Assembly (NCBI GenBank): GCA_023383795.1
Contig: JAHDYJ010000002.1
Span: forward strand, 1 to 64,000
Length of the DNA: 64,000 nucleotides
Direction of reading: 5' to 3'
Source of the DNA: Burkholderiales bacterium
GTDB taxonomy: Bacteria > Pseudomonadota > Gammaproteobacteria > Burkholderiales > SG8-39
Shown here piece after piece: positions 1-64,000 of this stretch (positions are counted from its first letter, which is position 1; each line of letters begins with the position of its first letter). The translations under genes were made by a program, and so were the position numbers. The notes beneath the pieces were generated by a model. That model did not search any database, was not told the DNA's origin, and was given only the letters and a program-made list of their open reading frames with translations.

Positions 1-918
1 GTTCTGGATGATCATGTCGACGTCGATGTTGGCGTCGGCGATCGGCCCGAGGATCGCGTAGGCGATGCCGGGACGGTCGGGCACGCCGGCCACGGTGATC
101 TTCGCCTCGTCGCGGTTGAACGCGACGCCGGAGATGACAGCCTGTTCCATCTTCTCGTCTTCCTCGTAGGTGATCAGCGTGCCCGACGCCGCTTCCTCGT
201 CGATCGGCATCTCGGGCGCGGTGAGGCTGGAGAGCACCCGCAGCCTGACCCGGTACTTGCCGGCGAACTCCACCGAGCGGATCTGCAGCACCTTCGAGCC
301 GAGGCTCGCCATCTCGAGCATCTCCTCGAACGTGATGCTGCGCAGCCGGCGCGCCTCCGGAACGATGCGCGGGTCGGTGGTGTACACCCCGTCGACGTCG
401 GTGAAGATCTGGCACTCGTCGGCCTTCAGTGCCGCGGCCAGCGCCACCGCCGAGGTGTCCGAGCCGCCCCGCCCGAGGGTGGTGATGTTGCCGGCGGCGT
501 CGACTCCCTGGAATCCGGCGACCACCGGGACGATCCCGGCCTCGAGGTCCGCGCGCAGGCGCTCCTCGTCGATCGCCATGATGCGCGCCTTGGTGAAGGC
601 GTTGTCGGTGAGCACGCGGACCTGCGCCCCGGTGTAGCTCCGCGCGGCGACGCCGAGGCTCTGCAGCGCCATTGCGAGCAGGCCGATCGTGACCTGCTCG
701 CCGGTCGCCGCCACCACGTCGAGCTCGCGCGGATCGGGGATCGGCTGGATCTCGCGGGCGAGCCCGATCAGACGATTGGTCTCGCCGGCCATCGCGGACG
801 GGACGACGACCACCTGGTACCCGGCCGCGTGCCACTTCGCGACCCGGCGCGCCACGCTCTTGATCCGGTCGACGCCGCCGACCGAGGTGCCGCCGAACTT
901 CTGGACGATCAAGGCCAT
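1..918 (-). CDS. lysC: Aspartokinase, 3' end outside window
   Basis: Phosphorylates L-aspartate, the first step toward lysine, threonine and methionine. The visible 306 codons begin MALIVQKFGGTSVGG, the aspartokinase nucleotide-binding signature (K7, FGGTS 8-12). The kinase core follows (GRGGSDTSAVALAAAL, then FTDVDGVYTTDPR), and an ACT regulatory domain begins near residue 265. The frame is open to base 1, so roughly the last 100 residues are missing. It is divergent from the HTH gene at 1104, with 185 bases between the two starts. Family assignment is firm; feedback control by lysine or threonine is family knowledge, not read here. Confidence 0.96.
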   Translation of the reverse strand, partial: MALIVQKFGGTSVGGVDRIKSVARRVAKWHAAGYQVVVVPSAMAGETNRLIGLAREIQPIPDPRELDVVAATGEQVTIGLLAMALQSLGVAARSYTGAQVRVLTDNAFTKARIMAIDEERLRADLEAGIVPVVAGFQGVDAAGNITTLGRGGSDTSAVALAAALKADECQIFTDVDGVYTTDPRIVPEARRLRSITFEEMLEMASLGSKVLQIRSVEFAGKYRVRLRVLSSLTAPEMPIDEEAASGTLITYEEDEKMEQAVISGVAFNRDEAKITVAGVPDRPGIAYAILGPIADANIDVDMIIQN

Positions 919-1103
919 CGGCCGCTCGCAGAAAAGGTCGCATTCTAGCGGATCGCGTCACCGCGCCGCGCCCTGCTGCGTCGCAGCGGGGCCCTGAGTT
1001 TTAACGATTGTTTACCATTAGCCCGACTGTCGGCCAATGACGACGTGCTAGGATTCTGCCGCCCACAGAGGCACCCGAAACCAATAACAGGAGCCCCGCG
1101 AGA

Positions 1104-1415
1104 ATGAAGCTCTTCAACTTCAGCATCAATCCGCGCGACGTGCGCCGTCGCCTCGGCCTGAACCAGCAGGAGTTCTGGACCAAGATCGGAGTCACCCAGA
1201 GTGGGGGCTCGCGCTACGAGAGCGGGCGCGAGATGCCCAAGCCGGTGCGCGAGCTGCTGCGGCTCGTGCACGTCGAGCGCATCGACCTCTCGAAGGTCAA
1301 GAAGGAGGACTTCGAGGTCATCGAGTACCTGAAGAACGAGCACCCCGACCTTTACAAGAAGCTGCGCAAGGCCTCGCGCGGGCTCGGGAAGAAGGCGGCC
1401 GCCGTGGCGCATTGA
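1104..1415 (+). CDS. Small helix-turn-helix DNA-binding protein
   Basis: A 103-aa basic protein. Residues 11-48 read as an XRE-like helix-turn-helix (VRRRLGLNQQEFWTKIGVTQ, then GGSRYESGREMPKPV), followed by a charged C-terminus ending in Lys/Ala. An AGGAG ribosome site lies about ten bases before the ATG. Small proteins of this type next to lysC and tRNA-Ser are familiar in Burkholderiales-like genomes, but I know of no assigned target. A strong terminator hairpin follows 20 bases after the stop, so it is probably monocistronic. Confidence 0.85.
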   Translation: MKLFNFSINPRDVRRRLGLNQQEFWTKIGVTQSGGSRYESGREMPKPVRELLRLVHVERIDLSKVKKEDFEVIEYLKNEHPDLYKKLRKASRGLGKKAAAVAH

Positions 1416-1436
1416 CGCGCGGCCGCTGCCGGAAAG

Positions 1437-1460
1437 AGCCCGCCTTCGCGCGGGCTTTTT
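1437..1460 (+). terminator. Rho-independent terminator of the HTH gene
   Basis: A 7-bp GC-rich stem (AGCCCGC with GCGGGCT) with a six-base loop is followed by five T. It lies between the HTH gene and the convergent tRNA-Ser. Confidence 0.85.
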
Positions 1461-1475
1461 CGCGTCTGGGGGGTG

Positions 1476-1563
1476 TGGCGGAAGGGGTGGGATTCGAACC
1501 CACGAAGGCTTGCGCCTTGCCGGTTTTCAAGACCGGTGCATTCAACCGCTCTGCCACCCTTCC
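1476..1563 (-). tRNA. tRNA-Ser (anticodon UGA)
   Basis: On the minus strand this is an 88-nt class II tRNA. The acceptor GGAAGGG pairs with CCCTTCC, the anticodon loop is CTTGAAA with anticodon TGA, there is a long variable arm (AAGGCGCAAGCCTT), the T-loop is GGTTCGAATCC, and CCA is encoded at 1476-1478. It reads serine codon UCA. Its 5' half and upstream flank are repeated 136 bases away. Confidence 0.96.
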
Positions 1564-1762
1564 GTTGTCCGTGCCTTCGATCGAACTGCCGGTTTTAGCT
1601 CCGACGTCACCTGCCGCTCGCGCGGCAGGTGAGTCTGCGCTAGCGCCAGCCTGCGGCAGGCGCCAAGACCGGTGCATTCAACCGCTCTGCCACCCTTCCG
1701 TTGCCCGTGCCTTCGATCGAACTGCCGGTTTTAGCTCCGACGTCACCTGCCGCTCGCGCGGC
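1528..1762. repeat. Tandem direct repeat containing the 5' half of tRNA-Ser
   Basis: Bases 1528-1626 recur at 1664-1762 with an offset of exactly 136 and one visible mismatch. The unit carries the 5' half of tRNA-Ser (acceptor 5' strand, D arm and anticodon, minus strand) plus its upstream flank. The second copy, 1664-1699, is therefore a tRNA fragment lacking the 3' half. Between the copies is a perfect 11-bp hairpin (1607-1617 with 1622-1632). The rest of the gene-free stretch 1763-1958 holds the leader of the next gene, with a possible -10 (TATACT near 1872) but no clear -35. Confidence 0.9.
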
Positions 1763-1958
1763 GCACCCATCCTGAGGCCAATTCTCATCTATTTCAACAG
1801 GTTATTCCAGGGATCCGGCGACGCCCCGGGCGGTCCGGCCGGCACCGGCGCACTTCGTCCCGGCGGCGCGGATATACTGCGCGCCTTGAACTCCGGCGCC
1901 CGCACCGCATCTAAATGCCGGATTCGAACGCAAAAATCCCCCCCGAGGAGAGAAGGAA

Positions 1959-2657
1959 ATGCAACCAGAACTGCGCACCACCCCCTACGGCGCCGGCTCG
2001 CAGGAGCTCGCGCTGCGCCAGAACAAGGTTCTGCGCAACACCTATTGGCTGCTCGCTATCACGCTGATCCCGACCGCGATCGGGGCGCTGGCCGGCGCGA
2101 ACCTGCCGCTCACGTTCCTGCGCACCAACCCGATCATCTCGCTCTTCGCGATCCTCGCCGTCTTCTACGGCTGGATCTGGGCGATCGAGCGCAACCGCGA
2201 CAGCGGGGTCGGCGTCGCGCTGCTGCTCGGCTTCACGCTCTTCCTCGGGGTGCTGCTCGGCCCGGTGCTCCAGCGCGTGCTCGGCTTCGCGAACGGCGGA
2301 CAGCTGGTGGCGATGGCCGCCGGCGGGACGGCGCTGACGTTCTTCGGGCTCTCGGCGATCGCCGCGAGCGCGAAGCGCGACTTCAGCCGCATGGCGAGCT
2401 TCCTGATGATCGGCGTGATCGTGCTGATGCTCGGCGTCGTCGCGAACGTGTTCTTCCAGATCCCGGCGCTCACGCTGACGATCCTGGTGGCGTTCGTGAT
2501 CCTGTCCTCGCTGATCATCCTGTGGCAGGTCAACTCGATCGTGCGCGGCGGCGAGACCAACTACGTCTCGGCGACGCTGACGCTGTACGTCGCGATCTAC
2601 AACATCTTCTCGAGCCTGCTGCACCTGCTCGGGATCTTCGGCGGCGACAACGACTAG
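1959..2657 (+). CDS. Bax inhibitor-1 / YccA family inner-membrane protein
   Basis: A 232-aa protein with about seven hydrophobic segments and a short charged N-terminus, the size and layout of the bacterial BI-1 (UPF0005, YbhL/YccA) family. The C-terminal segments VSATLTLYVAIYNIFSSLLH and LLGIFGGDND match the conserved family end. A purine-rich GAGGAG/AAGGAA ribosome site precedes the ATG. Members are inner-membrane proteins; YccA interacts with FtsH in E. coli, and the role here is not determined. Confidence 0.92.
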   Translation: MQPELRTTPYGAGSQELALRQNKVLRNTYWLLAITLIPTAIGALAGANLPLTFLRTNPIISLFAILAVFYGWIWAIERNRDSGVGVALLLGFTLFLGVLLGPVLQRVLGFANGGQLVAMAAGGTALTFFGLSAIAASAKRDFSRMASFLMIGVIVLMLGVVANVFFQIPALTLTILVAFVILSSLIILWQVNSIVRGGETNYVSATLTLYVAIYNIFSSLLHLLGIFGGDND

Positions 2658-2678
2658 CCCGGCCGCACCGCTCGCGTA

Positions 2679-2707
2679 AAGGGCCGCCTCGCGCGGCCCT
2701 TCTTCTT
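2679..2707 (+). terminator. Terminator between convergent genes
   Basis: A 9-bp stem (2679-2687 with 2693-2701, AAGGGCCGC/GCGGCCCTT) with a five-base loop is followed by CTTCTT. It lies between the BI-1 gene and rlmD. A short TTTA on the other side could make it weakly bidirectional. Confidence 0.8.
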
Positions 2708-2727
2708 GGCGCGGCGCGAACGAAGAC

Positions 2728-4017
2728 TCAGCCTGCGCGCTCGAAGACCGCGAGCGACTCCACGTGCGCGGTGTGCGGGAACATGTTCACCACGCCGGCG
2801 GCCGCCAGCCGGTAGCCCCTGGCGTGTACGAGGACGCCGGCGTCCCGGGCGAGGGTCGCCGGGTCGCACGAGACGTAGACGATGCGCGCCGGCGCGTCGC
2901 CGTCGAGCGCCTTGATCACCGCGACCGCGCCTTCGCGCGGCGGATCGAGCAGCATCTTGTCGCAGCGCGGCAGCGCGGCGCAGGCGTGCTCGTCGAACAG
3001 GTTCGCGACGACGAACTGCGCCGGCAAGCCGTTGGCCGCCGCGTTGCGCCGGGCGCGCTTCACGAGCGCCTCGCTGCCCTCCACGCCCACCACCGCGCCG
3101 GCGCGCGCGGCGAGCGGCAGCGTGAAGTTCCCCAGCCCGCAGAAGAGATCGAGGACGCGCTCGCCCGGCCGCGGATCGAGCAGGCCGACCGCGCGCCGCA
3201 CGAGCACCGCATTCACCGCGTGGTTCACCTGGGTGAAGTCCGTCGGGCCGAAGTGGATTCGCACCCCGAACTCGGGCAGCGCGTAGCAGAGGTCCGGCGC
3301 GTCGAGCGGGTGGAACGGATGCGCGGTCTCCGGCCCGCCCGGCTGGAGCCAGAGCTGGACGCCGTGCGCCTCGGCGAACTCGCGCAGCGCCGCCTCGTCG
3401 GCCGCATCCGGCGGGTCGAGCACGCGCAGCACCAGCACAGTGAGCGCCTCGCCCACGGCGACCTCGATCTGGGGCAGCCGCTGGCGGATCGACAGGCGGC
3501 CGATCAGCTCACGCAAGGGATCGATCAGCGCCGAGACGTGGCGCGGCAGCACCTCGCACGAGTGCAAGTCGGCCACGAATGTCGAGTGCCGCTCGCGGAA
3601 CCCGACGAGCGCCCCGCCCTTCTTCGCCACGTGCCGAACCGACAGGCGCGCCCGGTGGCGGTAGCGCCAGGCGAGCCCGTGGATCGCGCGCAGGATCTGC
3701 TCCGGCCGCACCCGTCCGACGTGCCAGAGCGCGTCCTCGAGCACGCGCTGCTTGGCCGCGACCTGGGTCGCGGGATCGACGTGCTGCATCGCGCACCCGC
3801 CGCAGACGCCGAAATGGGGACAGCGCGGCGCGGTGCGCGCGGACGACTCGCGCAGGACGCGCACGGCGGTCGCGAGCTCGTAGCTCGGCTTGCGCAGGTA
3901 GGCCGCGTACTCGACCGTCTCGCCGGGCAGCGCGCCCTCGATGAAGACCGCCTTGCCCTCGCAGCGGGCGACGCCGCGACCTTCCCGGTCCAGGGACTCG
4001 ACCCGCGCCTCGGGCAT
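2728..4017 (-). CDS. rlmD: 23S rRNA (uracil-1939-C5)-methyltransferase RlmD
   Basis: A 429-aa SAM-dependent RNA m5U methyltransferase. A TRAM domain occupies about residues 1-58. Iron-sulfur cysteines are C66, C72, C75 and C154 ([10 protein letters not shown] and LHSCEVLP). The SAM-binding motif is [16 protein letters not shown] near 288-303, and the catalytic Cys is C384 in [12 protein letters not shown]. Four cysteines of the 4Fe-4S type plus TRAM favour RlmD over RlmC or TrmA. The ATG lies four bases after the stop of the upstream exonuclease gene, so the two are probably co-transcribed. Confidence 0.94.
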
Positions 4018-4021
4018 GCGG

Positions 4022-4804
4022 TCAGGCGGCCGCCGGCCAGGCGGCGAGATACTCGCGCCAGTGCGGCTCGTCCTGCCGCGCCAGCGTCGCGCGGACGAGC
4101 TCGACCTCGCGCCCGTGGCGATCGGCCGCGCGCGCGCCGCGCATGTGCTGGAACCGCAGGAACACGAGCCACGTGTTCAGCACGTCGGTCTCGCAGTAGC
4201 GCCGGATGTCCTCGATGCGTCCGGCGCGATAGGCGTCCCAGACCTGCGAGCCGTCCATCCCGAGCTTGCCGGGCAGACCCATCAGGCGCGCGATCTGGTC
4301 GAGCGGCGCGTTGTTGCGCGGCTGATAGAGCGCGAGGAGGTCCATGAGGTCGATGTGGCGCGTGTGGTAGCGGCCGATGTAGTTGTTGAACTTGAACTCG
4401 CGGTCGTCCTCGCCGAGGTCCCAGTAGCGCGGTGCGCGCACGCCGTTCAGCAGCGCGCGGTAGTGCAGAACCGGCAGGTCGAAGCCGCCGCCGTTCCACG
4501 AGACGAGCTGCGGGGTGTACTTCTCGATGCCGTCGTAGAAGCGCTGGATGAGCCGGGCCTCGCCGTCGGCGGCCGTGCCGAGCGACCACACGCGCAGGCT
4601 CTCGCCGTCGCGCAGCACGCACGAGATCGCGACGACGCGGTGCAGGTGCAGCTGCAGGAAGTCGTGCCCGGCCTCGGCCCGGCGCCGCTGGAACGCGATC
4701 TCGGCGACGTCGGCGTCGGAGAGCGACGCCTCGAGCTCGAGGAGCGCGCGCAGCCCGGCGACGTCGGGAATCGTCTCGATGTCGAAGACGAGCGTGGGTG
4801 TCAT
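4022..4804 (-). CDS. Predicted 3'-5' exonuclease, PolB-like DEDDy
   Basis: A 260-aa protein of the PolB-like predicted exonuclease family, an RNase H fold. The DEDDy residues are visible: D8 and E10 in VFDIET, D109 in [11 protein letters not shown], and Y203 with D207 in [13 protein letters not shown]. There is no polymerase domain. It likely degrades or trims nucleic acid 3' ends using two metal ions; the physiological substrate is unknown. It sits between cysM and rlmD on the same strand, and the ATG is about 40 bases after the cysM stop. Confidence 0.88.
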
Positions 4805-4843
4805 GCGGCAGCGCCTCGCTTCATGGTCGTCCGTCGATGGCGC

Positions 4844-5736
<893 letters not shown>

Positions 5737-5740
<4 letters not shown>

Positions 5741-6744
5741 TCCCCGGCCTCGCCGCGCAGGAGCTCGTCGACATAGCGCCGCACGCCCTCCTCCACCGGT
5801 AGGAACGGCGCCGCGTAGCCGGCGCCGCGCAGCGCCTTCAGATCCGCCTGCGTGTAGCTCTGGTACTTGCCCGCGAGCGCGGCGGGAAACTCGATGTACT
5901 CGATCAGCCCGCGCGACTTCGCCTCGTCCAGCGCGAGCGGCGCCTCGCCCGCGGCGGCGCGGCAGGCGTTGATCGTCGCGACCGCGACCTCGTTGAACGT
6001 CTGCGCGCGGCCGGTGCCGACGTTGTAGATCCCCGACCGCTCGTCCTCGAGGAAGTGGAGATTGACCTTGACCGCGTCCTCGACCGAGACGAAGTCGCGG
6101 CACTGCTCGCCGTCGCCGAAGCCGCCCGAGCCCTCGAACAGCCTGACCTTGCCTTGCGCGCGGAACTGGTTGAAGAAATGCCACGCCACGGACGCCATCC
6201 GGCCCTTGTGGGCTTCGCCCGGCCCGTACACGTTGAAGTAGCGCAGCCCGACCACCGGCGCCGTGGCATCGGGCAGACGGCGCCGCACGACCTGATCGAA
6301 CAGATACTTCGAGTAGCCGTACAGGTTGAGCGGCGACTCGTGCTCCGGCGCCTCGCGGAACGTCCGGCCGCCGCCGTACACCGCCGCCGACGACGCGTAG
6401 ATGAGCGGGATCTCCTCCTCCTGGCAGAAGTCGAGCAGCGCGAGCGAGTAGGCGTAGTTGTTGTCCATCATGTAGCGCCCGTCGGTCTCCATGGTGTCGG
6501 AGCAGGCGCCCTGGTGCAGGACCGCGTCGAGCGCGCCGTCGAACTCGCCCGCCTCGAGCCGCTCGCGGAACTCGCGCTTGTCGATGTAGTCGGCGATCTC
6601 GCAGCCCACCAGGTTGCGGAACTTGCCGCCGGCGCCCAGGTTGTCGACCGCGACGATGTTCGTCGCGCCGGCCTGGTTGAGCGCGCGCACCAGGTTCGAT
6701 CCGATGAAGCCGGCGGCGCCGGTGACGAGGTAGTACGAGTTCAT
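5737..6744 (-). CDS. hldD: ADP-L-glycero-D-manno-heptose 6-epimerase
   Basis: An extended-SDR epimerase that finishes the nucleotide-activated heptose for LPS inner core; 335 aa. The NAD(P) motif TGAAGFIG is at 8-15, the [13 protein letters not shown] segment typical of HldD/RfaD at about 78-89, and the YxxxK pair is Y142/K146 in [12 protein letters not shown]. It overlaps rfaE1 upstream and cysM downstream by 4 bases each, which implies translational coupling. Assignment is firm. Confidence 0.96.
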
Positions 6745-7709
6745 GTCCTGGGGGCCGATTCTGCGATCTCGAGCTCGGCGCGCAGCTCCTCCGGCTGCAC
6801 GACCGCCGTGCCTAGTTTACCAACGACGATGCCGGCGGCATGGTTGGCGACGCGCATCGCCTCGGCGAGCGAGGCGCCGCTCGCCAGCATCACCGCGAGC
6901 GTGCCGATCACCGTGTCGCCGGCGCCGGTCACGTCGGAGACCTCCCGCGCCCGCGCGCGCTCGTAGGTGACGCCGCCCGCGTCGAAGAGCGTCATCCCCT
7001 GCTCGCTCCGCGTGAGCAGCAGCGCGTCCAGGGCGAGCTCGCGCCGCAGCCGCTCGGCGCGCGCGGCGAGATCCTCCTCGCTGCGCCAGTGGCCCACGAC
7101 CTCGCGCAGCTCGGCCTGGTTCGGGGTCACGACCGTGGCGCCCGCGTACTTCGAGTAGTCGCCGCCCTTGGGGTCGACCAGCACCGCCTTGCCGCGGCTG
7201 CGCGCGCGCCCGATCATCTCGGCGATGTGCGCCAGCCCGCCCTTGCCGTAGTCGGACAGCACCACGACGCCGCAGTCGCCGAGCATGCGGTCGAAGTCCG
7301 CGAGCTTCCCGGCCAGCACCTCGTGGCTCGGCGCGATGTCGAAGTCGACGCGCAGCGCGTGCTGCCGGCGGGCGATCACGCGCAGCTTCACCGTCGTCGC
7401 GACGGTCGGGTCGCGGTGCAGGTTGGCCTCGATGCCCTCGGCCGCGAGCAGCCGCGCCAGGGTGTCGCCGGCCTCGTCGAAGCCGACGACCGAGAGCAGC
7501 GCGACGCGCGCGCCGAGCGCCGCGGCGTTACGCGCGACGTTGGCGGCGCCGCCGGGCCGCTCCTCGGTCGACTCCACCTTGACGATCGGCACCGGCGCCT
7601 CGGGCGAGATCCGGCTGACGTCGCCGAACCAGTAACGGTCCAGCATCACGTCGCCCACCACCAGCACGCGCGCGCGCGTGAGATCGGGCAGCGTCGCTGC
7701 GGCGCTCAT
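6741..7709 (-). CDS. rfaE1: D-glycero-beta-D-manno-heptose-7-phosphate kinase
   Basis: A PfkB/ribokinase-fold kinase giving heptose-1,7-bisphosphate for LPS core; 322 aa. Evidence is [20 protein letters not shown] at 19-38 and the anion-hole/catalytic motif [17 protein letters not shown] near residue 255. It has only the kinase half of E. coli HldE; the nucleotidyltransferase half must be a separate gene elsewhere, as is common in betaproteobacteria. The ATG at 7709 was chosen because it overlaps the ugd stop (ATGA) and puts the start just before the domain; the frame stays open upstream. Confidence 0.93.
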
Positions 7710-9058
7710 CGGCCGGCTCCCGTCGGCGCCTCGGCGCGGGCCTGCAGGCGCCCCACCGGGTAGTACTCGATGCCCGCGCGCGCGAGATCGGCGGGCTCGT
7801 ACAGGTTGCGGCCGTCGAACACCACCGGCGTGCGCAGCCGCGCCCGCAGCTCGGCGAAGTCGGGGCCGCGGAACTCCTTCCACTCGGTGACGATCGCCAG
7901 AGCATCGGCCCCGTCCAGCGCGGCGAGCGGCGCCGCGGCGTACGCGATCCGGTCGCCGAAGATGCGCCGCGCCTCCGGCATCGCCGCCGGGTCGTACGCG
8001 CACACCGCGGCGCCGCGCGCGAGCAGGTCCTCGACCAGCACCCGGCTCGGCGCCTCGCGCATGTCGTCGGTGCCCGGCTTGAACGCGAGCCCCCACAGCG
8101 CGAAACGCCGCCCGGCGAGATCCTGGCCGAAGCGCTTCACGATCTTGCGCGACACCACGCGCTTCTGCGCGTCGTTCGCGCGCTCCACGGCCGCGAGCAC
8201 GTCGAGCGGGACGCCGACGTCGCGGGCGGTGCGCGCGAGCGCCTTGACGTCCTTCGGGAAGCACGACCCGCCGTACCCGACCCCCGGGTACAGGAAGTGG
8301 TACCCGATGCGCGGGTCGGCGCCGATGCCCCGCCGCACGAGCTCGATGTCGGCGCCGACGCGCTCGGCGAGGTTCGCGAGCTCGTTCATGAACGAGATCC
8401 GCGTCGCGAGCATCGCGTTGGCCGCGTACTTGGTCAGCTCCGCCGAGCGTACGTCCATCAGGATCAGGCGCTCGTGGTTGCGCTGGAACGGCGCGTACAG
8501 CGCGCGCATCACCCGGGCCGCCTCCTCGTCGTCGGTGCCGATGATGACGCGGTCCGGGCGCATGAAGTCCTCGACCGCCGCGCCCTCCTTCAGGAACTCG
8601 GGGTTGGCGACGACCGCGAACGGCAGCGCCGCCCCGCGCGCCGCCAGCTCGGCCGCGATGGCGCGCCGGACGCGGTCCGCCGTGCCCACCGGCACGGTGG
8701 ACTTGTTGACCACCACCCGGTAGCCGTCCATGTGGCGGCCGACGCCTTGCGCGGCCGCGACCACGTGCTCGAGATCGGCGGAGCCGTCCTCGTCGGGCGG
8801 CGTGCCGACGGCGATCAGCTGCAGCGCGCCGAAGCGCACGGCCTCGGCGACGTCGGTCGTGAAGCTCAGGCGGCCGGCGGCGGCGTTGCGCGCCACCAGC
8901 GGCTCGAGGCCCGGCTCGTGGATCGGGACCTCGCCGGCGCGGAGCCGTTCGATCTTGCGCGCATCGACGTCGAGGCAGACCACGTCGTTGCCGACATCGG
9001 CGAGGCAGGCTCCGGCCACGAGGCCGACGTATCCGGTGCCGATGACGGTGATTTTCAT
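7706..9058 (-). CDS. ugd: UDP-glucose 6-dehydrogenase
   Basis: Oxidises UDP-glucose to UDP-glucuronate with NAD+, for surface polysaccharide. The 450 aa begin with a Rossmann motif [19 protein letters not shown]. The catalytic cysteine lies in [16 protein letters not shown], and [18 protein letters not shown] marks the UDP-binding C-terminal domain. It heads a four-gene chain (ugd, rfaE1, hldD, cysM) with 4-base overlaps. The start is next to a short repeat array (9069-9234) separating it from lapB. Confidence 0.96.
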
Positions 9059-9068
9059 GATGCGGAGC

Positions 9069-9234
9069 GGGCAGTGGACAGTGGACAGTGCGCAGTAGCG
9101 CGTCGCCGCGCCAGCGCCCGGCTGCCGAGCGTGCCAGCGGTTTGTCTCACGGCGTCATAGCCAAGCACGACGGCGTTCGCGCGCTGACGACCTACTGTCC
9201 ACTGTCCACTGCCCACTGTCCACTGTCCACTGTT
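9069..9234. repeat. Inverted array of a 7-base repeat between lapB and ugd
   Basis: Units of TGGACAG/CAGTGGA type are tandemly repeated. Bases 9069-9089 (21 bp) are perfectly complementary to 9194-9214, leaving a 104-base loop. The right arm continues in further units to 9234, immediately before the lapB stop codon at 9236-9238. The inner flanks also show imperfect complementarity (near 9091-9115 and 9170-9193). No gene is visible inside. Confidence 0.85.
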
Positions 9235-9235
9235 G

Positions 9236-10411
9236 TCACGCCGCATCGAATTCCTCGGTCCGCCGCGGCGGATAGGTCTCCCACCCGCCGCAGGCCGGGC
9301 ACTGCCAGTAGAACTGCCGGGCGCGAAAGCCGCAGGTCTCGCAGCGGTAGCGGGCAATCCGCCGCGTTTGCCCGTGCACGAGGCTGCGCACCATCTCGAG
9401 CTCGGGGCGCCGCTCGGCGGGCGCGGTCAGCAGCTGCGCCTCGAGCAGCCGGTCGAGGCCGAGCAGCGTCGGGTTGCGGCGCAGCTCGTCGCGGACGAGC
9501 TCGTAGGCAGCCTGCGCCCCCTTCGCGTCGATGCTGAGCTGGAACACCACGTCCAGCAGATCGAGGGACGGATGGGCGGCGAGATAGCCGCGCAGCAGCG
9601 TCAGGCCCTGCTCGGTCTCGCCGAGCGCCTGGAAGCTCTTCAAGAGTCGCTGCGCCACCAGCGCAAGATAGGCCGGATTCTGCGCCTCGATGCGCTTCCA
9701 GTGCTCGATCCCCGCGCCGTGGTCGCCCGCCGCGGCCGCGAGGTCCCCGCCCAGTATGCTGGCGCGCACGCACTTGCGGTTGGCGCGCAGCGCGTCGTCG
9801 AGGTGACCGCGCGCCGCGTCCGGGCGCGAGTGGTTGATCTCCTGCGCCGCGAGCTCGCAGTAGAAGTTCGCGATCTCCTTCTGCCAGCCCTGCCCCGAGT
9901 CGCGCTCGAGCTCGCGCGCGACGTCGATCGCCTTCTCCCAGTCCTTCTCCTGCTGGTAGATGTCGAGCAGGTTCTTGAGCGCGGTCGCCCGGTGCGGGCC
10001 GTCGCGCAGGCGGACGAAGACCTCCTCGGCCCGGTCGAGCAGCCCCGCCTTCAGGTAGTCCTGCCCGAGCTCGTAGAGCGCGAGCACCCGCTGCTCCCGG
10101 GCGAGGTCGGAGCGCTCGAGCAGGTTCTTGTGCATGCGGATCGCGCGCTCGGTCTCGCCGCGCCGGCGGAAGAGGCTCCCGAGCGCGAAGTGCAGCTCGA
10201 CGGTCTCGGGATCGACCTTCACCACCTCGATGAACGCCTCGATCGCCTTGTCGGGCTGCTCGTTCAGGAGGAAGTTCAGGCCGGTGAAGTACGAGCGCGG
10301 GACGCGCCGCGACTCGGTGACCAGGTGCTTGATGTCGATGCGCGCAGCGAGCCAGCCGAGCGCGAAGAACGCCGGAAACGCGATCAGCCACCAGAACTCG
10401 AGCTCGGGCAC
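9236..10411 (-). CDS. lapB: Lipopolysaccharide assembly protein B (TPR, rubredoxin-like)
   Basis: LapB (YciM) is an inner-membrane-anchored regulator that, with FtsH, controls LpxC turnover and LPS assembly. The 391-aa protein has an N-terminal membrane helix (FWWLIAFPAFFALGWLAARI, residues 6-25). TPR-type helical repeats run from about 45 to 340. A C-terminal rubredoxin-like metal knuckle has CETCGFRARQFYWQCPACGG with four cysteines. It lies 16 bases after lapA, the usual lapA-lapB pair. The start MPELEFWW places the membrane helix at the N-terminus as expected. Confidence 0.95.
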   Translation of the reverse strand: MPELEFWWLIAFPAFFALGWLAARIDIKHLVTESRRVPRSYFTGLNFLLNEQPDKAIEAFIEVVKVDPETVELHFALGSLFRRRGETERAIRMHKNLLERSDLAREQRVLALYELGQDYLKAGLLDRAEEVFVRLRDGPHRATALKNLLDIYQQEKDWEKAIDVARELERDSGQGWQKEIANFYCELAAQEINHSRPDAARGHLDDALRANRKCVRASILGGDLAAAAGDHGAGIEHWKRIEAQNPAYLALVAQRLLKSFQALGETEQGLTLLRGYLAAHPSLDLLDVVFQLSIDAKGAQAAYELVRDELRRNPTLLGLDRLLEAQLLTAPAERRPELEMVRSLVHGQTRRIARYRCETCGFRARQFYWQCPACGGWETYPPRRTEEFDAA

Positions 10412-10427
10412 GGAATGCTCGGCCCGG

Positions 10428-10745
10428 CTACATCGGCGGCGGCGCGACGTCGCCCGGCAGCGCCGGCTGCTCCCGCTCCGCGGGGCCGGCCGGGCGCAGC
10501 CGCAGCTCCTTTCTCAGGCCGGCGATCTCGCGCCGGCACCGGATGAACGCCGGAACGCACGCGGCGAGGCCGAACAGGGCGCCCAGCGCGAACGCGGCCA
10601 GCACCACCAGGATCAGTGGACCCTGCCACGCCTGCCCGAAGTAGAAGTTGACCGTGACCGGATCCGCGTTCTTCAGGGCGAGCAGGAGCAGCAGCAGGAA
10701 CACCACCACCCAGACGACGGTCGACAGGACGCGGAGGATCGCCAT
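10428..10745 (-). CDS. lapA: Lipopolysaccharide assembly protein A
   Basis: A 105-aa inner-membrane protein with two hydrophobic helices (VLSTVVWVVVFLLLLLLAL at about 6-24; LILVVLAAFALGALFGLAAC at about 44-63) separated by the NADPVTVNFYFG loop typical of LapA/YciS (DUF1049). It ends in a Pro/Arg-rich cytoplasmic tail. Directly upstream of lapB, it likely acts with it in LPS assembly. Confidence 0.93.
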   Translation of the reverse strand: MAILRVLSTVVWVVVFLLLLLLALKNADPVTVNFYFGQAWQGPLILVVLAAFALGALFGLAACVPAFIRCRREIAGLRKELRLRPAGPAEREQPALPGDVAPPPM

Positions 10746-10813
10746 ACGGAATCAGCCTGGACGGGCGTCGCGGCGGGCCGCCGGCGGCGCGGCCGACCGC
10801 CGCCCGTGTCGCA

Positions 10814-11155
10814 TCAGCGCTGGGGCTGCGCCTGGCGCACCTCGGGCGGCGCGGACGGCTGCTCCGACGAGGCTTGATGGCCGTCGACGCGCTCGCGCAG
10901 CTCCTTCCCGGCCTTGAAGTGCGGCACGTACTTCTCCGGCACGTGCACCCGCTCCCCCGACTTCGGATTGCGCCCGACGCGCGCCGGCCGGTGGTTCAGG
11001 CCGAAGCTGCCGAACCCGCGGATCTCGATGCGCTGCCCGCCGACCAGGCTGTGCGTCATCGCGTCGAGAATCATCTTCACCGCGTATTCGGCGTCCTTCG
11101 CCACCAGCTGCGGGTAGCGCGCCGCGAGCCGCGCGATCAGCTCCGACTTGGTCAT
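10814..11155 (-). CDS. ihfB: Integration host factor subunit beta
   Basis: A DNA-bending HU/IHF-family protein; 113 aa. [17 protein letters not shown] is the dimerisation start. The beta-arm region [20 protein letters not shown] and [19 protein letters not shown] carry the intercalating proline typical of IHF-beta. The Gln/Pro-rich tail after residue 95 ([20 protein letters not shown]) is longer than in E. coli. It lies 12 bases downstream of rpsA, the classical rpsA-ihfB arrangement. Confidence 0.95.
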
Positions 11156-11167
11156 CCCCTCCCTCCG

Positions 11168-12883
11168 TCAGTTCTGCGGATTCTTGGTATCGAGCTTCGC
11201 CTTGAGCAGCGCGCCGAGGTTGGTGCTCCCGGTGCTCGCCGCCGCTTCGCTCTGCAGCCGCTTCATCGCCGCGTCCTGCTCGGCCATGTCGCGCGCCTTG
11301 ATCGACAGGTTGATGCTGCGGTTCTTGCGGTCGACGTTGATGATCATCACCTGCACCGCGTCGCCCTCCTTGAGGTGCGTGCGCGCGTCCTCGACCCGGT
11401 CGCGCGCGACCTCGGAGGCGCGCAGATACCCTTCCACATCGCCCCCCACCGAGACGACCGCGCCCTTCGCGTCGACGCTCTTCACGGTGCCGGCGACGAT
11501 CGAGCCCTTGTCGTGGGTCGCGATGAAGCTCGAGTACGGGTCGCCCTCGATCTGCTTGATCCCGAGCGAGATGCGCTCGCGCTCGACATCGATCGACAGC
11601 ACCACCGCCTCGACCTCCTCGCCCTTCTTGAACTGCTTGACGGCCTCCTCGCCGCTCGAGCTCCACGAGAGGTCGGAGAGGTGCACCAGGCCGTCGATGC
11701 CGCCCGGCAGCCCGATGAAGATGCCGAAGTCGGTGATCGACTTGATCTGGCCCTTGACGCGCTCGCCCTTGCGGTGGTTCTGCGCGAACTCCTCCCACGG
11801 GTTCGGCTTGCACTGCTTCATGCCGAGGGAGATGCGGCGCCGGTCCTCGTCGATCTCGAGGATCATGACCTCGACCTCGTCGCCGACCTGGACGACCTTG
11901 GACGGATGCACGTTCTTGTTGGTCCAGTCCATCTCGGAGACGTGCACGAGTCCCTCGATGCCCGAGTCGATCTCGACGAACGCGCCGTAGTCGGTCAGGT
12001 TGGTGACCTTGCCGAACAGGCGCGTGCCGGTCGGGTAGCGGCGCGACAGGCCGACCCACGGGTCGTCGCCGAGCTGCTTCAGGCCGAGCGACACGCGGTT
12101 CTTCTCCTGGTCGAAGCGCAGCACCTTGGCCTGCACCTCGTCGCCGACCGACAGCACCTCGGTGGGGTGCTTCACCCGCCGCCAGGCGAGGTCGGTGATG
12201 TGCAGCAGCCCGTCGATGCCGCCGAGGTCGACGAACGCGCCGTAGTCGGTGATGTTCTTGACGATGCCCTTGACGACCGTGCCTTCCTGGAGGCTCGCGA
12301 GCAGCGCCTCGCGCTCGGCGCCGGCGGTCTGCTCGAGCACGGCGCGGCGCGAGACCACCACGTTGTTGCGCTTGCGGTCGAGCTTGATGACCTTGAAGTC
12401 CATCTGCTTGCCCTCGTAGGGCGTGGTGTCCTTCACCGGGCGGAGGTCGACCAGCGACCCCGGGAGGAACGCGCGGATGCCGTTGATCATGACGGTCAGG
12501 CCGCCCTTGACCTTGCCGGAGATGACGCCCTGGACGGCCTCGCCCGACTCGAGCGCCTTCTCGAGCTCGAGCCACGCGGCGAGGCGCTTCGCCTTGTCGC
12601 GCGAGAGGCGCGTCTCGCCGTAGCCGTCCTCGAGCGCCTCGATCGCGACCGGGACGAAGTCCCCCGGCTTGATGTCGACGTCGCCCCGGTCGTTGCGGAA
12701 CTCGTCGATCGGGATGAAGCTCTCGGACTTGAGACCGGCGTTGACGACGACGAAGTTCTGGTCGACGCGCACCACTTCCGCAGTGATGACCTCGCCGATG
12801 CGCATCTCCTTGCGATTCAGGCTCTCTTCGAACAGCGCGGCGAAGCTTTCCTGGGGAGCCACTGCGGCGGAAACATTAGGCAT
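11168..12883 (-). CDS. rpsA: 30S ribosomal protein S1
   Basis: Binds mRNA leaders and helps the ribosome start on structured messages. The 571 aa contain six S1 (OB-fold) repeats, with repeated signatures such as [40 protein letters not shown] and [20 protein letters not shown]. The C-terminal tail ([20 protein letters not shown]) is normal for betaproteobacteria. It starts 80 bases after the cmk stop, so it may have its own promoter within the cmk-rpsA-ihfB region. S1 often represses its own translation; no operator was identified here. Confidence 0.97.
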
Positions 12884-12964
12884 AAGAAACAGTTACCTGA
12901 GCTGGACCCGACCGGCACGGCCGGGGCTGGTTGCACATCGACGACGCGGCCGGGCGGCCCGCCG

Positions 12965-13636
12965 TCACCTCGAGCTTGCGCGCTCGCCCTGCCAGGCGAG
13001 CACCTGGGCGACCGCCTCGTCGACGCCTAGCGTCGTCGTATCGAGAAGTCGCGCGTCGGGCAGCTGCCTGAGCGGCGCGACGGGCCGCTCGGCGTCCCGC
13101 GCGTCGCGCTCTCGCAAGTCGCGCACAAGAGTTTGGATGTTAGCAGGGATTCCTTTTTCGATCAACTGCTTAAGTCGGCGCTCGGCGCGCACCTCGGCGC
13201 TCGCCGTCAGGAACACCTTGAGCCCGGCGTCCGGAAACACGATCGATCCCATGTCGCGCCCCTCGGCCACCAGCCCGGGCGGCTGGCGGAAGGCGCGCTG
13301 CTTGGCGAGGAGCGCCGCGCGAACCTCCGGCACGCCGGCCACGCGCGACGCTCCGGTCGAGCATTCCTCGGTCCGGATCGCATCGGTCACCCGGTCGCGG
13401 CCGAGGAAGATCTCGCCGGCCGCGAAGCGCGCATCCAGCCGTTCCGCGAGCCCGACCAGCCGGCCCATGTCCGTCCAGTCTACCCCGGCCCGCAGCGCCG
13501 CGAGCGCCACCAGCCGGTAGAGGGCGCCGCTGTCGAGGTAGTGCCACCCGAGCGCCGCGGCCACCCGCTGCGCGACGGTGCCCTTGCCGGAGGCCGACGG
13601 GCCGTCGATCGCGATCACCGGGGTCGCCGCGCTCAC
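12965..13636 (-). CDS. cmk: Cytidylate kinase
   Basis: Phosphorylates CMP and dCMP with ATP. The 223 aa have a P-loop [15 protein letters not shown] at about residues 12-26 and the CMP-binding [13 protein letters not shown]. The start is a GTG at 13636 overlapping the aroA stop as GTGA, which gives the normal family length; the frame is open upstream but that extension has no family resemblance. The aroA-cmk-rpsA order is conserved in proteobacteria. Confidence 0.93.
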
Positions 13637-14943
13637 GCGGGCGCCTCCGCGATGCGCAGCCCGGCCGAGCGCGCGAGCCCGACGAAGCCCGGAAAGGAGG
13701 TGGCGACGTTCGCGCAGTCGCGGATCGTGATCGGCGCGCCGGCCGCGAGGCCCGCCATCGCGAACGCCATCGCGACGCGGTGGTCGCCGTGCGACTCGAC
13801 GGTGCCGCCCGCGAGCGCCCCGCCCTCGATCACCATCCCGTCGGCGGTCGGCGTCGCGCGCGCGCCGAGCGCGGCGAGCCCGTCGGCCATGACCTGGATG
13901 CGGTCGGACTCCTTGACGCGGAGCTCGGCCGCGCCGCGCAGGACGGTCCGCCCGCGTGCGCACGCCGCGGCGACGAAGAGCGCCGGGAACTCGTCGATCG
14001 CGAGCGGCACGAGCCGCTCGGGGAACTCGATCCCGGTGAGCGGCGCGGCGCGCACGCGCAGGTCGCCGACCGGCTCGCCGCCGATCTCGCGCTCGTTCGC
14101 CAGCGCGACGTCGGCCCCCATCAGGCGCAGGATCTCGAGCGCGCCGGTGCGCGTCGGGTTCAGCCCGACATGCTCGAGCGTCACGTCCGAGCCGGCGGCG
14201 ATGCTCGCGCCGACCATGAAGAACGCGGCCGAGGAGAAGTCGGCCGGCACCTCGATGTCGGCGGCGCGCAGCTCGCCGCCGCCGGCGAGCGCGACCGAGG
14301 CGCCGTCGCGCCGCACCGCGTAGCCGAGCCCGGCCAGCATCCGCTCGGTGTGGTCGCGCGTCGGCGCCGGCTCGGTGAGGCGCGTCGTGCCCTCGGCGTA
14401 GAGCGCGGCGAGCAGCAGCGCCGACTTCACCTGGGCGCTCGCCACCGGCAGCGCGTAGTCGATCGCGCGCAGGCGCGGGTTGCCGCGGATGCGCAGCGGC
14501 GGCCGCCCGCCCGCGGCGGTCTCGATCCGCGCCCCCATCCGCGCGAGCGGGTCGGCGATGCGGCCCATCGGGCGGCGCCGCAGGCTCGCGTCGCCGTCGA
14601 GCTCGGCGTCGAACGGCTGGGCGGCGAGCAGACCCGCGATCAGCCGCATCGAGGTGCCCGAGTTGCCGCAGTCGAGCACCTGTCGCGGCGCCTGGAGGCC
14701 GCGCATGCCGACGCCGTGCACGGTCACGCGCCCGCGGTCCGGACCGTCGATGCGCACGCCGAGCGCGCGGAAGATGCTCATCGTGGCGAGCGCGTCCGCG
14801 CCCTCGAGGAACCCGTCGATGCGGGTGGTCCCGCGCGCGATCGAACCGAGCATGATCGCGCGATGCGAGATCGACTTGTCGCCCGGGACGCGCACGCCGC
14901 CGCGCAAGGCGCCGCCGGGCCGGACCGTGAACGCGAGCGTCAT
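13633..14943 (-). CDS. aroA: 3-phosphoshikimate 1-carboxyvinyltransferase (EPSP synthase)
   Basis: Joins PEP to shikimate-3-phosphate in the shikimate pathway. The 436 aa contain [18 protein letters not shown], the [17 protein letters not shown] loop and [19 protein letters not shown], all EPSP synthase signatures. The ATG at 14943 overlaps the tyrA stop by ATGA. The PEP-site loop reads GNSGTSMR, with Gly at the first position where glyphosate-tolerant enzymes often have Ala, so it is of the ordinary (class I-like) kind. Confidence 0.96.
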
Positions 14944-15806
14944 CGCCGCTCGAGCCAGCGGTTGCGCGCGGCGCGCGCGCCGTCGAAGAGGCGCTCGAGG
15001 CCAGCGGCGTCGCCGGAGTCGAGGAGCGCGCGCACCTCGCGCAGCACCTCCTCGTAGCGGTCGAGCTCGCCGAGCAGCGCCGCTCGGTTGGCGATGCAGA
15101 TGTCGCGCCACATCTCGGGATGGCTCGAGGCGATCCGGGTGAAGTCGCGAAATCCGCTCGCCGCGTAGTCGAACAGCTCCTGCGCCGAGGCGTGCGATGC
15201 GACGTCGTGCACCAGCGCGTAGGCGAGCAGGTGCGGCAGATGGCTCACGGCGGCGAAGATCCGGTCGTGGACCTCCGGCGTCATCTCGCGCACGTCGGCG
15301 CCGCAGGCGCGCCAGAGCTCGCGCACGCGCGCGGCCGCCGCAGCGTCGGTCTCGGCGAGCGGCGTGAGCACCGTGCGCTTGCCGTCGAAGAGATCGGCGC
15401 GCGCGGCCGCGACGCCGGAATGCTCGGCGCCGGCGATCGGATGCCCGGGCACGAAGCGCGCGACGGCCGCGCCGAGCGCGGCGCGCGCGGCGGCCACCAC
15501 GTCGCTCTTCGTGCTGCCGGCGTCGGTGACCACCGTTTCCGGCCCGAGGTGCGGCGCGATCTCCGCGAGCACCGCGGCGGTCTGGCCGACCGGCATGGCG
15601 AGGAACACGAGCTCGGCGTCGCGCACCGCCTCGGCCGCGTCGGCATCGGCGTCGATCACGCCGAGCGCGCGCGCGCGATCGATGTTGGCGCGCGAGCGGC
15701 CGACGCCGACGACGCGCCCGACCGCGTTCGCCCGCCGCGCCGCGAGCGCGAACGAGCCGCCGATCAGCCCGACACCGACGACTGCAAGCTTGCCGATCTT
15801 CGCCAC
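14940..15806 (-). CDS. tyrA: Prephenate/arogenate dehydrogenase
   Basis: An NAD(P)-dependent oxidative decarboxylase for tyrosine synthesis; 288 aa. A Rossmann motif [16 protein letters not shown] is at 10-25, [12 protein letters not shown] follows, and [12 protein letters not shown] contains the catalytic-region histidine. There is no chorismate mutase domain fused, so the mutase activity comes from PheA. Overlap with aroA suggests coupled translation within hisC-tyrA-aroA-cmk. Confidence 0.94.
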
Positions 15807-15855
15807 GCCAGTCCGTGTCTCGGTCCGCGCCGCGGTGCGCGCCTCGGCGGCAATC

Positions 15856-17001
15856 TCACGCCAGCGCCCGCGCCAGGGCCGCGAGGAAGCGCTCGTTCTC
15901 TTCGGGCAGCCCGACGGTCACCCGCAGATGATCGGGCATTCCGTAGCCGGCGACCGGGCGGACGATCACCCCCTGCTCGAGCAGGCGCTGGAACACCGCG
16001 CCCGCCCGGCTCGCCCCCTTCTCCCGGGGAACGGCGACGCTCACGAAGTTGCCGTACGACGGGATCCACTCCAGGCCGAGCCGCTTGAACCCGTCGGTGA
16101 GCTGCGCCATGCCGGCGACGTTCAGCGCGTAGCTCTGCTCCACGAAGGCCTCGTCGTCGAGCGCCGCGATCGCCGCGACAAGGGCGAGGTTGTTGACGTT
16201 GAACGGCTGGCGCACCCGGTTCAGCAGCGCCGCCACCTCCGGATGGCACAGGGCGTAGCCGACCCGCAGCCCGGCGAGCCCGTAGGCCTTGGAGAAGGTC
16301 CGGGTCACGACGAGGTTCGCGTGGCGCTCGAGCCAGGCGAGGCTCGGACAGCGCAGCGCCGGCGCCAGGTACTCGTTGTACGCCTCGTCCAGGACGACGA
16401 CGACGTCGCGCGGGACGCGCCGCAGGAACGCCTCGAGCGCCTCCGCGGCGAGCATGGTCCCGGTCGGGTTGTTCGGGTTCGCCAGGAACACCACCCGGGT
16501 CTCGGGCGTGACGGCGGCGAGCATCGCCGGCAGGTCGTGGCCGTAGTCCTTCGCCGGCACCACGATGCTCGTCGCGCCGCGCGCCTGCGTCGCGAGCGGG
16601 TACACGGCGAATGCATGCTGCGCGAACACCGCGGCGCGCCCCGGCGCGAGGAACGCGCTCGCCACCATCTCGAGCACGTCGTTCGAGCCGTTGCCGAGCA
16701 CCACCGCCTCCATCGGCACGCCGAGCCGCCCGGCGATCGCCTTGGCGAGGTCGAAGCCGTCCGGGTAGCGCGCGAGGTCGGCGAGCGCCGCCTCGACCGC
16801 GGCGCGCGCGCGCGGCGAGATGCCGAGCGGGTTCTCGTTCGAGGCGAGCTTCACGATGCGGGCCTCGTCGAGGCCCATCTCGCGGGCGAGCTCGGTGATC
16901 GGCTTGCCCGGCTGGTACGGCGCGATCGCGCGGACGTAGGCCGGGGAGCGCTCGCACAGGTCGAGCGGCGTCGGGGGGATCGAGATGCGCTTGGCGTGCA
17001 T
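15856..17001 (-). CDS. hisC: Histidinol-phosphate / aromatic aminotransferase
   Basis: A PLP class I/II aminotransferase; 381 aa. The PLP lysine is K238 in TRTFSKAYGLAGLRVGY, with the cofactor-contacting segments FLANPNNPTGTM (173-184) and VVVLDEAYNEYL. Its place between pheA and tyrA suggests it mainly serves aromatic amino acid synthesis, or both histidine and aromatic routes, a known dual specificity of HisC2-like enzymes. The ATG at 17001 lies 11 bases after the pheA stop and gives the normal family N-terminus. Confidence 0.92.
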   Translation of the reverse strand: MHAKRISIPPTPLDLCERSPAYVRAIAPYQPGKPITELAREMGLDEARIVKLASNENPLGISPRARAAVEAALADLARYPDGFDLAKAIAGRLGVPMEAVVLGNGSNDVLEMVASAFLAPGRAAVFAQHAFAVYPLATQARGATSIVVPAKDYGHDLPAMLAAVTPETRVVFLANPNNPTGTMLAAEALEAFLRRVPRDVVVVLDEAYNEYLAPALRCPSLAWLERHANLVVTRTFSKAYGLAGLRVGYALCHPEVAALLNRVRQPFNVNNLALVAAIAALDDEAFVEQSYALNVAGMAQLTDGFKRLGLEWIPSYGNFVSVAVPREKGASRAGAVFQRLLEQGVIVRPVAGYGMPDHLRVTVGLPEENERFLAALARALA

Positions 17002-17012
17002 GGTTCTCCCGC

Positions 17013-18104
17013 TTACAGCGCTGCGCTCGGGTAGGAGCCGAGGATCTTCAGGAACGGCGCGATGCCGCGCAGCTCGGCGAGCGCGGCGGCGACCGGCGCA
17101 TCGCTCGCGTGGCCCTCGACGTCGACGAAGAACATGTACTCCCAGACCGCCTGCCGCGACGGGCGCGACTCGATGCGCGTCATCGACACCCCGTGGCGCG
17201 CGAGCGGCGAGAGGAGCGCGTGCAGCGCTCCGGGGCGGTTCGGCACCGACATGACGAGCGAGGTCCGGTCGCGCCCGCTCGGCCCCGGCTCGAGGCCGCC
17301 CAGCACCGCGAATCGCGTCATGTTCCGCGGGTCGTCCTCGATGTTCGACGCGAGGATCGCGAGGCCGTAGCGCTGCGCAGCGAGCGCGGGGCCGATCGCG
17401 CAGGCGCCCGGCTCGGCCGCGGCGCGGCGCGCCGCCTCCGCGTTGCTCGCCACGGCCAAGCGCTCGGCCTGCGGCAGGTGCCGGGCGAGCCAGCCGCGGC
17501 ACTGCGCGAGCGACTGCGCGTGCGAGTACACGCGCGCGATCCCGTCCAGCGAGGGCTGCGCGGCGAGCAGGTTCTGGTGCACGCGCAGCACGATCTCGGC
17601 GCAGATCTTGAGCGGGGTCGCGAGCAGCAGGTCGAGCGAGATGCCGACCGCGCCCTCGGAGGAGTTCTCGACCGGCACGACGGCGAACCCGACCGTCCCG
17701 GTCTCGGCGGCGCGGAACACCTCGTCGATCGTATCGAGGGCGACCGACTCGACCGACCCGCCGAACTGCTTGGCGACCGCCATCTCGCTGAAGGTGCCCG
17801 GCGGGCCGAGATAGGCGATGCGCAGCGGCTCCTCGAGCGCGCGGCAGGCGGAGATCACCTCGACCAGGATCCGGCCGATCGCCTCGCCCGGGACCGGACC
17901 GGGGTTGGCGGCGACGGCCCGGCGCAGCACGTCGGCCTCGCGCTCGGGGCGATACGCGGGCGCGCCGCCCTTCAGGCGGCCGATCGCCTCGGCGCGGCGC
18001 GCGCGCTCGTTCACCAGCCGCACGAGCTCGGCGTCGAGCGCGTCGATCGCCGCGCGGTGCCCGGCGATCGCATCGGTGGCTGAACCGCTCTCCTTCTCGC
18101 TCAT
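17013..18104 (-). CDS. pheA: Bifunctional chorismate mutase / prephenate dehydratase
   Basis: The P-protein of phenylalanine synthesis; 363 aa. An AroQ-type chorismate mutase covers about residues 12-88 (IDALDAELVRLVNERARRAE). The prephenate dehydratase domain starts with RIAYLGPPGTFSEMA near 94. The C-terminal ACT domain (PGALHALLSPLARHGVSMTR, then ESRP) probably binds phenylalanine for feedback. The ATG at 18104 was chosen; an alternative GTG at 18134 overlapping the serA stop would add ten residues and fits the coupling habit of this block. Confidence 0.95.
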   Translation of the reverse strand: MSEKESGSATDAIAGHRAAIDALDAELVRLVNERARRAEAIGRLKGGAPAYRPEREADVLRRAVAANPGPVPGEAIGRILVEVISACRALEEPLRIAYLGPPGTFSEMAVAKQFGGSVESVALDTIDEVFRAAETGTVGFAVVPVENSSEGAVGISLDLLLATPLKICAEIVLRVHQNLLAAQPSLDGIARVYSHAQSLAQCRGWLARHLPQAERLAVASNAEAARRAAAEPGACAIGPALAAQRYGLAILASNIEDDPRNMTRFAVLGGLEPGPSGRDRTSLVMSVPNRPGALHALLSPLARHGVSMTRIESRPSRQAVWEYMFFVDVEGHASDAPVAAALAELRGIAPFLKILGSYPSAAL

Positions 18105-18130
18105 CGCCCGCCTCGTCCGCGCGCCGCGCG

Positions 18131-19321
18131 TCACGCGCCGGCCGGCAGGAAGCGGGCGGCGAGCACGCCCTCGATCCGGCCGATCTCGGCCAGCACGTCG
18201 GCCGACGGCCGGCTGTCGACGTCGAGCAGCGTGTACGCCAGCTCGCCGCGCGACTTGTTGATCATGTTGTGGATGTTCAGCCGGTGCTCGCCCATCGCGG
18301 CCGAGATCTGCCCCACCATGTTCGGCACGTTCGCGTGCGCGATCGCCACGCGGAACGGCGCCTCGCGCGCCATCACCACCTCGGGGAAGTTCACCGAGTT
18401 GGTCACGTTGCCGTTCTCCAGGAAGTCGCGCACCTGGTCGACCACCATCACCGCGCAGTTGTCCTCGGCCTCGCGCGTCGAGGCGCCGAGGTGCGGCAGC
18501 GCGATCACCCCGGGATGTCCGCCGAGCCGCGTGCTCGGAAAATCGGTCACGTAGTACTTCAGCCGCTGCGCCGCGAGCGCTTCGACGACCGCCGCGTCGT
18601 CCACGATGCCCTCGCGCGAGAAGTTGAGCAGCACGGTCCCGGGCCGCGCGAGCGCGAGATTGTGCGCGTTCACCAGATGGCGCGTCGCCGGCACGAGCGG
18701 CACGTGCAGCGTGACGTACTCGCAGCTCTTCAGGACCTCGTCGATCGAGTGCGCCTTGCGCACCTGGGACGGCAGGCTCCAGGCGGCGTCGACCGTCAGC
18801 TCGGGGTCGAGACCGAGCACCTTCATGCCCAGGCGGATCGCCATGTCGGCCACCAGGCTGCCGATCTTGCCGAGTCCGACGACCCCGAGCGTGTGGTGCG
18901 GGAGCTCGGTGCCCGCGAACGCCTTCTTGCCCTCCTCGACGCGCACGTTGAGCGCCGCCTCGTCGCCCTCCCGCAGCGCGGCGACGAAGCCGAGCGCCGG
19001 CACGAGGTTGCGCGCCGCCATCAGCATCCCGGCGAGCACCAGCTCCTTCACCGCGTTCGCGTTCGCGCCGGGCGCGTTGAACACCGGCACGCCGCGCGCG
19101 CTCATCGCGCCTACCGGGATGTTGTTGGTGCCGGCGCCGGCGCGCCCGATCGCGCGCACCGAGTCCGGGATCTTCATCGCGTGCATGTCGGCCGAGCGCA
19201 CCAGGATCGCCTCCGGCCGGGCGACGTCCTTCGCGACGTGGTAGGTCTCGGGCGGAAACCGCTTCAGTCCGACCGGCGAGATCTGGTTCAGGACCAGGAT
19301 TTCGTGGCGTTCAGGCCGCAT
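18131..19321 (-). CDS. serA: D-3-phosphoglycerate dehydrogenase
   Basis: First enzyme of serine synthesis, NAD-dependent; 396 aa. The NAD motif is LGVVGLGKIGSLVADMA. The substrate-site arginine and the Glu/His catalytic pair lie in LLNFSREGIVDDAAV and IALPHLGASTREAEDN. A C-terminal ACT domain (PNMVGQISAAMGEHRLNIHN) resembles the serine-binding regulatory domain. It is of the short form without the extra intervening domain. It precedes pheA on the same strand, linking serine and aromatic pathways. Confidence 0.95.
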   Translation of the reverse strand: MRPERHEILVLNQISPVGLKRFPPETYHVAKDVARPEAILVRSADMHAMKIPDSVRAIGRAGAGTNNIPVGAMSARGVPVFNAPGANANAVKELVLAGMLMAARNLVPALGFVAALREGDEAALNVRVEEGKKAFAGTELPHHTLGVVGLGKIGSLVADMAIRLGMKVLGLDPELTVDAAWSLPSQVRKAHSIDEVLKSCEYVTLHVPLVPATRHLVNAHNLALARPGTVLLNFSREGIVDDAAVVEALAAQRLKYYVTDFPSTRLGGHPGVIALPHLGASTREAEDNCAVMVVDQVRDFLENGNVTNSVNFPEVVMAREAPFRVAIAHANVPNMVGQISAAMGEHRLNIHNMINKSRGELAYTLLDVDSRPSADVLAEIGRIEGVLAARFLPAGA

Positions 19322-19393
19322 CGTTCTAGCCGCGCTGGCTCCCGCAAGGTTCGGGTCGCAAGGGTTGAAGGATACGCCGCGGGCGCGCCGCGC

Positions 19394-20472
19394 CTAGCCG
19401 TGCCGCGCCTCGAACTCGCGCATGTACCCGACCAGCCGCTGCACGCCCTCGAGCGGCATCGCATTGTAGATCGACGCGCGCATGCCGCCGACCGAGCGGT
19501 GCCCCTTCAGCTGCACCATGCCGCGCTCCTTGGCCCCCTTCAGGAAGGCCTCGTCGAGCGCCGGATCGGCGAGCGTGAACGGAACGTTCATGCGCGAGCG
19601 GTCCGACTTGCGGACCGGGCTGCGATAGAACGCGGAGGCGTCGAGCAGATCGTACAGCAGGTTGGCCTTGGCGACGTTGTGTCGCTCCATCGCGGCGAGA
19701 CCGCCCTGGCGCTCGAGCCACTCGAACACGAGCCCGGCGACGTACACGGCGTAGGTCGGCGGCGTGTTCGACATCGATTGCGCGTCGGCGTGCACCTTGT
19801 AGTCGAGCATGCTCGGCGTGCCGGTCGCGGCGCGGCCGAGCAGCGCCTCGCGCACGATCACGATCGTCAGCCCGGCCGGACCGATGTTCTTCTGCGCCCC
19901 GGCATAGATGAGGTCGTAGCGCCCGACGTCGATCGGCCGCGACAGGATGTGCGAGGACATGTCGACCACCAGCGGGACCGGGCCGGTCTCCGGCACCCAG
20001 TGCAGCTCCACCCCGCCGATCGTCTCGTTCGAGCACACGTGAACGTACGCCGCGTCCGGATCGAGCTGCCACTGCGACTGCTCGGGCATGTAGGTGTAGC
20101 TCGCGTCGGCCGAGCTGGCGGCGATGTTCACGCGGCAGAACTTCTGCGCCTCCTTGATCGCCTTCCTCGACCACTCGCCGGTGTCGACGTAGTCCGCGGC
20201 CGCCTTGCCGGCGAGCAGGTTCATCGGCACCATCGCGAACTGCAGCGTCGCGCCGCCCTGCAGGAACAGGACCTGGTAGCCGGCCGGGATGCCCATCAGC
20301 TCGCGCAACGCGGCCTCCGCGCGCTCGGCGATCGCGATGAACTCGGGCCCGCGGTGGCTCATCTCCATCACGCACATGCCGCTGCCGTGCCAGTCGAGCA
20401 TCTCCTCCGCGGCCTGTCGCAGGACCTCCTCGGGGAGCACCGCCGGGCCGGCGGAAAAGTTGATGACTCGGC

Positions 20473-20476
<4 letters not shown>
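19394..20476 (-). CDS. serC: Phosphoserine aminotransferase
   Basis: A PLP enzyme turning 3-phosphohydroxypyruvate and glutamate into phosphoserine; it also serves pyridoxal phosphate synthesis. The 360 aa begin [19 protein letters not shown], the classic SerC start. The PLP lysine is in [16 protein letters not shown]. The start codon is GTG at 20476, overlapping the gyrA stop as GTGA, so translation is probably coupled to gyrA. It is 72 bases before serA. Confidence 0.96.
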
Positions 20477-23100
<2,624 letters not shown>

Positions 23101-23185
23101 CACTCGGCAGGTTTCCGGCGACCCGTGCGGGCGGCGGGCGGGGGCCGCGCTCGATTTCCCGGCTCGGGTCCAAAAAAAGAGTGGA

Positions 23186-23194
23186 ATCTTACCA
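23186..23194 (-). promoter_or_regulatory. Possible extended -10 promoter for gyrA
   Basis: On the minus strand, TGGTAAGAT fits an extended -10 (TGnTAnnnT), about 85 bases before the gyrA ATG. No good -35 was seen. The rest of the divergent region 23101-23392 shows no gene. Confidence 0.35.
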
Positions 23195-23392
23195 TTGCGC
23201 GCGTTCCCGAGCCACGCGGATGGCCCCCGTTCGGCCTCCCTGCCCCGTGCCCTCGGCGCTTCCACGCCGCGTACCGGTTGGTGTACCATTCCGCGCGTCG
23301 AGTCCGGCGGGCGGCCGCAGGCGGGGCCAGCCGAGCGCCGTGCAAAGAATCAAGACGAAGCCACAACACACACACGCCACAGGGGGTGTCCA

Positions 23393-24112
23393 TTGAACGC
23401 CATTCTCAAGAGTCTCAGCGCGCTCGGCGTCGCCGCATCCTGCCTCGCCGTCCTGCCCGCGGCCGCGCAGGCGCCGGCCCCGAAGGGCCCGCTCGGCGGG
23501 CCGGAGGCCTACGTCATCGACACCGCCGGCGCGATCGTCAAGAACCCGTTCGGCCTGTGCTGGCGCACCAGCCAGTGGAGCCCGGCGAACGCCGCTTGCG
23601 AGTGCGATAAGGACATCCTTCCGCGCGAGCGCTGCGCGCCGCCCGCGCCGAAGCCGGCCGCGGCCCCCGCCCCGGCCCCCGCCCCCGCCGCCAAGCCCGC
23701 CCCGGCGCCGATGGCGAAGCCGAAGGTCTGCGACTTCACCGCCGCGCTCACCGGCGATGCCACCTTCGATTTCGACAGGGCGGTGCTGAAGCCCGCCGCG
23801 CGCGCGCAGCTCGATCGCGACGTCATCGCGCGCCTCGGCTCGTGCGCGTCGATCACGGTCATCAACGTCAACGGCCACACCGACCGCATCGGCAGCGCGA
23901 CCTACAACCAGAAGCTCTCCGAGCGCCGCGCCGCCGTCGTGCGCGACTACCTGGTGAGCAAGGGCGTCGATCGCAGCAAGGTCGAGACCTACGGCTACGG
24001 CAAGACCACGCCGATCAAGTCGTGCCCCGACACCAAGGACTTCAAGGCGCTCATCGCCTGCCTGGCGCCGAACCGCCGCGCCGAGGTCCAGGTCAAGGGT
24101 CCGGCGAGGTAG
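23393..24112 (+). CDS. OmpA-family outer-membrane lipoprotein-like protein, paralog 1
   Basis: A 239-aa exported protein with a Sec signal peptide (about 1-27, cleavage after AAAQA). A short conserved segment with KGPLGGPEAYVID and CECDKD follows, then a Pro/Ala-rich linker. The C-terminal OmpA/peptidoglycan-binding domain contains NVNGHTDRIGSATYNQKLSE RRA-type motifs. It lacks the 8-strand barrel of E. coli OmpA. The start is TTG at 23393, supported by AGGGGGT seven bases upstream. A close paralog lies at 27728. It probably tethers the envelope to peptidoglycan. Confidence 0.9.
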   Translation: MNAILKSLSALGVAASCLAVLPAAAQAPAPKGPLGGPEAYVIDTAGAIVKNPFGLCWRTSQWSPANAACECDKDILPRERCAPPAPKPAAAPAPAPAPAAKPAPAPMAKPKVCDFTAALTGDATFDFDRAVLKPAARAQLDRDVIARLGSCASITVINVNGHTDRIGSATYNQKLSERRAAVVRDYLVSKGVDRSKVETYGYGKTTPIKSCPDTKDFKALIACLAPNRRAEVQVKGPAR

Positions 24113-24132
24113 AGCTCACCGACGCAACACGG

Positions 24133-24160
24133 GCCCCGCTCGCGAGCGGGGCTTTTTTTT
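24133..24160 (+). terminator. ompA terminator, T-tract duplicated by IS insertion
   Basis: A GC-rich stem (24133-24141 with 24144-24152, GCCCCGCTC/GAGCGGGGC) is followed by eight T (24153-24160). The eight T recur at 26259-26266 as the target duplication of the inserted element, so the hairpin and T-tract remain intact for ompA. Confidence 0.88.
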
Positions 24161-24204
24161 GGCTGTATTATACTTGCCGTACCCAAATTAGGGCGGGATG
24201 ATCT

Positions 24205-25089
24205 ATGATCCTAGATCATCCAGCCATTGGGTCGGTACCTGATGACCATTTCCTGGCGGTTCTTGATGCCGTCTTGCCCTCAAGGCGCGGGGTTGTCGCC
24301 GTGCTGAAGGCGTATTTCGACGCGAGCGAGCGGCCAGACGGGACTTTTTGCGTCGCAGGGTTCGCCTTCGCCAAGGAACAGGTTAAGAAGTTCGACAAAG
24401 AGTGGTGGGCGCTATTCGGGGCATATGGCGGATGTCACATGAAAGAACTTGCCCATCGAACCGGGCGCTTTAAGGGTATCTCTACTGAGGAAAGCATTCG
24501 GTTAATCAAAAGGGCCGTGGCGATCATCAATAAGCGCACGTCATTTGGGATAGCGGTTTCCTGCTACACCGACGAAATGGCCCAGGTCTTGCCAAAATGG
24601 ATCGATGGATTCCAAGGGGCGTACCCAGTCTGCTGTCACATGGCAATGACCGCCTTGGGGAGCAAGGTCCAAGAGTCCGGTCACGATGATGAGATCGCCT
24701 ACTTCTTTGAGAGTGGGGATAAGCACTCTGGTGCGGCGCATCGATTTATGGGAAAGGCCGATGAATCTCCTGAACTCAAAGCCAGCTATCGCCACCGTTC
24801 CCACACTTTCATCGGTAGAGATTCTGCGCTGCCATTGCAGTCGGCAGATATTTTCGCATGGGAATTCACCAAGTATTGGGATGAAACCGCACAGAAGCGG
24901 ATTCGCTTGATGCGTAAATCACTAGTGGCTTTGTTGAGCAAAGGGGCGGCTAATTACGATAAGAAGAAATACAAGCTACTTCACCTCAGTGGCCCGCCAT
25001 TGCAAAGGTTCGCTACCTCTGTTGCGCGGCTTGGCCTTCTCCAGATCGAAGAAGACGGCATTAGGAAGAATCGACCTTACGCCGCGTAG
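24205..25089 (+). CDS. DUF3800-like protein, passenger of the IS element
   Basis: A 294-aa soluble protein. An N-terminal strand with VLKAYFDASERPDG (acidic D39) is followed by CVAGFAF; a HMKELAHRTG segment lies near 78, and LPLQSADIFAWEFTKYW at about 209-225 has an acidic D215. These match the DUF3800 pattern (DES-type start, LqlADllay end), thought to have an RNase H-like fold. The ATG at 24205 is 44 bases inside the element; a GTG at 24301 just before the first strand is an alternative. Function is unknown. It converges with and overlaps by 29 bases the small gene at 25061. I infer a nuclease-like or mobility-linked role only weakly. Confidence 0.75.
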   Translation: MILDHPAIGSVPDDHFLAVLDAVLPSRRGVVAVLKAYFDASERPDGTFCVAGFAFAKEQVKKFDKEWWALFGAYGGCHMKELAHRTGRFKGISTEESIRLIKRAVAIINKRTSFGIAVSCYTDEMAQVLPKWIDGFQGAYPVCCHMAMTALGSKVQESGHDDEIAYFFESGDKHSGAAHRFMGKADESPELKASYRHRSHTFIGRDSALPLQSADIFAWEFTKYWDETAQKRIRLMRKSLVALLSKGAANYDKKKYKLLHLSGPPLQRFATSVARLGLLQIEEDGIRKNRPYAA

Positions 25090-25237
25090 ACTTCTTCTTT
25101 GGCGAACCAACAATGCTGTCGAATGCGCGCCTGAACGTTTGCTGCTTTTCATCAGCCCTGAGCTCCTTGGCAGCATCTACGAATCGCTCCGACTGGCGCC
25201 GATCATCAGGTGGTGCGCTACTTCGCTTTTTTGCCAT
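25061..25237 (-). CDS. Small basic hypothetical protein downstream of transposase
   Basis: A 58-aa charged protein starting MAKKRSSAPPDDRRQSERF, with a probable helix (SERFVDAAKELRADEKQQTF) and a Lys/Arg-rich end. A clear AGGAGA ribosome site lies eight bases before the ATG at 25237. It begins 27 bases after the transposase stop on the same strand, so it is probably co-transcribed with it. No domain is recognised. Its 3' end overlaps the convergent DUF3800-like gene by 29 bases. A longer start at 25267 lacks a ribosome site. Confidence 0.6.
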   Translation of the reverse strand: MAKKRSSAPPDDRRQSERFVDAAKELRADEKQQTFRRAFDSIVGSPKKKSTRRKVDSS

Positions 25238-25263
25238 TGGACTTTCTCCTGCGCCACGGCTCC

Positions 25264-26193
25264 TCATTCAGAAGTCGTTTCATAGGTCAGTCTACGCCCC
25301 TTCACACCGCGAAGGAGGATCTCTGCACGCTCGCGGTCCTCGATCCCGAGGGCCTTACGGTTGTTGTACCGGAAGTCGAATTCAGCGAGGTAGCGGTTGA
25401 GATGATGGTGCCCGCAATGGTGATAGACGCCCTTCATACCGCGCTTGAAGATGCTGAAATAGCCCTCGATGGTGTTGGTATGAATGTCGCCGCGCCCGTA
25501 TTCACCGGCTTGGTGGCGCACCACTCCATGCTCGGCGAACTCGCGCCCGACGATGGTGTAGTAGGCCGCCTCATCGGTTATCAAACGGGCTTCACGGGCC
25601 ACGTTAGCCTTGATGAGCGGGGCCAGAGTGGAGGCTTTCACGTCGTCCACGACCATGCTGATGGCGCGCCCGGTGGTGCGATCCACGAGGGCCAGAACCT
25701 TGTTCTTGTGGTGGTACCCGCGCCCCTTCTTCTGGCCCTTGGGCTTGATGGTCTTGTCGTGGCCGATGAAGGTTTCATCAACCTCGACGGCACCGCCATC
25801 CGAACCGAACGGAGCGAATTCGCCAGAGCGCATCGCTTCGCGGATACGGTGAGACATGAACCAAGCGGACTTAAGGGTGATGCCAAGAGTCCGATGGAGT
25901 TGATTGGAGCTGATGCCCTTCTTGCTGCACGCGATGAGGAAGATGGCTTGCAGCCAGAGGCGCAGCGGGATGTGCGACTTCTCAAAGATGGTGCCCATCT
26001 TGACGGTGAAGGGCTTGCGGCAGTCCTTGCATTTCCACAGTCCGATGCGAGTGGACTCGCCTTTGAGTTGGTAGTGCCCGCCGATCACGCCGCAGTGCGG
26101 GCACACGGGGCCATTGGGCCAAAGGCGCGCCTCAACGAACTCGTAAGCCGCTGATTCGTTATGGAAATATGCTGCGGAAAGGATCGAAGTCAT
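25264..26193 (-). CDS. IS1595 family (ISXO2-like) transposase
   Basis: A 309-aa DDE-type transposase. An N-terminal zinc ribbon has C31, C34, C55 and C58 (CPHCG, CKDC). The catalytic core has D139 in GAVEVDETFIGH, D207 in RLITDEAAYY, and N240/E243 with K250 in HTNTIEGYFSIFKRGMKG, the pattern of ISXO2-like enzymes. Length is normal and the frame is intact, so the element may be active. A GGAGA ribosome site lies before the ATG, and a good promoter reads in from the right terminal repeat. Confidence 0.95.
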   Translation of the reverse strand: MTSILSAAYFHNESAAYEFVEARLWPNGPVCPHCGVIGGHYQLKGESTRIGLWKCKDCRKPFTVKMGTIFEKSHIPLRLWLQAIFLIACSKKGISSNQLHRTLGITLKSAWFMSHRIREAMRSGEFAPFGSDGGAVEVDETFIGHDKTIKPKGQKKGRGYHHKNKVLALVDRTTGRAISMVVDDVKASTLAPLIKANVAREARLITDEAAYYTIVGREFAEHGVVRHQAGEYGRGDIHTNTIEGYFSIFKRGMKGVYHHCGHHHLNRYLAEFDFRYNNRKALGIEDRERAEILLRGVKGRRLTYETTSE

Positions 26194-26216
26194 GGTTAGT
26201 CTCCAATGTTATAGTT

Positions 26217-26245
26217 ATTCTAGACTAACTATCTGGGTATTTCAA
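26217..26245 (-). promoter_or_regulatory. Transposase promoter overlapping the right terminal repeat
   Basis: On the minus strand, TTGAAA and TAGAAT are spaced by exactly 17 bases, 24 bases before the transposase ATG. The -35 hexamer (26240-26245) lies inside the 25-bp terminal repeat, so transposase binding to the end could repress its own gene. Confidence 0.7.
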
Positions 26246-26284
26246 GTATAATATTGCCTTTTTTTTGGCACCTTGCGGTCCGGA

Positions 26285-27622
26285 ATGCGAGCGGATGATC
26301 TGAGCGGCGGCGCCGCGCCCGACTTCGCCATCGAGGCGAGATGGGTCGTTCCGGTCGAGCCGGATGGCGTCGTGCTCGAGGACCACGCCGTCCTGGTCAG
26401 CAGCGGGCGCATCGCCGGGCTTGCGCCGATCGACGAGGCGCGCGCGCGCCACCCGGCCGCGCCGCGCGTAGCGCTGCCGCAGCACGTGCTACTACCGGGG
26501 CTCGTCAACGCGCACACGCATGCCGCCATGTCGCTCATGCGCGGCCTCGCCGACGACAAGTCGCTGATGGTGTGGCTGCGCGACCACATCTGGCCGATCG
26601 AGTCGCGCCACGCCTCGCCGGAGATGGTGCACGACGGCACGCTGCTCGCGGCGGCCGAGATGCTGCGCGGCGGCATCACCTGCGTGAACGACATGTACTT
26701 CTTCCCGGAAGCCGCGGGCCGCGCGTTTCTCGCCGCCGGCATGCGCGCCGCGCTGGGCCTGATCGCGGTGGAGTTCCCGACGCCCTACGCCTCCGACCCG
26801 GACGACTACCTGGCGAAGGGGCTCGCGCTGCGCGACGCGCTGCGCGAGGAGCCGCGCCTCTCGTTCTGCTTCGCGCCGCACGCGCCGTACACCGTCAGCG
26901 ATCGCACCTTCGGCCGGATCGGCACGATGGCCGAGGAGCTCGATCTGCCGATCCACCTGCACCTGCACGAGACCGACGACGAGATTCGCGAGAGCATCGA
27001 CCGGTACGGCGTGCGGCCGATCGAGCGGCTGCGCGCGCTCGGCCTGCTGTCCCCGCGCCTGATCGCGGTGCACGCGGTGCATCTGACCGGGAGCGAGATC
27101 GAAGCGCTGGCCCGGCACGGCTGCTCGGTCGCGCACTGCCCGTCGTCGAACCTGAAGCTCGCGAGCGGTCTCGCCCCGATCCCGGGTATGCTGCGTGCAT
27201 CCGTCAACGTGGCGCTCGGAACCGACGGCGCCGCGAGCAACAACCGGCTCGACATCCTGCAAGAGACGCGAACCGCGGCGCTGCTGGCGAAGGCGGTGGC
27301 GGGCGACCCGCAGGCCATGCCGGCGCACGCCGCGCTGCGCTGTGCGACGCTCGCGGGCGCGCGCGCGCTCGGGCTCGAGGGCGCCATCGGCTCGATCGAG
27401 CCGGGCAAGTCGGCCGACCTGTGCGCGATCTCGCTCGATGCGATCGAGACGCGGCCATGCTTCGACCCGGTCTCGCACGTGGTGTACGCCGCCGGCCGCG
27501 AGCACGTGACCCACGTCTGGGTCGCCGGCGAGGCGGTGCTCGCCGATCGCGCCCTCGCCCGCGTGGATCCGCGGGACCTGGAGAAAATCGCGCTTTTGTG
27601 GCACAATCGATTTCTGCAATAA
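26285..27622 (+). CDS. mtaD: TRZ/ATZ-type amidohydrolase, probable SAH/MTA deaminase
   Basis: A metal-dependent deaminase of the amidohydrolase superfamily; 445 aa. Metal ligands are visible in LVNAHTHAAMSLMRG, HLHLHETDDE and ALGTDGAASNN, and HAVHLTGSEI also fits. The closest named activity is deamination of S-adenosylhomocysteine or methylthioadenosine; many betaproteobacterial homologs are only called TRZ/ATZ hydrolase, so the substrate is uncertain. The ATG at 26285 is only 19 bases after the IS target duplication; no strong ribosome site or promoter survives upstream in chromosomal sequence. Confidence 0.85.
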   Translation: MRADDLSGGAAPDFAIEARWVVPVEPDGVVLEDHAVLVSSGRIAGLAPIDEARARHPAAPRVALPQHVLLPGLVNAHTHAAMSLMRGLADDKSLMVWLRDHIWPIESRHASPEMVHDGTLLAAAEMLRGGITCVNDMYFFPEAAGRAFLAAGMRAALGLIAVEFPTPYASDPDDYLAKGLALRDALREEPRLSFCFAPHAPYTVSDRTFGRIGTMAEELDLPIHLHLHETDDEIRESIDRYGVRPIERLRALGLLSPRLIAVHAVHLTGSEIEALARHGCSVAHCPSSNLKLASGLAPIPGMLRASVNVALGTDGAASNNRLDILQETRTAALLAKAVAGDPQAMPAHAALRCATLAGARALGLEGAIGSIEPGKSADLCAISLDAIETRPCFDPVSHVVYAAGREHVTHVWVAGEAVLADRALARVDPRDLEKIALLWHNRFLQ

Positions 27623-27727
27623 GAGCCTGTTGAAACAGACACCTGGAATGACTCCTTCACTGCAGCGCTGAAGCTGGCTGCGCTGCGACTCCCGCGCTCC
27701 GCGTTCTTCCATAAAAGAGGGGAAAGC

Positions 27728-28459
27728 ATGATCAAAAATGCAACAAGATTGCTCACGGCAGCCGCAACTGCGATGTTCCTCGGCGCGGCTCCTCAGGCCT
27801 TCGGACAGTCCGGCATGGCGGCCAACGTACCCAAGGGCCCGCTCGGCGGGCCGCAGGCGTACGTGATCGACTCCGCGCGCCAGATCGTCAAGACGCCCTT
27901 CGGGCTGTGCGTGCGCACCGGCTACTGGACGCCCGCCGCCGGCGTGTGCGAGTGCGACAAGGATCTGATGCCGGCCGCCGCCTGCACGTTGGCCGCGGCA
28001 CCCATGAAGCCCGCTCCGGCGCCCGCGCCGATGAAGCCCGCCGCGCCGCCCGCGCCGAAGCCGGTCACCGAGAAGGTCACCCTCTCGGCCGACGTGCTGT
28101 TCGACTTCGACAAGTACGCGCTGAAGCCCGAGGGCAAGACCAGGCTCGACGACCTGGTGAACCAGATCAAAGGCATCGCGCTCGAGGTGATCATCGCGAT
28201 CGGCCACACCGACCGCATCGGCACCGACGCGTACAACCAGCGCCTGTCGGTGCGCCGCTCCGAGTCGGTCAAGGCCTATCTCGTGAGCAAGGGGATCCAG
28301 CCGAACCGGATCTACACCGAGGGCAAGGGCGAGAAGCAGCCGGTCACCGGCAACAAGTGCATGAAGATGGGCGCCGAGAACGCCGGCAACAGGAAGCTCG
28401 TCGACTGCCTGCAGCCCGACCGCCGGGTCGAGATCGAGGTGGTCGGCACGCGCAAGTAG
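27728..28459 (+). CDS. OmpA-family protein, paralog 2
   Basis: A 243-aa exported protein with a signal peptide (about 1-26, FGQ). It shares with paralog 1 the segment [13 protein letters not shown] and [12 protein letters not shown], then CECDKD. A Met/Pro/Ala linker and an OmpA C-terminal domain ([20 protein letters not shown]) follow. A pair of cysteines near the end (NKCMKM and VDCLQPD) matches a pair in paralog 1, so a disulfide is likely. GAGGGGAAAG precedes the ATG. It is probably peptidoglycan-associated and arose by duplication around the deaminase gene. Confidence 0.93.
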
Positions 28460-28488
28460 AGCGCGCCGGTCGGCAACGCAGTTCCGGA

Positions 28489-28518
28489 GAAGCCCAGCCT
28501 CGGCTGGGCTTCTTCGTT
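28489..28518 (+). terminator. Terminator after OmpA paralog 2
   Basis: A stem of AGCCCAGC/GCTGGGCT (28491-28498 with 28503-28510) is followed by TCTTCGTTT. It separates the OmpA gene from ubiG. Confidence 0.75.
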
Positions 28519-28560
28519 TGCGGCCGCGAACTCGCGCCGCGCCCGCTTGTCGGTGGAAGC

Positions 28561-29274
28561 ATGAGCGAAGAGCCGCGCAGGGCAAACGTCGATCCGGGGG
28601 AGCTCGCCAAGTTCGGCGCGCTCGCTCACCGCTGGTGGGACCCGGCGAGCGAGTTTCGACCCTTGCACGAGATCAACCCGCTGCGGCTCGGCTGGATCGA
28701 CGACAGAGCGGGCCTCGCCGGCAGGCGGGTCCTCGACGTCGGCTGCGGCGGCGGGATCCTCGCCGAGGCCATGGCGCGCCGCGGCGCGCAGGTGAAGGGC
28801 ATCGACCTCTCCGACCGCGCGCTGAAGGTCGCCGAGCTGCACCTGATCGAGAGCCGGCTCGCGGTCGAGTACGAGCAGATCGCCGCCGAAGAGCTCGCCA
28901 CGCGCGAGCCCGCCGGTTACGACGTCGTCACCTGCATGGAAATGCTCGAGCACGTGCCCGATCCATCGAGCACGGTCCGGGCGTGCGCAGCGCTGCTGAA
29001 GCCCGGCGGGCACGCCTTCTTCGCCACGATCAACCGCAACCCGAAGTCGTATCTTTTCGCGATCGTCGGCGCCGAGTACGTGCTCAAACTGCTGCCCAAG
29101 GGCACGCACGACTACGCGCACTTCATCAAGCCCTCCGAGCTCTCGCGCTTCTGCCGCGACGCCGGGCTCGCGCCCGAGGGCCTGATCGGGATGACCTACA
29201 ACCCGCTCACGAAGATCTACTCGCTCGGCCGCGACACGGACGTCAACTACATCCTGCACGCGCGGAAGGGGTGA
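28561..29274 (+). CDS. ubiG: Ubiquinone biosynthesis O-methyltransferase
   Basis: A SAM-dependent enzyme that does both O-methylations in ubiquinone synthesis; 237 aa. The start [20 protein letters not shown] is diagnostic of UbiG. The SAM motif is [20 protein letters not shown] membrane-associating stretch [20 protein letters not shown] is present. The ATG at 28561 has a GGTGGAAG ribosome site. It is followed by gph, the usual partner in this lineage. Confidence 0.95.
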
Positions 29275-29280
29275 GGGAAG

Positions 29281-29372
29281 TTGGCAGTCGAAAGTAGGCA
29301 GTCGACAGTTGGCAGTTGGCAACGGACGTGGAACAGGGGCACTCGCGCAATGGGCTGCTGGCTGACTGCTGA
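29281..29372. repeat. Degenerate CAGT-type short repeats between ubiG and gph
   Basis: Units like GGCAGTCG, GGCAGTTGG and GACAGTTGGCAG recur at 29283-29321. A partly complementary block (GGGCTGCTGGCTGACTGCTG) follows at 29352-29371. The style resembles the perfect inverted array at 9069-9234. Confidence 0.6.
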
Positions 29373-29402
29373 GGACCGATACCTGATGGCCGCCGACTTC
29401 AC

Positions 29403-30050
29403 GTGATCCGCGCCGTTCTCTTCGACCTCGACGGCACGCTCGCCGACACCGCGCCCGACCTCGCCGCCGCGCTGAACGCGCTGCTCGGCGAGCACGGCCG
29501 CGCGCCGGTGCCGCTCGAGCGCACCCGCCCGCTCACTTCGGCGGGCGCGCGCGGCATGCTGCAGGCCGGCTTCGGCATCGCCCCGGGGGCGCCGGAGTAC
29601 GAGCCGCTGAAGGCGCGCTTCCTCGAGTTGTACGGCGGCTCGGTGTGCGTGGAGACGCGCCTGTTCCCCGGGATGGAGGAGCTGCTCGCCGCACTGGAGC
29701 GCCGCGGCCTGCGCTGGGGCGTGGTCACCAACAAGCCGGAGCGGTTCACGACGCCGCTGCTCGCCGCGCTCGGCGTCCTGCATCGCGCGGCGTGCGTGGT
29801 GAGCGGCGACACGACCGAGCGCGCGAAGCCGCACCCGGACCCCCTGCTCCACGCGGCGAGCGCGCTCGCGCTCGCGCCGGCGGCATGCCTGTACGTCGGC
29901 GACGATCTGCGCGATGTCCAGGCGGCGCGGGCCGCGGGCATGCCGGTCGTCGCGGCCGGCTACGGCTACCTCGGCGACGGCGGCGAGTGCGGCTCCTGGC
30001 AGGCCGACGGGATCATCGAGCACCCGCTCGAGACCTTGAATTTCCTGTAG
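29403..30050 (+). CDS. gph: Phosphoglycolate phosphatase
   Basis: A HAD-superfamily phosphatase; 215 aa. Motif I is VLFDLDGTLADTAPDLAAAL, motif II VVTNKPERFTT, motif III AKPHPDPLL and motif IV YVGDDLRDVQAARAAGM. The cap domain type and DTAPDL fit Gph, which clears 2-phosphoglycolate from DNA repair and oxygenation by-products. The start is GTG at 29403. It follows ubiG after a 128-base spacer with short repeats. Confidence 0.93.
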   Translation: MIRAVLFDLDGTLADTAPDLAAALNALLGEHGRAPVPLERTRPLTSAGARGMLQAGFGIAPGAPEYEPLKARFLELYGGSVCVETRLFPGMEELLAALERRGLRWGVVTNKPERFTTPLLAALGVLHRAACVVSGDTTERAKPHPDPLLHAASALALAPAACLYVGDDLRDVQAARAAGMPVVAAGYGYLGDGGECGSWQADGIIEHPLETLNFL

Positions 30051-30063
30051 CCGCACCCACTTG

Positions 30064-30072
30064 TGCCATAAT
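30064..30072 (+). promoter_or_regulatory. Possible extended -10 of the tmRNA gene
   Basis: TGCCATAAT fits an extended -10 (TGnTATAAT, five of six in the hexamer), 31 bases before the mature 5' end of tmRNA. It leaves room for a short leader trimmed by RNase P. No clear -35 was seen. Confidence 0.45.
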
Positions 30073-30103
30073 TGTAGTGCTGGCAGCAGCACACACCGAC
30101 ACC

Positions 30104-30472
30104 GGGGGCGACCTGGTCTCGACGTGGGTCGCAAAGCAGCACAGGGCATGCCGAGGACCAGTTCCCTCGTAAAACCACTGGAAGCCATACAAACGCCAAC
30201 GACGAGCGTTTCGCTCTCGCCGCCTAACACCGGCGAGACGCTGCACTAGCTTGCTGATGGGCTAGGCCGGACTCCGGTCCGGTGCAGCGTCATTCACATC
30301 AGCCTCTCCGCGCGGTTTGGTCGCTTGACCGCGCGGATCCGTCGAAGCGACTGGCCGAGCGCCAGCCTGCCGGCCGGCGGGCGCGAAGCGAGATCCAAAT
30401 GGCCAGGCTAAGCATGTAGTCCTGACTGCGGAGGGCTTGCGGACGCGGGTTCGATTCCCGCCGCCTCCACCA
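30104..30472 (+). ncRNA. ssrA: Transfer-messenger RNA (tmRNA)
   Basis: A 369-nt tmRNA that rescues stalled ribosomes. The 5' end GGGGGCG pairs with CGCCTCC before ACCA at 30469-30472. The T-loop GGTTCGATTCCC is present. The tag frame at 30195-30227 reads ANDERFALAA then TAA, the betaproteobacterial tag. Pseudoknot-type helices follow, including CCGCGCGG/CCGCGCGG around 30308-30336. CCA is encoded. The last 17 bases of the gene are repeated 216 bases downstream. Confidence 0.96.
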
Positions 30473-30875
30473 ATCGCGAAGAGGGCCCCATTCGGGGCCC
30501 TCGGCGTTTGGTGCGGCGGCGGGAAGAAGAACCCGCAGGGTTCGCAACCGGCAGTCCAGGCGACTGCCGGTTGGACGCCAACGTGCCCGAGCGCGATGGC
30601 GGTCCCTCGGAGCGACTTAACGTCGCTCCGAGGGATGACCGGCTCGCGGATGCAACGCGAGCCGGACACAATCCCGCCGCCTCCACCAATCGCGAAGAGG
30701 GCCCCGTTCGGGGCCCTCGGCGTTTGGTGCGGCGGCGGGAAGAAGAACCCGCAGGGTTCGCAACCGGCAGTCCGGTGGACTGCCGGTTGGACGCCGGCGC
30801 GCCCACGCGCGCTGGCGGTCCCGAGGCGCAGCTTAACGTCGCGCCGAGGGATGGCCGGCTCGCGGACGCAACGCG
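30456..30875. repeat. 216-bp tandem repeat of the tmRNA 3' end, rich in hairpins
   Basis: Bases 30456-30659 recur at 30672-30875 with a constant offset of 216 and several substitutions. Each unit begins with the last 17 bases of tmRNA (ending CCACCA). In copy A there are four hairpins: 30481-30502 (GAGGGCCCC stem, probably the tmRNA terminator), 30546-30572, 30604-30634 (13-bp stem) and 30639-30665. In copy B, 30697-30718 keeps hairpin 1 and hairpin 2 is one pair longer; hairpins 3 and 4 are degraded. The gene-free stretch 30473-30832 holds nothing else. Confidence 0.9.
30481..30510 (+). terminator. Probable tmRNA terminator
   Basis: A perfect 9-bp stem (30481-30489 with 30494-30502) with an ATTC tetraloop is followed by GGCGTTTGG, starting nine bases after CCA. 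The T-run is short, so it may act mainly as a processing or stability hairpin. Confidence 0.6.
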
Positions 30876-31873
30876 CGGCGAGCAGCGAGCCCCAGCCCTG
30901 CCAGACTCAGCAGCAGCAGGCTCAGCGAGGACGGTTCCGGCACCGCGGCGGTCAGGAACGGCGTGACGTCGGCGAACGTGTCGCCCCAGCGCAGCTCGTC
31001 GAACGCGCCGGCAGTGTGACCGGAGCCGGAGAACGTGAATTGGCTGATGGCGCTGTGATGCGAGAGGAACAGATCCGAGGCGTCGATCGAGATCGACGCC
31101 GCCGGGATGTAATTGCCTTCAATCGAATCCGTCGGGTCGAGGTACACCGTGATGCGATCGTCATCGGCCGTCGTGGCCAGGGGATCGACCGCGTCGGCCG
31201 GGTTGAACTCGAACTTCATCACGACGAGGTGCACGCCGGCAAGCGCATCGAGCGTCAGCACGCCGCCGTTCAGCGCCTCCGACTGGGTTCCGCTCGGTGT
31301 CGTCGCCGCCAGGGTCAGCACGTTGACGCCGGCAAAGTGGTTGACGGACAGATCGACCGCAAGGAAGGAATCCCCGATCCCGCCGTTCCACATCTCGTAG
31401 CCGCGCTTTCCGAAATCCGTCGGGCTATCGGTACCTTGCGTGCCGAAATCGATCAGAAAGCTCTGGTAGATCGTACGCGCGTCACGCCCGCCGCCCAGCC
31501 CGCCTGCGATCTCGCGCCCGTTGCGTCCGAACGTGCAGCAACTGAACTCGAGCGTTTCCCTGATCTGGCCGCCGCTGTTCGGGAACAGCGGGTAGACGAG
31601 ACTGCCGATGTCCTTCACCGCCTGCGCGTCCCCGCCGCTCTGCACCCAGCCGCCGGCGTAGAACGCGGTCGGGCCCGTGGCCGGATTCTGACCGCCGAGG
31701 ACGTTGGTGCCGGTGCTGTCGTCACCGGCCGTGTAATCCGCCGGCCCTGCGCCGATCGTGAACCCGTCGTAGACCAGCAGGGCTGCACTGACGGGAGTTG
31801 CGGTCTGGGCGACGATGAGCGCTGCCGCTCCGGCCAGGACGACGAGTCGACTCGAGGAAAACGCTCGCGACAT
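30833..31873 (-). CDS. PEP-CTERM sorting-domain secreted protein
   Basis: A 346-aa exported protein. A signal peptide covers about 1-30 (VVLAGAAALIVAQTATPVSA). A beta-rich body contains an unusual CCTFGRNGRE stretch. The C-terminus has VPEPSSLSLLLLSLAGLGLA followed by arginines, the PEP-CTERM signal recognised by an exosortase. It is likely surface-exposed or released and linked to exopolysaccharide or biofilm; the body is not recognised beyond a lectin-like beta character. GGGAGG precedes the ATG at 31873. The last 14 codons lie within repeat copy B. No exosortase gene is in this window. Confidence 0.9.
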   Translation of the reverse strand: MSRAFSSSRLVVLAGAAALIVAQTATPVSAALLVYDGFTIGAGPADYTAGDDSTGTNVLGGQNPATGPTAFYAGGWVQSGGDAQAVKDIGSLVYPLFPNSGGQIRETLEFSCCTFGRNGREIAGGLGGGRDARTIYQSFLIDFGTQGTDSPTDFGKRGYEMWNGGIGDSFLAVDLSVNHFAGVNVLTLAATTPSGTQSEALNGGVLTLDALAGVHLVVMKFEFNPADAVDPLATTADDDRITVYLDPTDSIEGNYIPAASISIDASDLFLSHHSAISQFTFSGSGHTAGAFDELRWGDTFADVTPFLTAAVPEPSSLSLLLLSLAGLGLAARRALRPRAGHPSARR

Positions 31874-32757
31874 TTCAAAGACCTCCCTTTTGGTTAGTTG
31901 AATTGAACAACCGGCAGACAGACTGTTGCGTTTGCGGGCGCCGCGAACCCTTCGCGGCCGCCTCGCAGGGAGGCCGGGTGGCGACAGCCGACGCGTGGCG
32001 GGTCGATCGAGGCCTGTGGCCGCGCCGCAAATTGCGCGTCGATGTGCGAAAGCGCGCGCAACCCGGCGCGGTCCGCCCGTCGGCATGGCCATGGGCCGGG
32101 CGCGATTTCGGCTCGTCGCACCCGCACTCGAGCAGCGCGCATGCGACCGCGGGCGGGCGCGAGCCGTGGCTCGCGCGCCCCCGCCCCGAGACACAGGCCC
32201 CGGTTTCGATTGAGGATCGCCCGCGCCGCGCTCGCCCACGCCTGTCGCCTTCTTGTTGTTCATGGTCTTGAGCAGGCGACCGCCTGCCATGCGTGGTCGT
32301 CGGCCCGACCCGTCGGGCCACCGTCGCATCGCTGAGGCCGCCCGGTCGGGTCGAGAACTCGAACGCGTGATTGCCGTGGTTGTGATTATTGGGTCGCTGC
32401 CGGGCCTTGCAGTCCTTCGCTTCCCCCTTGCAGACCACGCATGCATGAAGCGAGCCAACTGCGAAACAGCACCAGCGTTCAATGAGTTGGGCGCAAGCGC
32501 TGACAGTCTCGCCACGCTCTGTAAGGCATGCCGACGCCCGAGACGGCAACCCTTCGCGCCCGCACTTCGGTCCGGCGGCGGGGGAAGGACCCGCACGATC
32601 GTTCGAGCCGACGCAGATCAGCCAGCCCTCAGGCGCCGCTCTCCGGCGGCAACGTCGCTCAGACGATGCGCTCCGCGGGGGCGATCCGGCGCAAGGCAAG
32701 ACCCGAACGATGCGGCTGCGCCAACATCAAGCGGCAGCATCGGGCAGTCTCCCGTCA
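31874..32757. other. 884-bp stretch without a recognised gene
   Basis: Upstream leader of the PEP-CTERM gene plus unassigned sequence. Frames that stay open on either strand have no ribosome site, are Arg/Ser/Pro-rich and look like high-GC artefacts. Small palindromes are present (GCAGGCG/CGCCTGC near 32273-32288). The stretch 32380-32480 is less GC-rich and could hold the PEP-CTERM promoter or a small RNA, but I cannot identify either. Confidence 0.5.
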
Positions 32758-33099
32758 TCACCCCGGCATCGGCCGCCGCAGCTGCTTCAGCCGCATTCGC
32801 GCGGCCGCCAGGATCTCCGCAACCTCGGCGAGCGCCGGGGGAACCTTGCCGATGGTGCGCAGCGATTCGACGTAGCCGGACACGGTCGCATGGAGCACCT
32901 CGAGGTCCGCGCTCGTGCGCACGCGCGAGGCCGCCGAAAGAAACGGCATCAGCGCCTCGCCCACGTCGTCGGCCGCCCCGAATCCGCGCGGATGCTCGTC
33001 GGCGATGCGGCGCACGTACTGCTCGACGAGCGCCGCGACCTGCCGCTCGGTGCGCGCGTTCATGAGCTCCGTGTAGAGGCTGCCCTGCGCCATGTCCAT
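32758..33099 (-). CDS. Hypothetical helical protein
   Basis: A 113-aa protein beginning MDMAQGSLYTELMNARTERQ. It is predicted mostly helical, with heptad-like regions (TERQVAALVEQYVRRIADE; LAEVAEILAAARMRLKQLRR). Strong third-position GC and smooth codon use support coding. A second ATG two codons later is possible; no clear ribosome site is visible. It is divergent from the metallophosphoesterase gene at 33301. I recognise no family. Confidence 0.6.
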   Translation of the reverse strand: MDMAQGSLYTELMNARTERQVAALVEQYVRRIADEHPRGFGAADDVGEALMPFLSAASRVRTSADLEVLHATVSGYVESLRTIGKVPPALAEVAEILAAARMRLKQLRRPMPG

Positions 33100-33300
33100 G
33101 CTCGTTTGACGGGAAAGCTACCAACACGGCAGGCCGCCGGCCCCCATTCGTCGCGACGGCGTGCAATTGTTCACGCGCCTGCCGAAGCGCCGACACGCCC
33201 GGGATCGCACGCCGCCCTGCCGACGCGGCCCGCGCGTACGTGCGAGAATCGCCGAGTGCGGTCCGCGACCCGGGCCGCGCCCCGAGTCGAGCCGTCCGCG

Positions 33301-34083
33301 GTGCGCATTCACGTTCTCTCCGACCTGCACCTCGAGGTCACGCCGTTCGCGCCGCCCGAGACGGATGCGGATGTCGTGGTCCTCGCCGGCGACATCCACA
33401 ACGGATCCGGGGGGCTCGAATGGGCCGCGCGCACCTTTCGCGGCAGGCGCGTGGTCTACGTGCCGGGGAACCACGAGTACTACGATCGTGAGCTGCTCGC
33501 GACCGCGGAAGCGCTCGCCGCCGACGCGGCGCGGCTCGGCGTCACCCTGCTGGACACGGCCGCCGCGGTCATCGACGGCGTGCGCTTCGTCGGTGCCACG
33601 CTGTGGACCGACTTCTGCCTGGACGGCGCCGAGCGGCGCGGGGAAGTGATGGCGCTCTCGCTCCCGTACATCGTCGACTTCCGCGCGATCCGCTACGGCG
33701 ACGGCCCTTTCACGCCGGAGGCCTCGGTCGACCTGCATGTCGCCGCGCGTGCATGGCTGGAGGCCGAGCTCGCCAGGCCGTTCGCCGGCACCACCGTGGT
33801 CGTCACGCACCACGCGCCGCATCCGGGGAGCGTGCACGCGCGCTTCGCGAACCACCCGGCGAACGGCGGCTTCGTGTCGAACCTCGCGGCGCTGATGGGA
33901 GGCCCGGCGCTCTGGATCCACGGGCACACCCACAATTCGTTCGACTACCGGGTCGCCGGCACGCGGGTCGTCTGCAATCCGCGCGGCTACGTGCTGGTCA
34001 AGCCGGCCCCGGATCCCGGCGCCCCGCCGCGGGTCAAGGCCGAGAACGCGGAGTTCGACCCGGGTCTGACGGTCGCGATCTGA
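33301..34083 (+). CDS. Metallophosphoesterase
   Basis: A calcineurin-like phosphoesterase; 260 aa. The five metal-site motifs are in order: D8 and H10 in VLSDLHLEV, GDIHNG, GNHEYYD, THHAPHP and GHTHNS. The substrate (nucleotide, lipid-linked or other phosphoester) cannot be told from sequence. There is no signal peptide, so it is cytoplasmic. The start is GTG at 33301, placing the first strand at the N-terminus; the open frame upstream lacks resemblance to anything. The large DUF748 gene follows on the same strand. Confidence 0.9.
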   Translation: MRIHVLSDLHLEVTPFAPPETDADVVVLAGDIHNGSGGLEWAARTFRGRRVVYVPGNHEYYDRELLATAEALAADAARLGVTLLDTAAAVIDGVRFVGATLWTDFCLDGAERRGEVMALSLPYIVDFRAIRYGDGPFTPEASVDLHVAARAWLEAELARPFAGTTVVVTHHAPHPGSVHARFANHPANGGFVSNLAALMGGPALWIHGHTHNSFDYRVAGTRVVCNPRGYVLVKPAPDPGAPPRVKAENAEFDPGLTVAI

Positions 34084-34224
34084 GGCGCGGGCGCGCGGCG
34101 CGCGCCGATTTCACAGATCCGCCCGGGGCTGCTACTCTTTGTGCCTCGTGGCCGCGGCAGGTCGGCGCGCTGCCGGCGCGAAGCGCGGCTTCCGCAACCG
34201 CTTCCGGATCCGATTCCCTGAGTC

Positions 34225-37200
34225 ATGGCTCGCGGGCCCATCGATCTCGGCGTCGCCGCGCGCACGGCCGTCCGCAGCCGCCGCCTGCGCAAGACGGCAT
34301 GGTGGATCCTCGGCATCGTGGCGTTCATCGCCGTCGCGGGCTTTCTCGTCGCGCCGCCTATCGTCAAGTCGCTGGCCGAGAAGCGGCTCACGGCGCTGCT
34401 CGGCCGCGAAGTCACGATCGAGCGCGTCGCGATCAACCCGTTCGTGCTGTCGGCGAAGGTCGCCGGGCTCGCCGTCAAGCCGCGCGCGGCGGACGCCCCG
34501 GACAGCGGACCCCTCTTCGCATTCGAGGAACTGTACGCCCGGCTCTCGTACGCCAGCATCGCGCGCTTCGCGCCGGTGATCGGCGAGATCCGGCTGGTGC
34601 GTCCGGAGCTTCACCTGGTGCGCCGCACGGACCGCTCGTACAACGTGCAGGACCTGATCGATGCGCTGCTCGGCGGTCCGCCCGCGGAGGAAGGTCCGCC
34701 GGCGCGCTACTCGGTGAACAACGCCCAGCTGATCGACGGGCGCGTGACGCTCGACGACCGGCCGGAGCAGAAGCGGCACGAGGTGACCGGCATCAATCTC
34801 AACGTCCCGGCCCTGTCCAGCCTCGACGTCCACGTCGATCGGTTCGTCGAGCCGAAGCTCGAGGCGGTGATCAACGGCCACCCGCTGCGCGTCGTCGGCG
34901 AGACGAAGCCGTTCCAGGACTCGCTCGAGACGCGCCTGAGCGCCGATCTCTCCGACGTCGACTTGCCCCGCTACCTCGACTACTCGCCGGTCGAGCTCGC
35001 CTTCACGCTGCCCTCCGGCCGGCTCGACGCGACGATCGAGCTCGCCTTCGTGCAGGCGCCCGGGAAAGGTGCGTCGCTGACGGTGCGCGGCGACGCGTGG
35101 GCGCGCGAGCTCGCGCTCGCCGACCGGGCCGGCCGCGAGGTGCTCGGGTTCCGGCAGCTGCACGTGCGCGTGCGCAGCCTGGACGCGTTCGGGCGCAAGG
35201 CGGTCGTCGAGCGCGTGGCGCTCGACGGCCCGCGGCTCGACGTCGAGCGCGCCAAGGACGGCCGGCTCAACCTGCTCGCGCTCCTGCCGCGCGGCGACGC
35301 CGCCGCCGCGCCCGCCGATGCGCCGCCGTTCGCATTCGAGATCGCCGAGGTCGCGGTGACCGACGGCGCGGCCACCGTCGCCGATCTCGCGCCCGAGCCG
35401 CCGTTCCGGCGCGCGATCCGCGACCTCCGGATCCAGGCGAAGGACCTGAGCAACGCGCCGGATCGGAAGGCGACCGTCGAGATCCAGTTCGACTCCACGC
35501 CCGGTCCGGCAGCAAGGGCCGGCAACGCGGCGGGTGCGGAGGGCGGCCGCGAGCCGGCCCGCTTCGTGCTTGCGGGGGAGGTCGGCCTCGTGCCCGGCAC
35601 GGCGTCGGGAACGATCGAGCTCACCAACCTGCAGCTCGCCTCGCTGCATCCGTATTTCGCGGCGGCCGTCGACGGGCAGATCCGCAGCGGCCGCGCCGAT
35701 GCGAGCGCGCGCTTCGATCTCTCGGTCAGCGACGGCGAGGCGGCCGGCCGCATCGGCGGGATCACCGTGACGCTGAGCGACGTCGCGCTGCACCAGTCCG
35801 ACGCCAAGACACCGATGCTGCGACTCGCCTCGGCGAGCGTCACCGACGGCGAAGCCGATCTCGCGGCGCGCACGATCGTGCTCGGACAGGTCAAGCTCGA
35901 CCAGCCCGCAGTCCGGATCGCGCGCGAGCCCGACGGGAGGGTCGACGCGCAGCGCATCCTGCGCGCCGTCGAGGCCGGCGACGGCGCGGCCGCGCCGGCC
36001 GCGGGACCGGACGAGGCACCCTGGACGGCGGAGATCCGCAAGCTCGCGGTCGACGCGGGCAGCGTCGCATTCGAGGACCGGAGCGTGCGCCCGGCGGTGA
36101 AGGTCACGGTCGGCGCGCTGAGCGTGGACGCCGAGGGCATCAGCACGGCGAAGGGGGCGCAGGGCACCGGAAGCGTGCGCGCCCGGATCAACCGCTCGGG
36201 CACCCTCGCGGTGAAGGGCGAGTTCTCGCGCGCGCTCAGCGCGAAGCTCGCGCTCGACCTGCGCAACCTCGACCTCGCGCCGTTCGAGGCCTACGTCAAG
36301 CCGCACGTGGCCATCGACATCCCGCGCGGCCGGCTCTCGGCGCGGGGCACGGTCGAGGTCGACGCGGCCGATGCGCCCAAGGCCGCCTATCGCGGCGACC
36401 TCGCCCTGCAGGATGTCGCCGTCGCCGCGGAGGGCGCCGAGGGGGAGCTCCTGCGCTGGGAGTCGCTGCGGCTCGCCGGCATCGGCGCCGCCACGCAACC
36501 GCTCCGCGTCGACATCGAAGAGGTCGCGCTCGAGCGCTTCTTCAGCCGGCTGGTGCTCGACGCCTCCGGCGAGCTCAACCTGCAGCGCCTCGCGCGCGGC
36601 CGCGCGGGGGCCACGGCGCCGGCCGCGAAGCCCGCCGCGCAGCCGGCGGCCGCGCGCACGTCGGACCAGGTCGCCGCCGCGCAGGCCTCGCTCGCTGAGG
36701 CGCGGCAGGCGGTGGACTGGCTGCGCGTGGGCCGCGTGCGGCTCGCCGACGGCAACGTCGATTTCAGCGACTTCTTCGTGAAGCCGAACTACTCGGCGAA
36801 CCTGACCGATCTCGAGGGCACCGTATCGACGCTGACGTTCGAGCAGCCGGGCGAGCTCGCGCTGCGCGGCCGCCTGGACCGCACCGCGCCGCTCGAGATC
36901 TCCGGCCGCATCAACCCGCTCGCGGCGGACCTGCTGCTCGACCTCAAGGCCGCCGCGCGCGACATCGAGCTCTCCCCGCTCACGCCCTACTCCGTCCGCT
37001 ATCTCGGCTACGGCATCGAGAAGGGCAAGCTCTCGGTGAACGTCGAGTATCTCGTCGAGAACCGCAAGCTGAGCGCGAAGAACAACATCCGCCTCGACCA
37101 GCTCACCTTCGGCGAGAAGGTGGAGAGCCCGGACGCGACCGACCTGCCGGTGCTGATGGCGGTGTCGCTCCTCAAGGACAAGCAGGGCGTGATCGACGTC

Positions 37201-37902
37201 GATCTGCCGATCGGCGGCTCGCTGGACGACCCCGAGTTCAGCGTCGGCGGGATCGTGCTGCGGGTGATCTTCAACATCATCGCCAAGGCCGTGACCGCGC
37301 CCTTCGCGCTGCTCGGATCGATCGCCGGCGGCGCGGAGCTCGACCACGTCGATTTCGCGCCCGGACGCGCGGCGCTCGATGCGCAGGCGAGGGACAAGCT
37401 CGCCAAGCTCGCGCAGGCGCTCGACGCGCGCCCCGCGCTGAAGCTGGACATCGTCGGCCGCGCGGATCCGGCGGTCGACCGCGAGGGTCTGAAGCGCGCC
37501 GCGCTCGAGCGGGCCGTGAAGCAGGAGAAGTACGAGTCGCTGCGGGGCGGCGAAGGCGCGCCCAAGTCGGTCGACGCGGTGACGATCGACCCGAAGGAAT
37601 ACCCGGCGCTGCTCGAGCGCGCCTACGCCGATGCGGACATCCCGGACAAGCCGCGCAACATCCTCGGGTTCGCGAAGGACATTCCGGTCGCCGAGATGGA
37701 GAACCTGATGCTCGCGGCGGCGCCTGCCGACGACGAGGCGCTGCGCCGCCTCGCGGCCGAGCGCGCGCAGGCGGCCAGGAACCATCTCGTCGAGGAAGGC
37801 AGGATCGCCGCCGAGCGGCTGTTCCTGGTCGCGCCCCGCGTCGCGCCCGCCGACGCGAAGGAGAAGGACGGCGGCGCCCGGATCGACTTCGCGCTCAAGT
37901 AG
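34225..37902 (+). CDS. Large DUF748 / AsmA-like envelope protein with OmpA-like C-terminus
   Basis: A 1225-aa protein with one N-terminal membrane helix (about 24-46, TAWWILGIVAFIAVAGFLVA). A very long periplasmic beta-rich body of DUF748/AsmA-like repeats follows. A C-terminal domain (DHVDFAPGRAALDAQARDKL) resembles the OmpA-type start but lacks the usual peptidoglycan-binding HTD pattern (it has GRADPA). AsmA-like bridges are implicated in moving lipids between membranes; that role is inferred here. An Ala/Pro linker lies near 805. It is a single uninterrupted frame with strong codon bias. Confidence 0.88.
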   Translation: MARGPIDLGVAARTAVRSRRLRKTAWWILGIVAFIAVAGFLVAPPIVKSLAEKRLTALLGREVTIERVAINPFVLSAKVAGLAVKPRAADAPDSGPLFAFEELYARLSYASIARFAPVIGEIRLVRPELHLVRRTDRSYNVQDLIDALLGGPPAEEGPPARYSVNNAQLIDGRVTLDDRPEQKRHEVTGINLNVPALSSLDVHVDRFVEPKLEAVINGHPLRVVGETKPFQDSLETRLSADLSDVDLPRYLDYSPVELAFTLPSGRLDATIELAFVQAPGKGASLTVRGDAWARELALADRAGREVLGFRQLHVRVRSLDAFGRKAVVERVALDGPRLDVERAKDGRLNLLALLPRGDAAAAPADAPPFAFEIAEVAVTDGAATVADLAPEPPFRRAIRDLRIQAKDLSNAPDRKATVEIQFDSTPGPAARAGNAAGAEGGREPARFVLAGEVGLVPGTASGTIELTNLQLASLHPYFAAAVDGQIRSGRADASARFDLSVSDGEAAGRIGGITVTLSDVALHQSDAKTPMLRLASASVTDGEADLAARTIVLGQVKLDQPAVRIAREPDGRVDAQRILRAVEAGDGAAAPAAGPDEAPWTAEIRKLAVDAGSVAFEDRSVRPAVKVTVGALSVDAEGISTAKGAQGTGSVRARINRSGTLAVKGEFSRALSAKLALDLRNLDLAPFEAYVKPHVAIDIPRGRLSARGTVEVDAADAPKAAYRGDLALQDVAVAAEGAEGELLRWESLRLAGIGAATQPLRVDIEEVALERFFSRLVLDASGELNLQRLARGRAGATAPAAKPAAQPAAARTSDQVAAAQASLAEARQAVDWLRVGRVRLADGNVDFSDFFVKPNYSANLTDLEGTVSTLTFEQPGELALRGRLDRTAPLEISGRINPLAADLLLDLKAAARDIELSPLTPYSVRYLGYGIEKGKLSVNVEYLVENRKLSAKNNIRLDQLTFGEKVESPDATDLPVLMAVSLLKDKQGVIDVDLPIGGSLDDPEFSVGGIVLRVIFNIIAKAVTAPFALLGSIAGGAELDHVDFAPGRAALDAQARDKLAKLAQALDARPALKLDIVGRADPAVDREGLKRAALERAVKQEKYESLRGGEGAPKSVDAVTIDPKEYPALLERAYADADIPDKPRNILGFAKDIPVAEMENLMLAAAPADDEALRRLAAERAQAARNHLVEEGRIAAERLFLVAPRVAPADAKEKDGGARIDFALK

Positions 37903-38043
37903 CGCGCATCGCGCCGTGCACCGGCGTTTCGTCGGTGAAACGCGGCAGGACCGCCCGCGGGCCGCTTGACGCAGATCATGGGTGCCACGCGCCGCCGCGG
38001 TCAGCATATGCGTGTCGCCGCAAGGGCACGAAGGGGCACGCAG

Positions 38044-38619
38044 ATGCACAAGTCGCTGGCCGTCATTCGCGAGGAGCACCGGGCGCTCGCCGGCGTGCTG
38101 CACGGGCTGCAGTACCTCGCCCGGCAGATTGCCGAGCGCAAGCGCGCGGCCGACTTCAGGCTGCTGCGCGCGATGGTCGACTACATCCTCGCGTTCCCGG
38201 TCCGCCTCCATCACCCGAAGGAGGACCAGCACCTCTTCAGCACGCTGCGGGCGCGCGACCCCGGCGTCGTTCCCGTGCTCGCCGAGCTCGAGGCCGAGCA
38301 CGTCCGCGACCGCGAGTACGCGCGCGAGCTGCAGGAGGCGCTCGGGCGGTTCGAGCGCGCCGCGGACGCGTTCCCCGCGTTCGCGGCAGCGCTCGACCGC
38401 TACGCGGCGCTCCAGTGGGCGCACATGCGCAAGGAGGAGGACGTCGTCCTGCCCGCGGCCGAGCGCGCGCTGCGCCCCGACGACTGGGCGGCGATCGACG
38501 CCGCCTTCGCCTCCAACCGCGATCCGCTCGCCGGGATCGACGTGAGCGAGGAGTTCCGCGAGCTCTTCGCCCGGATCATGGCGGCGGCGCCCGCCCCGAT
38601 CGGGAACGCGCCGTCCTGA
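38044..38619 (+). CDS. Hemerythrin-like (HHE) domain protein
   Basis: A 191-aa four-helix protein. Candidate di-iron ligands are in REEHRALAGVLHGLQ, RLHHPKEDQHLFSTL, LEAEHVRDREYARELQ and WAHMRKEEDVVLPAAE. Bacterial HHE proteins sense or buffer oxygen, NO or iron. The ATG at 38044 has AAGGGG upstream and fits the family start; 26 codons more are open to 37966 but are Arg-rich and unlikely. It stands alone between the DUF748 gene and the catabolic operon. Confidence 0.88.
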   Translation: MHKSLAVIREEHRALAGVLHGLQYLARQIAERKRAADFRLLRAMVDYILAFPVRLHHPKEDQHLFSTLRARDPGVVPVLAELEAEHVRDREYARELQEALGRFERAADAFPAFAAALDRYAALQWAHMRKEEDVVLPAAERALRPDDWAAIDAAFASNRDPLAGIDVSEEFRELFARIMAAAPAPIGNAPS

Positions 38620-38750
38620 GCGCGCGCGGCGTCACGCTCCGATAGCCGCTCCCCGCCCGGCCGCTGCGAGTGCGGCCGGGATCTCATCGGTCCGCCCCGA
38701 AGTCTCCCGCAGGCGCCACCGGGGCGCCCGGCTGCTCGTGCTCGTCGGAC

Positions 38751-38779
38751 TTGACACGGCCCCGCTTCCGGGTTAACTT
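38751..38779 (+). promoter_or_regulatory. Promoter of the catabolic cluster
   Basis: A perfect -35 TTGACA (38751-38756), a spacer of exactly 17 bases and -10 TAACTT (38774-38779) lie 92 bases before the Rieske ferredoxin ATG. This is the best sigma70-type promoter in the region, suggesting that transcription of the cluster starts here. An IclR regulator inside the cluster could act on it. Confidence 0.7.
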
Positions 38780-38871
38780 GTTTCGCAGATGGAATAACGT
38801 TTCACTAATAAAACACCGCATGAAGCGTGCAGCCCGCGATCCGGGCTGTCGATCCGCGACGAGGAGCGTGA

Positions 38872-39186
38872 ATGTCTGCAACCTGGCACCCGGCCGGCAG
38901 CCTGGCCGAGCTCACCGAGGACCAGCCGCTGACGGCGAGCGTCGCGGGCAAGGAGATCGGCGTCTACAAGGTCGCCGGCGCGTACTACGCGCTGGAGGAC
39001 GTCTGTCCGCACGCCCATGCGCTCCTCTCGCAGGGATTCGTCGAGGGCGACGAGATCGAGTGCCCGCTGCACGGCGCGAAGTTCCACATCCCGACCGGCA
39101 GGTGCACGAAGGAGCCGGGCGGGCGCGATCTCCGGTCCTATCCGGTCCGCGTGGAGGGAGACACCGTACTCGTCGCTCTGGACTGA
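38872..39186 (+). CDS. Rieske-type [2Fe-2S] ferredoxin
   Basis: A 104-aa soluble Rieske protein. The cluster ligands are in DVCPHAHALLSQG (C-x-H) and ECPLHGAKFHIPTG (C-x-x-H). There is no membrane segment, so it is a ferredoxin of an oxygenase system, not a cytochrome bc1 subunit. It likely passes electrons from the FAD reductase at 51274 to the oxygenase at 42290. A GAGGAG ribosome site lies before the ATG. It is first gene of the cluster. Confidence 0.93.
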   Translation: MSATWHPAGSLAELTEDQPLTASVAGKEIGVYKVAGAYYALEDVCPHAHALLSQGFVEGDEIECPLHGAKFHIPTGRCTKEPGGRDLRSYPVRVEGDTVLVALD

Positions 39187-39255
39187 GCCGTTCCGGCGCG
39201 CCCGCCGCCCGCCGGAAGAACCGCGTAGCCGCACAACAGGTTGGAGGAGCCTGCA

Positions 39256-40047
39256 ATGCCCGAGGCCCGCATCGAGTTCCGCAACGTGACCAAGCGCTTT
39301 CCGGCCAAGGGGCGCGGCGAGCCGGACGTCCTCGCGGTGCGCAACGTGACGATCTCGATCGCCGACGGCGAGGTCGTCGCGCTGATCGGCCCGAGCGGCT
39401 GCGGCAAATCGACGCTGCTCAACATGGGCTCCGGCCTCTACCTGCCGACCGAGGGCACGGTCGAGGTGGACGGCACCCGCGTGGACGGGCCGAACCGGCA
39501 CGTGGCCTTCATGCTGCAGAAGGACCTCCTCCTGCCGTGGCGCTCGATCCGCGAGAACGCCGAGCTCGGGCTCGAGATCCGCGGCGCGCCGGCGGCCGAG
39601 CGCCGCGAGCGCGCGATGTCGCTGCTCGCGAAGTGCCACCTCTCCGGCTTCGAGCATCACTATCCGCACCAGCTCTCCGGCGGCATGCGCCAGCGGGCGG
39701 CGCTCGCGCGCACGCTCGCGGTCGACCCCGCGGTGCTGCTGATGGACGAGCCGTTCTCGGCGCTCGACGCGCAGACCAAGATGGTGCTGCAGCAGGATCT
39801 CGCCGAGACGCTCGCCGCCGAGCGCAAGACGGCGCTGCTGATCACGCACGACCTGGTCGAGTCGATCGCGCTCTCCGACCGCGTGTACGTCATGAGCGAG
39901 CGGCCCGGGACGATCATCGAGGAGATCGTCATCGAGATTCCCGGACGCGAGGACCCGATGCGGCGCCGGCGCGACCCGCGCGTCGGCGCCTACGTGGCCG
40001 AGCTCATGTCGCTGCTGCACGTCGGCGAGCGCAAGGAAGCCGCGTAG
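39256..40047 (+). CDS. ABC transporter ATPase, NitT/TauT (SsuB-like) family
   Basis: The ATP-binding subunit of an importer; 263 aa. Walker A GPSGCGKST is at 45-53, the Q-loop near Q88, the signature LSGGMRQRAALART at 140-153, Walker B LLMDEPFSALD at 161-171, and the H-loop in LITHDLVES. It resembles ATPases of nitrate, taurine and sulfonate importers, a class that in catabolic clusters often imports aromatic acids. The ATG at 39256 follows GGAGGAG. It is followed by its binding protein and permease. Confidence 0.93.
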   Translation: MPEARIEFRNVTKRFPAKGRGEPDVLAVRNVTISIADGEVVALIGPSGCGKSTLLNMGSGLYLPTEGTVEVDGTRVDGPNRHVAFMLQKDLLLPWRSIRENAELGLEIRGAPAAERRERAMSLLAKCHLSGFEHHYPHQLSGGMRQRAALARTLAVDPAVLLMDEPFSALDAQTKMVLQQDLAETLAAERKTALLITHDLVESIALSDRVYVMSERPGTIIEEIVIEIPGREDPMRRRRDPRVGAYVAELMSLLHVGERKEAA

Positions 40048-40083
40048 CGGCGCCGCATCAGAACTTTCCACCGGAGGATGACC

Positions 40084-41067
40084 ATGAACGCCAAGCGCCT
40101 GTTCCTGAAGTCCGCGACCGCCCTCGCCCTGGCCGCCGCGCTCGCCGCCCCCGCCCACGCGCAGCAGCCGGAGGAGGTCACTTACCTCCTGCCCGCGCCG
40201 GCGTTCCTGCCGGCGTTCGGCCCGTGGATGATGGCGCAGGCGCGCGGCTACTACGCGGCCGAGGGGCTCAAGGTCAATTTCGTCGTCGCCAAGGGCGGCG
40301 TCGACGTCGCCAAGCAGGTCGGGGCCGGCAACGCGCCGATCGGCGGCGCGATCGGCGACACCCCGATCATCGCCCGTGCGCAGGGGATCCCGGTCAAGGC
40401 GGTTGCCGTGCTCGGCGGGAAGTCCCTCACCCAACTCGTCGTGCACGCCGACAAGGGCATCAACGGTCCGAAGGACCTGAAGGGCAGGACCGTCACCACG
40501 ATGGCCTACCAGGACACGACGTTCTTCTCCCTGCAGGGGATGCTCGCGAGCGCCGGCCTGACCAAGAACGACGTCGAGGCGCAGGCGGCCGGACCGGCCG
40601 GCGTGTGGCAGCTTTTCGCGGCCGGCAAGGCCGACGCGATGGCGGCGGTGCCGGACTGGATCGTCTCGGCGCAGCAGTCCGGCGCGAAGGTGAAGATCTT
40701 CTCGTCCGACGACTACTTCAAGAGCATGGCGCAGGCGATCCTCGCCTCCGACGAGACGATCCAGAAGCGCCCCGAGCTGGTCCAGAAGCTGGTGCGCGCG
40801 ACGCTCAAGGGCATGCAGGACATCATGCAGGATCCGGCCGGCGCCGCACGCGACTACGTGAAGGCGGTGCCGCAGCACAAGGGCAAGGAGGAATACATCG
40901 AGGCGGTCTTCAGGCTCTACAACACCTACGTCTATCCCGGCCAGAAGGCCTTCGGCGCGATGGATCCGGACCGGCTCGCCGCGGTGCAGAAGTTCTACGT
41001 CAAGGAAGGCATCGTCCTCAAGGAGACCCCCGTTGACGACCTCTACACCAATCGCTTCGTCCGCTAG
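40084..41067 (+). CDS. ABC transporter substrate-binding protein (NMT1/THI5-like)
   Basis: A periplasmic solute-binding protein; 327 aa. A signal peptide covers about 1-26 (ALALAAALAAPAHA, cleavage before QQ). The mature body starts with PAPAFLPAFGPWMMAQARGYYAAEGL, typical of the NMT1/SsuA-like class. The ATG at 40084 sits at the correct distance from GGAGG; an in-frame ATG six bases earlier is too close. The ligand is unknown; context suggests the aromatic substrate of the pathway. Its 3' end overlaps the permease start by 35 bases. Confidence 0.9.
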   Translation: MNAKRLFLKSATALALAAALAAPAHAQQPEEVTYLLPAPAFLPAFGPWMMAQARGYYAAEGLKVNFVVAKGGVDVAKQVGAGNAPIGGAIGDTPIIARAQGIPVKAVAVLGGKSLTQLVVHADKGINGPKDLKGRTVTTMAYQDTTFFSLQGMLASAGLTKNDVEAQAAGPAGVWQLFAAGKADAMAAVPDWIVSAQQSGAKVKIFSSDDYFKSMAQAILASDETIQKRPELVQKLVRATLKGMQDIMQDPAGAARDYVKAVPQHKGKEEYIEAVFRLYNTYVYPGQKAFGAMDPDRLAAVQKFYVKEGIVLKETPVDDLYTNRFVR

Positions 41068-41878
41068 CGCGGCGCGGCCGGGCCGGATCGCCGACATGCT
41101 GGGCGTACTGCGCGGCAGCACGGCGACGGCGAGCTTGGCCGTGCTCGTGGCGTTCCTCGCGGCATGGGAGTGGCTCCCGGCGCTCGCGGGCATCCCGGAG
41201 TTCATCCTGCCGCCACCCTCGCGCGTGTGGCAGGAGTTCCTGCGGATGAGCGCGAACGAGCGGCTCTGGTACCACTCCGGCATCACCTCGATGGAGGTCG
41301 TGGTCGGGTTCCTGCTCGGCTCGCTGCTCGGCATCGTGATCGGCTTCGTGCTTGGCATGGCCCCGCGCGCCGAGCTCGTGCTCTCGCCCTACATCCTCGC
41401 GCTGCAGATCGCGCCGAAGGTCGCGTTCGCCCCGCTGTTCGTCATGTGGCTCGGCTACACGGTCTACCCGAAGATCCTGGTCGCGGTCCTGATCGTGTTC
41501 TTCCCGGTCATGGTCAACGTGCTCACGGCCGTGCGCACGGTGGACCCCGACATGGTGAACCTCGCCCGGTCGTTCTCGGCGACGCGCTGGCAGGTGTTCC
41601 GCATGATCGAGTACCCCGCCTCGCTCGCCCCGCTCTTCTCGGGGCTGCGCATCGCCGCGACGCTCGCCGTCATCGGCGTGGTGGTCGGCGAGCTGGTCGG
41701 CGGCAACCTCGGGCTCGGCTACCTGCTCACGTACGGCGAGGGCCAGGGCAACACGGCGATGGTGTTCGTCACCATCATCCTGCTCACGTTCATCGGCATC
41801 GTCGCCTACGCCGGCGTGGTGCTGGTCGAGCGCCGGGTGCTCCACTACATGCCGAAGGCGCAGCACGCCACGGTATGA
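41033..41878 (+). CDS. ABC transporter permease, NitT/TauT family
   Basis: The inner-membrane subunit; 281 aa with about six hydrophobic segments. The EAA-type cytoplasmic loop LARSFSATRWQVFRMIEYP contacts the ATPase. The TTG at 41033 is supported by AAGGAG eight bases upstream, inside the end of the binding-protein gene, giving a coupled overlap; an ATG at 41095 would shorten the N-terminus by 20 residues. Together with the two genes before it this is a complete importer. Confidence 0.9.
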   Translation: MTTSTPIASSASAARPGRIADMLGVLRGSTATASLAVLVAFLAAWEWLPALAGIPEFILPPPSRVWQEFLRMSANERLWYHSGITSMEVVVGFLLGSLLGIVIGFVLGMAPRAELVLSPYILALQIAPKVAFAPLFVMWLGYTVYPKILVAVLIVFFPVMVNVLTAVRTVDPDMVNLARSFSATRWQVFRMIEYPASLAPLFSGLRIAATLAVIGVVVGELVGGNLGLGYLLTYGEGQGNTAMVFVTIILLTFIGIVAYAGVVLVERRVLHYMPKAQHATV

Positions 41879-41911
41879 GCGCGCCGGCACGCACATCCAA
41901 GGAGGAAAGAC

Positions 41912-42286
41912 ATGTCTGAGACTGGCGTGATGCGGACGCACGTCCCGGCCGCGAGCGACGCCGACGTCGTTCCGGACTTCAACCGGTACCTGGACGCGTA
42001 CCGCAACCCGCGGCCGAACCAGGCCGCGGGCGCGGGACAGATCTTCGAGAGCGGCGAGCGCGACCTCATCGTGTGGCAGACCCGCCCCGCCCTGCCGACC
42101 GAGTACGAGGCGGCGCTCGCCTCGACGCTCGAGCAGATCTTCGCCCAGCGCACCTACGAGCTGCCCGACATCGTCGCCGCGCTGAACCGCGAAGGCGTGC
42201 GCACCCCCGGCGGCGAGGCCTGGACCGAAGCGAACTTCCAGTCCACCTTCCGCGAGCTGGGCAGGCTCGCATTCGGTCAGGAGTAG
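41912..42286 (+). CDS. Small protein with recombinase-like helix-turn-helix
   Basis: A 124-aa protein. Residues 85-120 (ELPDIVAALNREGVRTPGGE, then AWTEANFQSTFRELGR) resemble the C-terminal DNA-binding helix-turn-helix of serine recombinases, but no catalytic domain is present. The N-terminal half (NRYLDAYRNPRPNQAAGAGQ) is not recognised. Short proteins of this kind occur beside Rieske oxygenase genes, where their role is unclear. It lies three bases before the oxygenase gene, so a function tied to the oxygenase is likely. Confidence 0.8.
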   Translation: MSETGVMRTHVPAASDADVVPDFNRYLDAYRNPRPNQAAGAGQIFESGERDLIVWQTRPALPTEYEAALASTLEQIFAQRTYELPDIVAALNREGVRTPGGEAWTEANFQSTFRELGRLAFGQE

Positions 42287-42289
42287 ACC

Positions 42290-43348
42290 ATGGTCGACGC
42301 ACAATCGGTGGAGCGGCTCCTGAACCGCGGGCTGCAGAACCAGTGGTATCCGGTGCTGCCGAGCTGGGCGCTCGCCGGCGCGCCGATCGGCATCACGCGC
42401 CTGTCCGAGAACATCGTGCTCTGGCGCGACGCCGACGGCGTCCCCCACGCGACCGAGGACCGCTGCCCGCACCGCGGCGCGCGCCTGTCGCTCGGCTGGA
42501 ATCTGGGTGACCGCGTCGCGTGCTGGTACCACGGCGTCGAGGTCGACGGCACCGGCACGGTGCGCAAGGTGCCGGCGGTGTCGAACTGCCCGCTGGAGGG
42601 CCAGCGCGCGGTGCGCAGCTATCCGGTGAAGGAGATCCGCGGCGCGATCTTCCTCTACTTCGGCGACGAGCTGCATCCGGAGCCCTGCCCGCTCGAGCTG
42701 CCCGAAGAGCTCACCAGCCCCGCGTTCGGCGCCATCCTGTGCTTCGCCAAGTGGAAGTGCAACTACCGCTACGCGGTCGACAACGTCATGGACCCGATGC
42801 ACGGCGCCTACCTGCACGCGGCGTCGCACTCGATGGCGTTCGGCGACAAGAGCGCGAACATGCAGCTCCGCAAGACGTCGACCGGCTTCTCGTTCGAGAA
42901 GACGACGCAGCGGGACGTCAACTTCGACTGGGTCGAGTTCGGCCAGAGCGGCGCGACGTGGCTGCGACTGTCGATCCCGTATCGCCCGAGCGCGGGCCCC
43001 GGCGGCAGCTTCTACATCGTCGGATTCGCGACGCCGGTCGCCGAGGACAACTGCCTGGTCTTCTTCTGGCGCGCCCGCAAGTGCACCGGCTGGCAGCGCG
43101 ACGTCTGGCAGTTCCTGTACCGTACCAGGCTCGAGGGCCTGCACTGGGCGGTGCTCGAGCAGGACCGCGTCGTGCTCGAGCACATGGCGCCCGATGCCCG
43201 ATCGCGCGAGTTCCTGTACCAGCACGACACCGGCCTCTCGCGCGTGCGCCGGGTGATGCAGAACCGCGCCGAGGAGCAGCTCCGCGCGCTCGCGGAGCAT
43301 CGCGCGGCGCAGGCGCGCTCCGCCGCGCCCGGCCGCGCGACCGCCTGA
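42290..43348 (+). CDS. Rieske ring-hydroxylating oxygenase, alpha subunit
   Basis: The catalytic subunit of a non-heme iron oxygenase; 352 aa. Rieske ligands are C59, H61, C78 and H81 (DRCPHRGARL, CWYHG). The iron site has the N-x-x-D-x-x-H-x4-H pattern with N165, D168, H171 and H176 (VDNVMDPMHGAYLH). No beta subunit gene is present, so it belongs to an alpha-only type (as in vanillate or phthalate-like oxygenases). It probably hydroxylates or demethylates an aromatic ring. Ferredoxin is at 38872 and reductase at 51274. The substrate is unknown. Confidence 0.93.
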   Translation: MVDAQSVERLLNRGLQNQWYPVLPSWALAGAPIGITRLSENIVLWRDADGVPHATEDRCPHRGARLSLGWNLGDRVACWYHGVEVDGTGTVRKVPAVSNCPLEGQRAVRSYPVKEIRGAIFLYFGDELHPEPCPLELPEELTSPAFGAILCFAKWKCNYRYAVDNVMDPMHGAYLHAASHSMAFGDKSANMQLRKTSTGFSFEKTTQRDVNFDWVEFGQSGATWLRLSIPYRPSAGPGGSFYIVGFATPVAEDNCLVFFWRARKCTGWQRDVWQFLYRTRLEGLHWAVLEQDRVVLEHMAPDARSREFLYQHDTGLSRVRRVMQNRAEEQLRALAEHRAAQARSAAPGRATA

Positions 43349-43354
43349 GGCCGC

Positions 43355-44086
43355 ATGCTGCGCGACCGGCGCATCCTGATCACCGGCGGCGCACGCGGCC
43401 TCGGGCGCGCGTTTGCCGAGAGCGCGCTCGCCGCCGGCGCCCGCGTGGCGATCGCCGACATCCTCGAGGACGAGGGGCGCGCGGCGGCGCGCGACATCGG
43501 CGCGACCTTCGTCGCGCTCGACCTCGCCTCGCCGGCCTCAGTCGCCGGCGCGGTCGACGCCGCCGCGGCCGTGCTCGGCGGGCTCGACGGCCTGGTGAAC
43601 AACGGCGCGATCACGAGCTCGGGCGGGAAGCTGCTCGACGAGCTCGACGTCGACACCTGGGATCGCGTCATGACGGTGAACGTGCGCGGCACCTGGCTCG
43701 CGACGCGCGCCGCCCGGCCTCACCTCGCCGCATCCACGAAAGGCCGCGTGGTCAACGTGGCCTCCGACACCGCGCTGTGGGGCGCGCCGCGGCTGCTCGC
43801 CTACGTCGCGAGCAAGGGTGCGGTGATCGCCATGACGCGCGCGATGGCGCGCGAGCTCGGCGCCGCCGGCACCACCGTGAACGCCGTGGCGCCGGGGCTC
43901 ACCCTGGTGGAGGCGACCGAGTACGTGCCGGCCGAGCGTCACCGGCTGTACGTCGAGGGCCGCGCCATCAACCGAGCGCAGGTGCCCGAGGACGTCTGCG
44001 GCGCGGTGAACTTCCTGCTCTCGGACGCGGCCGGGTTCGTCACCGGACAGCTGCTCGCCGTGAACGGCGGCTTCGTGATGCATTGA
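43355..44086 (+). CDS. Short-chain dehydrogenase/reductase
   Basis: A classical SDR; 243 aa. The cofactor motif is ITGGARGLGRAFA, then NNGAITSSG (NNAG variant), a catalytic Ser in VNVASDTALW, and Y/K in LLAYVASKGAVIAMTRAM. Next to a Rieske oxygenase it most plausibly oxidises the cis-dihydrodiol to a catechol, but other alcohol oxidations are possible. It starts seven bases after the oxygenase stop. Confidence 0.92.
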   Translation: MLRDRRILITGGARGLGRAFAESALAAGARVAIADILEDEGRAAARDIGATFVALDLASPASVAGAVDAAAAVLGGLDGLVNNGAITSSGGKLLDELDVDTWDRVMTVNVRGTWLATRAARPHLAASTKGRVVNVASDTALWGAPRLLAYVASKGAVIAMTRAMARELGAAGTTVNAVAPGLTLVEATEYVPAERHRLYVEGRAINRAQVPEDVCGAVNFLLSDAAGFVTGQLLAVNGGFVMH

Positions 44087-44112
44087 GTGGACTCTCGACA
44101 GGAGAACGAGAC

Positions 44113-44667
44113 ATGAGCGATACGGCAGTCAAACCGAAGGCGACCGGGGCGCACGCCGCCCGGTCCTGGGACCGCCCGGCGGGCGCGAGCTTCGCCGAGT
44201 GGATGGAGGCGCGCGTCGCGCGGCTCGCCACGCGCAAGTACGACTGGAACGCGCTCAAGTTCCAGGCCGACTACGACCCGAAGTACCGCCGCGCGCAGAT
44301 GCGCTACGTCGGCACCGGCGGCACCGGCGTCGCCGCGGACGCGAACGTGGTGCCGGCCGAGCATTTCACGTTCTCGACCATGCTGCTGCCGGCCGGCGCC
44401 GAGGGGCCGATGCACATCCACACCGACGTGGAGGAGATCTTCTTCCTGATCCGCGGCAAGGTGAAGGTGATTTGCGAGAAGGACGGCGAGCGCTGGGAGT
44501 CGGTGATCACCGACCGCGACCTGATCTCGATCCCGCCGGGGGTCTACCGCGGCGAGATCAACATCGGCGAGGAGGACGCGCTGATGTGCGTCATGCTCGG
44601 CTCGCCGCGCCCGATCACGCCGACCTACCCACCGGATCATCCGCTGGCGAAGATCAAGCGGCCGTGA
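44113..44667 (+). CDS. Cupin-domain protein
   Basis: A 184-aa protein with one cupin barrel. Metal-site pattern: MHIHTDVEEIFFLIRGKVKV (H, H, E), then the second motif IPPGVYRGEINIGEEDALM, which lacks the usual histidine there. It could be a dioxygenase or isomerase, or a non-catalytic binding protein. An AGGAG ribosome site is present. The stop overlaps the next gene as GTGA. Confidence 0.88.
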   Translation: MSDTAVKPKATGAHAARSWDRPAGASFAEWMEARVARLATRKYDWNALKFQADYDPKYRRAQMRYVGTGGTGVAADANVVPAEHFTFSTMLLPAGAEGPMHIHTDVEEIFFLIRGKVKVICEKDGERWESVITDRDLISIPPGVYRGEINIGEEDALMCVMLGSPRPITPTYPPDHPLAKIKRP

Positions 44668-45521
44668 GCGACCTCGCCGCATCCCTCGCCGCGCGGCTCG
44701 TCGCCCCGTATCCCGCCGCGCGCATCGCCACCGCGGGCGGCGCGGTCTCGTACCGGTTGGCGGGCACCGGGCCCGCGCTCGTCCTGCTGCACGGCATCGG
44801 CAGCCAGTCCGGCTCCTGGGCGCAGCAGCTCGCGGGGCTCGCGGACCGGTATCGCGTCCTCGCCTGGGACGCGCCGGGCTACGGCGATTCGGAGCCGCTT
44901 GCCCCGGCCGCGCCCGCGGCGGCCGACTACGCGGCGCGGCTCGGCGCTCTTCTCGACGCGCTCGGCATCGGGCGCGCGGTGCTCGTCGCGAGCTCGCTCG
45001 GGGCGCTGATGGCCGGCGCGTTCGCCGCGCGCTGGCCGGAGCGACTCGCAGGCCTCGTGCTGCTCAATCCGGCCGGCGGCTACGGGCTCGCGGAGCCGGC
45101 GGTGCGCGAGGCGAAGCTCGCTGCGCGGCTCGAGCGGCTCGCCAGACTCGGCCCGGCCGGCATGGCGCGCGACCTGCCCGCCGGAATGCTGGCGCCGAGC
45201 GCCTCCGAGGCCGCGCGCGCGCTCGCGGCCTGGAGCCAGGCGAGCATCCATCCTCACGGCTACGCGCAGGCGGCGCGCATGCTGGCGAACGGCAGGCTCG
45301 CGGAGGACGCCGCGCGCTATGCCGGACCGGTGCTCGTGGTGGCCGCCGACGCGGACACGATCACTCCCGCGGCCGAATGCGAGCGGATCGCCCGCGCGTT
45401 CCCGCGCGCGACCTTCCGCATGCTCGAGGGCGCAGGCCACCTCTCCTACCTCGATTCGCCGGTGGTCGTGAACGACGCGATCGCCGATTTCGCGGCGCGC
45501 TCCGCAGAGGTTGCCCAATGA
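44664..45521 (+). CDS. Alpha/beta hydrolase, MhpC/BphD-like candidate
   Basis: A 285-aa alpha/beta-hydrolase fold protein. The oxyanion region is LVLLHGIGSQSGSWAQQLAG, the nucleophile elbow VLVASSLGALMAG (Ser in ASSLG), the acid VVAADADTITP and the histidine GAGHLSYLD. Meta-cleavage-product hydrolases have this layout, and the neighbouring extradiol-type dioxygenase fits that role. The GTG start overlaps the cupin stop, and its stop overlaps the IclR ATG. Confidence 0.9.
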   Translation: MSDLAASLAARLVAPYPAARIATAGGAVSYRLAGTGPALVLLHGIGSQSGSWAQQLAGLADRYRVLAWDAPGYGDSEPLAPAAPAAADYAARLGALLDALGIGRAVLVASSLGALMAGAFAARWPERLAGLVLLNPAGGYGLAEPAVREAKLAARLERLARLGPAGMARDLPAGMLAPSASEAARALAAWSQASIHPHGYAQAARMLANGRLAEDAARYAGPVLVVAADADTITPAAECERIARAFPRATFRMLEGAGHLSYLDSPVVVNDAIADFAARSAEVAQ

Positions 45522-46300
45522 ACGAGCCCCGCTACAACGTGCCCGGCCTGGAGCGCGGCCTGCGCCTGCTCCAGCTCTTCGACCGCAACCGCAAGGTGCT
45601 GAGCGCGGCCGAGATGGCGCGCGCGCTCGCGCTCCCCCGCTCGACCGCGTTCCGCCTCGCCCAGACCCTCGAGCACCTCGGCTTCCTCCAGCGCGAGGGC
45701 GAGGCCTACCGGGTCGGTCCGGCGGTCCTGCGGCTCGGCTTCGAGTACATCGCGTCGCTCGAGCTCGCGGAGCTCGCGCGCCCGATCGTCGAGCGCCTGC
45801 GCGACGAGAGCGGCTGCTCGGCGCAGCTCGTGATCCGCGACGGGCGCGACGTGGTGGTGGTGCTGAAGGCCGCGGCGCAGTCGACGTTCGCGAGCAACGT
45901 CAACATCGGCACGCGCATGCCGGCCCACGCCACGATCCTCGGCCGGGTGCTGCTGTGCGACGCGGACGATCGCACGCTCGCCGCGCTCTATCCGGAGCCC
46001 GCGCTGCCCCGCGTGTCGGCGAAGTCGCCGAAGAGCGTCGTCGAGCTCAAGCGTCTGCTCCGCGAGGACCGCGCGCGCGGCTACGCCGTCAGCGAGTCGT
46101 TCTTCGAGCAGGGCATCTCCGCGGTCGCGGCGCCGGTCCGCAGCGAGGCCGGCGCGGTCGTCGCCGCGATCAGCATCACTGCGCAGCGGCCCTCGCTCGA
46201 GCCGGCCGAGCTGCGCGAGCGCCTGGTGCAGCAGGTGCTGCGCGCCGCCGGCGAGCTCTCGCACCAGCTGAACTACCGGCCGGCCGAAGCCGCGGCCTAG
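45518..46300 (+). CDS. IclR-family transcriptional regulator
   Basis: A 260-aa regulator. The N-terminal winged helix-turn-helix covers about residues 8-66 (LSAAEMARALALPRSTAFRL AQ-type recognition region). The C-terminal effector domain contains FASNVNIGTRMPAHATILGR and FFEQGISAVAAPVRSEAGAV. IclR regulators often respond to aromatic acids or their products. It lies inside the operon with an ATGA overlap, so its level would follow that of the pathway; it likely controls the promoter near 38751. Confidence 0.93.
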   Translation: MNEPRYNVPGLERGLRLLQLFDRNRKVLSAAEMARALALPRSTAFRLAQTLEHLGFLQREGEAYRVGPAVLRLGFEYIASLELAELARPIVERLRDESGCSAQLVIRDGRDVVVVLKAAAQSTFASNVNIGTRMPAHATILGRVLLCDADDRTLAALYPEPALPRVSAKSPKSVVELKRLLREDRARGYAVSESFFEQGISAVAAPVRSEAGAVVAAISITAQRPSLEPAELRERLVQQVLRAAGELSHQLNYRPAEAAA

Positions 46301-46322
46301 GCCATGAGAAGGAGTCATACCG

Positions 46323-48044
46323 ATGCTGCAAGGGGACGTTCCCGCAATGTCTGACGACGCGCAACGCGGCGAGCGCGTGACGGTCGGCGAGATCGCCGCC
46401 CGGTTTCTCGAGCGCTGCGGCGTGCGGGCCGCGTTCGGCGTGATCTCGATCCACAACATGCCGATCCTCGACGCCTTCGGCCGCCGCGCGTCGGCGGCGG
46501 CCGCCGCGGCACGCCCCGCGCCGATCCGGTTCGTGCCGGCGCGCAGCGAGCCCGGCGCGGTCAACATGGCCGACGCCTACGCGCGCGTCTCCGGCGGCAT
46601 CGGCGTCGCCGTCACGAGCACCGGCACCGCCGCCGGCAACGCGTGCGGCGCGATGGTCGAGGCGCTCACCGCCGGGACGCCGGTGCTCCACATCACCGGC
46701 CAGATCGAGGTGCCGTACCTCGACCGCGATCTCGGCTACATCCACGAGGCGCCCGAGCAGCTCGAGATGCTGCGCGCGGTCTCGAAGGCCGCCTACCGGG
46801 TGCGCAGCGCCGAGACGGCGCTCGGCACGCTGCGCGAAGCCGTCAGGGTGGCGTTGACGGCACCGCGCGGGCCGGTGAGCGTCGAGATCCCGATCGACAT
46901 CCAGGCGACCGAGATCGCGCTGCCCTCCTCCTTCGCGCCGGCCGAGGTTCCGGTGGCGCTGCCCGCGGCCGCCGAGCTCGATGCGCTCGCCGAGCGGCTC
47001 GCGCATGCGAAGCGGCCGCTGCTCTGGCTCGGCGGCGGCGCCCGCCACGCCGGCGAGGCGGCGCGCCGCCTGCTCGATCTCGGCTTCGGCGTCGTCACGA
47101 GCGTCCAGGGACGCGGCATCGTGCCCGAGGACGACCCGCGCTCGCTCGGCGCGTTCAACCTGCACGAGCCGGTGGAGCGGTTCTACGGCACGTGCGACGC
47201 GATCGTGGTGGTCGGCTCGCGCCTGCGCAGCAACGAGACGCTGAAGTACCGGCTCGGGCTGCCCCGGCCGCTCTATCGCGTCGACGCGGACCCGCAGCAG
47301 CAGGGCCGCTGCTATGCCGACGAGCTGTTCGTCTGCGGGGACAGCCGCGCGGCGCTCGCGGGGCTCGCCGACCGCCTCGGCGGCCGGCTCCACGTCGACG
47401 CCGCCTTCGCGCACGACCTCGCGGCGGCGCGCGACGCGGCGGAGAAGCTCGTCGCCGAAGGCCTCGGACCGTACGCCGCGCTCGTCGCGGAGCTGCAGCG
47501 CGCCGCCGGCCGCGACTTCGTCTGGGTGCGGGACGTGACGGTCTCGAACAGCACGTGGGGCAACCGCGCGCTGCGGATCTTCGGTCCGCGCGACGGCGTG
47601 CACGCGCTCGGCGGCGGCATCGGCCAGGGCGTGCAGATGGCGATCGGGGCTTCGCTCGCCGCGGGCGAGCGCAGGACCTTCTGCCTCGTCGGCGACGGCG
47701 GCCTCCAGGTGAACATCGGCGAGCTCGCGACGCTGGTCCAGGAGCGCGCGAACGTGACGGTGCTGCTGATGAACGACCGCGGCTACGGCGTGATCCGCAA
47801 CATCCAGGACGCGCAGTACGGCGGGCGCCGCTACTACGTCGACCTGCACACGCCCGACTTCGCCGCCCTGGCGGGCTCGATCGGCCTGCCGTTTCGGCGC
47901 GTCTCCGACCTCGCCCGCCTCGGCGGCGCGCTCGCCGAGACCCTGGCTGCCCGCGGTCCGGCGCTGATCGAGCTCGACATGGCCGCCATCGGGCCGTTCG
48001 CAAGAGCGTTCTCCGGGCCGCCGGTGCGCAAGGTGGAGGCGTGA
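46323..48044 (+). CDS. Thiamine-diphosphate-dependent enzyme, acetolactate synthase-like
   Basis: A 573-aa three-domain ThDP enzyme. The catalytic Glu is E76 in ARSEPGAVNMADAYARVSGG. The metal/ThDP motif is LVGDGGLQVNIGELATLVQE, ending with NDRGYG. The central domain has a Rossmann-like fold. It may decarboxylate or ligate a 2-oxo acid formed after ring cleavage; benzoylformate decarboxylase and acetolactate synthase are the closest classes, and I cannot decide between them. The ATG at 46323 has GAAGGAG upstream; MSDD at 46347 is an alternative. Confidence 0.85.
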   Translation: MLQGDVPAMSDDAQRGERVTVGEIAARFLERCGVRAAFGVISIHNMPILDAFGRRASAAAAAARPAPIRFVPARSEPGAVNMADAYARVSGGIGVAVTSTGTAAGNACGAMVEALTAGTPVLHITGQIEVPYLDRDLGYIHEAPEQLEMLRAVSKAAYRVRSAETALGTLREAVRVALTAPRGPVSVEIPIDIQATEIALPSSFAPAEVPVALPAAAELDALAERLAHAKRPLLWLGGGARHAGEAARRLLDLGFGVVTSVQGRGIVPEDDPRSLGAFNLHEPVERFYGTCDAIVVVGSRLRSNETLKYRLGLPRPLYRVDADPQQQGRCYADELFVCGDSRAALAGLADRLGGRLHVDAAFAHDLAAARDAAEKLVAEGLGPYAALVAELQRAAGRDFVWVRDVTVSNSTWGNRALRIFGPRDGVHALGGGIGQGVQMAIGASLAAGERRTFCLVGDGGLQVNIGELATLVQERANVTVLLMNDRGYGVIRNIQDAQYGGRRYYVDLHTPDFAALAGSIGLPFRRVSDLARLGGALAETLAARGPALIELDMAAIGPFARAFSGPPVRKVEA

Positions 48045-48853
48045 GCGACCTGGCGGTCAAGCGCGCGCTCGTCATCGGGTGCGGCGCGATCGGGCGGTTC
48101 GTGCTGCAGGCGCTCGCGGGCGATGCGGCGCTCGCCGTCACGCATCTCCTCGAGCGCGCTGCGCGCAAGGACGCGCTCGCCCGCACGCTCGGTGGCCGGC
48201 CGCGCGTGATCAGCGCGCTCTCCGAGCTCGACGCGCCGATCGACTGCGCGCTCGAGTGCGCCGGCCACGGCGCGGTCGCGGACCACGTGCCGCGGCTCCT
48301 CGAGCGCGGCGTGGACGTCGCGCTGGTGTCGGTCGGCGCGCTCGCCGAGCCGGGGCTTCCGGAGCGGCTCGAGGCGGCGGCGCGCGCCGGCGGCGCCCAG
48401 CTCACGCTCGTCTCGGGCGCGGTCGGCGGGCTCGACGCGATCGCCGCGGCGCGCGTCGGCGGGCTCGACGAGGTCGTCTACACCGGCCGCAAGCCCCCGC
48501 TCGGCTGGCGCGGCTCGCCGGCCGAGGAGCGCGTCAACCTCGACGCGCTCACGCAGGCGGCGGTGATCTTCGAGGGCACCGCCCGCGACGCCGCGCGCCT
48601 GTATCCGAAGAACGCGAACGTCGCGGCGACCGTCTCGCTTGCCGGCCTCGGGCTCGACCGCACGCGGGTGAAACTCCTCGCCGATCCCGCGGTCTCCCGG
48701 AACGTGCACCAGGTCGCCGCGCGGGGCGCCTTCGGCGAGCTGGAGATCACGCTCTCGGGCCGGCCGCTGCCGGACAACCCGAGGACCTCTTCGCTCGCAG
48801 CCTACGCCGCGGTCCGCGCGCTGCGCGATTTCGCCGTGCCGGTCCGCTGCTGA
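48041..48853 (+). CDS. Aspartate dehydrogenase-like (NadX) protein
   Basis: A 270-aa NAD(P)-binding protein. The Rossmann motif is ALVIGCGAIGRFVLQALAGD. SGAVGGLDAIAAARVGGLDE and YPKNANVAATVSLAGLGLDR match the L-aspartate dehydrogenase family, including the catalytic-histidine region (SRNVHQVAARGAFGELE). In a catabolic operon it may act on an amino or imino acid intermediate rather than in NAD synthesis. The GTG start overlaps the preceding stop. Confidence 0.85.
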   Translation: MSDLAVKRALVIGCGAIGRFVLQALAGDAALAVTHLLERAARKDALARTLGGRPRVISALSELDAPIDCALECAGHGAVADHVPRLLERGVDVALVSVGALAEPGLPERLEAAARAGGAQLTLVSGAVGGLDAIAAARVGGLDEVVYTGRKPPLGWRGSPAEERVNLDALTQAAVIFEGTARDAARLYPKNANVAATVSLAGLGLDRTRVKLLADPAVSRNVHQVAARGAFGELEITLSGRPLPDNPRTSSLAAYAAVRALRDFAVPVRC

Positions 48854-48867
48854 CTCCGGGGAAAGCG

Positions 48868-50337
48868 ATGACTCAAGTGATGCCGATTCTGGTGGGCGGC
48901 GAGTGGCGCCGCGGCGGCGGCGACGTGTACGCCTCCCGCTATCCGGCCGACGACAGCGTGACCGCGGAGCTCGCTGCGGCGACCGCGGCCGACGCCGACG
49001 AGGCGATCCGCGTCGCCGACGCCGCCTGGCGGCGGTCCGAGTGGCGCGATCTCGCGCCGCACGCGCGCGCCGCGATCCTCTACCGCATCGGCGCGCTCAT
49101 CCGCGAGCGGGCGGAAGAGCTCGCGCAGCTGCAGCGCCGCGACAACGGCAAGCCGATCGGCGAGACGCGCGCGCTGGTCGCGAGCGCAGCCGGCACGTTC
49201 CAGTTCTTCGCCGCGGCCTGCGAGACGCTCGAGGAGACGCTCACCCCGCCGCGCGGCGACTACCTGACGATGAGCATCCACGAGCCGCTCGGCGTCGTCG
49301 CGGCGATCACGCCGTGGAACTCGCCGATCGCGAGCGAGGCGCAGAAGCTCGCGCCGGCGCTCGCCGCCGGCAACGCGGTCGTCGTCAAGCCCGCCGAGGT
49401 GACGCCGCTCGCCGCGCTCGAGCTCGGCCGGATCTGCGGCGAGGCCGGCGTGCCGAAGGGCGTCGTGAGCGTGCTGCCGGGCAAGGGTTCGATCGTCGGC
49501 GATGCAATCGTGCGCCACCCGCTGGTGAAGAAGGTGTCCTTCACCGGCGGCACCACGACCGGCCGCGCGCTCGCGGCGATCGCGGCGCAGAAGCTGATGC
49601 CGGTCACGCTCGAGCTCGGCGGCAAGTCGCCGACCATCGTGTTCGAGGACGCCGACCTCGACCACGCGGTGAACGGCGTGCTGTTCGGCATCTTCAGCTC
49701 GTCCGGCGAGTCGTGCATCGCCGGCGCGCGGCTGTTCGTCCACGAGGCGATCCGCGCCGAGTTTCTCGAGCGGCTCCTCGCGAAGGCGGCGGCGCTTCGC
49801 GTCGGCGACCCGGCCGATCCGCGCACGCAGATGGGGCCGCTCGTCACGGCGAAGCACCGCGAATCGATCGAGCGCTACGTCCAGCTCGGGCGCGACGAGG
49901 GCGGGCGCGTGCTCGCCGGCGGCGAGCGGCCGCGCGGCGGCATCTACGACGCCGGCTGGTTCTACAAGCCGACGATCCTCGACGGCCTCCCGAACAGTGC
50001 CCGCGTCTGCCAGGAGGAAATCTTCGGGCCGGTGCTGGTGGCGCTCGCGTTCCGCGACGAGGAGGAGCTCCTCGCGCAGGCGAACGACAGCGTCTACGGG
50101 CTCGCCGCCGGCATCTGGACCCGCGACTACAAGCGGGCCTGGCGGGTCGCGCGCCGGCTCGAGGCCGGCACCGTCTGGATCAACACCTACAAGCAGTTCT
50201 CGATCTCGACGCCGTTCACCGGCATCAAGCAGAGCGGCCTCGGCATCGAGAAGGGCCGCCTCGGCATCCTCCAGTACAAGCACCAGAAGAGCCTGTACTG
50301 GGGCCTGAACGCGCAACCGCTGCCCTGGGCAGATTGA
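48868..50337 (+). CDS. Aldehyde dehydrogenase
   Basis: A 489-aa NAD(P)-dependent aldehyde dehydrogenase. The cofactor site has AAITPWNSPI and VVVKPAEVTPL; FTGGTTTGRALA, the general base in LELGGKSPTIVFED, and the nucleophile in SSSGESCIAGARLFV follow. The final EIFGPVL and SGLGIEKG motifs are intact. It probably oxidises a semialdehyde or 2-hydroxymuconate-type aldehyde of the pathway. The ATG at 48868 follows GGGGAAAG. Confidence 0.93.
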   Translation: MTQVMPILVGGEWRRGGGDVYASRYPADDSVTAELAAATAADADEAIRVADAAWRRSEWRDLAPHARAAILYRIGALIRERAEELAQLQRRDNGKPIGETRALVASAAGTFQFFAAACETLEETLTPPRGDYLTMSIHEPLGVVAAITPWNSPIASEAQKLAPALAAGNAVVVKPAEVTPLAALELGRICGEAGVPKGVVSVLPGKGSIVGDAIVRHPLVKKVSFTGGTTTGRALAAIAAQKLMPVTLELGGKSPTIVFEDADLDHAVNGVLFGIFSSSGESCIAGARLFVHEAIRAEFLERLLAKAAALRVGDPADPRTQMGPLVTAKHRESIERYVQLGRDEGGRVLAGGERPRGGIYDAGWFYKPTILDGLPNSARVCQEEIFGPVLVALAFRDEEELLAQANDSVYGLAAGIWTRDYKRAWRVARRLEAGTVWINTYKQFSISTPFTGIKQSGLGIEKGRLGILQYKHQKSLYWGLNAQPLPWAD

Positions 50338-50347
50338 GGTGACTCCG

Positions 50348-51277
50348 ATGAGCATCCTGGGTATCGACCGCATCACCTACGGCGTGGAGGACCTCGCCGA
50401 GTGCCGCCGCTTCTTCCTCGACTGGGGCCTGAAGCTCGTCGGGGAATCGCCTGACGCGGCCGCGTTCGAGACGCTGAACGGCTGCGAGGTCCGGGTCCGG
50501 CGCATCGACGATCCGTCGCTGCCGGCGCCGGTCGAGGCGGGATCGACCTTGCGGCAGGTGCTCTGGGGCACCGAGTCCGCCGCCGACCTCGAGCGGCTGC
50601 GCGCCACGCTCGGCGGGGACGGCGAGTGGTCCGCCGCGGAAGCGACGCTGTACGCGACCGACGCGAACGGGCTCGGGATCGGTTTCCGGGTGACGCGCAA
50701 GCGCCCGATCGACGTGCAGGGCGTGCCGATCAATGCGTGGGGAACGCCCGGACGCGGCGTGAACCGCAGGAGCACGTTCTACGAGCGCGCCACGCCGGTC
50801 GAAGTCGGGCACGTCGTCTTCTTCACCGACCGCCTCGCCGAAGCGGAGCGCTTCTACGTCGAGCGCCTCGGCTTCCGCGTCTCGGACCGCTACCCGGGCC
50901 GCGGCGTCTTCCTGCGCTGCGCGCCCGAAGGCGGGCACCACGATCTCTTCCTGCTGCAGCCGCCGGCGGCCAAGCGCGGCCTCAACCACGTCGCGTTCAC
51001 GGTGCGCGACATCCACGAGGTGTTCGGCGGCGGCCTGCACATCAGCCGCCGCGGCTGGGAGACCGAGATCGGACCCGGCCGCCATCCGATCTCCTCGGCG
51101 TACTTCTGGTACGTGAAGAACCCGGCGGGCGGATTGGCCGAGTACTACTCGGACGAGGATCAGCTCGATGCCGCCTGGGAGCCGCGCGAGTTCCAGCAGG
51201 CGCCGGAGATGTTCGCCGAGTGGGCGGTGATCGGCGGCGTCGACGGCAAGTCGCGCCGCGCGCGCCGCGCGCCGTGA
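50348..51277 (+). CDS. VOC-family dioxygenase, type I extradiol-like
   Basis: A two-domain vicinal-oxygen-chelate protein; 309 aa. The C-terminal domain keeps metal ligands H155 (VEVGHVVFFTD), H214 (LNHVAFTV) and E265 (GLAEYYSDED) and the GRHPISSAYFWYVKNPAGG segment typical of extradiol ring-cleavage enzymes. The N-terminal domain lost the matching histidine, as in catechol 2,3-dioxygenases. It likely opens the catechol formed by the oxygenase and SDR. The ATG at 50348 has GAGGTGA upstream. Confidence 0.88.
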   Translation: MSILGIDRITYGVEDLAECRRFFLDWGLKLVGESPDAAAFETLNGCEVRVRRIDDPSLPAPVEAGSTLRQVLWGTESAADLERLRATLGGDGEWSAAEATLYATDANGLGIGFRVTRKRPIDVQGVPINAWGTPGRGVNRRSTFYERATPVEVGHVVFFTDRLAEAERFYVERLGFRVSDRYPGRGVFLRCAPEGGHHDLFLLQPPAAKRGLNHVAFTVRDIHEVFGGGLHISRRGWETEIGPGRHPISSAYFWYVKNPAGGLAEYYSDEDQLDAAWEPREFQQAPEMFAEWAVIGGVDGKSRRARRAP

Positions 51278-52515
51278 CGACGCCGCAGTCGGTCGTGATC
51301 GTCGGCGCCGGCCAGGCCGGCGGCTGGGCGGCGAAGACGCTGCGCGCCGAGGGTTTCGCCGGCCGCATCACGCTCGTCGGCGACGAGCCGCATCCGCCGC
51401 ACGAGCGGCCGCCGCTCTCGAAGGCGGTGCTCGCCGGCGCGAGCGAGCCGGCGGTCTGCGATCTCTTCAAGGCCGAGACGCTGGCGGAGCTCGCGCTCGA
51501 TTGCATTCCCGCAGAGCGCGCGACGGCGATCGACCGCGCGGCGCGCGTCGTGCTCACCGACCGCGGCCGGCGCCTCGCCTACGACCGTCTCGTCATCGCC
51601 ACCGGGAGCCGCGTGCGACGGCTCGCGGTGCCGGGCGCCGACCTGCCCGGCGTGCGCTACCTGCGCACGATCGCCGATGCGCTCGCGCTGCGCGAGCGGC
51701 TCGGCGCGGGCGCACGGCTCCTCGTGGTCGGCGGCGGCTGGATCGGGCTCGAGGCGGCGGCGACGGCGCGCAAGCGCGGCGCAACGGTCACCGTGCTGGA
51801 AGCGGCCGATCGCCTCTGCGCGCGCGCCGTGCCGGCGGAGGTCTCCGCATTCCTCGCCCGCCTGCACGCGTCGCACGGCGTGGCGATCCGCCTCGGCGCG
51901 AAGCTCGAGCGGTTCGAGCCCGCCGCCGGCGGCGCCCTCCAGGCGGTGCTCGCCGACGGCACCAGGATCGCCGCCGACACGGTCCTCGTCGGCGTCGGCA
52001 TCGTGCCGAACGTCGAGCTCGCGCGCGAGGCGGGACTCGAGGTCGCGAACGGCATCGTCGTCGACGACCAGGGCAGGACCTCGGATCCGGACGTCTTCGC
52101 CGCGGGCGACGTCACCGATCTGCCCGCCGCGCGCCTGGGCCGCCGCGTGCGGCTCGAGTCGTGGCAGAACGCGCAGGACCAGGCGATCGTCGCCGCCAAG
52201 GCCGCGCTCGGCGGCGACGCTCGCTACGATCCCCTGCCGTGGTTCTGGTCCGACCAGTACGACGCGAACATTCAGATGCTCGGCATGCCCGAGCGCTGGC
52301 CGGCGGGAATCGCGCGGGGCGATCCGGCCGGCACGAGCTTCAGCCTGTTCTACTTGCGTGGCGACCGGGGACCGGACGGCGCGGCGGCGATCGAGGCGGT
52401 CGTGTCGATCAACGCCCCGCGCGAGCTGCGCGCGGCGCGGCGCCTGATCGAGCAAGGCCGGCCGGTGATTCCGCAGGCGCTCGCCGACCCGCAGACCAGC
52501 CTGCAGAAGCTGTAG
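51274..52515 (+). CDS. FAD-dependent ferredoxin reductase
   Basis: A 413-aa pyridine-nucleotide-disulfide-type reductase. The FAD motif is VVIVGAGQAGGWAAKTLRAE, the NAD(P) motif LLVVGGGWIGLEAAATARKRGA, and the second FAD contact DVFAAGDVTDLP. The C-terminal reductase domain (LPWFWSDQYDANIQMLG) matches ferredoxin reductases of Rieske systems. It completes the three-component oxygenase with the genes at 38872 and 42290. The GTG start overlaps the preceding stop (GTGA). Confidence 0.93.
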   Translation: MTTPQSVVIVGAGQAGGWAAKTLRAEGFAGRITLVGDEPHPPHERPPLSKAVLAGASEPAVCDLFKAETLAELALDCIPAERATAIDRAARVVLTDRGRRLAYDRLVIATGSRVRRLAVPGADLPGVRYLRTIADALALRERLGAGARLLVVGGGWIGLEAAATARKRGATVTVLEAADRLCARAVPAEVSAFLARLHASHGVAIRLGAKLERFEPAAGGALQAVLADGTRIAADTVLVGVGIVPNVELAREAGLEVANGIVVDDQGRTSDPDVFAAGDVTDLPAARLGRRVRLESWQNAQDQAIVAAKAALGGDARYDPLPWFWSDQYDANIQMLGMPERWPAGIARGDPAGTSFSLFYLRGDRGPDGAAAIEAVVSINAPRELRAARRLIEQGRPVIPQALADPQTSLQKL

Positions 52516-52528
52516 GGCTTGCGCCGCC

Positions 52529-52993
52529 TCAGGATGCGGGCGCCGCGTGGGTCTCCTTGGCCGGGCCGCGCACGATCAGCACGCTGCACGGCGCATAGTC
52601 GAGCAGCGTCGCGCCGACCGACCCGCTCCACCACCGTGCCGCGAAGGACTGCTTCTGACGGTGGCCGACCACGATCAGGTCGCACTTGAGGTCGCGCGCG
52701 GTGCGGCAGATCTCGTCGACCGGCTCGCCGACCGCGAGGTGGCCCTGGACGGTGAAGCCGCGCTCCTTGAGGCTCGCGAGGCCCTCGTCCAGCACCTCCT
52801 GCATCCGCTTCTTCTCCTCCTCGATCAGCTCCTCGGGGAGAAAGCCCTCGGTCAGGAACATGCTCGACGGCATCGTCGCGACGGCGAGGAGATGCGTGTC
52901 CGCCTTCGCGAACGACGCGATGTCCGCGCACTCGGTCAGCGCCGCACGGCCCTCCCGGGTGCCGTTGTAGGCCATCAGTATCCGGCTGTACAT
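52529..52993 (-). CDS. Universal stress protein (UspA family)
   Basis: A 154-aa single-domain Usp protein. MYSRILMAYNGTREGRAA is the first strand and loop, and a GHRQKQSFAARWWSGSVGA segment corresponds to the G-2x-G-9x-G(S/T) nucleotide loop, only partly kept, so ATP binding is uncertain. AGGAGG precedes the ATG at 52993. It is convergent with the reductase gene, about 12 bases from it. Confidence 0.92.
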   Translation of the reverse strand: MYSRILMAYNGTREGRAALTECADIASFAKADTHLLAVATMPSSMFLTEGFLPEELIEEEKKRMQEVLDEGLASLKERGFTVQGHLAVGEPVDEICRTARDLKCDLIVVGHRQKQSFAARWWSGSVGATLLDYAPCSVLIVRGPAKETHAAPAS

Positions 52994-53204
52994 GGCTTGC
53001 GCCCTCCTGTGGTTGAAGTACCCGTGCGTCCGGCGCGTGCGCCCCGGCGTGGGGACGCTGTTCTGCGCCGGGGGCGTCGCAGCCCCCTCGGACGCTGCGG
53101 GCAGGCTGCCGTGACTCTGCCGCAATCGCGGGAATTGTGCCAGAAGAGAATCGCCCCGCGAGGGCCGTAATACAATCGGCCGGACGGACGGAGGCGGAGG
53201 GCAG

Positions 53205-54743
53205 ATGGCGGAACGAAGCGGCGCTCCCGACATGACGCGCGAGGATCTCGCGCTCGGCATCGTCGGCACCGGGGTGATGGGACGCGGGATCGCGCAGATC
53301 GCCGCCCAGGCCGGCATCGAGGTCACGCTCTACGATGCCCGCCCCGACGCGGCGCCCGAGGCGCGCGACCACGTGGCCGGGACGCTCGCCAGGCTCGCCG
53401 ACCGCGGCAAGCTCGACCCGGCGGCCGCACGGGCCGCAGCGGACCGGCTGCGCATCGCCGGCGCTCTCGCGGAGCTCGCCGGATGCCACGTGGTGATCGA
53501 GGCGATCGTCGAGCAGCTCGAGGCCAAGCGTGCGCTGTTCGACGAGCTCGAGCGGATCGTGACGGCCGACTGCCTGCTCGCGACCAACACCTCGTCGCTG
53601 CAGGTCACCGCGATCGCGGCGGGCGCCGGGCATCCCGAGCGCTTCGGCGGCTTCCATTTCTTCAACCCGGTGCCGCTGATGAAGGTCGTCGAGGTGATCG
53701 ACGGCGTGCGCACCGCGCCGTGGGTGGGCGATGCGCTCGTCGCGCTCGCGCGGCGGATGGGCCACACGCCGGTGCGCGCGCAGGACACGCCCGGCTTCAT
53801 CGTGAACCACGCCGGGCGCGGATTCGGGACCGAGGCGCTCCAGATCCTGCGCGAGGGGATCGCCCCGGTGCACGCGATCGACGACATCCTGCGCGACGCG
53901 GCCGGCTTCCGCATGGGGCCGTTCGAGCTGTTCGACCTGACCGGGCTGGACGTGTCGCACCCCGTCATGGAGTCGATCTACACGCAGTACTACCACGAGC
54001 CGCGCTACCGCCCGTCGCCGATCGCCGCGCAGCGCGTGGTCGCCGGCCTGCACGGCCGCAAGTCCGCGAACCGCGGCTTCTATCGCTACGTCGACGGCAA
54101 GCGCGAGGAGATCCCCGCCGCACCGGTGCCGCGCGCGACGGCGACTCCCGTCTGGGTCAGCCGCGCCGGCCTCGGCGCGGAGGTGGCCGGGCTCGTCGCC
54201 AGGCTCGGCGCGAAGATCGACGGCGGCGGCGCTCCCGGCCCCGAGTCGCTGTGCGTGGTCGCGCCGCTCGGCGCCGATGCGACGACCGCCGCGCTCGCCG
54301 AAGGCCTGGACGCGACGCGCACGGTCGCGGCGGACGCGCTGTTCCCGCTCGCGAAGCGGCGCACGCTGATGACGACGCCGGTCACGTCACCGGAGATGCG
54401 CGACGCGGCGCACGCGCTGCTCGCCGCCGACGGCGTGCCGGTCACCGTGATCCGCGACAGCCCCGGCTTCGTCGCGCAGCGCGTGATCGCGCACATCGTC
54501 AACATTGCGTGCGACATCGCGCAGCAGCGCATCGCGACACCGGCGGACATCGACCGCGCGGTGAACCTCGGCCTGGGCTATCCGACCGGACCGCTCGCCT
54601 GGGGCGATGCGCTCGGGCCCGACCGGGTGCTCGCGATCCTGCGGGAGCTTTTTGATTTCTATCAAGATCCCCGCTACCGGCCGAGCCCGTGGCTGAAGCG
54701 GCGCGCGCGGCTGGGGGTATCATTGCTGACCCCCGAAGCCTGA
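53205..54743 (+). CDS. 3-hydroxyacyl-CoA dehydrogenase
   Basis: A 512-aa NAD-dependent enzyme with two C-terminal 3HCDH domains. The N-terminal NAD motif is LGIVGTGVMGRGIAQIAAQA. The catalytic His/Glu region is GFHFFNPVPLMKVVEVI, followed by DTPGFIVNHAGRGFG, and a second copy has DSPGFVAQRVIAH. The double arrangement is that of PaaH-like/3-hydroxybutyryl-CoA enzymes. With glutaryl-CoA dehydrogenase downstream it likely handles the CoA esters from aromatic or lysine breakdown. GGAGG lies before the ATG. Confidence 0.93.
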   Translation: MAERSGAPDMTREDLALGIVGTGVMGRGIAQIAAQAGIEVTLYDARPDAAPEARDHVAGTLARLADRGKLDPAAARAAADRLRIAGALAELAGCHVVIEAIVEQLEAKRALFDELERIVTADCLLATNTSSLQVTAIAAGAGHPERFGGFHFFNPVPLMKVVEVIDGVRTAPWVGDALVALARRMGHTPVRAQDTPGFIVNHAGRGFGTEALQILREGIAPVHAIDDILRDAAGFRMGPFELFDLTGLDVSHPVMESIYTQYYHEPRYRPSPIAAQRVVAGLHGRKSANRGFYRYVDGKREEIPAAPVPRATATPVWVSRAGLGAEVAGLVARLGAKIDGGGAPGPESLCVVAPLGADATTAALAEGLDATRTVAADALFPLAKRRTLMTTPVTSPEMRDAAHALLAADGVPVTVIRDSPGFVAQRVIAHIVNIACDIAQQRIATPADIDRAVNLGLGYPTGPLAWGDALGPDRVLAILRELFDFYQDPRYRPSPWLKRRARLGVSLLTPEA

Positions 54744-54782
54744 GCGGCGGGGCCCGCGCGCCCCGCACCTGGAGGAAGCGAG

Positions 54783-55976
54783 ATGAACGCACCCGAAGCC
54801 ACCGCAAAGCAGGCGTTCCAGTGGGACGACCCGTTCCTCGTCGAGGATCAGCTCTCGGAGGAGGAGCGCATGGTGCGCGACAGCGCGCGCGCCTACTGCC
54901 AGGAAAAGCTGCTGCCGCGCGTGCTCGAAGCGACCCGCAAGGAAAGATTCGACCGCGAGATCATGAACGAGATGGGCGCGCTCGGCTTCCTCGGCTCGAC
55001 CATCGACGGCTACGGCTGCGCCGGCGTGAACCACGTGTGCTACGGGCTGATCGCGCGCGAGGTCGAGCGCGTCGACTCGGGCTATCGCTCGGCGATGAGC
55101 GTCCAGTCCTCGCTCGTGATGCACCCGATCCACGCCTACGGCACCGAGGCGCAGCGCGAGAAGTACCTGCCGCGGCTCGCGACCGGCGAGCTCGTCGGCT
55201 GCTTCGGGCTCACCGAGCCGAACCACGGCTCCGACCCGGGCAGCATGCAGACCCGCGCGCGCAAGGTCTCCGGCGGGTACGTTCTGAACGGCTCGAAAAT
55301 GTGGATCACGAACTCGCCGATCGCCGACGTGTTCGTGGTGTGGGCGAAGACCGAGGACGGCGTGATCCGCGGCTTCGTGCTCGAGAGGGGCATGAAGGGA
55401 CTCTCGGCGCCCAAGATCGAGGGCAAGATGAGCCTGCGCGCGTCGATCACCGGCGAGATCGTGATGGACGACGTCGAGGTGCCCGAGTCGAGCCTGCTGC
55501 CGAACGTGCAGGGGCTCAAGGGGCCGTTCGGCTGCCTGAACAAGGCGCGCTACGGCATCGCGTGGGGCGCGCTCGGCGCCGCCGAGGACTGCTGGCACCG
55601 GGCGCGGCAGTACGTGCTCGACCGCAAGCAGTTCGGCCGGCCGCTCGCGGCGAACCAGCTGATCCAGCTCAAGCTCGCCAACATGATGACCGAGATCACG
55701 CTCGGCCTGCAGGCCGTGCTGCGCGTCGGGCGCCTGCTCGACGAGGGGCGCGCGACGCCGGAGATGGTGTCGCTGGTTAAGCGCAACTCCTGCGGCAAGG
55801 CGCTCGACATCGCCCGCACCGCGCGCGACATGCACGGCGGCAACGGCATCGCCGACGAGTTCCACGTCATCCGGCACGCCATCAACCTGGAGACGGTGAA
55901 CACCTACGAGGGCACGCACGACATCCATGCCCTCATCCTCGGCCGGGCCCAGACCGGCATCCAGGCGTTCAACTGA
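54783..55976 (+). CDS. gcdH: Glutaryl-CoA dehydrogenase
   Basis: An FAD acyl-CoA dehydrogenase that both oxidises and decarboxylates glutaryl-CoA to crotonyl-CoA; 397 aa. [20 protein letters not shown] is the flavin/substrate loop of GcdH. The catalytic Glu is in [20 protein letters not shown]. Length is normal. It lies 39 bases after the 3-hydroxyacyl-CoA dehydrogenase gene; the two likely form one transcript feeding crotonyl-CoA to acetyl-CoA. Confidence 0.95.
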
Positions 55977-56107
55977 CTCGCGGGGGGTGGACCTGCGGTT
56001 CCGCGGTCGCCCCCTCCACCGGCAACGACGCATCAACGCGGCGCTATGCGCACGGCGCGGGCGGCGCTCGCTGCTCCGCCGAGCCCGCCGTTTGATACGC
56101 TTGCCGC

Positions 56108-56689
56108 ATGAGCGGATCGCCGGTGCGGTGCTCGTGGTGCCTCGGGTCGGAGGAGTATGTCCGCTACCACGACGAGGAATGGGGCGTCCCGGTGCACGAC
56201 GACCGGGTGCTGTTCGAGTTCCTGATCCTGGAGGGCGCCCAGGCCGGCCTGTCCTGGTCGACGATCCTGCGGAAGCGGACCGGATACCGGCAGGCCTTCG
56301 CGGGGTTCGATCCGCGCCGGGTGGCCCGATTCGACGCCGCGCGGCGCCGACGGCTGCTGGCCGACGCCGGGATCGTGCGCAACCGCGCCAAGATCGAGGC
56401 AGCGGTGACGAACGCCCGCGCGTTCCTCGCCGTACAGGACGAATTCGGGTCGTTCGACGCCTATCTCTGGCGCTTCGTCGGCGGACATCCGATCCGCAAC
56501 CGGTGGCGTACTTCCGCGCAGGTGCCTGCGCGCACGGACGAATCGGCCGCCCTGTCGAAGGACCTCGTCGGGCGCGGGTTCGGGTTCGTCGGGCCGACGA
56601 CATGCCATGCCTTCATGCAGGCCGTGGGCCTCGTGAACGACCACCTGACCGACTGCTTTCGCCACGCCGAGGTGGGCGCGCTAGAATAG
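56108..56689 (+). CDS. tag: DNA-3-methyladenine glycosylase I
   Basis: Removes 3-methyladenine from alkylated DNA; 193 aa. CSWCLGSEEYVRYHDEEWGV gives the zinc-binding Cys pair region and the family start. ILEGAQAGLSWSTILRKRTG and FVGPTTCHAFMQAVGLVNDH are the Tag signatures, with C-terminal His and Cys completing the zinc site. The glycosylase core is intact. It is the first of three plus-strand genes before clpB; no clear operon link. Confidence 0.94.
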   Translation: MSGSPVRCSWCLGSEEYVRYHDEEWGVPVHDDRVLFEFLILEGAQAGLSWSTILRKRTGYRQAFAGFDPRRVARFDAARRRRLLADAGIVRNRAKIEAAVTNARAFLAVQDEFGSFDAYLWRFVGGHPIRNRWRTSAQVPARTDESAALSKDLVGRGFGFVGPTTCHAFMQAVGLVNDHLTDCFRHAEVGALE

Positions 56690-56721
56690 CCATCGATTTT
56701 CCGCCGCTCGAGGGGACACGC

Positions 56722-57354
56722 ATGAACATGCTCCGCCGGATTCGATACGCCCTCCTCCTCCTGGCAGCGCTCGGCGCCGCGGTGGCGCACGCCCAGTCGC
56801 CGCAGGCCGCGGAGGCGGTGTTCCTGGTCGCGAACCCGCAGTTCCGCGACCCGACGTACTTCCACACCGTCCTGATCGCGGCGCCGCTCGACAACGGCGG
56901 GCACATCGGCGTCATCCTGAACCGGCCGACGACCCGCTCCCTCTCGAGCCTCTTTCCGGAGCACGAGCCCTCGAAGAAGGTCGCCGATCCGGTCTACTTC
57001 GGCGGTCCGTTCTCGCGCTCCGCGCTGGTCGCCGTGGTCAACCGCGACTCGAGCCCGGGGCAGGGGTCGCTGCTGCTGATGAAGAGCCTGTACCTTGCGA
57101 TCAACGTCGGCACGATCGACCAGATCATCGAGAGCACCCCGAACCAGGCCCGCTACTACGTCGGCTACGTCGGCTGGCGGCCCGGCGAGCTGCGGCGCGA
57201 GATCGACCGCGGCCTGTGGTCGGTGCTGAACGCCGATCCGAAGACCGTGTTCCGCAGGGACACCGAGGGCATGTGGGAGGAGCTGCACCGCATGACGCGC
57301 CAGATCACGGCGTCCTCGGAGACTGCGGGGCCCGCCGACCCCGGCCTGCTCTGA
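56722..57354 (+). CDS. YqgE/AlgH-family protein with signal peptide, copy 1
   Basis: A 210-aa protein. A Sec-type signal peptide (about 1-24, [16 protein letters not shown]) precedes a YqgE/AlgH fold (TYFHTVLIAAPLDNGGHIGV, LNRPTTRSLSSL, VYFGGPFSRSAL, YYVGYVGWRPGELRREI). Most YqgE proteins lack an export signal, so this copy looks moved to the envelope. Function of the family is unclear. A GAGGGG ribosome site precedes the ATG at 56722. The stop is one base before the next ATG. Confidence 0.9.
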   Translation: MNMLRRIRYALLLLAALGAAVAHAQSPQAAEAVFLVANPQFRDPTYFHTVLIAAPLDNGGHIGVILNRPTTRSLSSLFPEHEPSKKVADPVYFGGPFSRSALVAVVNRDSSPGQGSLLLMKSLYLAINVGTIDQIIESTPNQARYYVGYVGWRPGELRREIDRGLWSVLNADPKTVFRRDTEGMWEELHRMTRQITASSETAGPADPGLL

Positions 57355-57355
57355 C

Positions 57356-57943
57356 ATGACCCTGCGCGGCGCCCGGCTGCTGCTGTGCGCCTCCGCGGCG
57401 GCGCTCGCGCACGGCGCGGCGCTCGCGCAGGCGCCCGATGCCGGGCTGCTCGTCGCCAAGCCGCACCTCGTCGACCCGAACTTCCGCGAAGCGGTGGTGC
57501 TGGTCGCCGGCACGCCCGACGGCGCGGCGGTCGGCGTCATCATCAACCGCCCCACGCGGCAGTCGCTCGCCGACATCCTTCCGGGCAGCCCGGCGCTGGC
57601 GCGGTTCACCGAGCCGCTCTACTTCGGCGGGCCCGTGACGGCCGGGGGGCTCTTTGCGGTGTTTCGCGCCGCCGAGCCCCCGGGCGAGGCGGTGCGCGTC
57701 GCCGACGATCTGTGGATCGCGCTCGACCCGGCCACCATCGAGCGGCTCGTGCGCGCGCCGCCGGCCAAGCTCCGCTTCTTCGTCGGCTATTCCGGCTGGT
57801 CGCCGGGACAGCTGCAGGCCGAGCTCGCGAGCGGCGCGTGGTGGACGCTGCCCGTGGATCCCGAGCACGCCTTCCGCGCCGACCCCTCGGATCTCTGGGA
57901 AGAGCTCGCGAACCGGGCGCGCGCGGTCACCGCGTCGCGGTAG
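57356..57943 (+). CDS. YqgE/AlgH-family protein with signal peptide, copy 2
   Basis: A 195-aa paralog of the preceding gene. The signal peptide covers about 1-24 (LLLCASAAALAHGAALA). It shares LVDPNFREAVVLVAGTPDGA, GVIINRPTRQSLADIL, LYFGGPVTAGGLF and FFVGYSGWSPGQLQAELASG. A tandem duplication followed by divergence is the simplest origin. It is translated directly after copy 1 and is convergent with clpB about 20 bases downstream. Confidence 0.9.
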   Translation: MTLRGARLLLCASAAALAHGAALAQAPDAGLLVAKPHLVDPNFREAVVLVAGTPDGAAVGVIINRPTRQSLADILPGSPALARFTEPLYFGGPVTAGGLFAVFRAAEPPGEAVRVADDLWIALDPATIERLVRAPPAKLRFFVGYSGWSPGQLQAELASGAWWTLPVDPEHAFRADPSDLWEELANRARAVTASR

Positions 57944-57964
57944 CGCGCTCCGGGCGGCGCCGCG

Positions 57965-60577
<2,613 letters not shown>

Positions 60578-60606
60578 CGCGCAATATCTCCGAGTCGGTG
60601 CCTCGG

Positions 60607-60635
60607 ACGTGCGGCCGAATGCCGAATTTTTCAAG
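60607..60635 (-). promoter_or_regulatory. Heat-shock (sigma32-like) promoter of clpB
   Basis: On the minus strand, CTTGAAA and CCGCACGT are spaced by 14 bases, about 30 bases before the clpB ATG. The -35 equals the sigma32 consensus; the -10 matches CCCCATNT at most but not all positions. This fits the heat induction known for clpB. Confidence 0.6.
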
Positions 60636-60751
60636 TCTGGCAGTAGGTTGCCGTTCTTCGCTGCGGAGCCCTTGGATAAACTCAAGCGAAATCCGCGGAT
60701 TAGCCTCCGCAGTCCACCCGCACCGCACTCCGGGGAATCCTCGGCCGCCCC

Positions 60752-62050
60752 ATGGCGATGAAGTTCGAGCTCGACTGGCGCATCGGCAAGTACCCGATCC
60801 TGAAGGAGATCGGCAAGGGCGCGACGAGCAAGGTCTACCTCGGCCGCGACCCCTTCGCCGACCGCGACGTCGCGATCAAGGTGTTCTTCTTCGACGACGA
60901 CGCCACCGAGCAGGCCCGCAAGCTGCTGCGCAAGGGGTTTCTCGCCGAGGCCGCGCTCGCCGGCCGGCTGCAGCACCCGCACATCGTCGAGATCTACGAC
61001 GCGGTGAGCGAGCCCGAGTACAGCTACATCGTGATGGAGCACGTGCCGGGCACGACCCTCGAGAGCTACTGCGAGGTCGACAGCCTGCTCCCGCTCGGCA
61101 AGGTGGTGGAGATCATCTTCAAGTGCATCCGCGCGCTCGACTATGCGTTCCAGAGCGGCGTGATCCACCGCGACATCAAGCCCGGCAACATCCTCTACAG
61201 CGACGGCGGCGAGATCAAGGTCAGCGACTTCGGCGCGTCTTTCCAGGAGCAGCTCGCGCACGACACCACGCAGCTCACCGGCATCGGCTCGCCGGCGTAC
61301 ATGTCGCCCGAGCAGGTGCGTCTGGAGCACCTGACCCACCAGACCGACATCTACTCGCTCGGGGTGGTGATGTACAAGCTGCTCACCGGGCGGCTGCCGT
61401 TCAACGCGTCGAACCAGCTCTCGCTCACCTACGAGATCCTGAACGTGGAGCCGCCGCCGCCCTCGACCTTCCGCCCCGAGCTGCCGGAGCTGCTCGACGA
61501 CATCTGCCTGAGGGCGATCAAGAAGAACCAGGCCGAGCGCTACCAGACGTGGATCGAGTTCGGCAAGGACCTCTCGAAGGCGTTCGGCACGCTGCGGCTG
61601 GCGGGCGACGCGCTCTCCGACTCGGAGAAGTTCAGCGAGCTGCGCGGCCTCGCGTTCTTCGAGGACTTCGACGACGTCGTGCTGTGGGAGGCGCTGCGCA
61701 TCTCGAGCTGGCGCACCATTCCCGACGACACGGTGATCATCCGCGAGGGCGATCCGGGCGACAGCTTCTACCTGGTCGTGAACGGGGAGGTCGAGGTCAG
61801 CCTTTCGCACAAGCCGATCAGCAACATCCAGCGCGGCGGCGTGTTCGGCGAGCTCCTCTACTTCAGCCAGCGCCTGGGGCAGCGGACGACGACGATCCGG
61901 GCGCTCGGCGAGCTGACGGTGATCGAGATCAAGTCGAAGGCGCTGCAGGTGGCGAGCCCGGCCTGCCAGGTGAGCTTCCAGAAGGCGTTCATGCGCGTGC
62001 TGATCAACCGCTTGACCGAGGTGAACGCGAAGCTGGCCGCGGCGCCCTAG
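60752..62050 (+). CDS. Serine/threonine kinase fused to a cyclic-nucleotide-binding domain
   Basis: A 432-aa protein without membrane segments. Hanks-type kinase at about 15-280: G-loop GKGATSKV (21-28), K43 in [13 protein letters not shown] with D141 and N146, DFG at 159-161, and SPEQ replacing APE. A linker is followed by a cNMP-binding fold at about 301-425, with the phosphate-binding cassette VFGELLYFS and R378 in QRTTTI, suggesting cAMP or cGMP binding. The layout is an in-cis analogue of eukaryotic PKG with domains in reverse order. The neighbour is divergent clpB; targets unknown. Confidence 0.92.
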
Positions 62051-62298
62051 TGTTATGAATCAGAGGTTCGTCGAGCAAGTCGTCCAGAATAGCGGCACTC
62101 AACCGGGAATGACCGGCCAAAGGCGCGCGAAGAACTGCTCGGTTCGTCGTCAGGCTAGGCGCGCGACGCAGCCAAGACTGGCCGTCCCGGCAAGGAGCGG
62201 AACAGCGCCTGGCGGCGAACCGTGCGGTTTTTCGCCGACGGATCTCTGACTCACTAGAACCTACTTCAAAAGGCGAATGCGGTCGCGAAAGAGGGGAT

Positions 62299-63321
62299 CT
62301 ACAAGGGCGGTTGGGAAGGGAAGGGTCCCAACCCTTCCCTCGGGCCCCTTGTTCGTTCGGGGATATACAAGGGGCGGGAAGGCATGAGGGGGCCGACCGC
62401 CGTCGGCGCGATATCGCCGGTTGTCCCCCACGTCTCGCGCACGACGTCGAGCAACGCCGCGACGAGCGGGTCGTTCGCGCGCGCGGCGGGATAGATGAAC
62501 CACAGCGTCGTCACGGCGCGCGCCGGTGCCCAGACGCACACCTCGCCCTTGCGCTCCAGCTCGCGCGCGAGGTCCTCGCGCATCAGGCTCAGGCCCACGC
62601 CCGAGCTGACCAGGCTGACGATGTCGGACTCGTGGTCGGCCTCGACCACGCGCGTCGGCGCCACGCCGTGCTCGCGGAAGAGCGCGTGCACCAGGCGGTG
62701 GTGCGTGCTGACCGGCGGCGTATGGATCCACGGCAGCGCCGCCACGGCGGACCAGTCGGCCGCTTCCAGCCGCGCGCGCCACTCCGCAGGGGCCGCCACC
62801 CGATAGACGATCTCGCGCAGCCGGATGCGACCGATCTCAGGATCGTCGAGCGGCCCGAAGTAGAAGCTCGCGTCGAGCTCGCCGGTGCGCACCTTCGCGA
62901 GCGCGACCCCGGAGACCTCGTGGTGCAGCTCGAGCTTGAGCCGGGCGTGGCGCTCGACCGACAGGCTCAGCAGCTCGCCGAGGCGCGTCAGCGCGGCGTC
63001 GGCGACCGTGCCGAGCCGCAGCGTGCCGGCGATGCCGTGCGCCATGGCGCGCACCGAGTCGCGGACCAGCGCCCCCGCCTCGTCGCGCATCGACTGCGCG
63101 GCGGCGAGCACCGCCTCGGCGTGCGGCAGCAGCCGCTCGCCCGCGAGGGTCAGGATCACCCCACCGCGCGTGCGCTCGAAGAGCGTCACGCCGAGCTCGT
63201 CCTCGAGCGCCTTCAGCTGTGCGCTGACGGCCGGCTGGCTGACGTGCAGCCGCTCGGCCGCCCGCGTGACGTGCCCGAGGGCGGCCACGGTCACGAAACT
63301 CCTCAGTTGGTACAACTCCAT
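62299..63321 (-). CDS. LysR-family transcriptional regulator
   Basis: A 340-aa LTTR. The N-terminal winged helix (MELYQLRSFVTVAALGHVTR, VSQPAVSAQLKALEDELGVT) is canonical. An effector domain follows to about 305. The last about 35 residues (Pro/Arg-rich, from VGPLMPSRPLYIPERTRGP) exceed the usual length, and their DNA contains a perfect 9-bp hairpin (62318-62326 with 62331-62339), so the 3' end may have run into a terminator-like or repeat sequence. It is divergent from the small gene at 63497; the spacer of 175 bases could hold its operator. Confidence 0.9.
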   Translation of the reverse strand: MELYQLRSFVTVAALGHVTRAAERLHVSQPAVSAQLKALEDELGVTLFERTRGGVILTLAGERLLPHAEAVLAAAQSMRDEAGALVRDSVRAMAHGIAGTLRLGTVADAALTRLGELLSLSVERHARLKLELHHEVSGVALAKVRTGELDASFYFGPLDDPEIGRIRLREIVYRVAAPAEWRARLEAADWSAVAALPWIHTPPVSTHHRLVHALFREHGVAPTRVVEADHESDIVSLVSSGVGLSLMREDLARELERKGEVCVWAPARAVTTLWFIYPAARANDPLVAALLDVVRETWGTTGDIAPTAVGPLMPSRPLYIPERTRGPREGLGPFPSQPPL

Positions 63322-63496
63322 TTCGAGCTCATTCTACGGTGGAATTGCTGCAACGCAGTGTGACCCCGAACGCGCTATAGCCGGAAGTGATCACGCTCAT
63401 CGACCGAAGCGATTGGACTTCGTCCAGCAACCCACATATAGTAGTGATGTGCAACGCAACAACTATTATGTATCAATTACGTATAGTGAGGTCCGG

Positions 63497-63796
63497 ATGA
63501 TAGCAGATCGTCTGAAGACGAGTCTCGCAGCGGCCGTGGAAAGCGCCGATGGGTTGCAGTCGCCGACTGCCGGGGAGACGGGGGTTGCGCAACGCAACAC
63601 GACGCTGGACTGGAACGAGGTGCAGCGCGATGTCGCGCTGATCGAGCGCCGTGCCCGGGCCATGCGCGCCGAAGCCGTGTGGAGCATCGCCGGGGCGATC
63701 CGCGAATGGGTCGCGACCGGCCTCGGGCGGGCGCAGCCCGCGAGCCGCAGCGCGAAGGTGCGCGGCCGGCTCTATCGCTCCCGTCACGCAGTCTGA
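63497..63796 (+). CDS. Small hypothetical protein
   Basis: A 99-aa protein beginning MIADRLKTSLAAAVESADGL. A central helix (LIERRARAMRAEAVWSIAGA, IREWVATGLGRA) is amphipathic, and the tail is Arg-rich. GAGG lies before the ATG at 63497. An AT-rich promoter-like stretch (63430-63480) contrasts with the surrounding GC-rich DNA. Function is unknown; the divergent LysR gene may regulate it. It is probably real, but short. Confidence 0.6.
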   Translation: MIADRLKTSLAAAVESADGLQSPTAGETGVAQRNTTLDWNEVQRDVALIERRARAMRAEAVWSIAGAIREWVATGLGRAQPASRSAKVRGRLYRSRHAV

Positions 63797-64000
63797 ACAT
63801 GCGCCGCGGCGCTTGCCGCGGCGTCCAACGGTCCGTCCGCGTCGGGCCACGCAGGCCGGGGATCCCTCCTCCTCCTCCCTCCGACCCGCATCACGGCCCG
63901 ACGCGCGACGGTCCTGAGTCCACCGCGGCGCGCGCCTCTTCCCGTTTTCTCGGTTCGCCTGCCCGCGTCGTCACGCGCCGCGCCGGCCCGACGGCCGGAT

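Follow-up and report, generated by a model that had tools for sequence, protein, structure and literature searches.

The 64,000-nucleotide stretch analysed here (the window) contains a complete IS1595-family element at positions 24161–26258 (2098 bp), flanked by two exact copies of the 8-bp target duplication TTTTTTTT (eight T) at 24153–24160 and 26259–26266. An initial annotation of this DNA had proposed a complete IS1595-like element with ends and an exact duplication of eight T; both points were borne out, with 24161–26258 as the proper extent. The annotation had also described 25-bp terminal repeats. Inverted ends are indeed present at 24161–24188 (passenger side, + strand) and 26231–26258 (transposase side, − strand), but they are imperfect, matching at 20 of the first 25 positions and at 22 of 28. 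For one fixed pair of ends, the chance of at least 22 matches in 28 is 4e-9. The left copy of the duplication is the T-tract of an intrinsic terminator, whose GC-rich hairpin (24133–24152, + strand, 8-bp stem, −18 kcal/mol) lies in host DNA 3' of an OmpA-type gene ending at 24112. The element was inserted exactly in this T-tract and breaks no gene. Its G+C content is 55%, as against 70.6% for the window, and a search of the source genome found it as a single copy. Two OmpA-type genes of similar layout (23084–24112 and 27728–28459) flank the insertion region, and an amidohydrolase-like gene lies between them.

The transposase gene (25264–26193, − strand) is an intact frame encoding 309 aa with a zinc ribbon and a DDE domain. 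The product matched PF12762 (E = 4e-37), PF12760 (E = 3e-14), and NF033547 (196.8 bits, above the cut-off of 75), in agreement with its earlier designation as an intact ISXO2-like transposase, and it is the only IS1595 transposase in the source genome. A promoter-like site (TTGAAA, 17-bp spacer, TAGAAT) is found at 26217–26245 on the same strand, with its −35 box inside the terminal repeat. Promoter-like sites with 10 of 12 matches were observed at 28% of left ends, compared with 8% of shuffled controls. The motif is a putative transposase promoter that would draw its −35 box from the element end.

A small gene (25061–25237, − strand) is located downstream of the transposase gene and on the same strand. 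It may start at ATG 25237 behind a good ribosome-binding sequence, AGGAG, giving the 58-aa frame listed in the initial annotation, or at ATG 25267, which overlaps the transposase stop and gives 68 aa. The 3' ends of the small gene and of the passenger gene are convergent and overlap by 29 bp. Compared with its homologues, the small gene changes most at codon position 3, as is typical of coding DNA. The protein displays the pattern QxERFxEAARELxxDE...F and matched no Pfam family; its predicted structure consists of two short helices with a pTM of 0.34, too weak for a fold search.

The passenger gene (24205–25089, + strand) is oriented opposite to the transposase gene. Its open frame of 294 aa begins just inside the terminal repeat, and its changes relative to homologues are likewise of the coding type, with codon position 3 changing most. 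The frame had been described as DUF3800-like. Its own score falls below the Pfam cut-off for DUF3800 (PF12686; E = 0.068, 14.3 bits versus 21), and the assignment is based on the predicted fold and on homologous passengers that exceed the cut-off. The AlphaFold model (pLDDT 72, pTM 0.72) found an annotated phage DUF3800 model as its best Foldseek match (E = 5.2e-10, TM 0.61/0.72). When the model was compared with solved structures, RNase HII/H2 made up the whole top group, with Z up to 11.8 over 171 residues, whereas a search of the solved structures by sequence gave no match. The predicted RNase H fold covers passenger residues 33–234 (Z 9–12), and the first and last Asp would occupy strands equivalent to those of RNase HII/RNase H2, judging from the motif order. 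In contrast to this likeness in predicted fold, the sequence identity to these enzymes is only 8–15%, and the passenger lacks one of the four canonical acidic residues.

An RNase H-type acidic cluster, for which the initial annotation had advised looking, is present in part. D39 and D215, which lie in the conserved YxDxS and QxAD motifs of DUF3800, are invariant in 12 aligned passenger homologues, and position 169 (E169 in the window) is acidic in 10 of the 12. Position 40 is also acidic in 10 of the 12, but it is occupied by Ala in the window passenger (Ala40) and in that of the related element L022, whereas in most DUF3800 members the first Asp is followed by Asp or Glu. Because Ala replaces the acid next to the first Asp, the passenger may be altered in activity or inactive, and a nuclease step is plausible but not certain for this clade. 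The L022 passenger is the closest known relative (37–38% identical); it resides in a 2103-bp element of the same layout, with the exact duplication ACCCCTTG, in another betaproteobacterial genome bin. Two distant relatives were found in the phylum at about 1e-7, and there were none in plasmids or IMG/VR and no close ones in genomes of the class at E ≤ 1e-8. PADLOC models gave no match with the window passenger at E 0.1. The Rfam models of DUF3800 RNA motifs, structured RNAs known to lie upstream of some family members, did not match the element (E up to 5), and in 13 related loci none of them reached the gathering score. The 5' end of the passenger gene contains an inverted repeat (24179–24238), which was considered as an RNA leader resembling the published DUF3800 motifs and was rejected; this region is read as protein-coding because the frame is open in six elements and the changes are of the coding type. 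The frame is conserved at its N-terminal end, and this part possibly remains untranslated; an alternative GTG start just before AYFD would shorten the passenger by about 30 aa.

In order to collect related elements, genome contigs were scanned with an alignment of five transposases, which detected at least 566 relatives, and the best 80 loci were fetched. Plasmid records contained transposases 50–58% identical to that of the window. Elements were bounded by a pair of inverted ends starting with GG and flanked by matching 8-bp sequences, three of them (L017, L022, and L066) by hand. This procedure yielded 54 bounded elements of 1.87–4.66 kb, which share the end GGCGWTATTATACTTGACGTACCCA or a close variant, and 51 of them have an exact 8-bp duplication. 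The fractions given below refer to the 80 loci closest to the window among at least 566 relatives and may not hold for the wider family. A/T makes up about 79% of the duplications. At 15 of the 54 sites, the T-tract directly follows a terminator hairpin, as compared with an expected 2.5 when A/T-matched positions from these same flanks serve as the control; T-runs were not matched in this control, so the enrichment may partly reflect a preference for T-tracts, some of which happen to belong to terminators. Insertion into a terminator T-tract, seen at 24133–24160 of the window and in 14 relatives, possibly represents a safe-site preference.

The recurrence of the two genes beside the transposase was then examined between matching ends. 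The small gene was present in 48 of the 54 bounded elements and a DUF3800-type passenger in 14. The same ends were not found to lack both genes throughout, and none of the 54 was a bare element without cargo. A profile of the small protein seeded with four proteins was run over 87 sequences and produced 67 matches at E < 0.001, of which nearly all were located directly behind the transposase gene or at the distal end of the cargo. The gene was not found in the 184 other genomes of the class (185 were searched, including the window's own). Since the small gene is associated with the transposase irrespective of the cargo, its product would have a role in transposition or its control, and it is most likely part of the core that carries out or regulates transposition.

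Among the 14 bounded elements with DUF3800-type passengers, ten (L023, L036, L040, L044, L045, L056, L061, L077, L082, and L086) exceed the Pfam cut-off, and the other four (the window, L022, L057, and L084) were assigned by homology or weaker scores. Three further loci, L025, L028, and L064, possess a DUF3800-type gene beside the transposase; their far ends are unbounded, and they are outside the 14/54 count. All 17 passengers of this type are encoded opposite to the transposase, in contrast to the PIN genes, which share its strand. On the transposase tree, the 14 bounded DUF3800-type rows need 14 label changes. Background searches gave 26 DUF3800 matches in 143 whole genomes of the class, a density that predicts only about 0.005 DUF3800 genes for the cargo DNA. 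The initial annotation had counted a DUF3800 gene found mostly outside such ends as evidence against its reading. That outcome did not arise as worded, although DUF3800 genes at large do occur mostly outside such ends: none of 36 background DUF3800 loci (from genomes of the class and of the phylum) had such a transposase or small gene within about 1.5 kb. The absence of these parts from the background loci indicates that the family mostly lives elsewhere and that the element has picked it up repeatedly. DUF3800 is hence a general gene family gained many times by the transposon, not a tied part of it. Broken DUF3800 genes were seen at L044 and L084; at L044, a second, broken DUF3800-like gene is situated just outside the element (8699–9470).

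Comparison of sister elements revealed that elements swap the content of the slot more rapidly than their transposases diverge. Sister pairs share about 80–88% transposase DNA identity with no likeness in the cargo slot. L050 and L057 share 82% identity across a region of 1.1 kb, which starts at the left end and includes most of the small gene, and the similarity resumes at 82% in the last 52 bp; between these regions lie unrelated cargo genes, GmrSD-like in one and DUF3800 in the other. In the pair L064/L009, the transposase and the small gene are 88% and 90% identical, respectively, and the slot is unrelated. The similarity breaks at the cargo slot in L068/L082, L049/L062, L049/L086, L042/L043, L027/L038, and L056/L091 as well.

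A Pfam search over 86 cargo frames detected DUF3800 (10), PIN (9), and D12 methyltransferase (3), followed by RelA/SpoT, HNH, and DUF433 (2 each) and by single matches to SocA, GmrSD (L050, the GmrSD-like gene mentioned above), DUF5615, and others. Matches to 'rve' and IS3 correspond to nested insertion sequences. PADLOC identified both proteins (A and B) of PD-Lambda-5 as complete in L037 and L083, with E values from 1e-177 to 1e-116. These two elements (L037:4939–8515 and L083:4954–8441) are independent, and each has an exact 8-bp duplication. PD-Lambda-5 is known to protect E. coli against most phages tested (PMC9519451). PDC-S33 was found in L054, together with a RelA/SpoT domain. In the passenger of L044, the residues that matched DUF3800 (E = 4e-9) also matched the PADLOC candidate PDC-M04A (E = 3e-36); PDC-M04A, a phage-defence candidate of PADLOC, is thus a DUF3800-family protein (L044:6117–7184, − strand). 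Among the DUF3800-type passengers, only the L044 type matched PADLOC, and ten others were scanned without a match. Eleven elements (L007, L010, L024, L046, L049, L065, L069, L079, L085, L087, and L091) carry a two-gene cargo on the transposase strand, in which a protein of about 250–290 aa without a Pfam family is followed by a PIN-domain gene, and this arrangement looks like a toxin-antitoxin or defence pair. Many cargo genes match no family, and the label 'defence' therefore covers only part of the cargo.

These results make it probable that the window contains a cargo-carrying IS1595 transposon with an exchangeable defence or addiction slot, filled here by a predicted RNase H-fold nuclease. 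The platform, namely the element with its exchangeable slot, is well supported. Its fixed parts would be the two ends of about 25 bp, the transposase, and the small conserved protein, and its variable part would be the cargo slot. As expected from its family, the transposase would cut and join at the ends and insert the element in A/T-rich 8-bp targets; these would quite often be terminator T-tracts, where insertion would harm no gene. The slot of the window element would supply a DUF3800-like protein of predicted RNase H fold, transcribed in the direction opposite to the transposase. Some Cas12a2 and VI-F CRISPR loci have been reported to include DUF3800, described there as a protein of RNase H fold, and DUF3800 has also been linked to non-coding RNAs (PMC10910872, PMC12669027). 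From the fold, the sister cargo, and these published associations, we infer that the passenger most likely has a nucleic-acid-cleaving defence or addiction function benefiting the host or the element. The 'small defence module' suggested in the initial annotation is plausible, as sister elements carry complete PD-Lambda-5. In contrast to those elements, which have the same end motif and exact duplications, the window element has a single DUF3800-type gene that lacks a PADLOC match.

Toxin-antitoxin-like genes (PIN, SocA-like, DUF433/DUF5615, and RelA/SpoT) in the slot and the convergent overlap of the small gene with the passenger in the window would also be consistent with a DUF3800 gene that serves addiction or stabilisation. 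Its product would then be toxin-like and not phage-directed, perhaps with the small protein as its partner. The small gene, however, goes with every kind of cargo and so is no specific partner of DUF3800, and no dedicated antitoxin gene lies beside DUF3800 in 2.0–2.4-kb elements such as those of the window, L022, L036, and L061; we regard this explanation as unlikely. It seems very unlikely that the passenger is a chance hitch-hiker of no benefit to element or host. The single copy in the source genome, the cargo without known family, and the broken genes in L044 and L084 would fit such a passenger, but 14 separate gains of a single gene family with an unvarying orientation, against the roughly 0.005 genes expected, would not, and neither would the coding-type change between the window and L022 passengers at 37–38% identity. 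The initial annotation had further raised a 'mobility-support module'. On one such reading, the DUF3800 protein would aid transposition; it might, for instance, process RNA or RNA-DNA hybrids at the element. The RNase HII-like fold predicted for the passenger and the recurrence of DUF3800 in the element family agree with this idea; in contrast, in 40 of the 54 bounded elements the ends and the transposase type are the same but the cargo is different, and DUF3800 is scattered over the transposase tree, making such a role very improbable. Mobility support by the small gene is more plausible than by the DUF3800 gene.

The reading of the element as a transposon with an exchangeable defence or addiction slot can be compared with known systems. 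IS1595 elements with passengers are a known class, as the initial annotation had rightly stated. MTnSag1 and tISCpe8 likewise combine an IS1595-type transposase, terminal repeats of about 25 bp, 8-bp duplications, and one or more passengers beside the transposase; they differ in being mobilizable elements, with lincomycin resistance in the case of tISCpe8 (PMC5704250). The subgroup in the window differs from them in its nuclease-, defence-, or addiction-like cargo and in the conserved small gene beside the transposase. Our literature search found no published description of this subgroup, of IS1595 together with DUF3800, or of IS1595 elements with defence cargo or with the small gene; the passenger list of Siguier et al. 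(2009), the paper defining IS1595, was not part of the comparison.

Studies of defence genes usually concern large islands, prophages, and plasmids. The element in the window looks like a very small carrier of defence or addiction genes between bacteria, and a 2–4-kb transposon of this kind would be among the smallest vehicles for such cassettes. We tentatively extend this proposal, with somewhat less than even confidence, to a widespread IS1595 subgroup of about 2–4.7 kb that may be a dedicated vehicle for shuffling defence or addiction cassettes one at a time in a single slot, recognisable by a previously undescribed small protein that accompanies the transposase; the DUF3800 clade of the window would then represent an uncharacterised mobile RNase H-fold defence nuclease. 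If so, the ends and the small gene could be used as a simple search handle for new candidate systems, including cargo genes without a family, and the wide scatter of DUF3800 genes would be explained. The transposase nearest to that of the window by tree path is that of L013, whose left flank is again TTTTTTTT. Reading by eye of its cargo region (L013:6145–8808) revealed a ParB-like protein and a Dam-type DNA methyltransferase.
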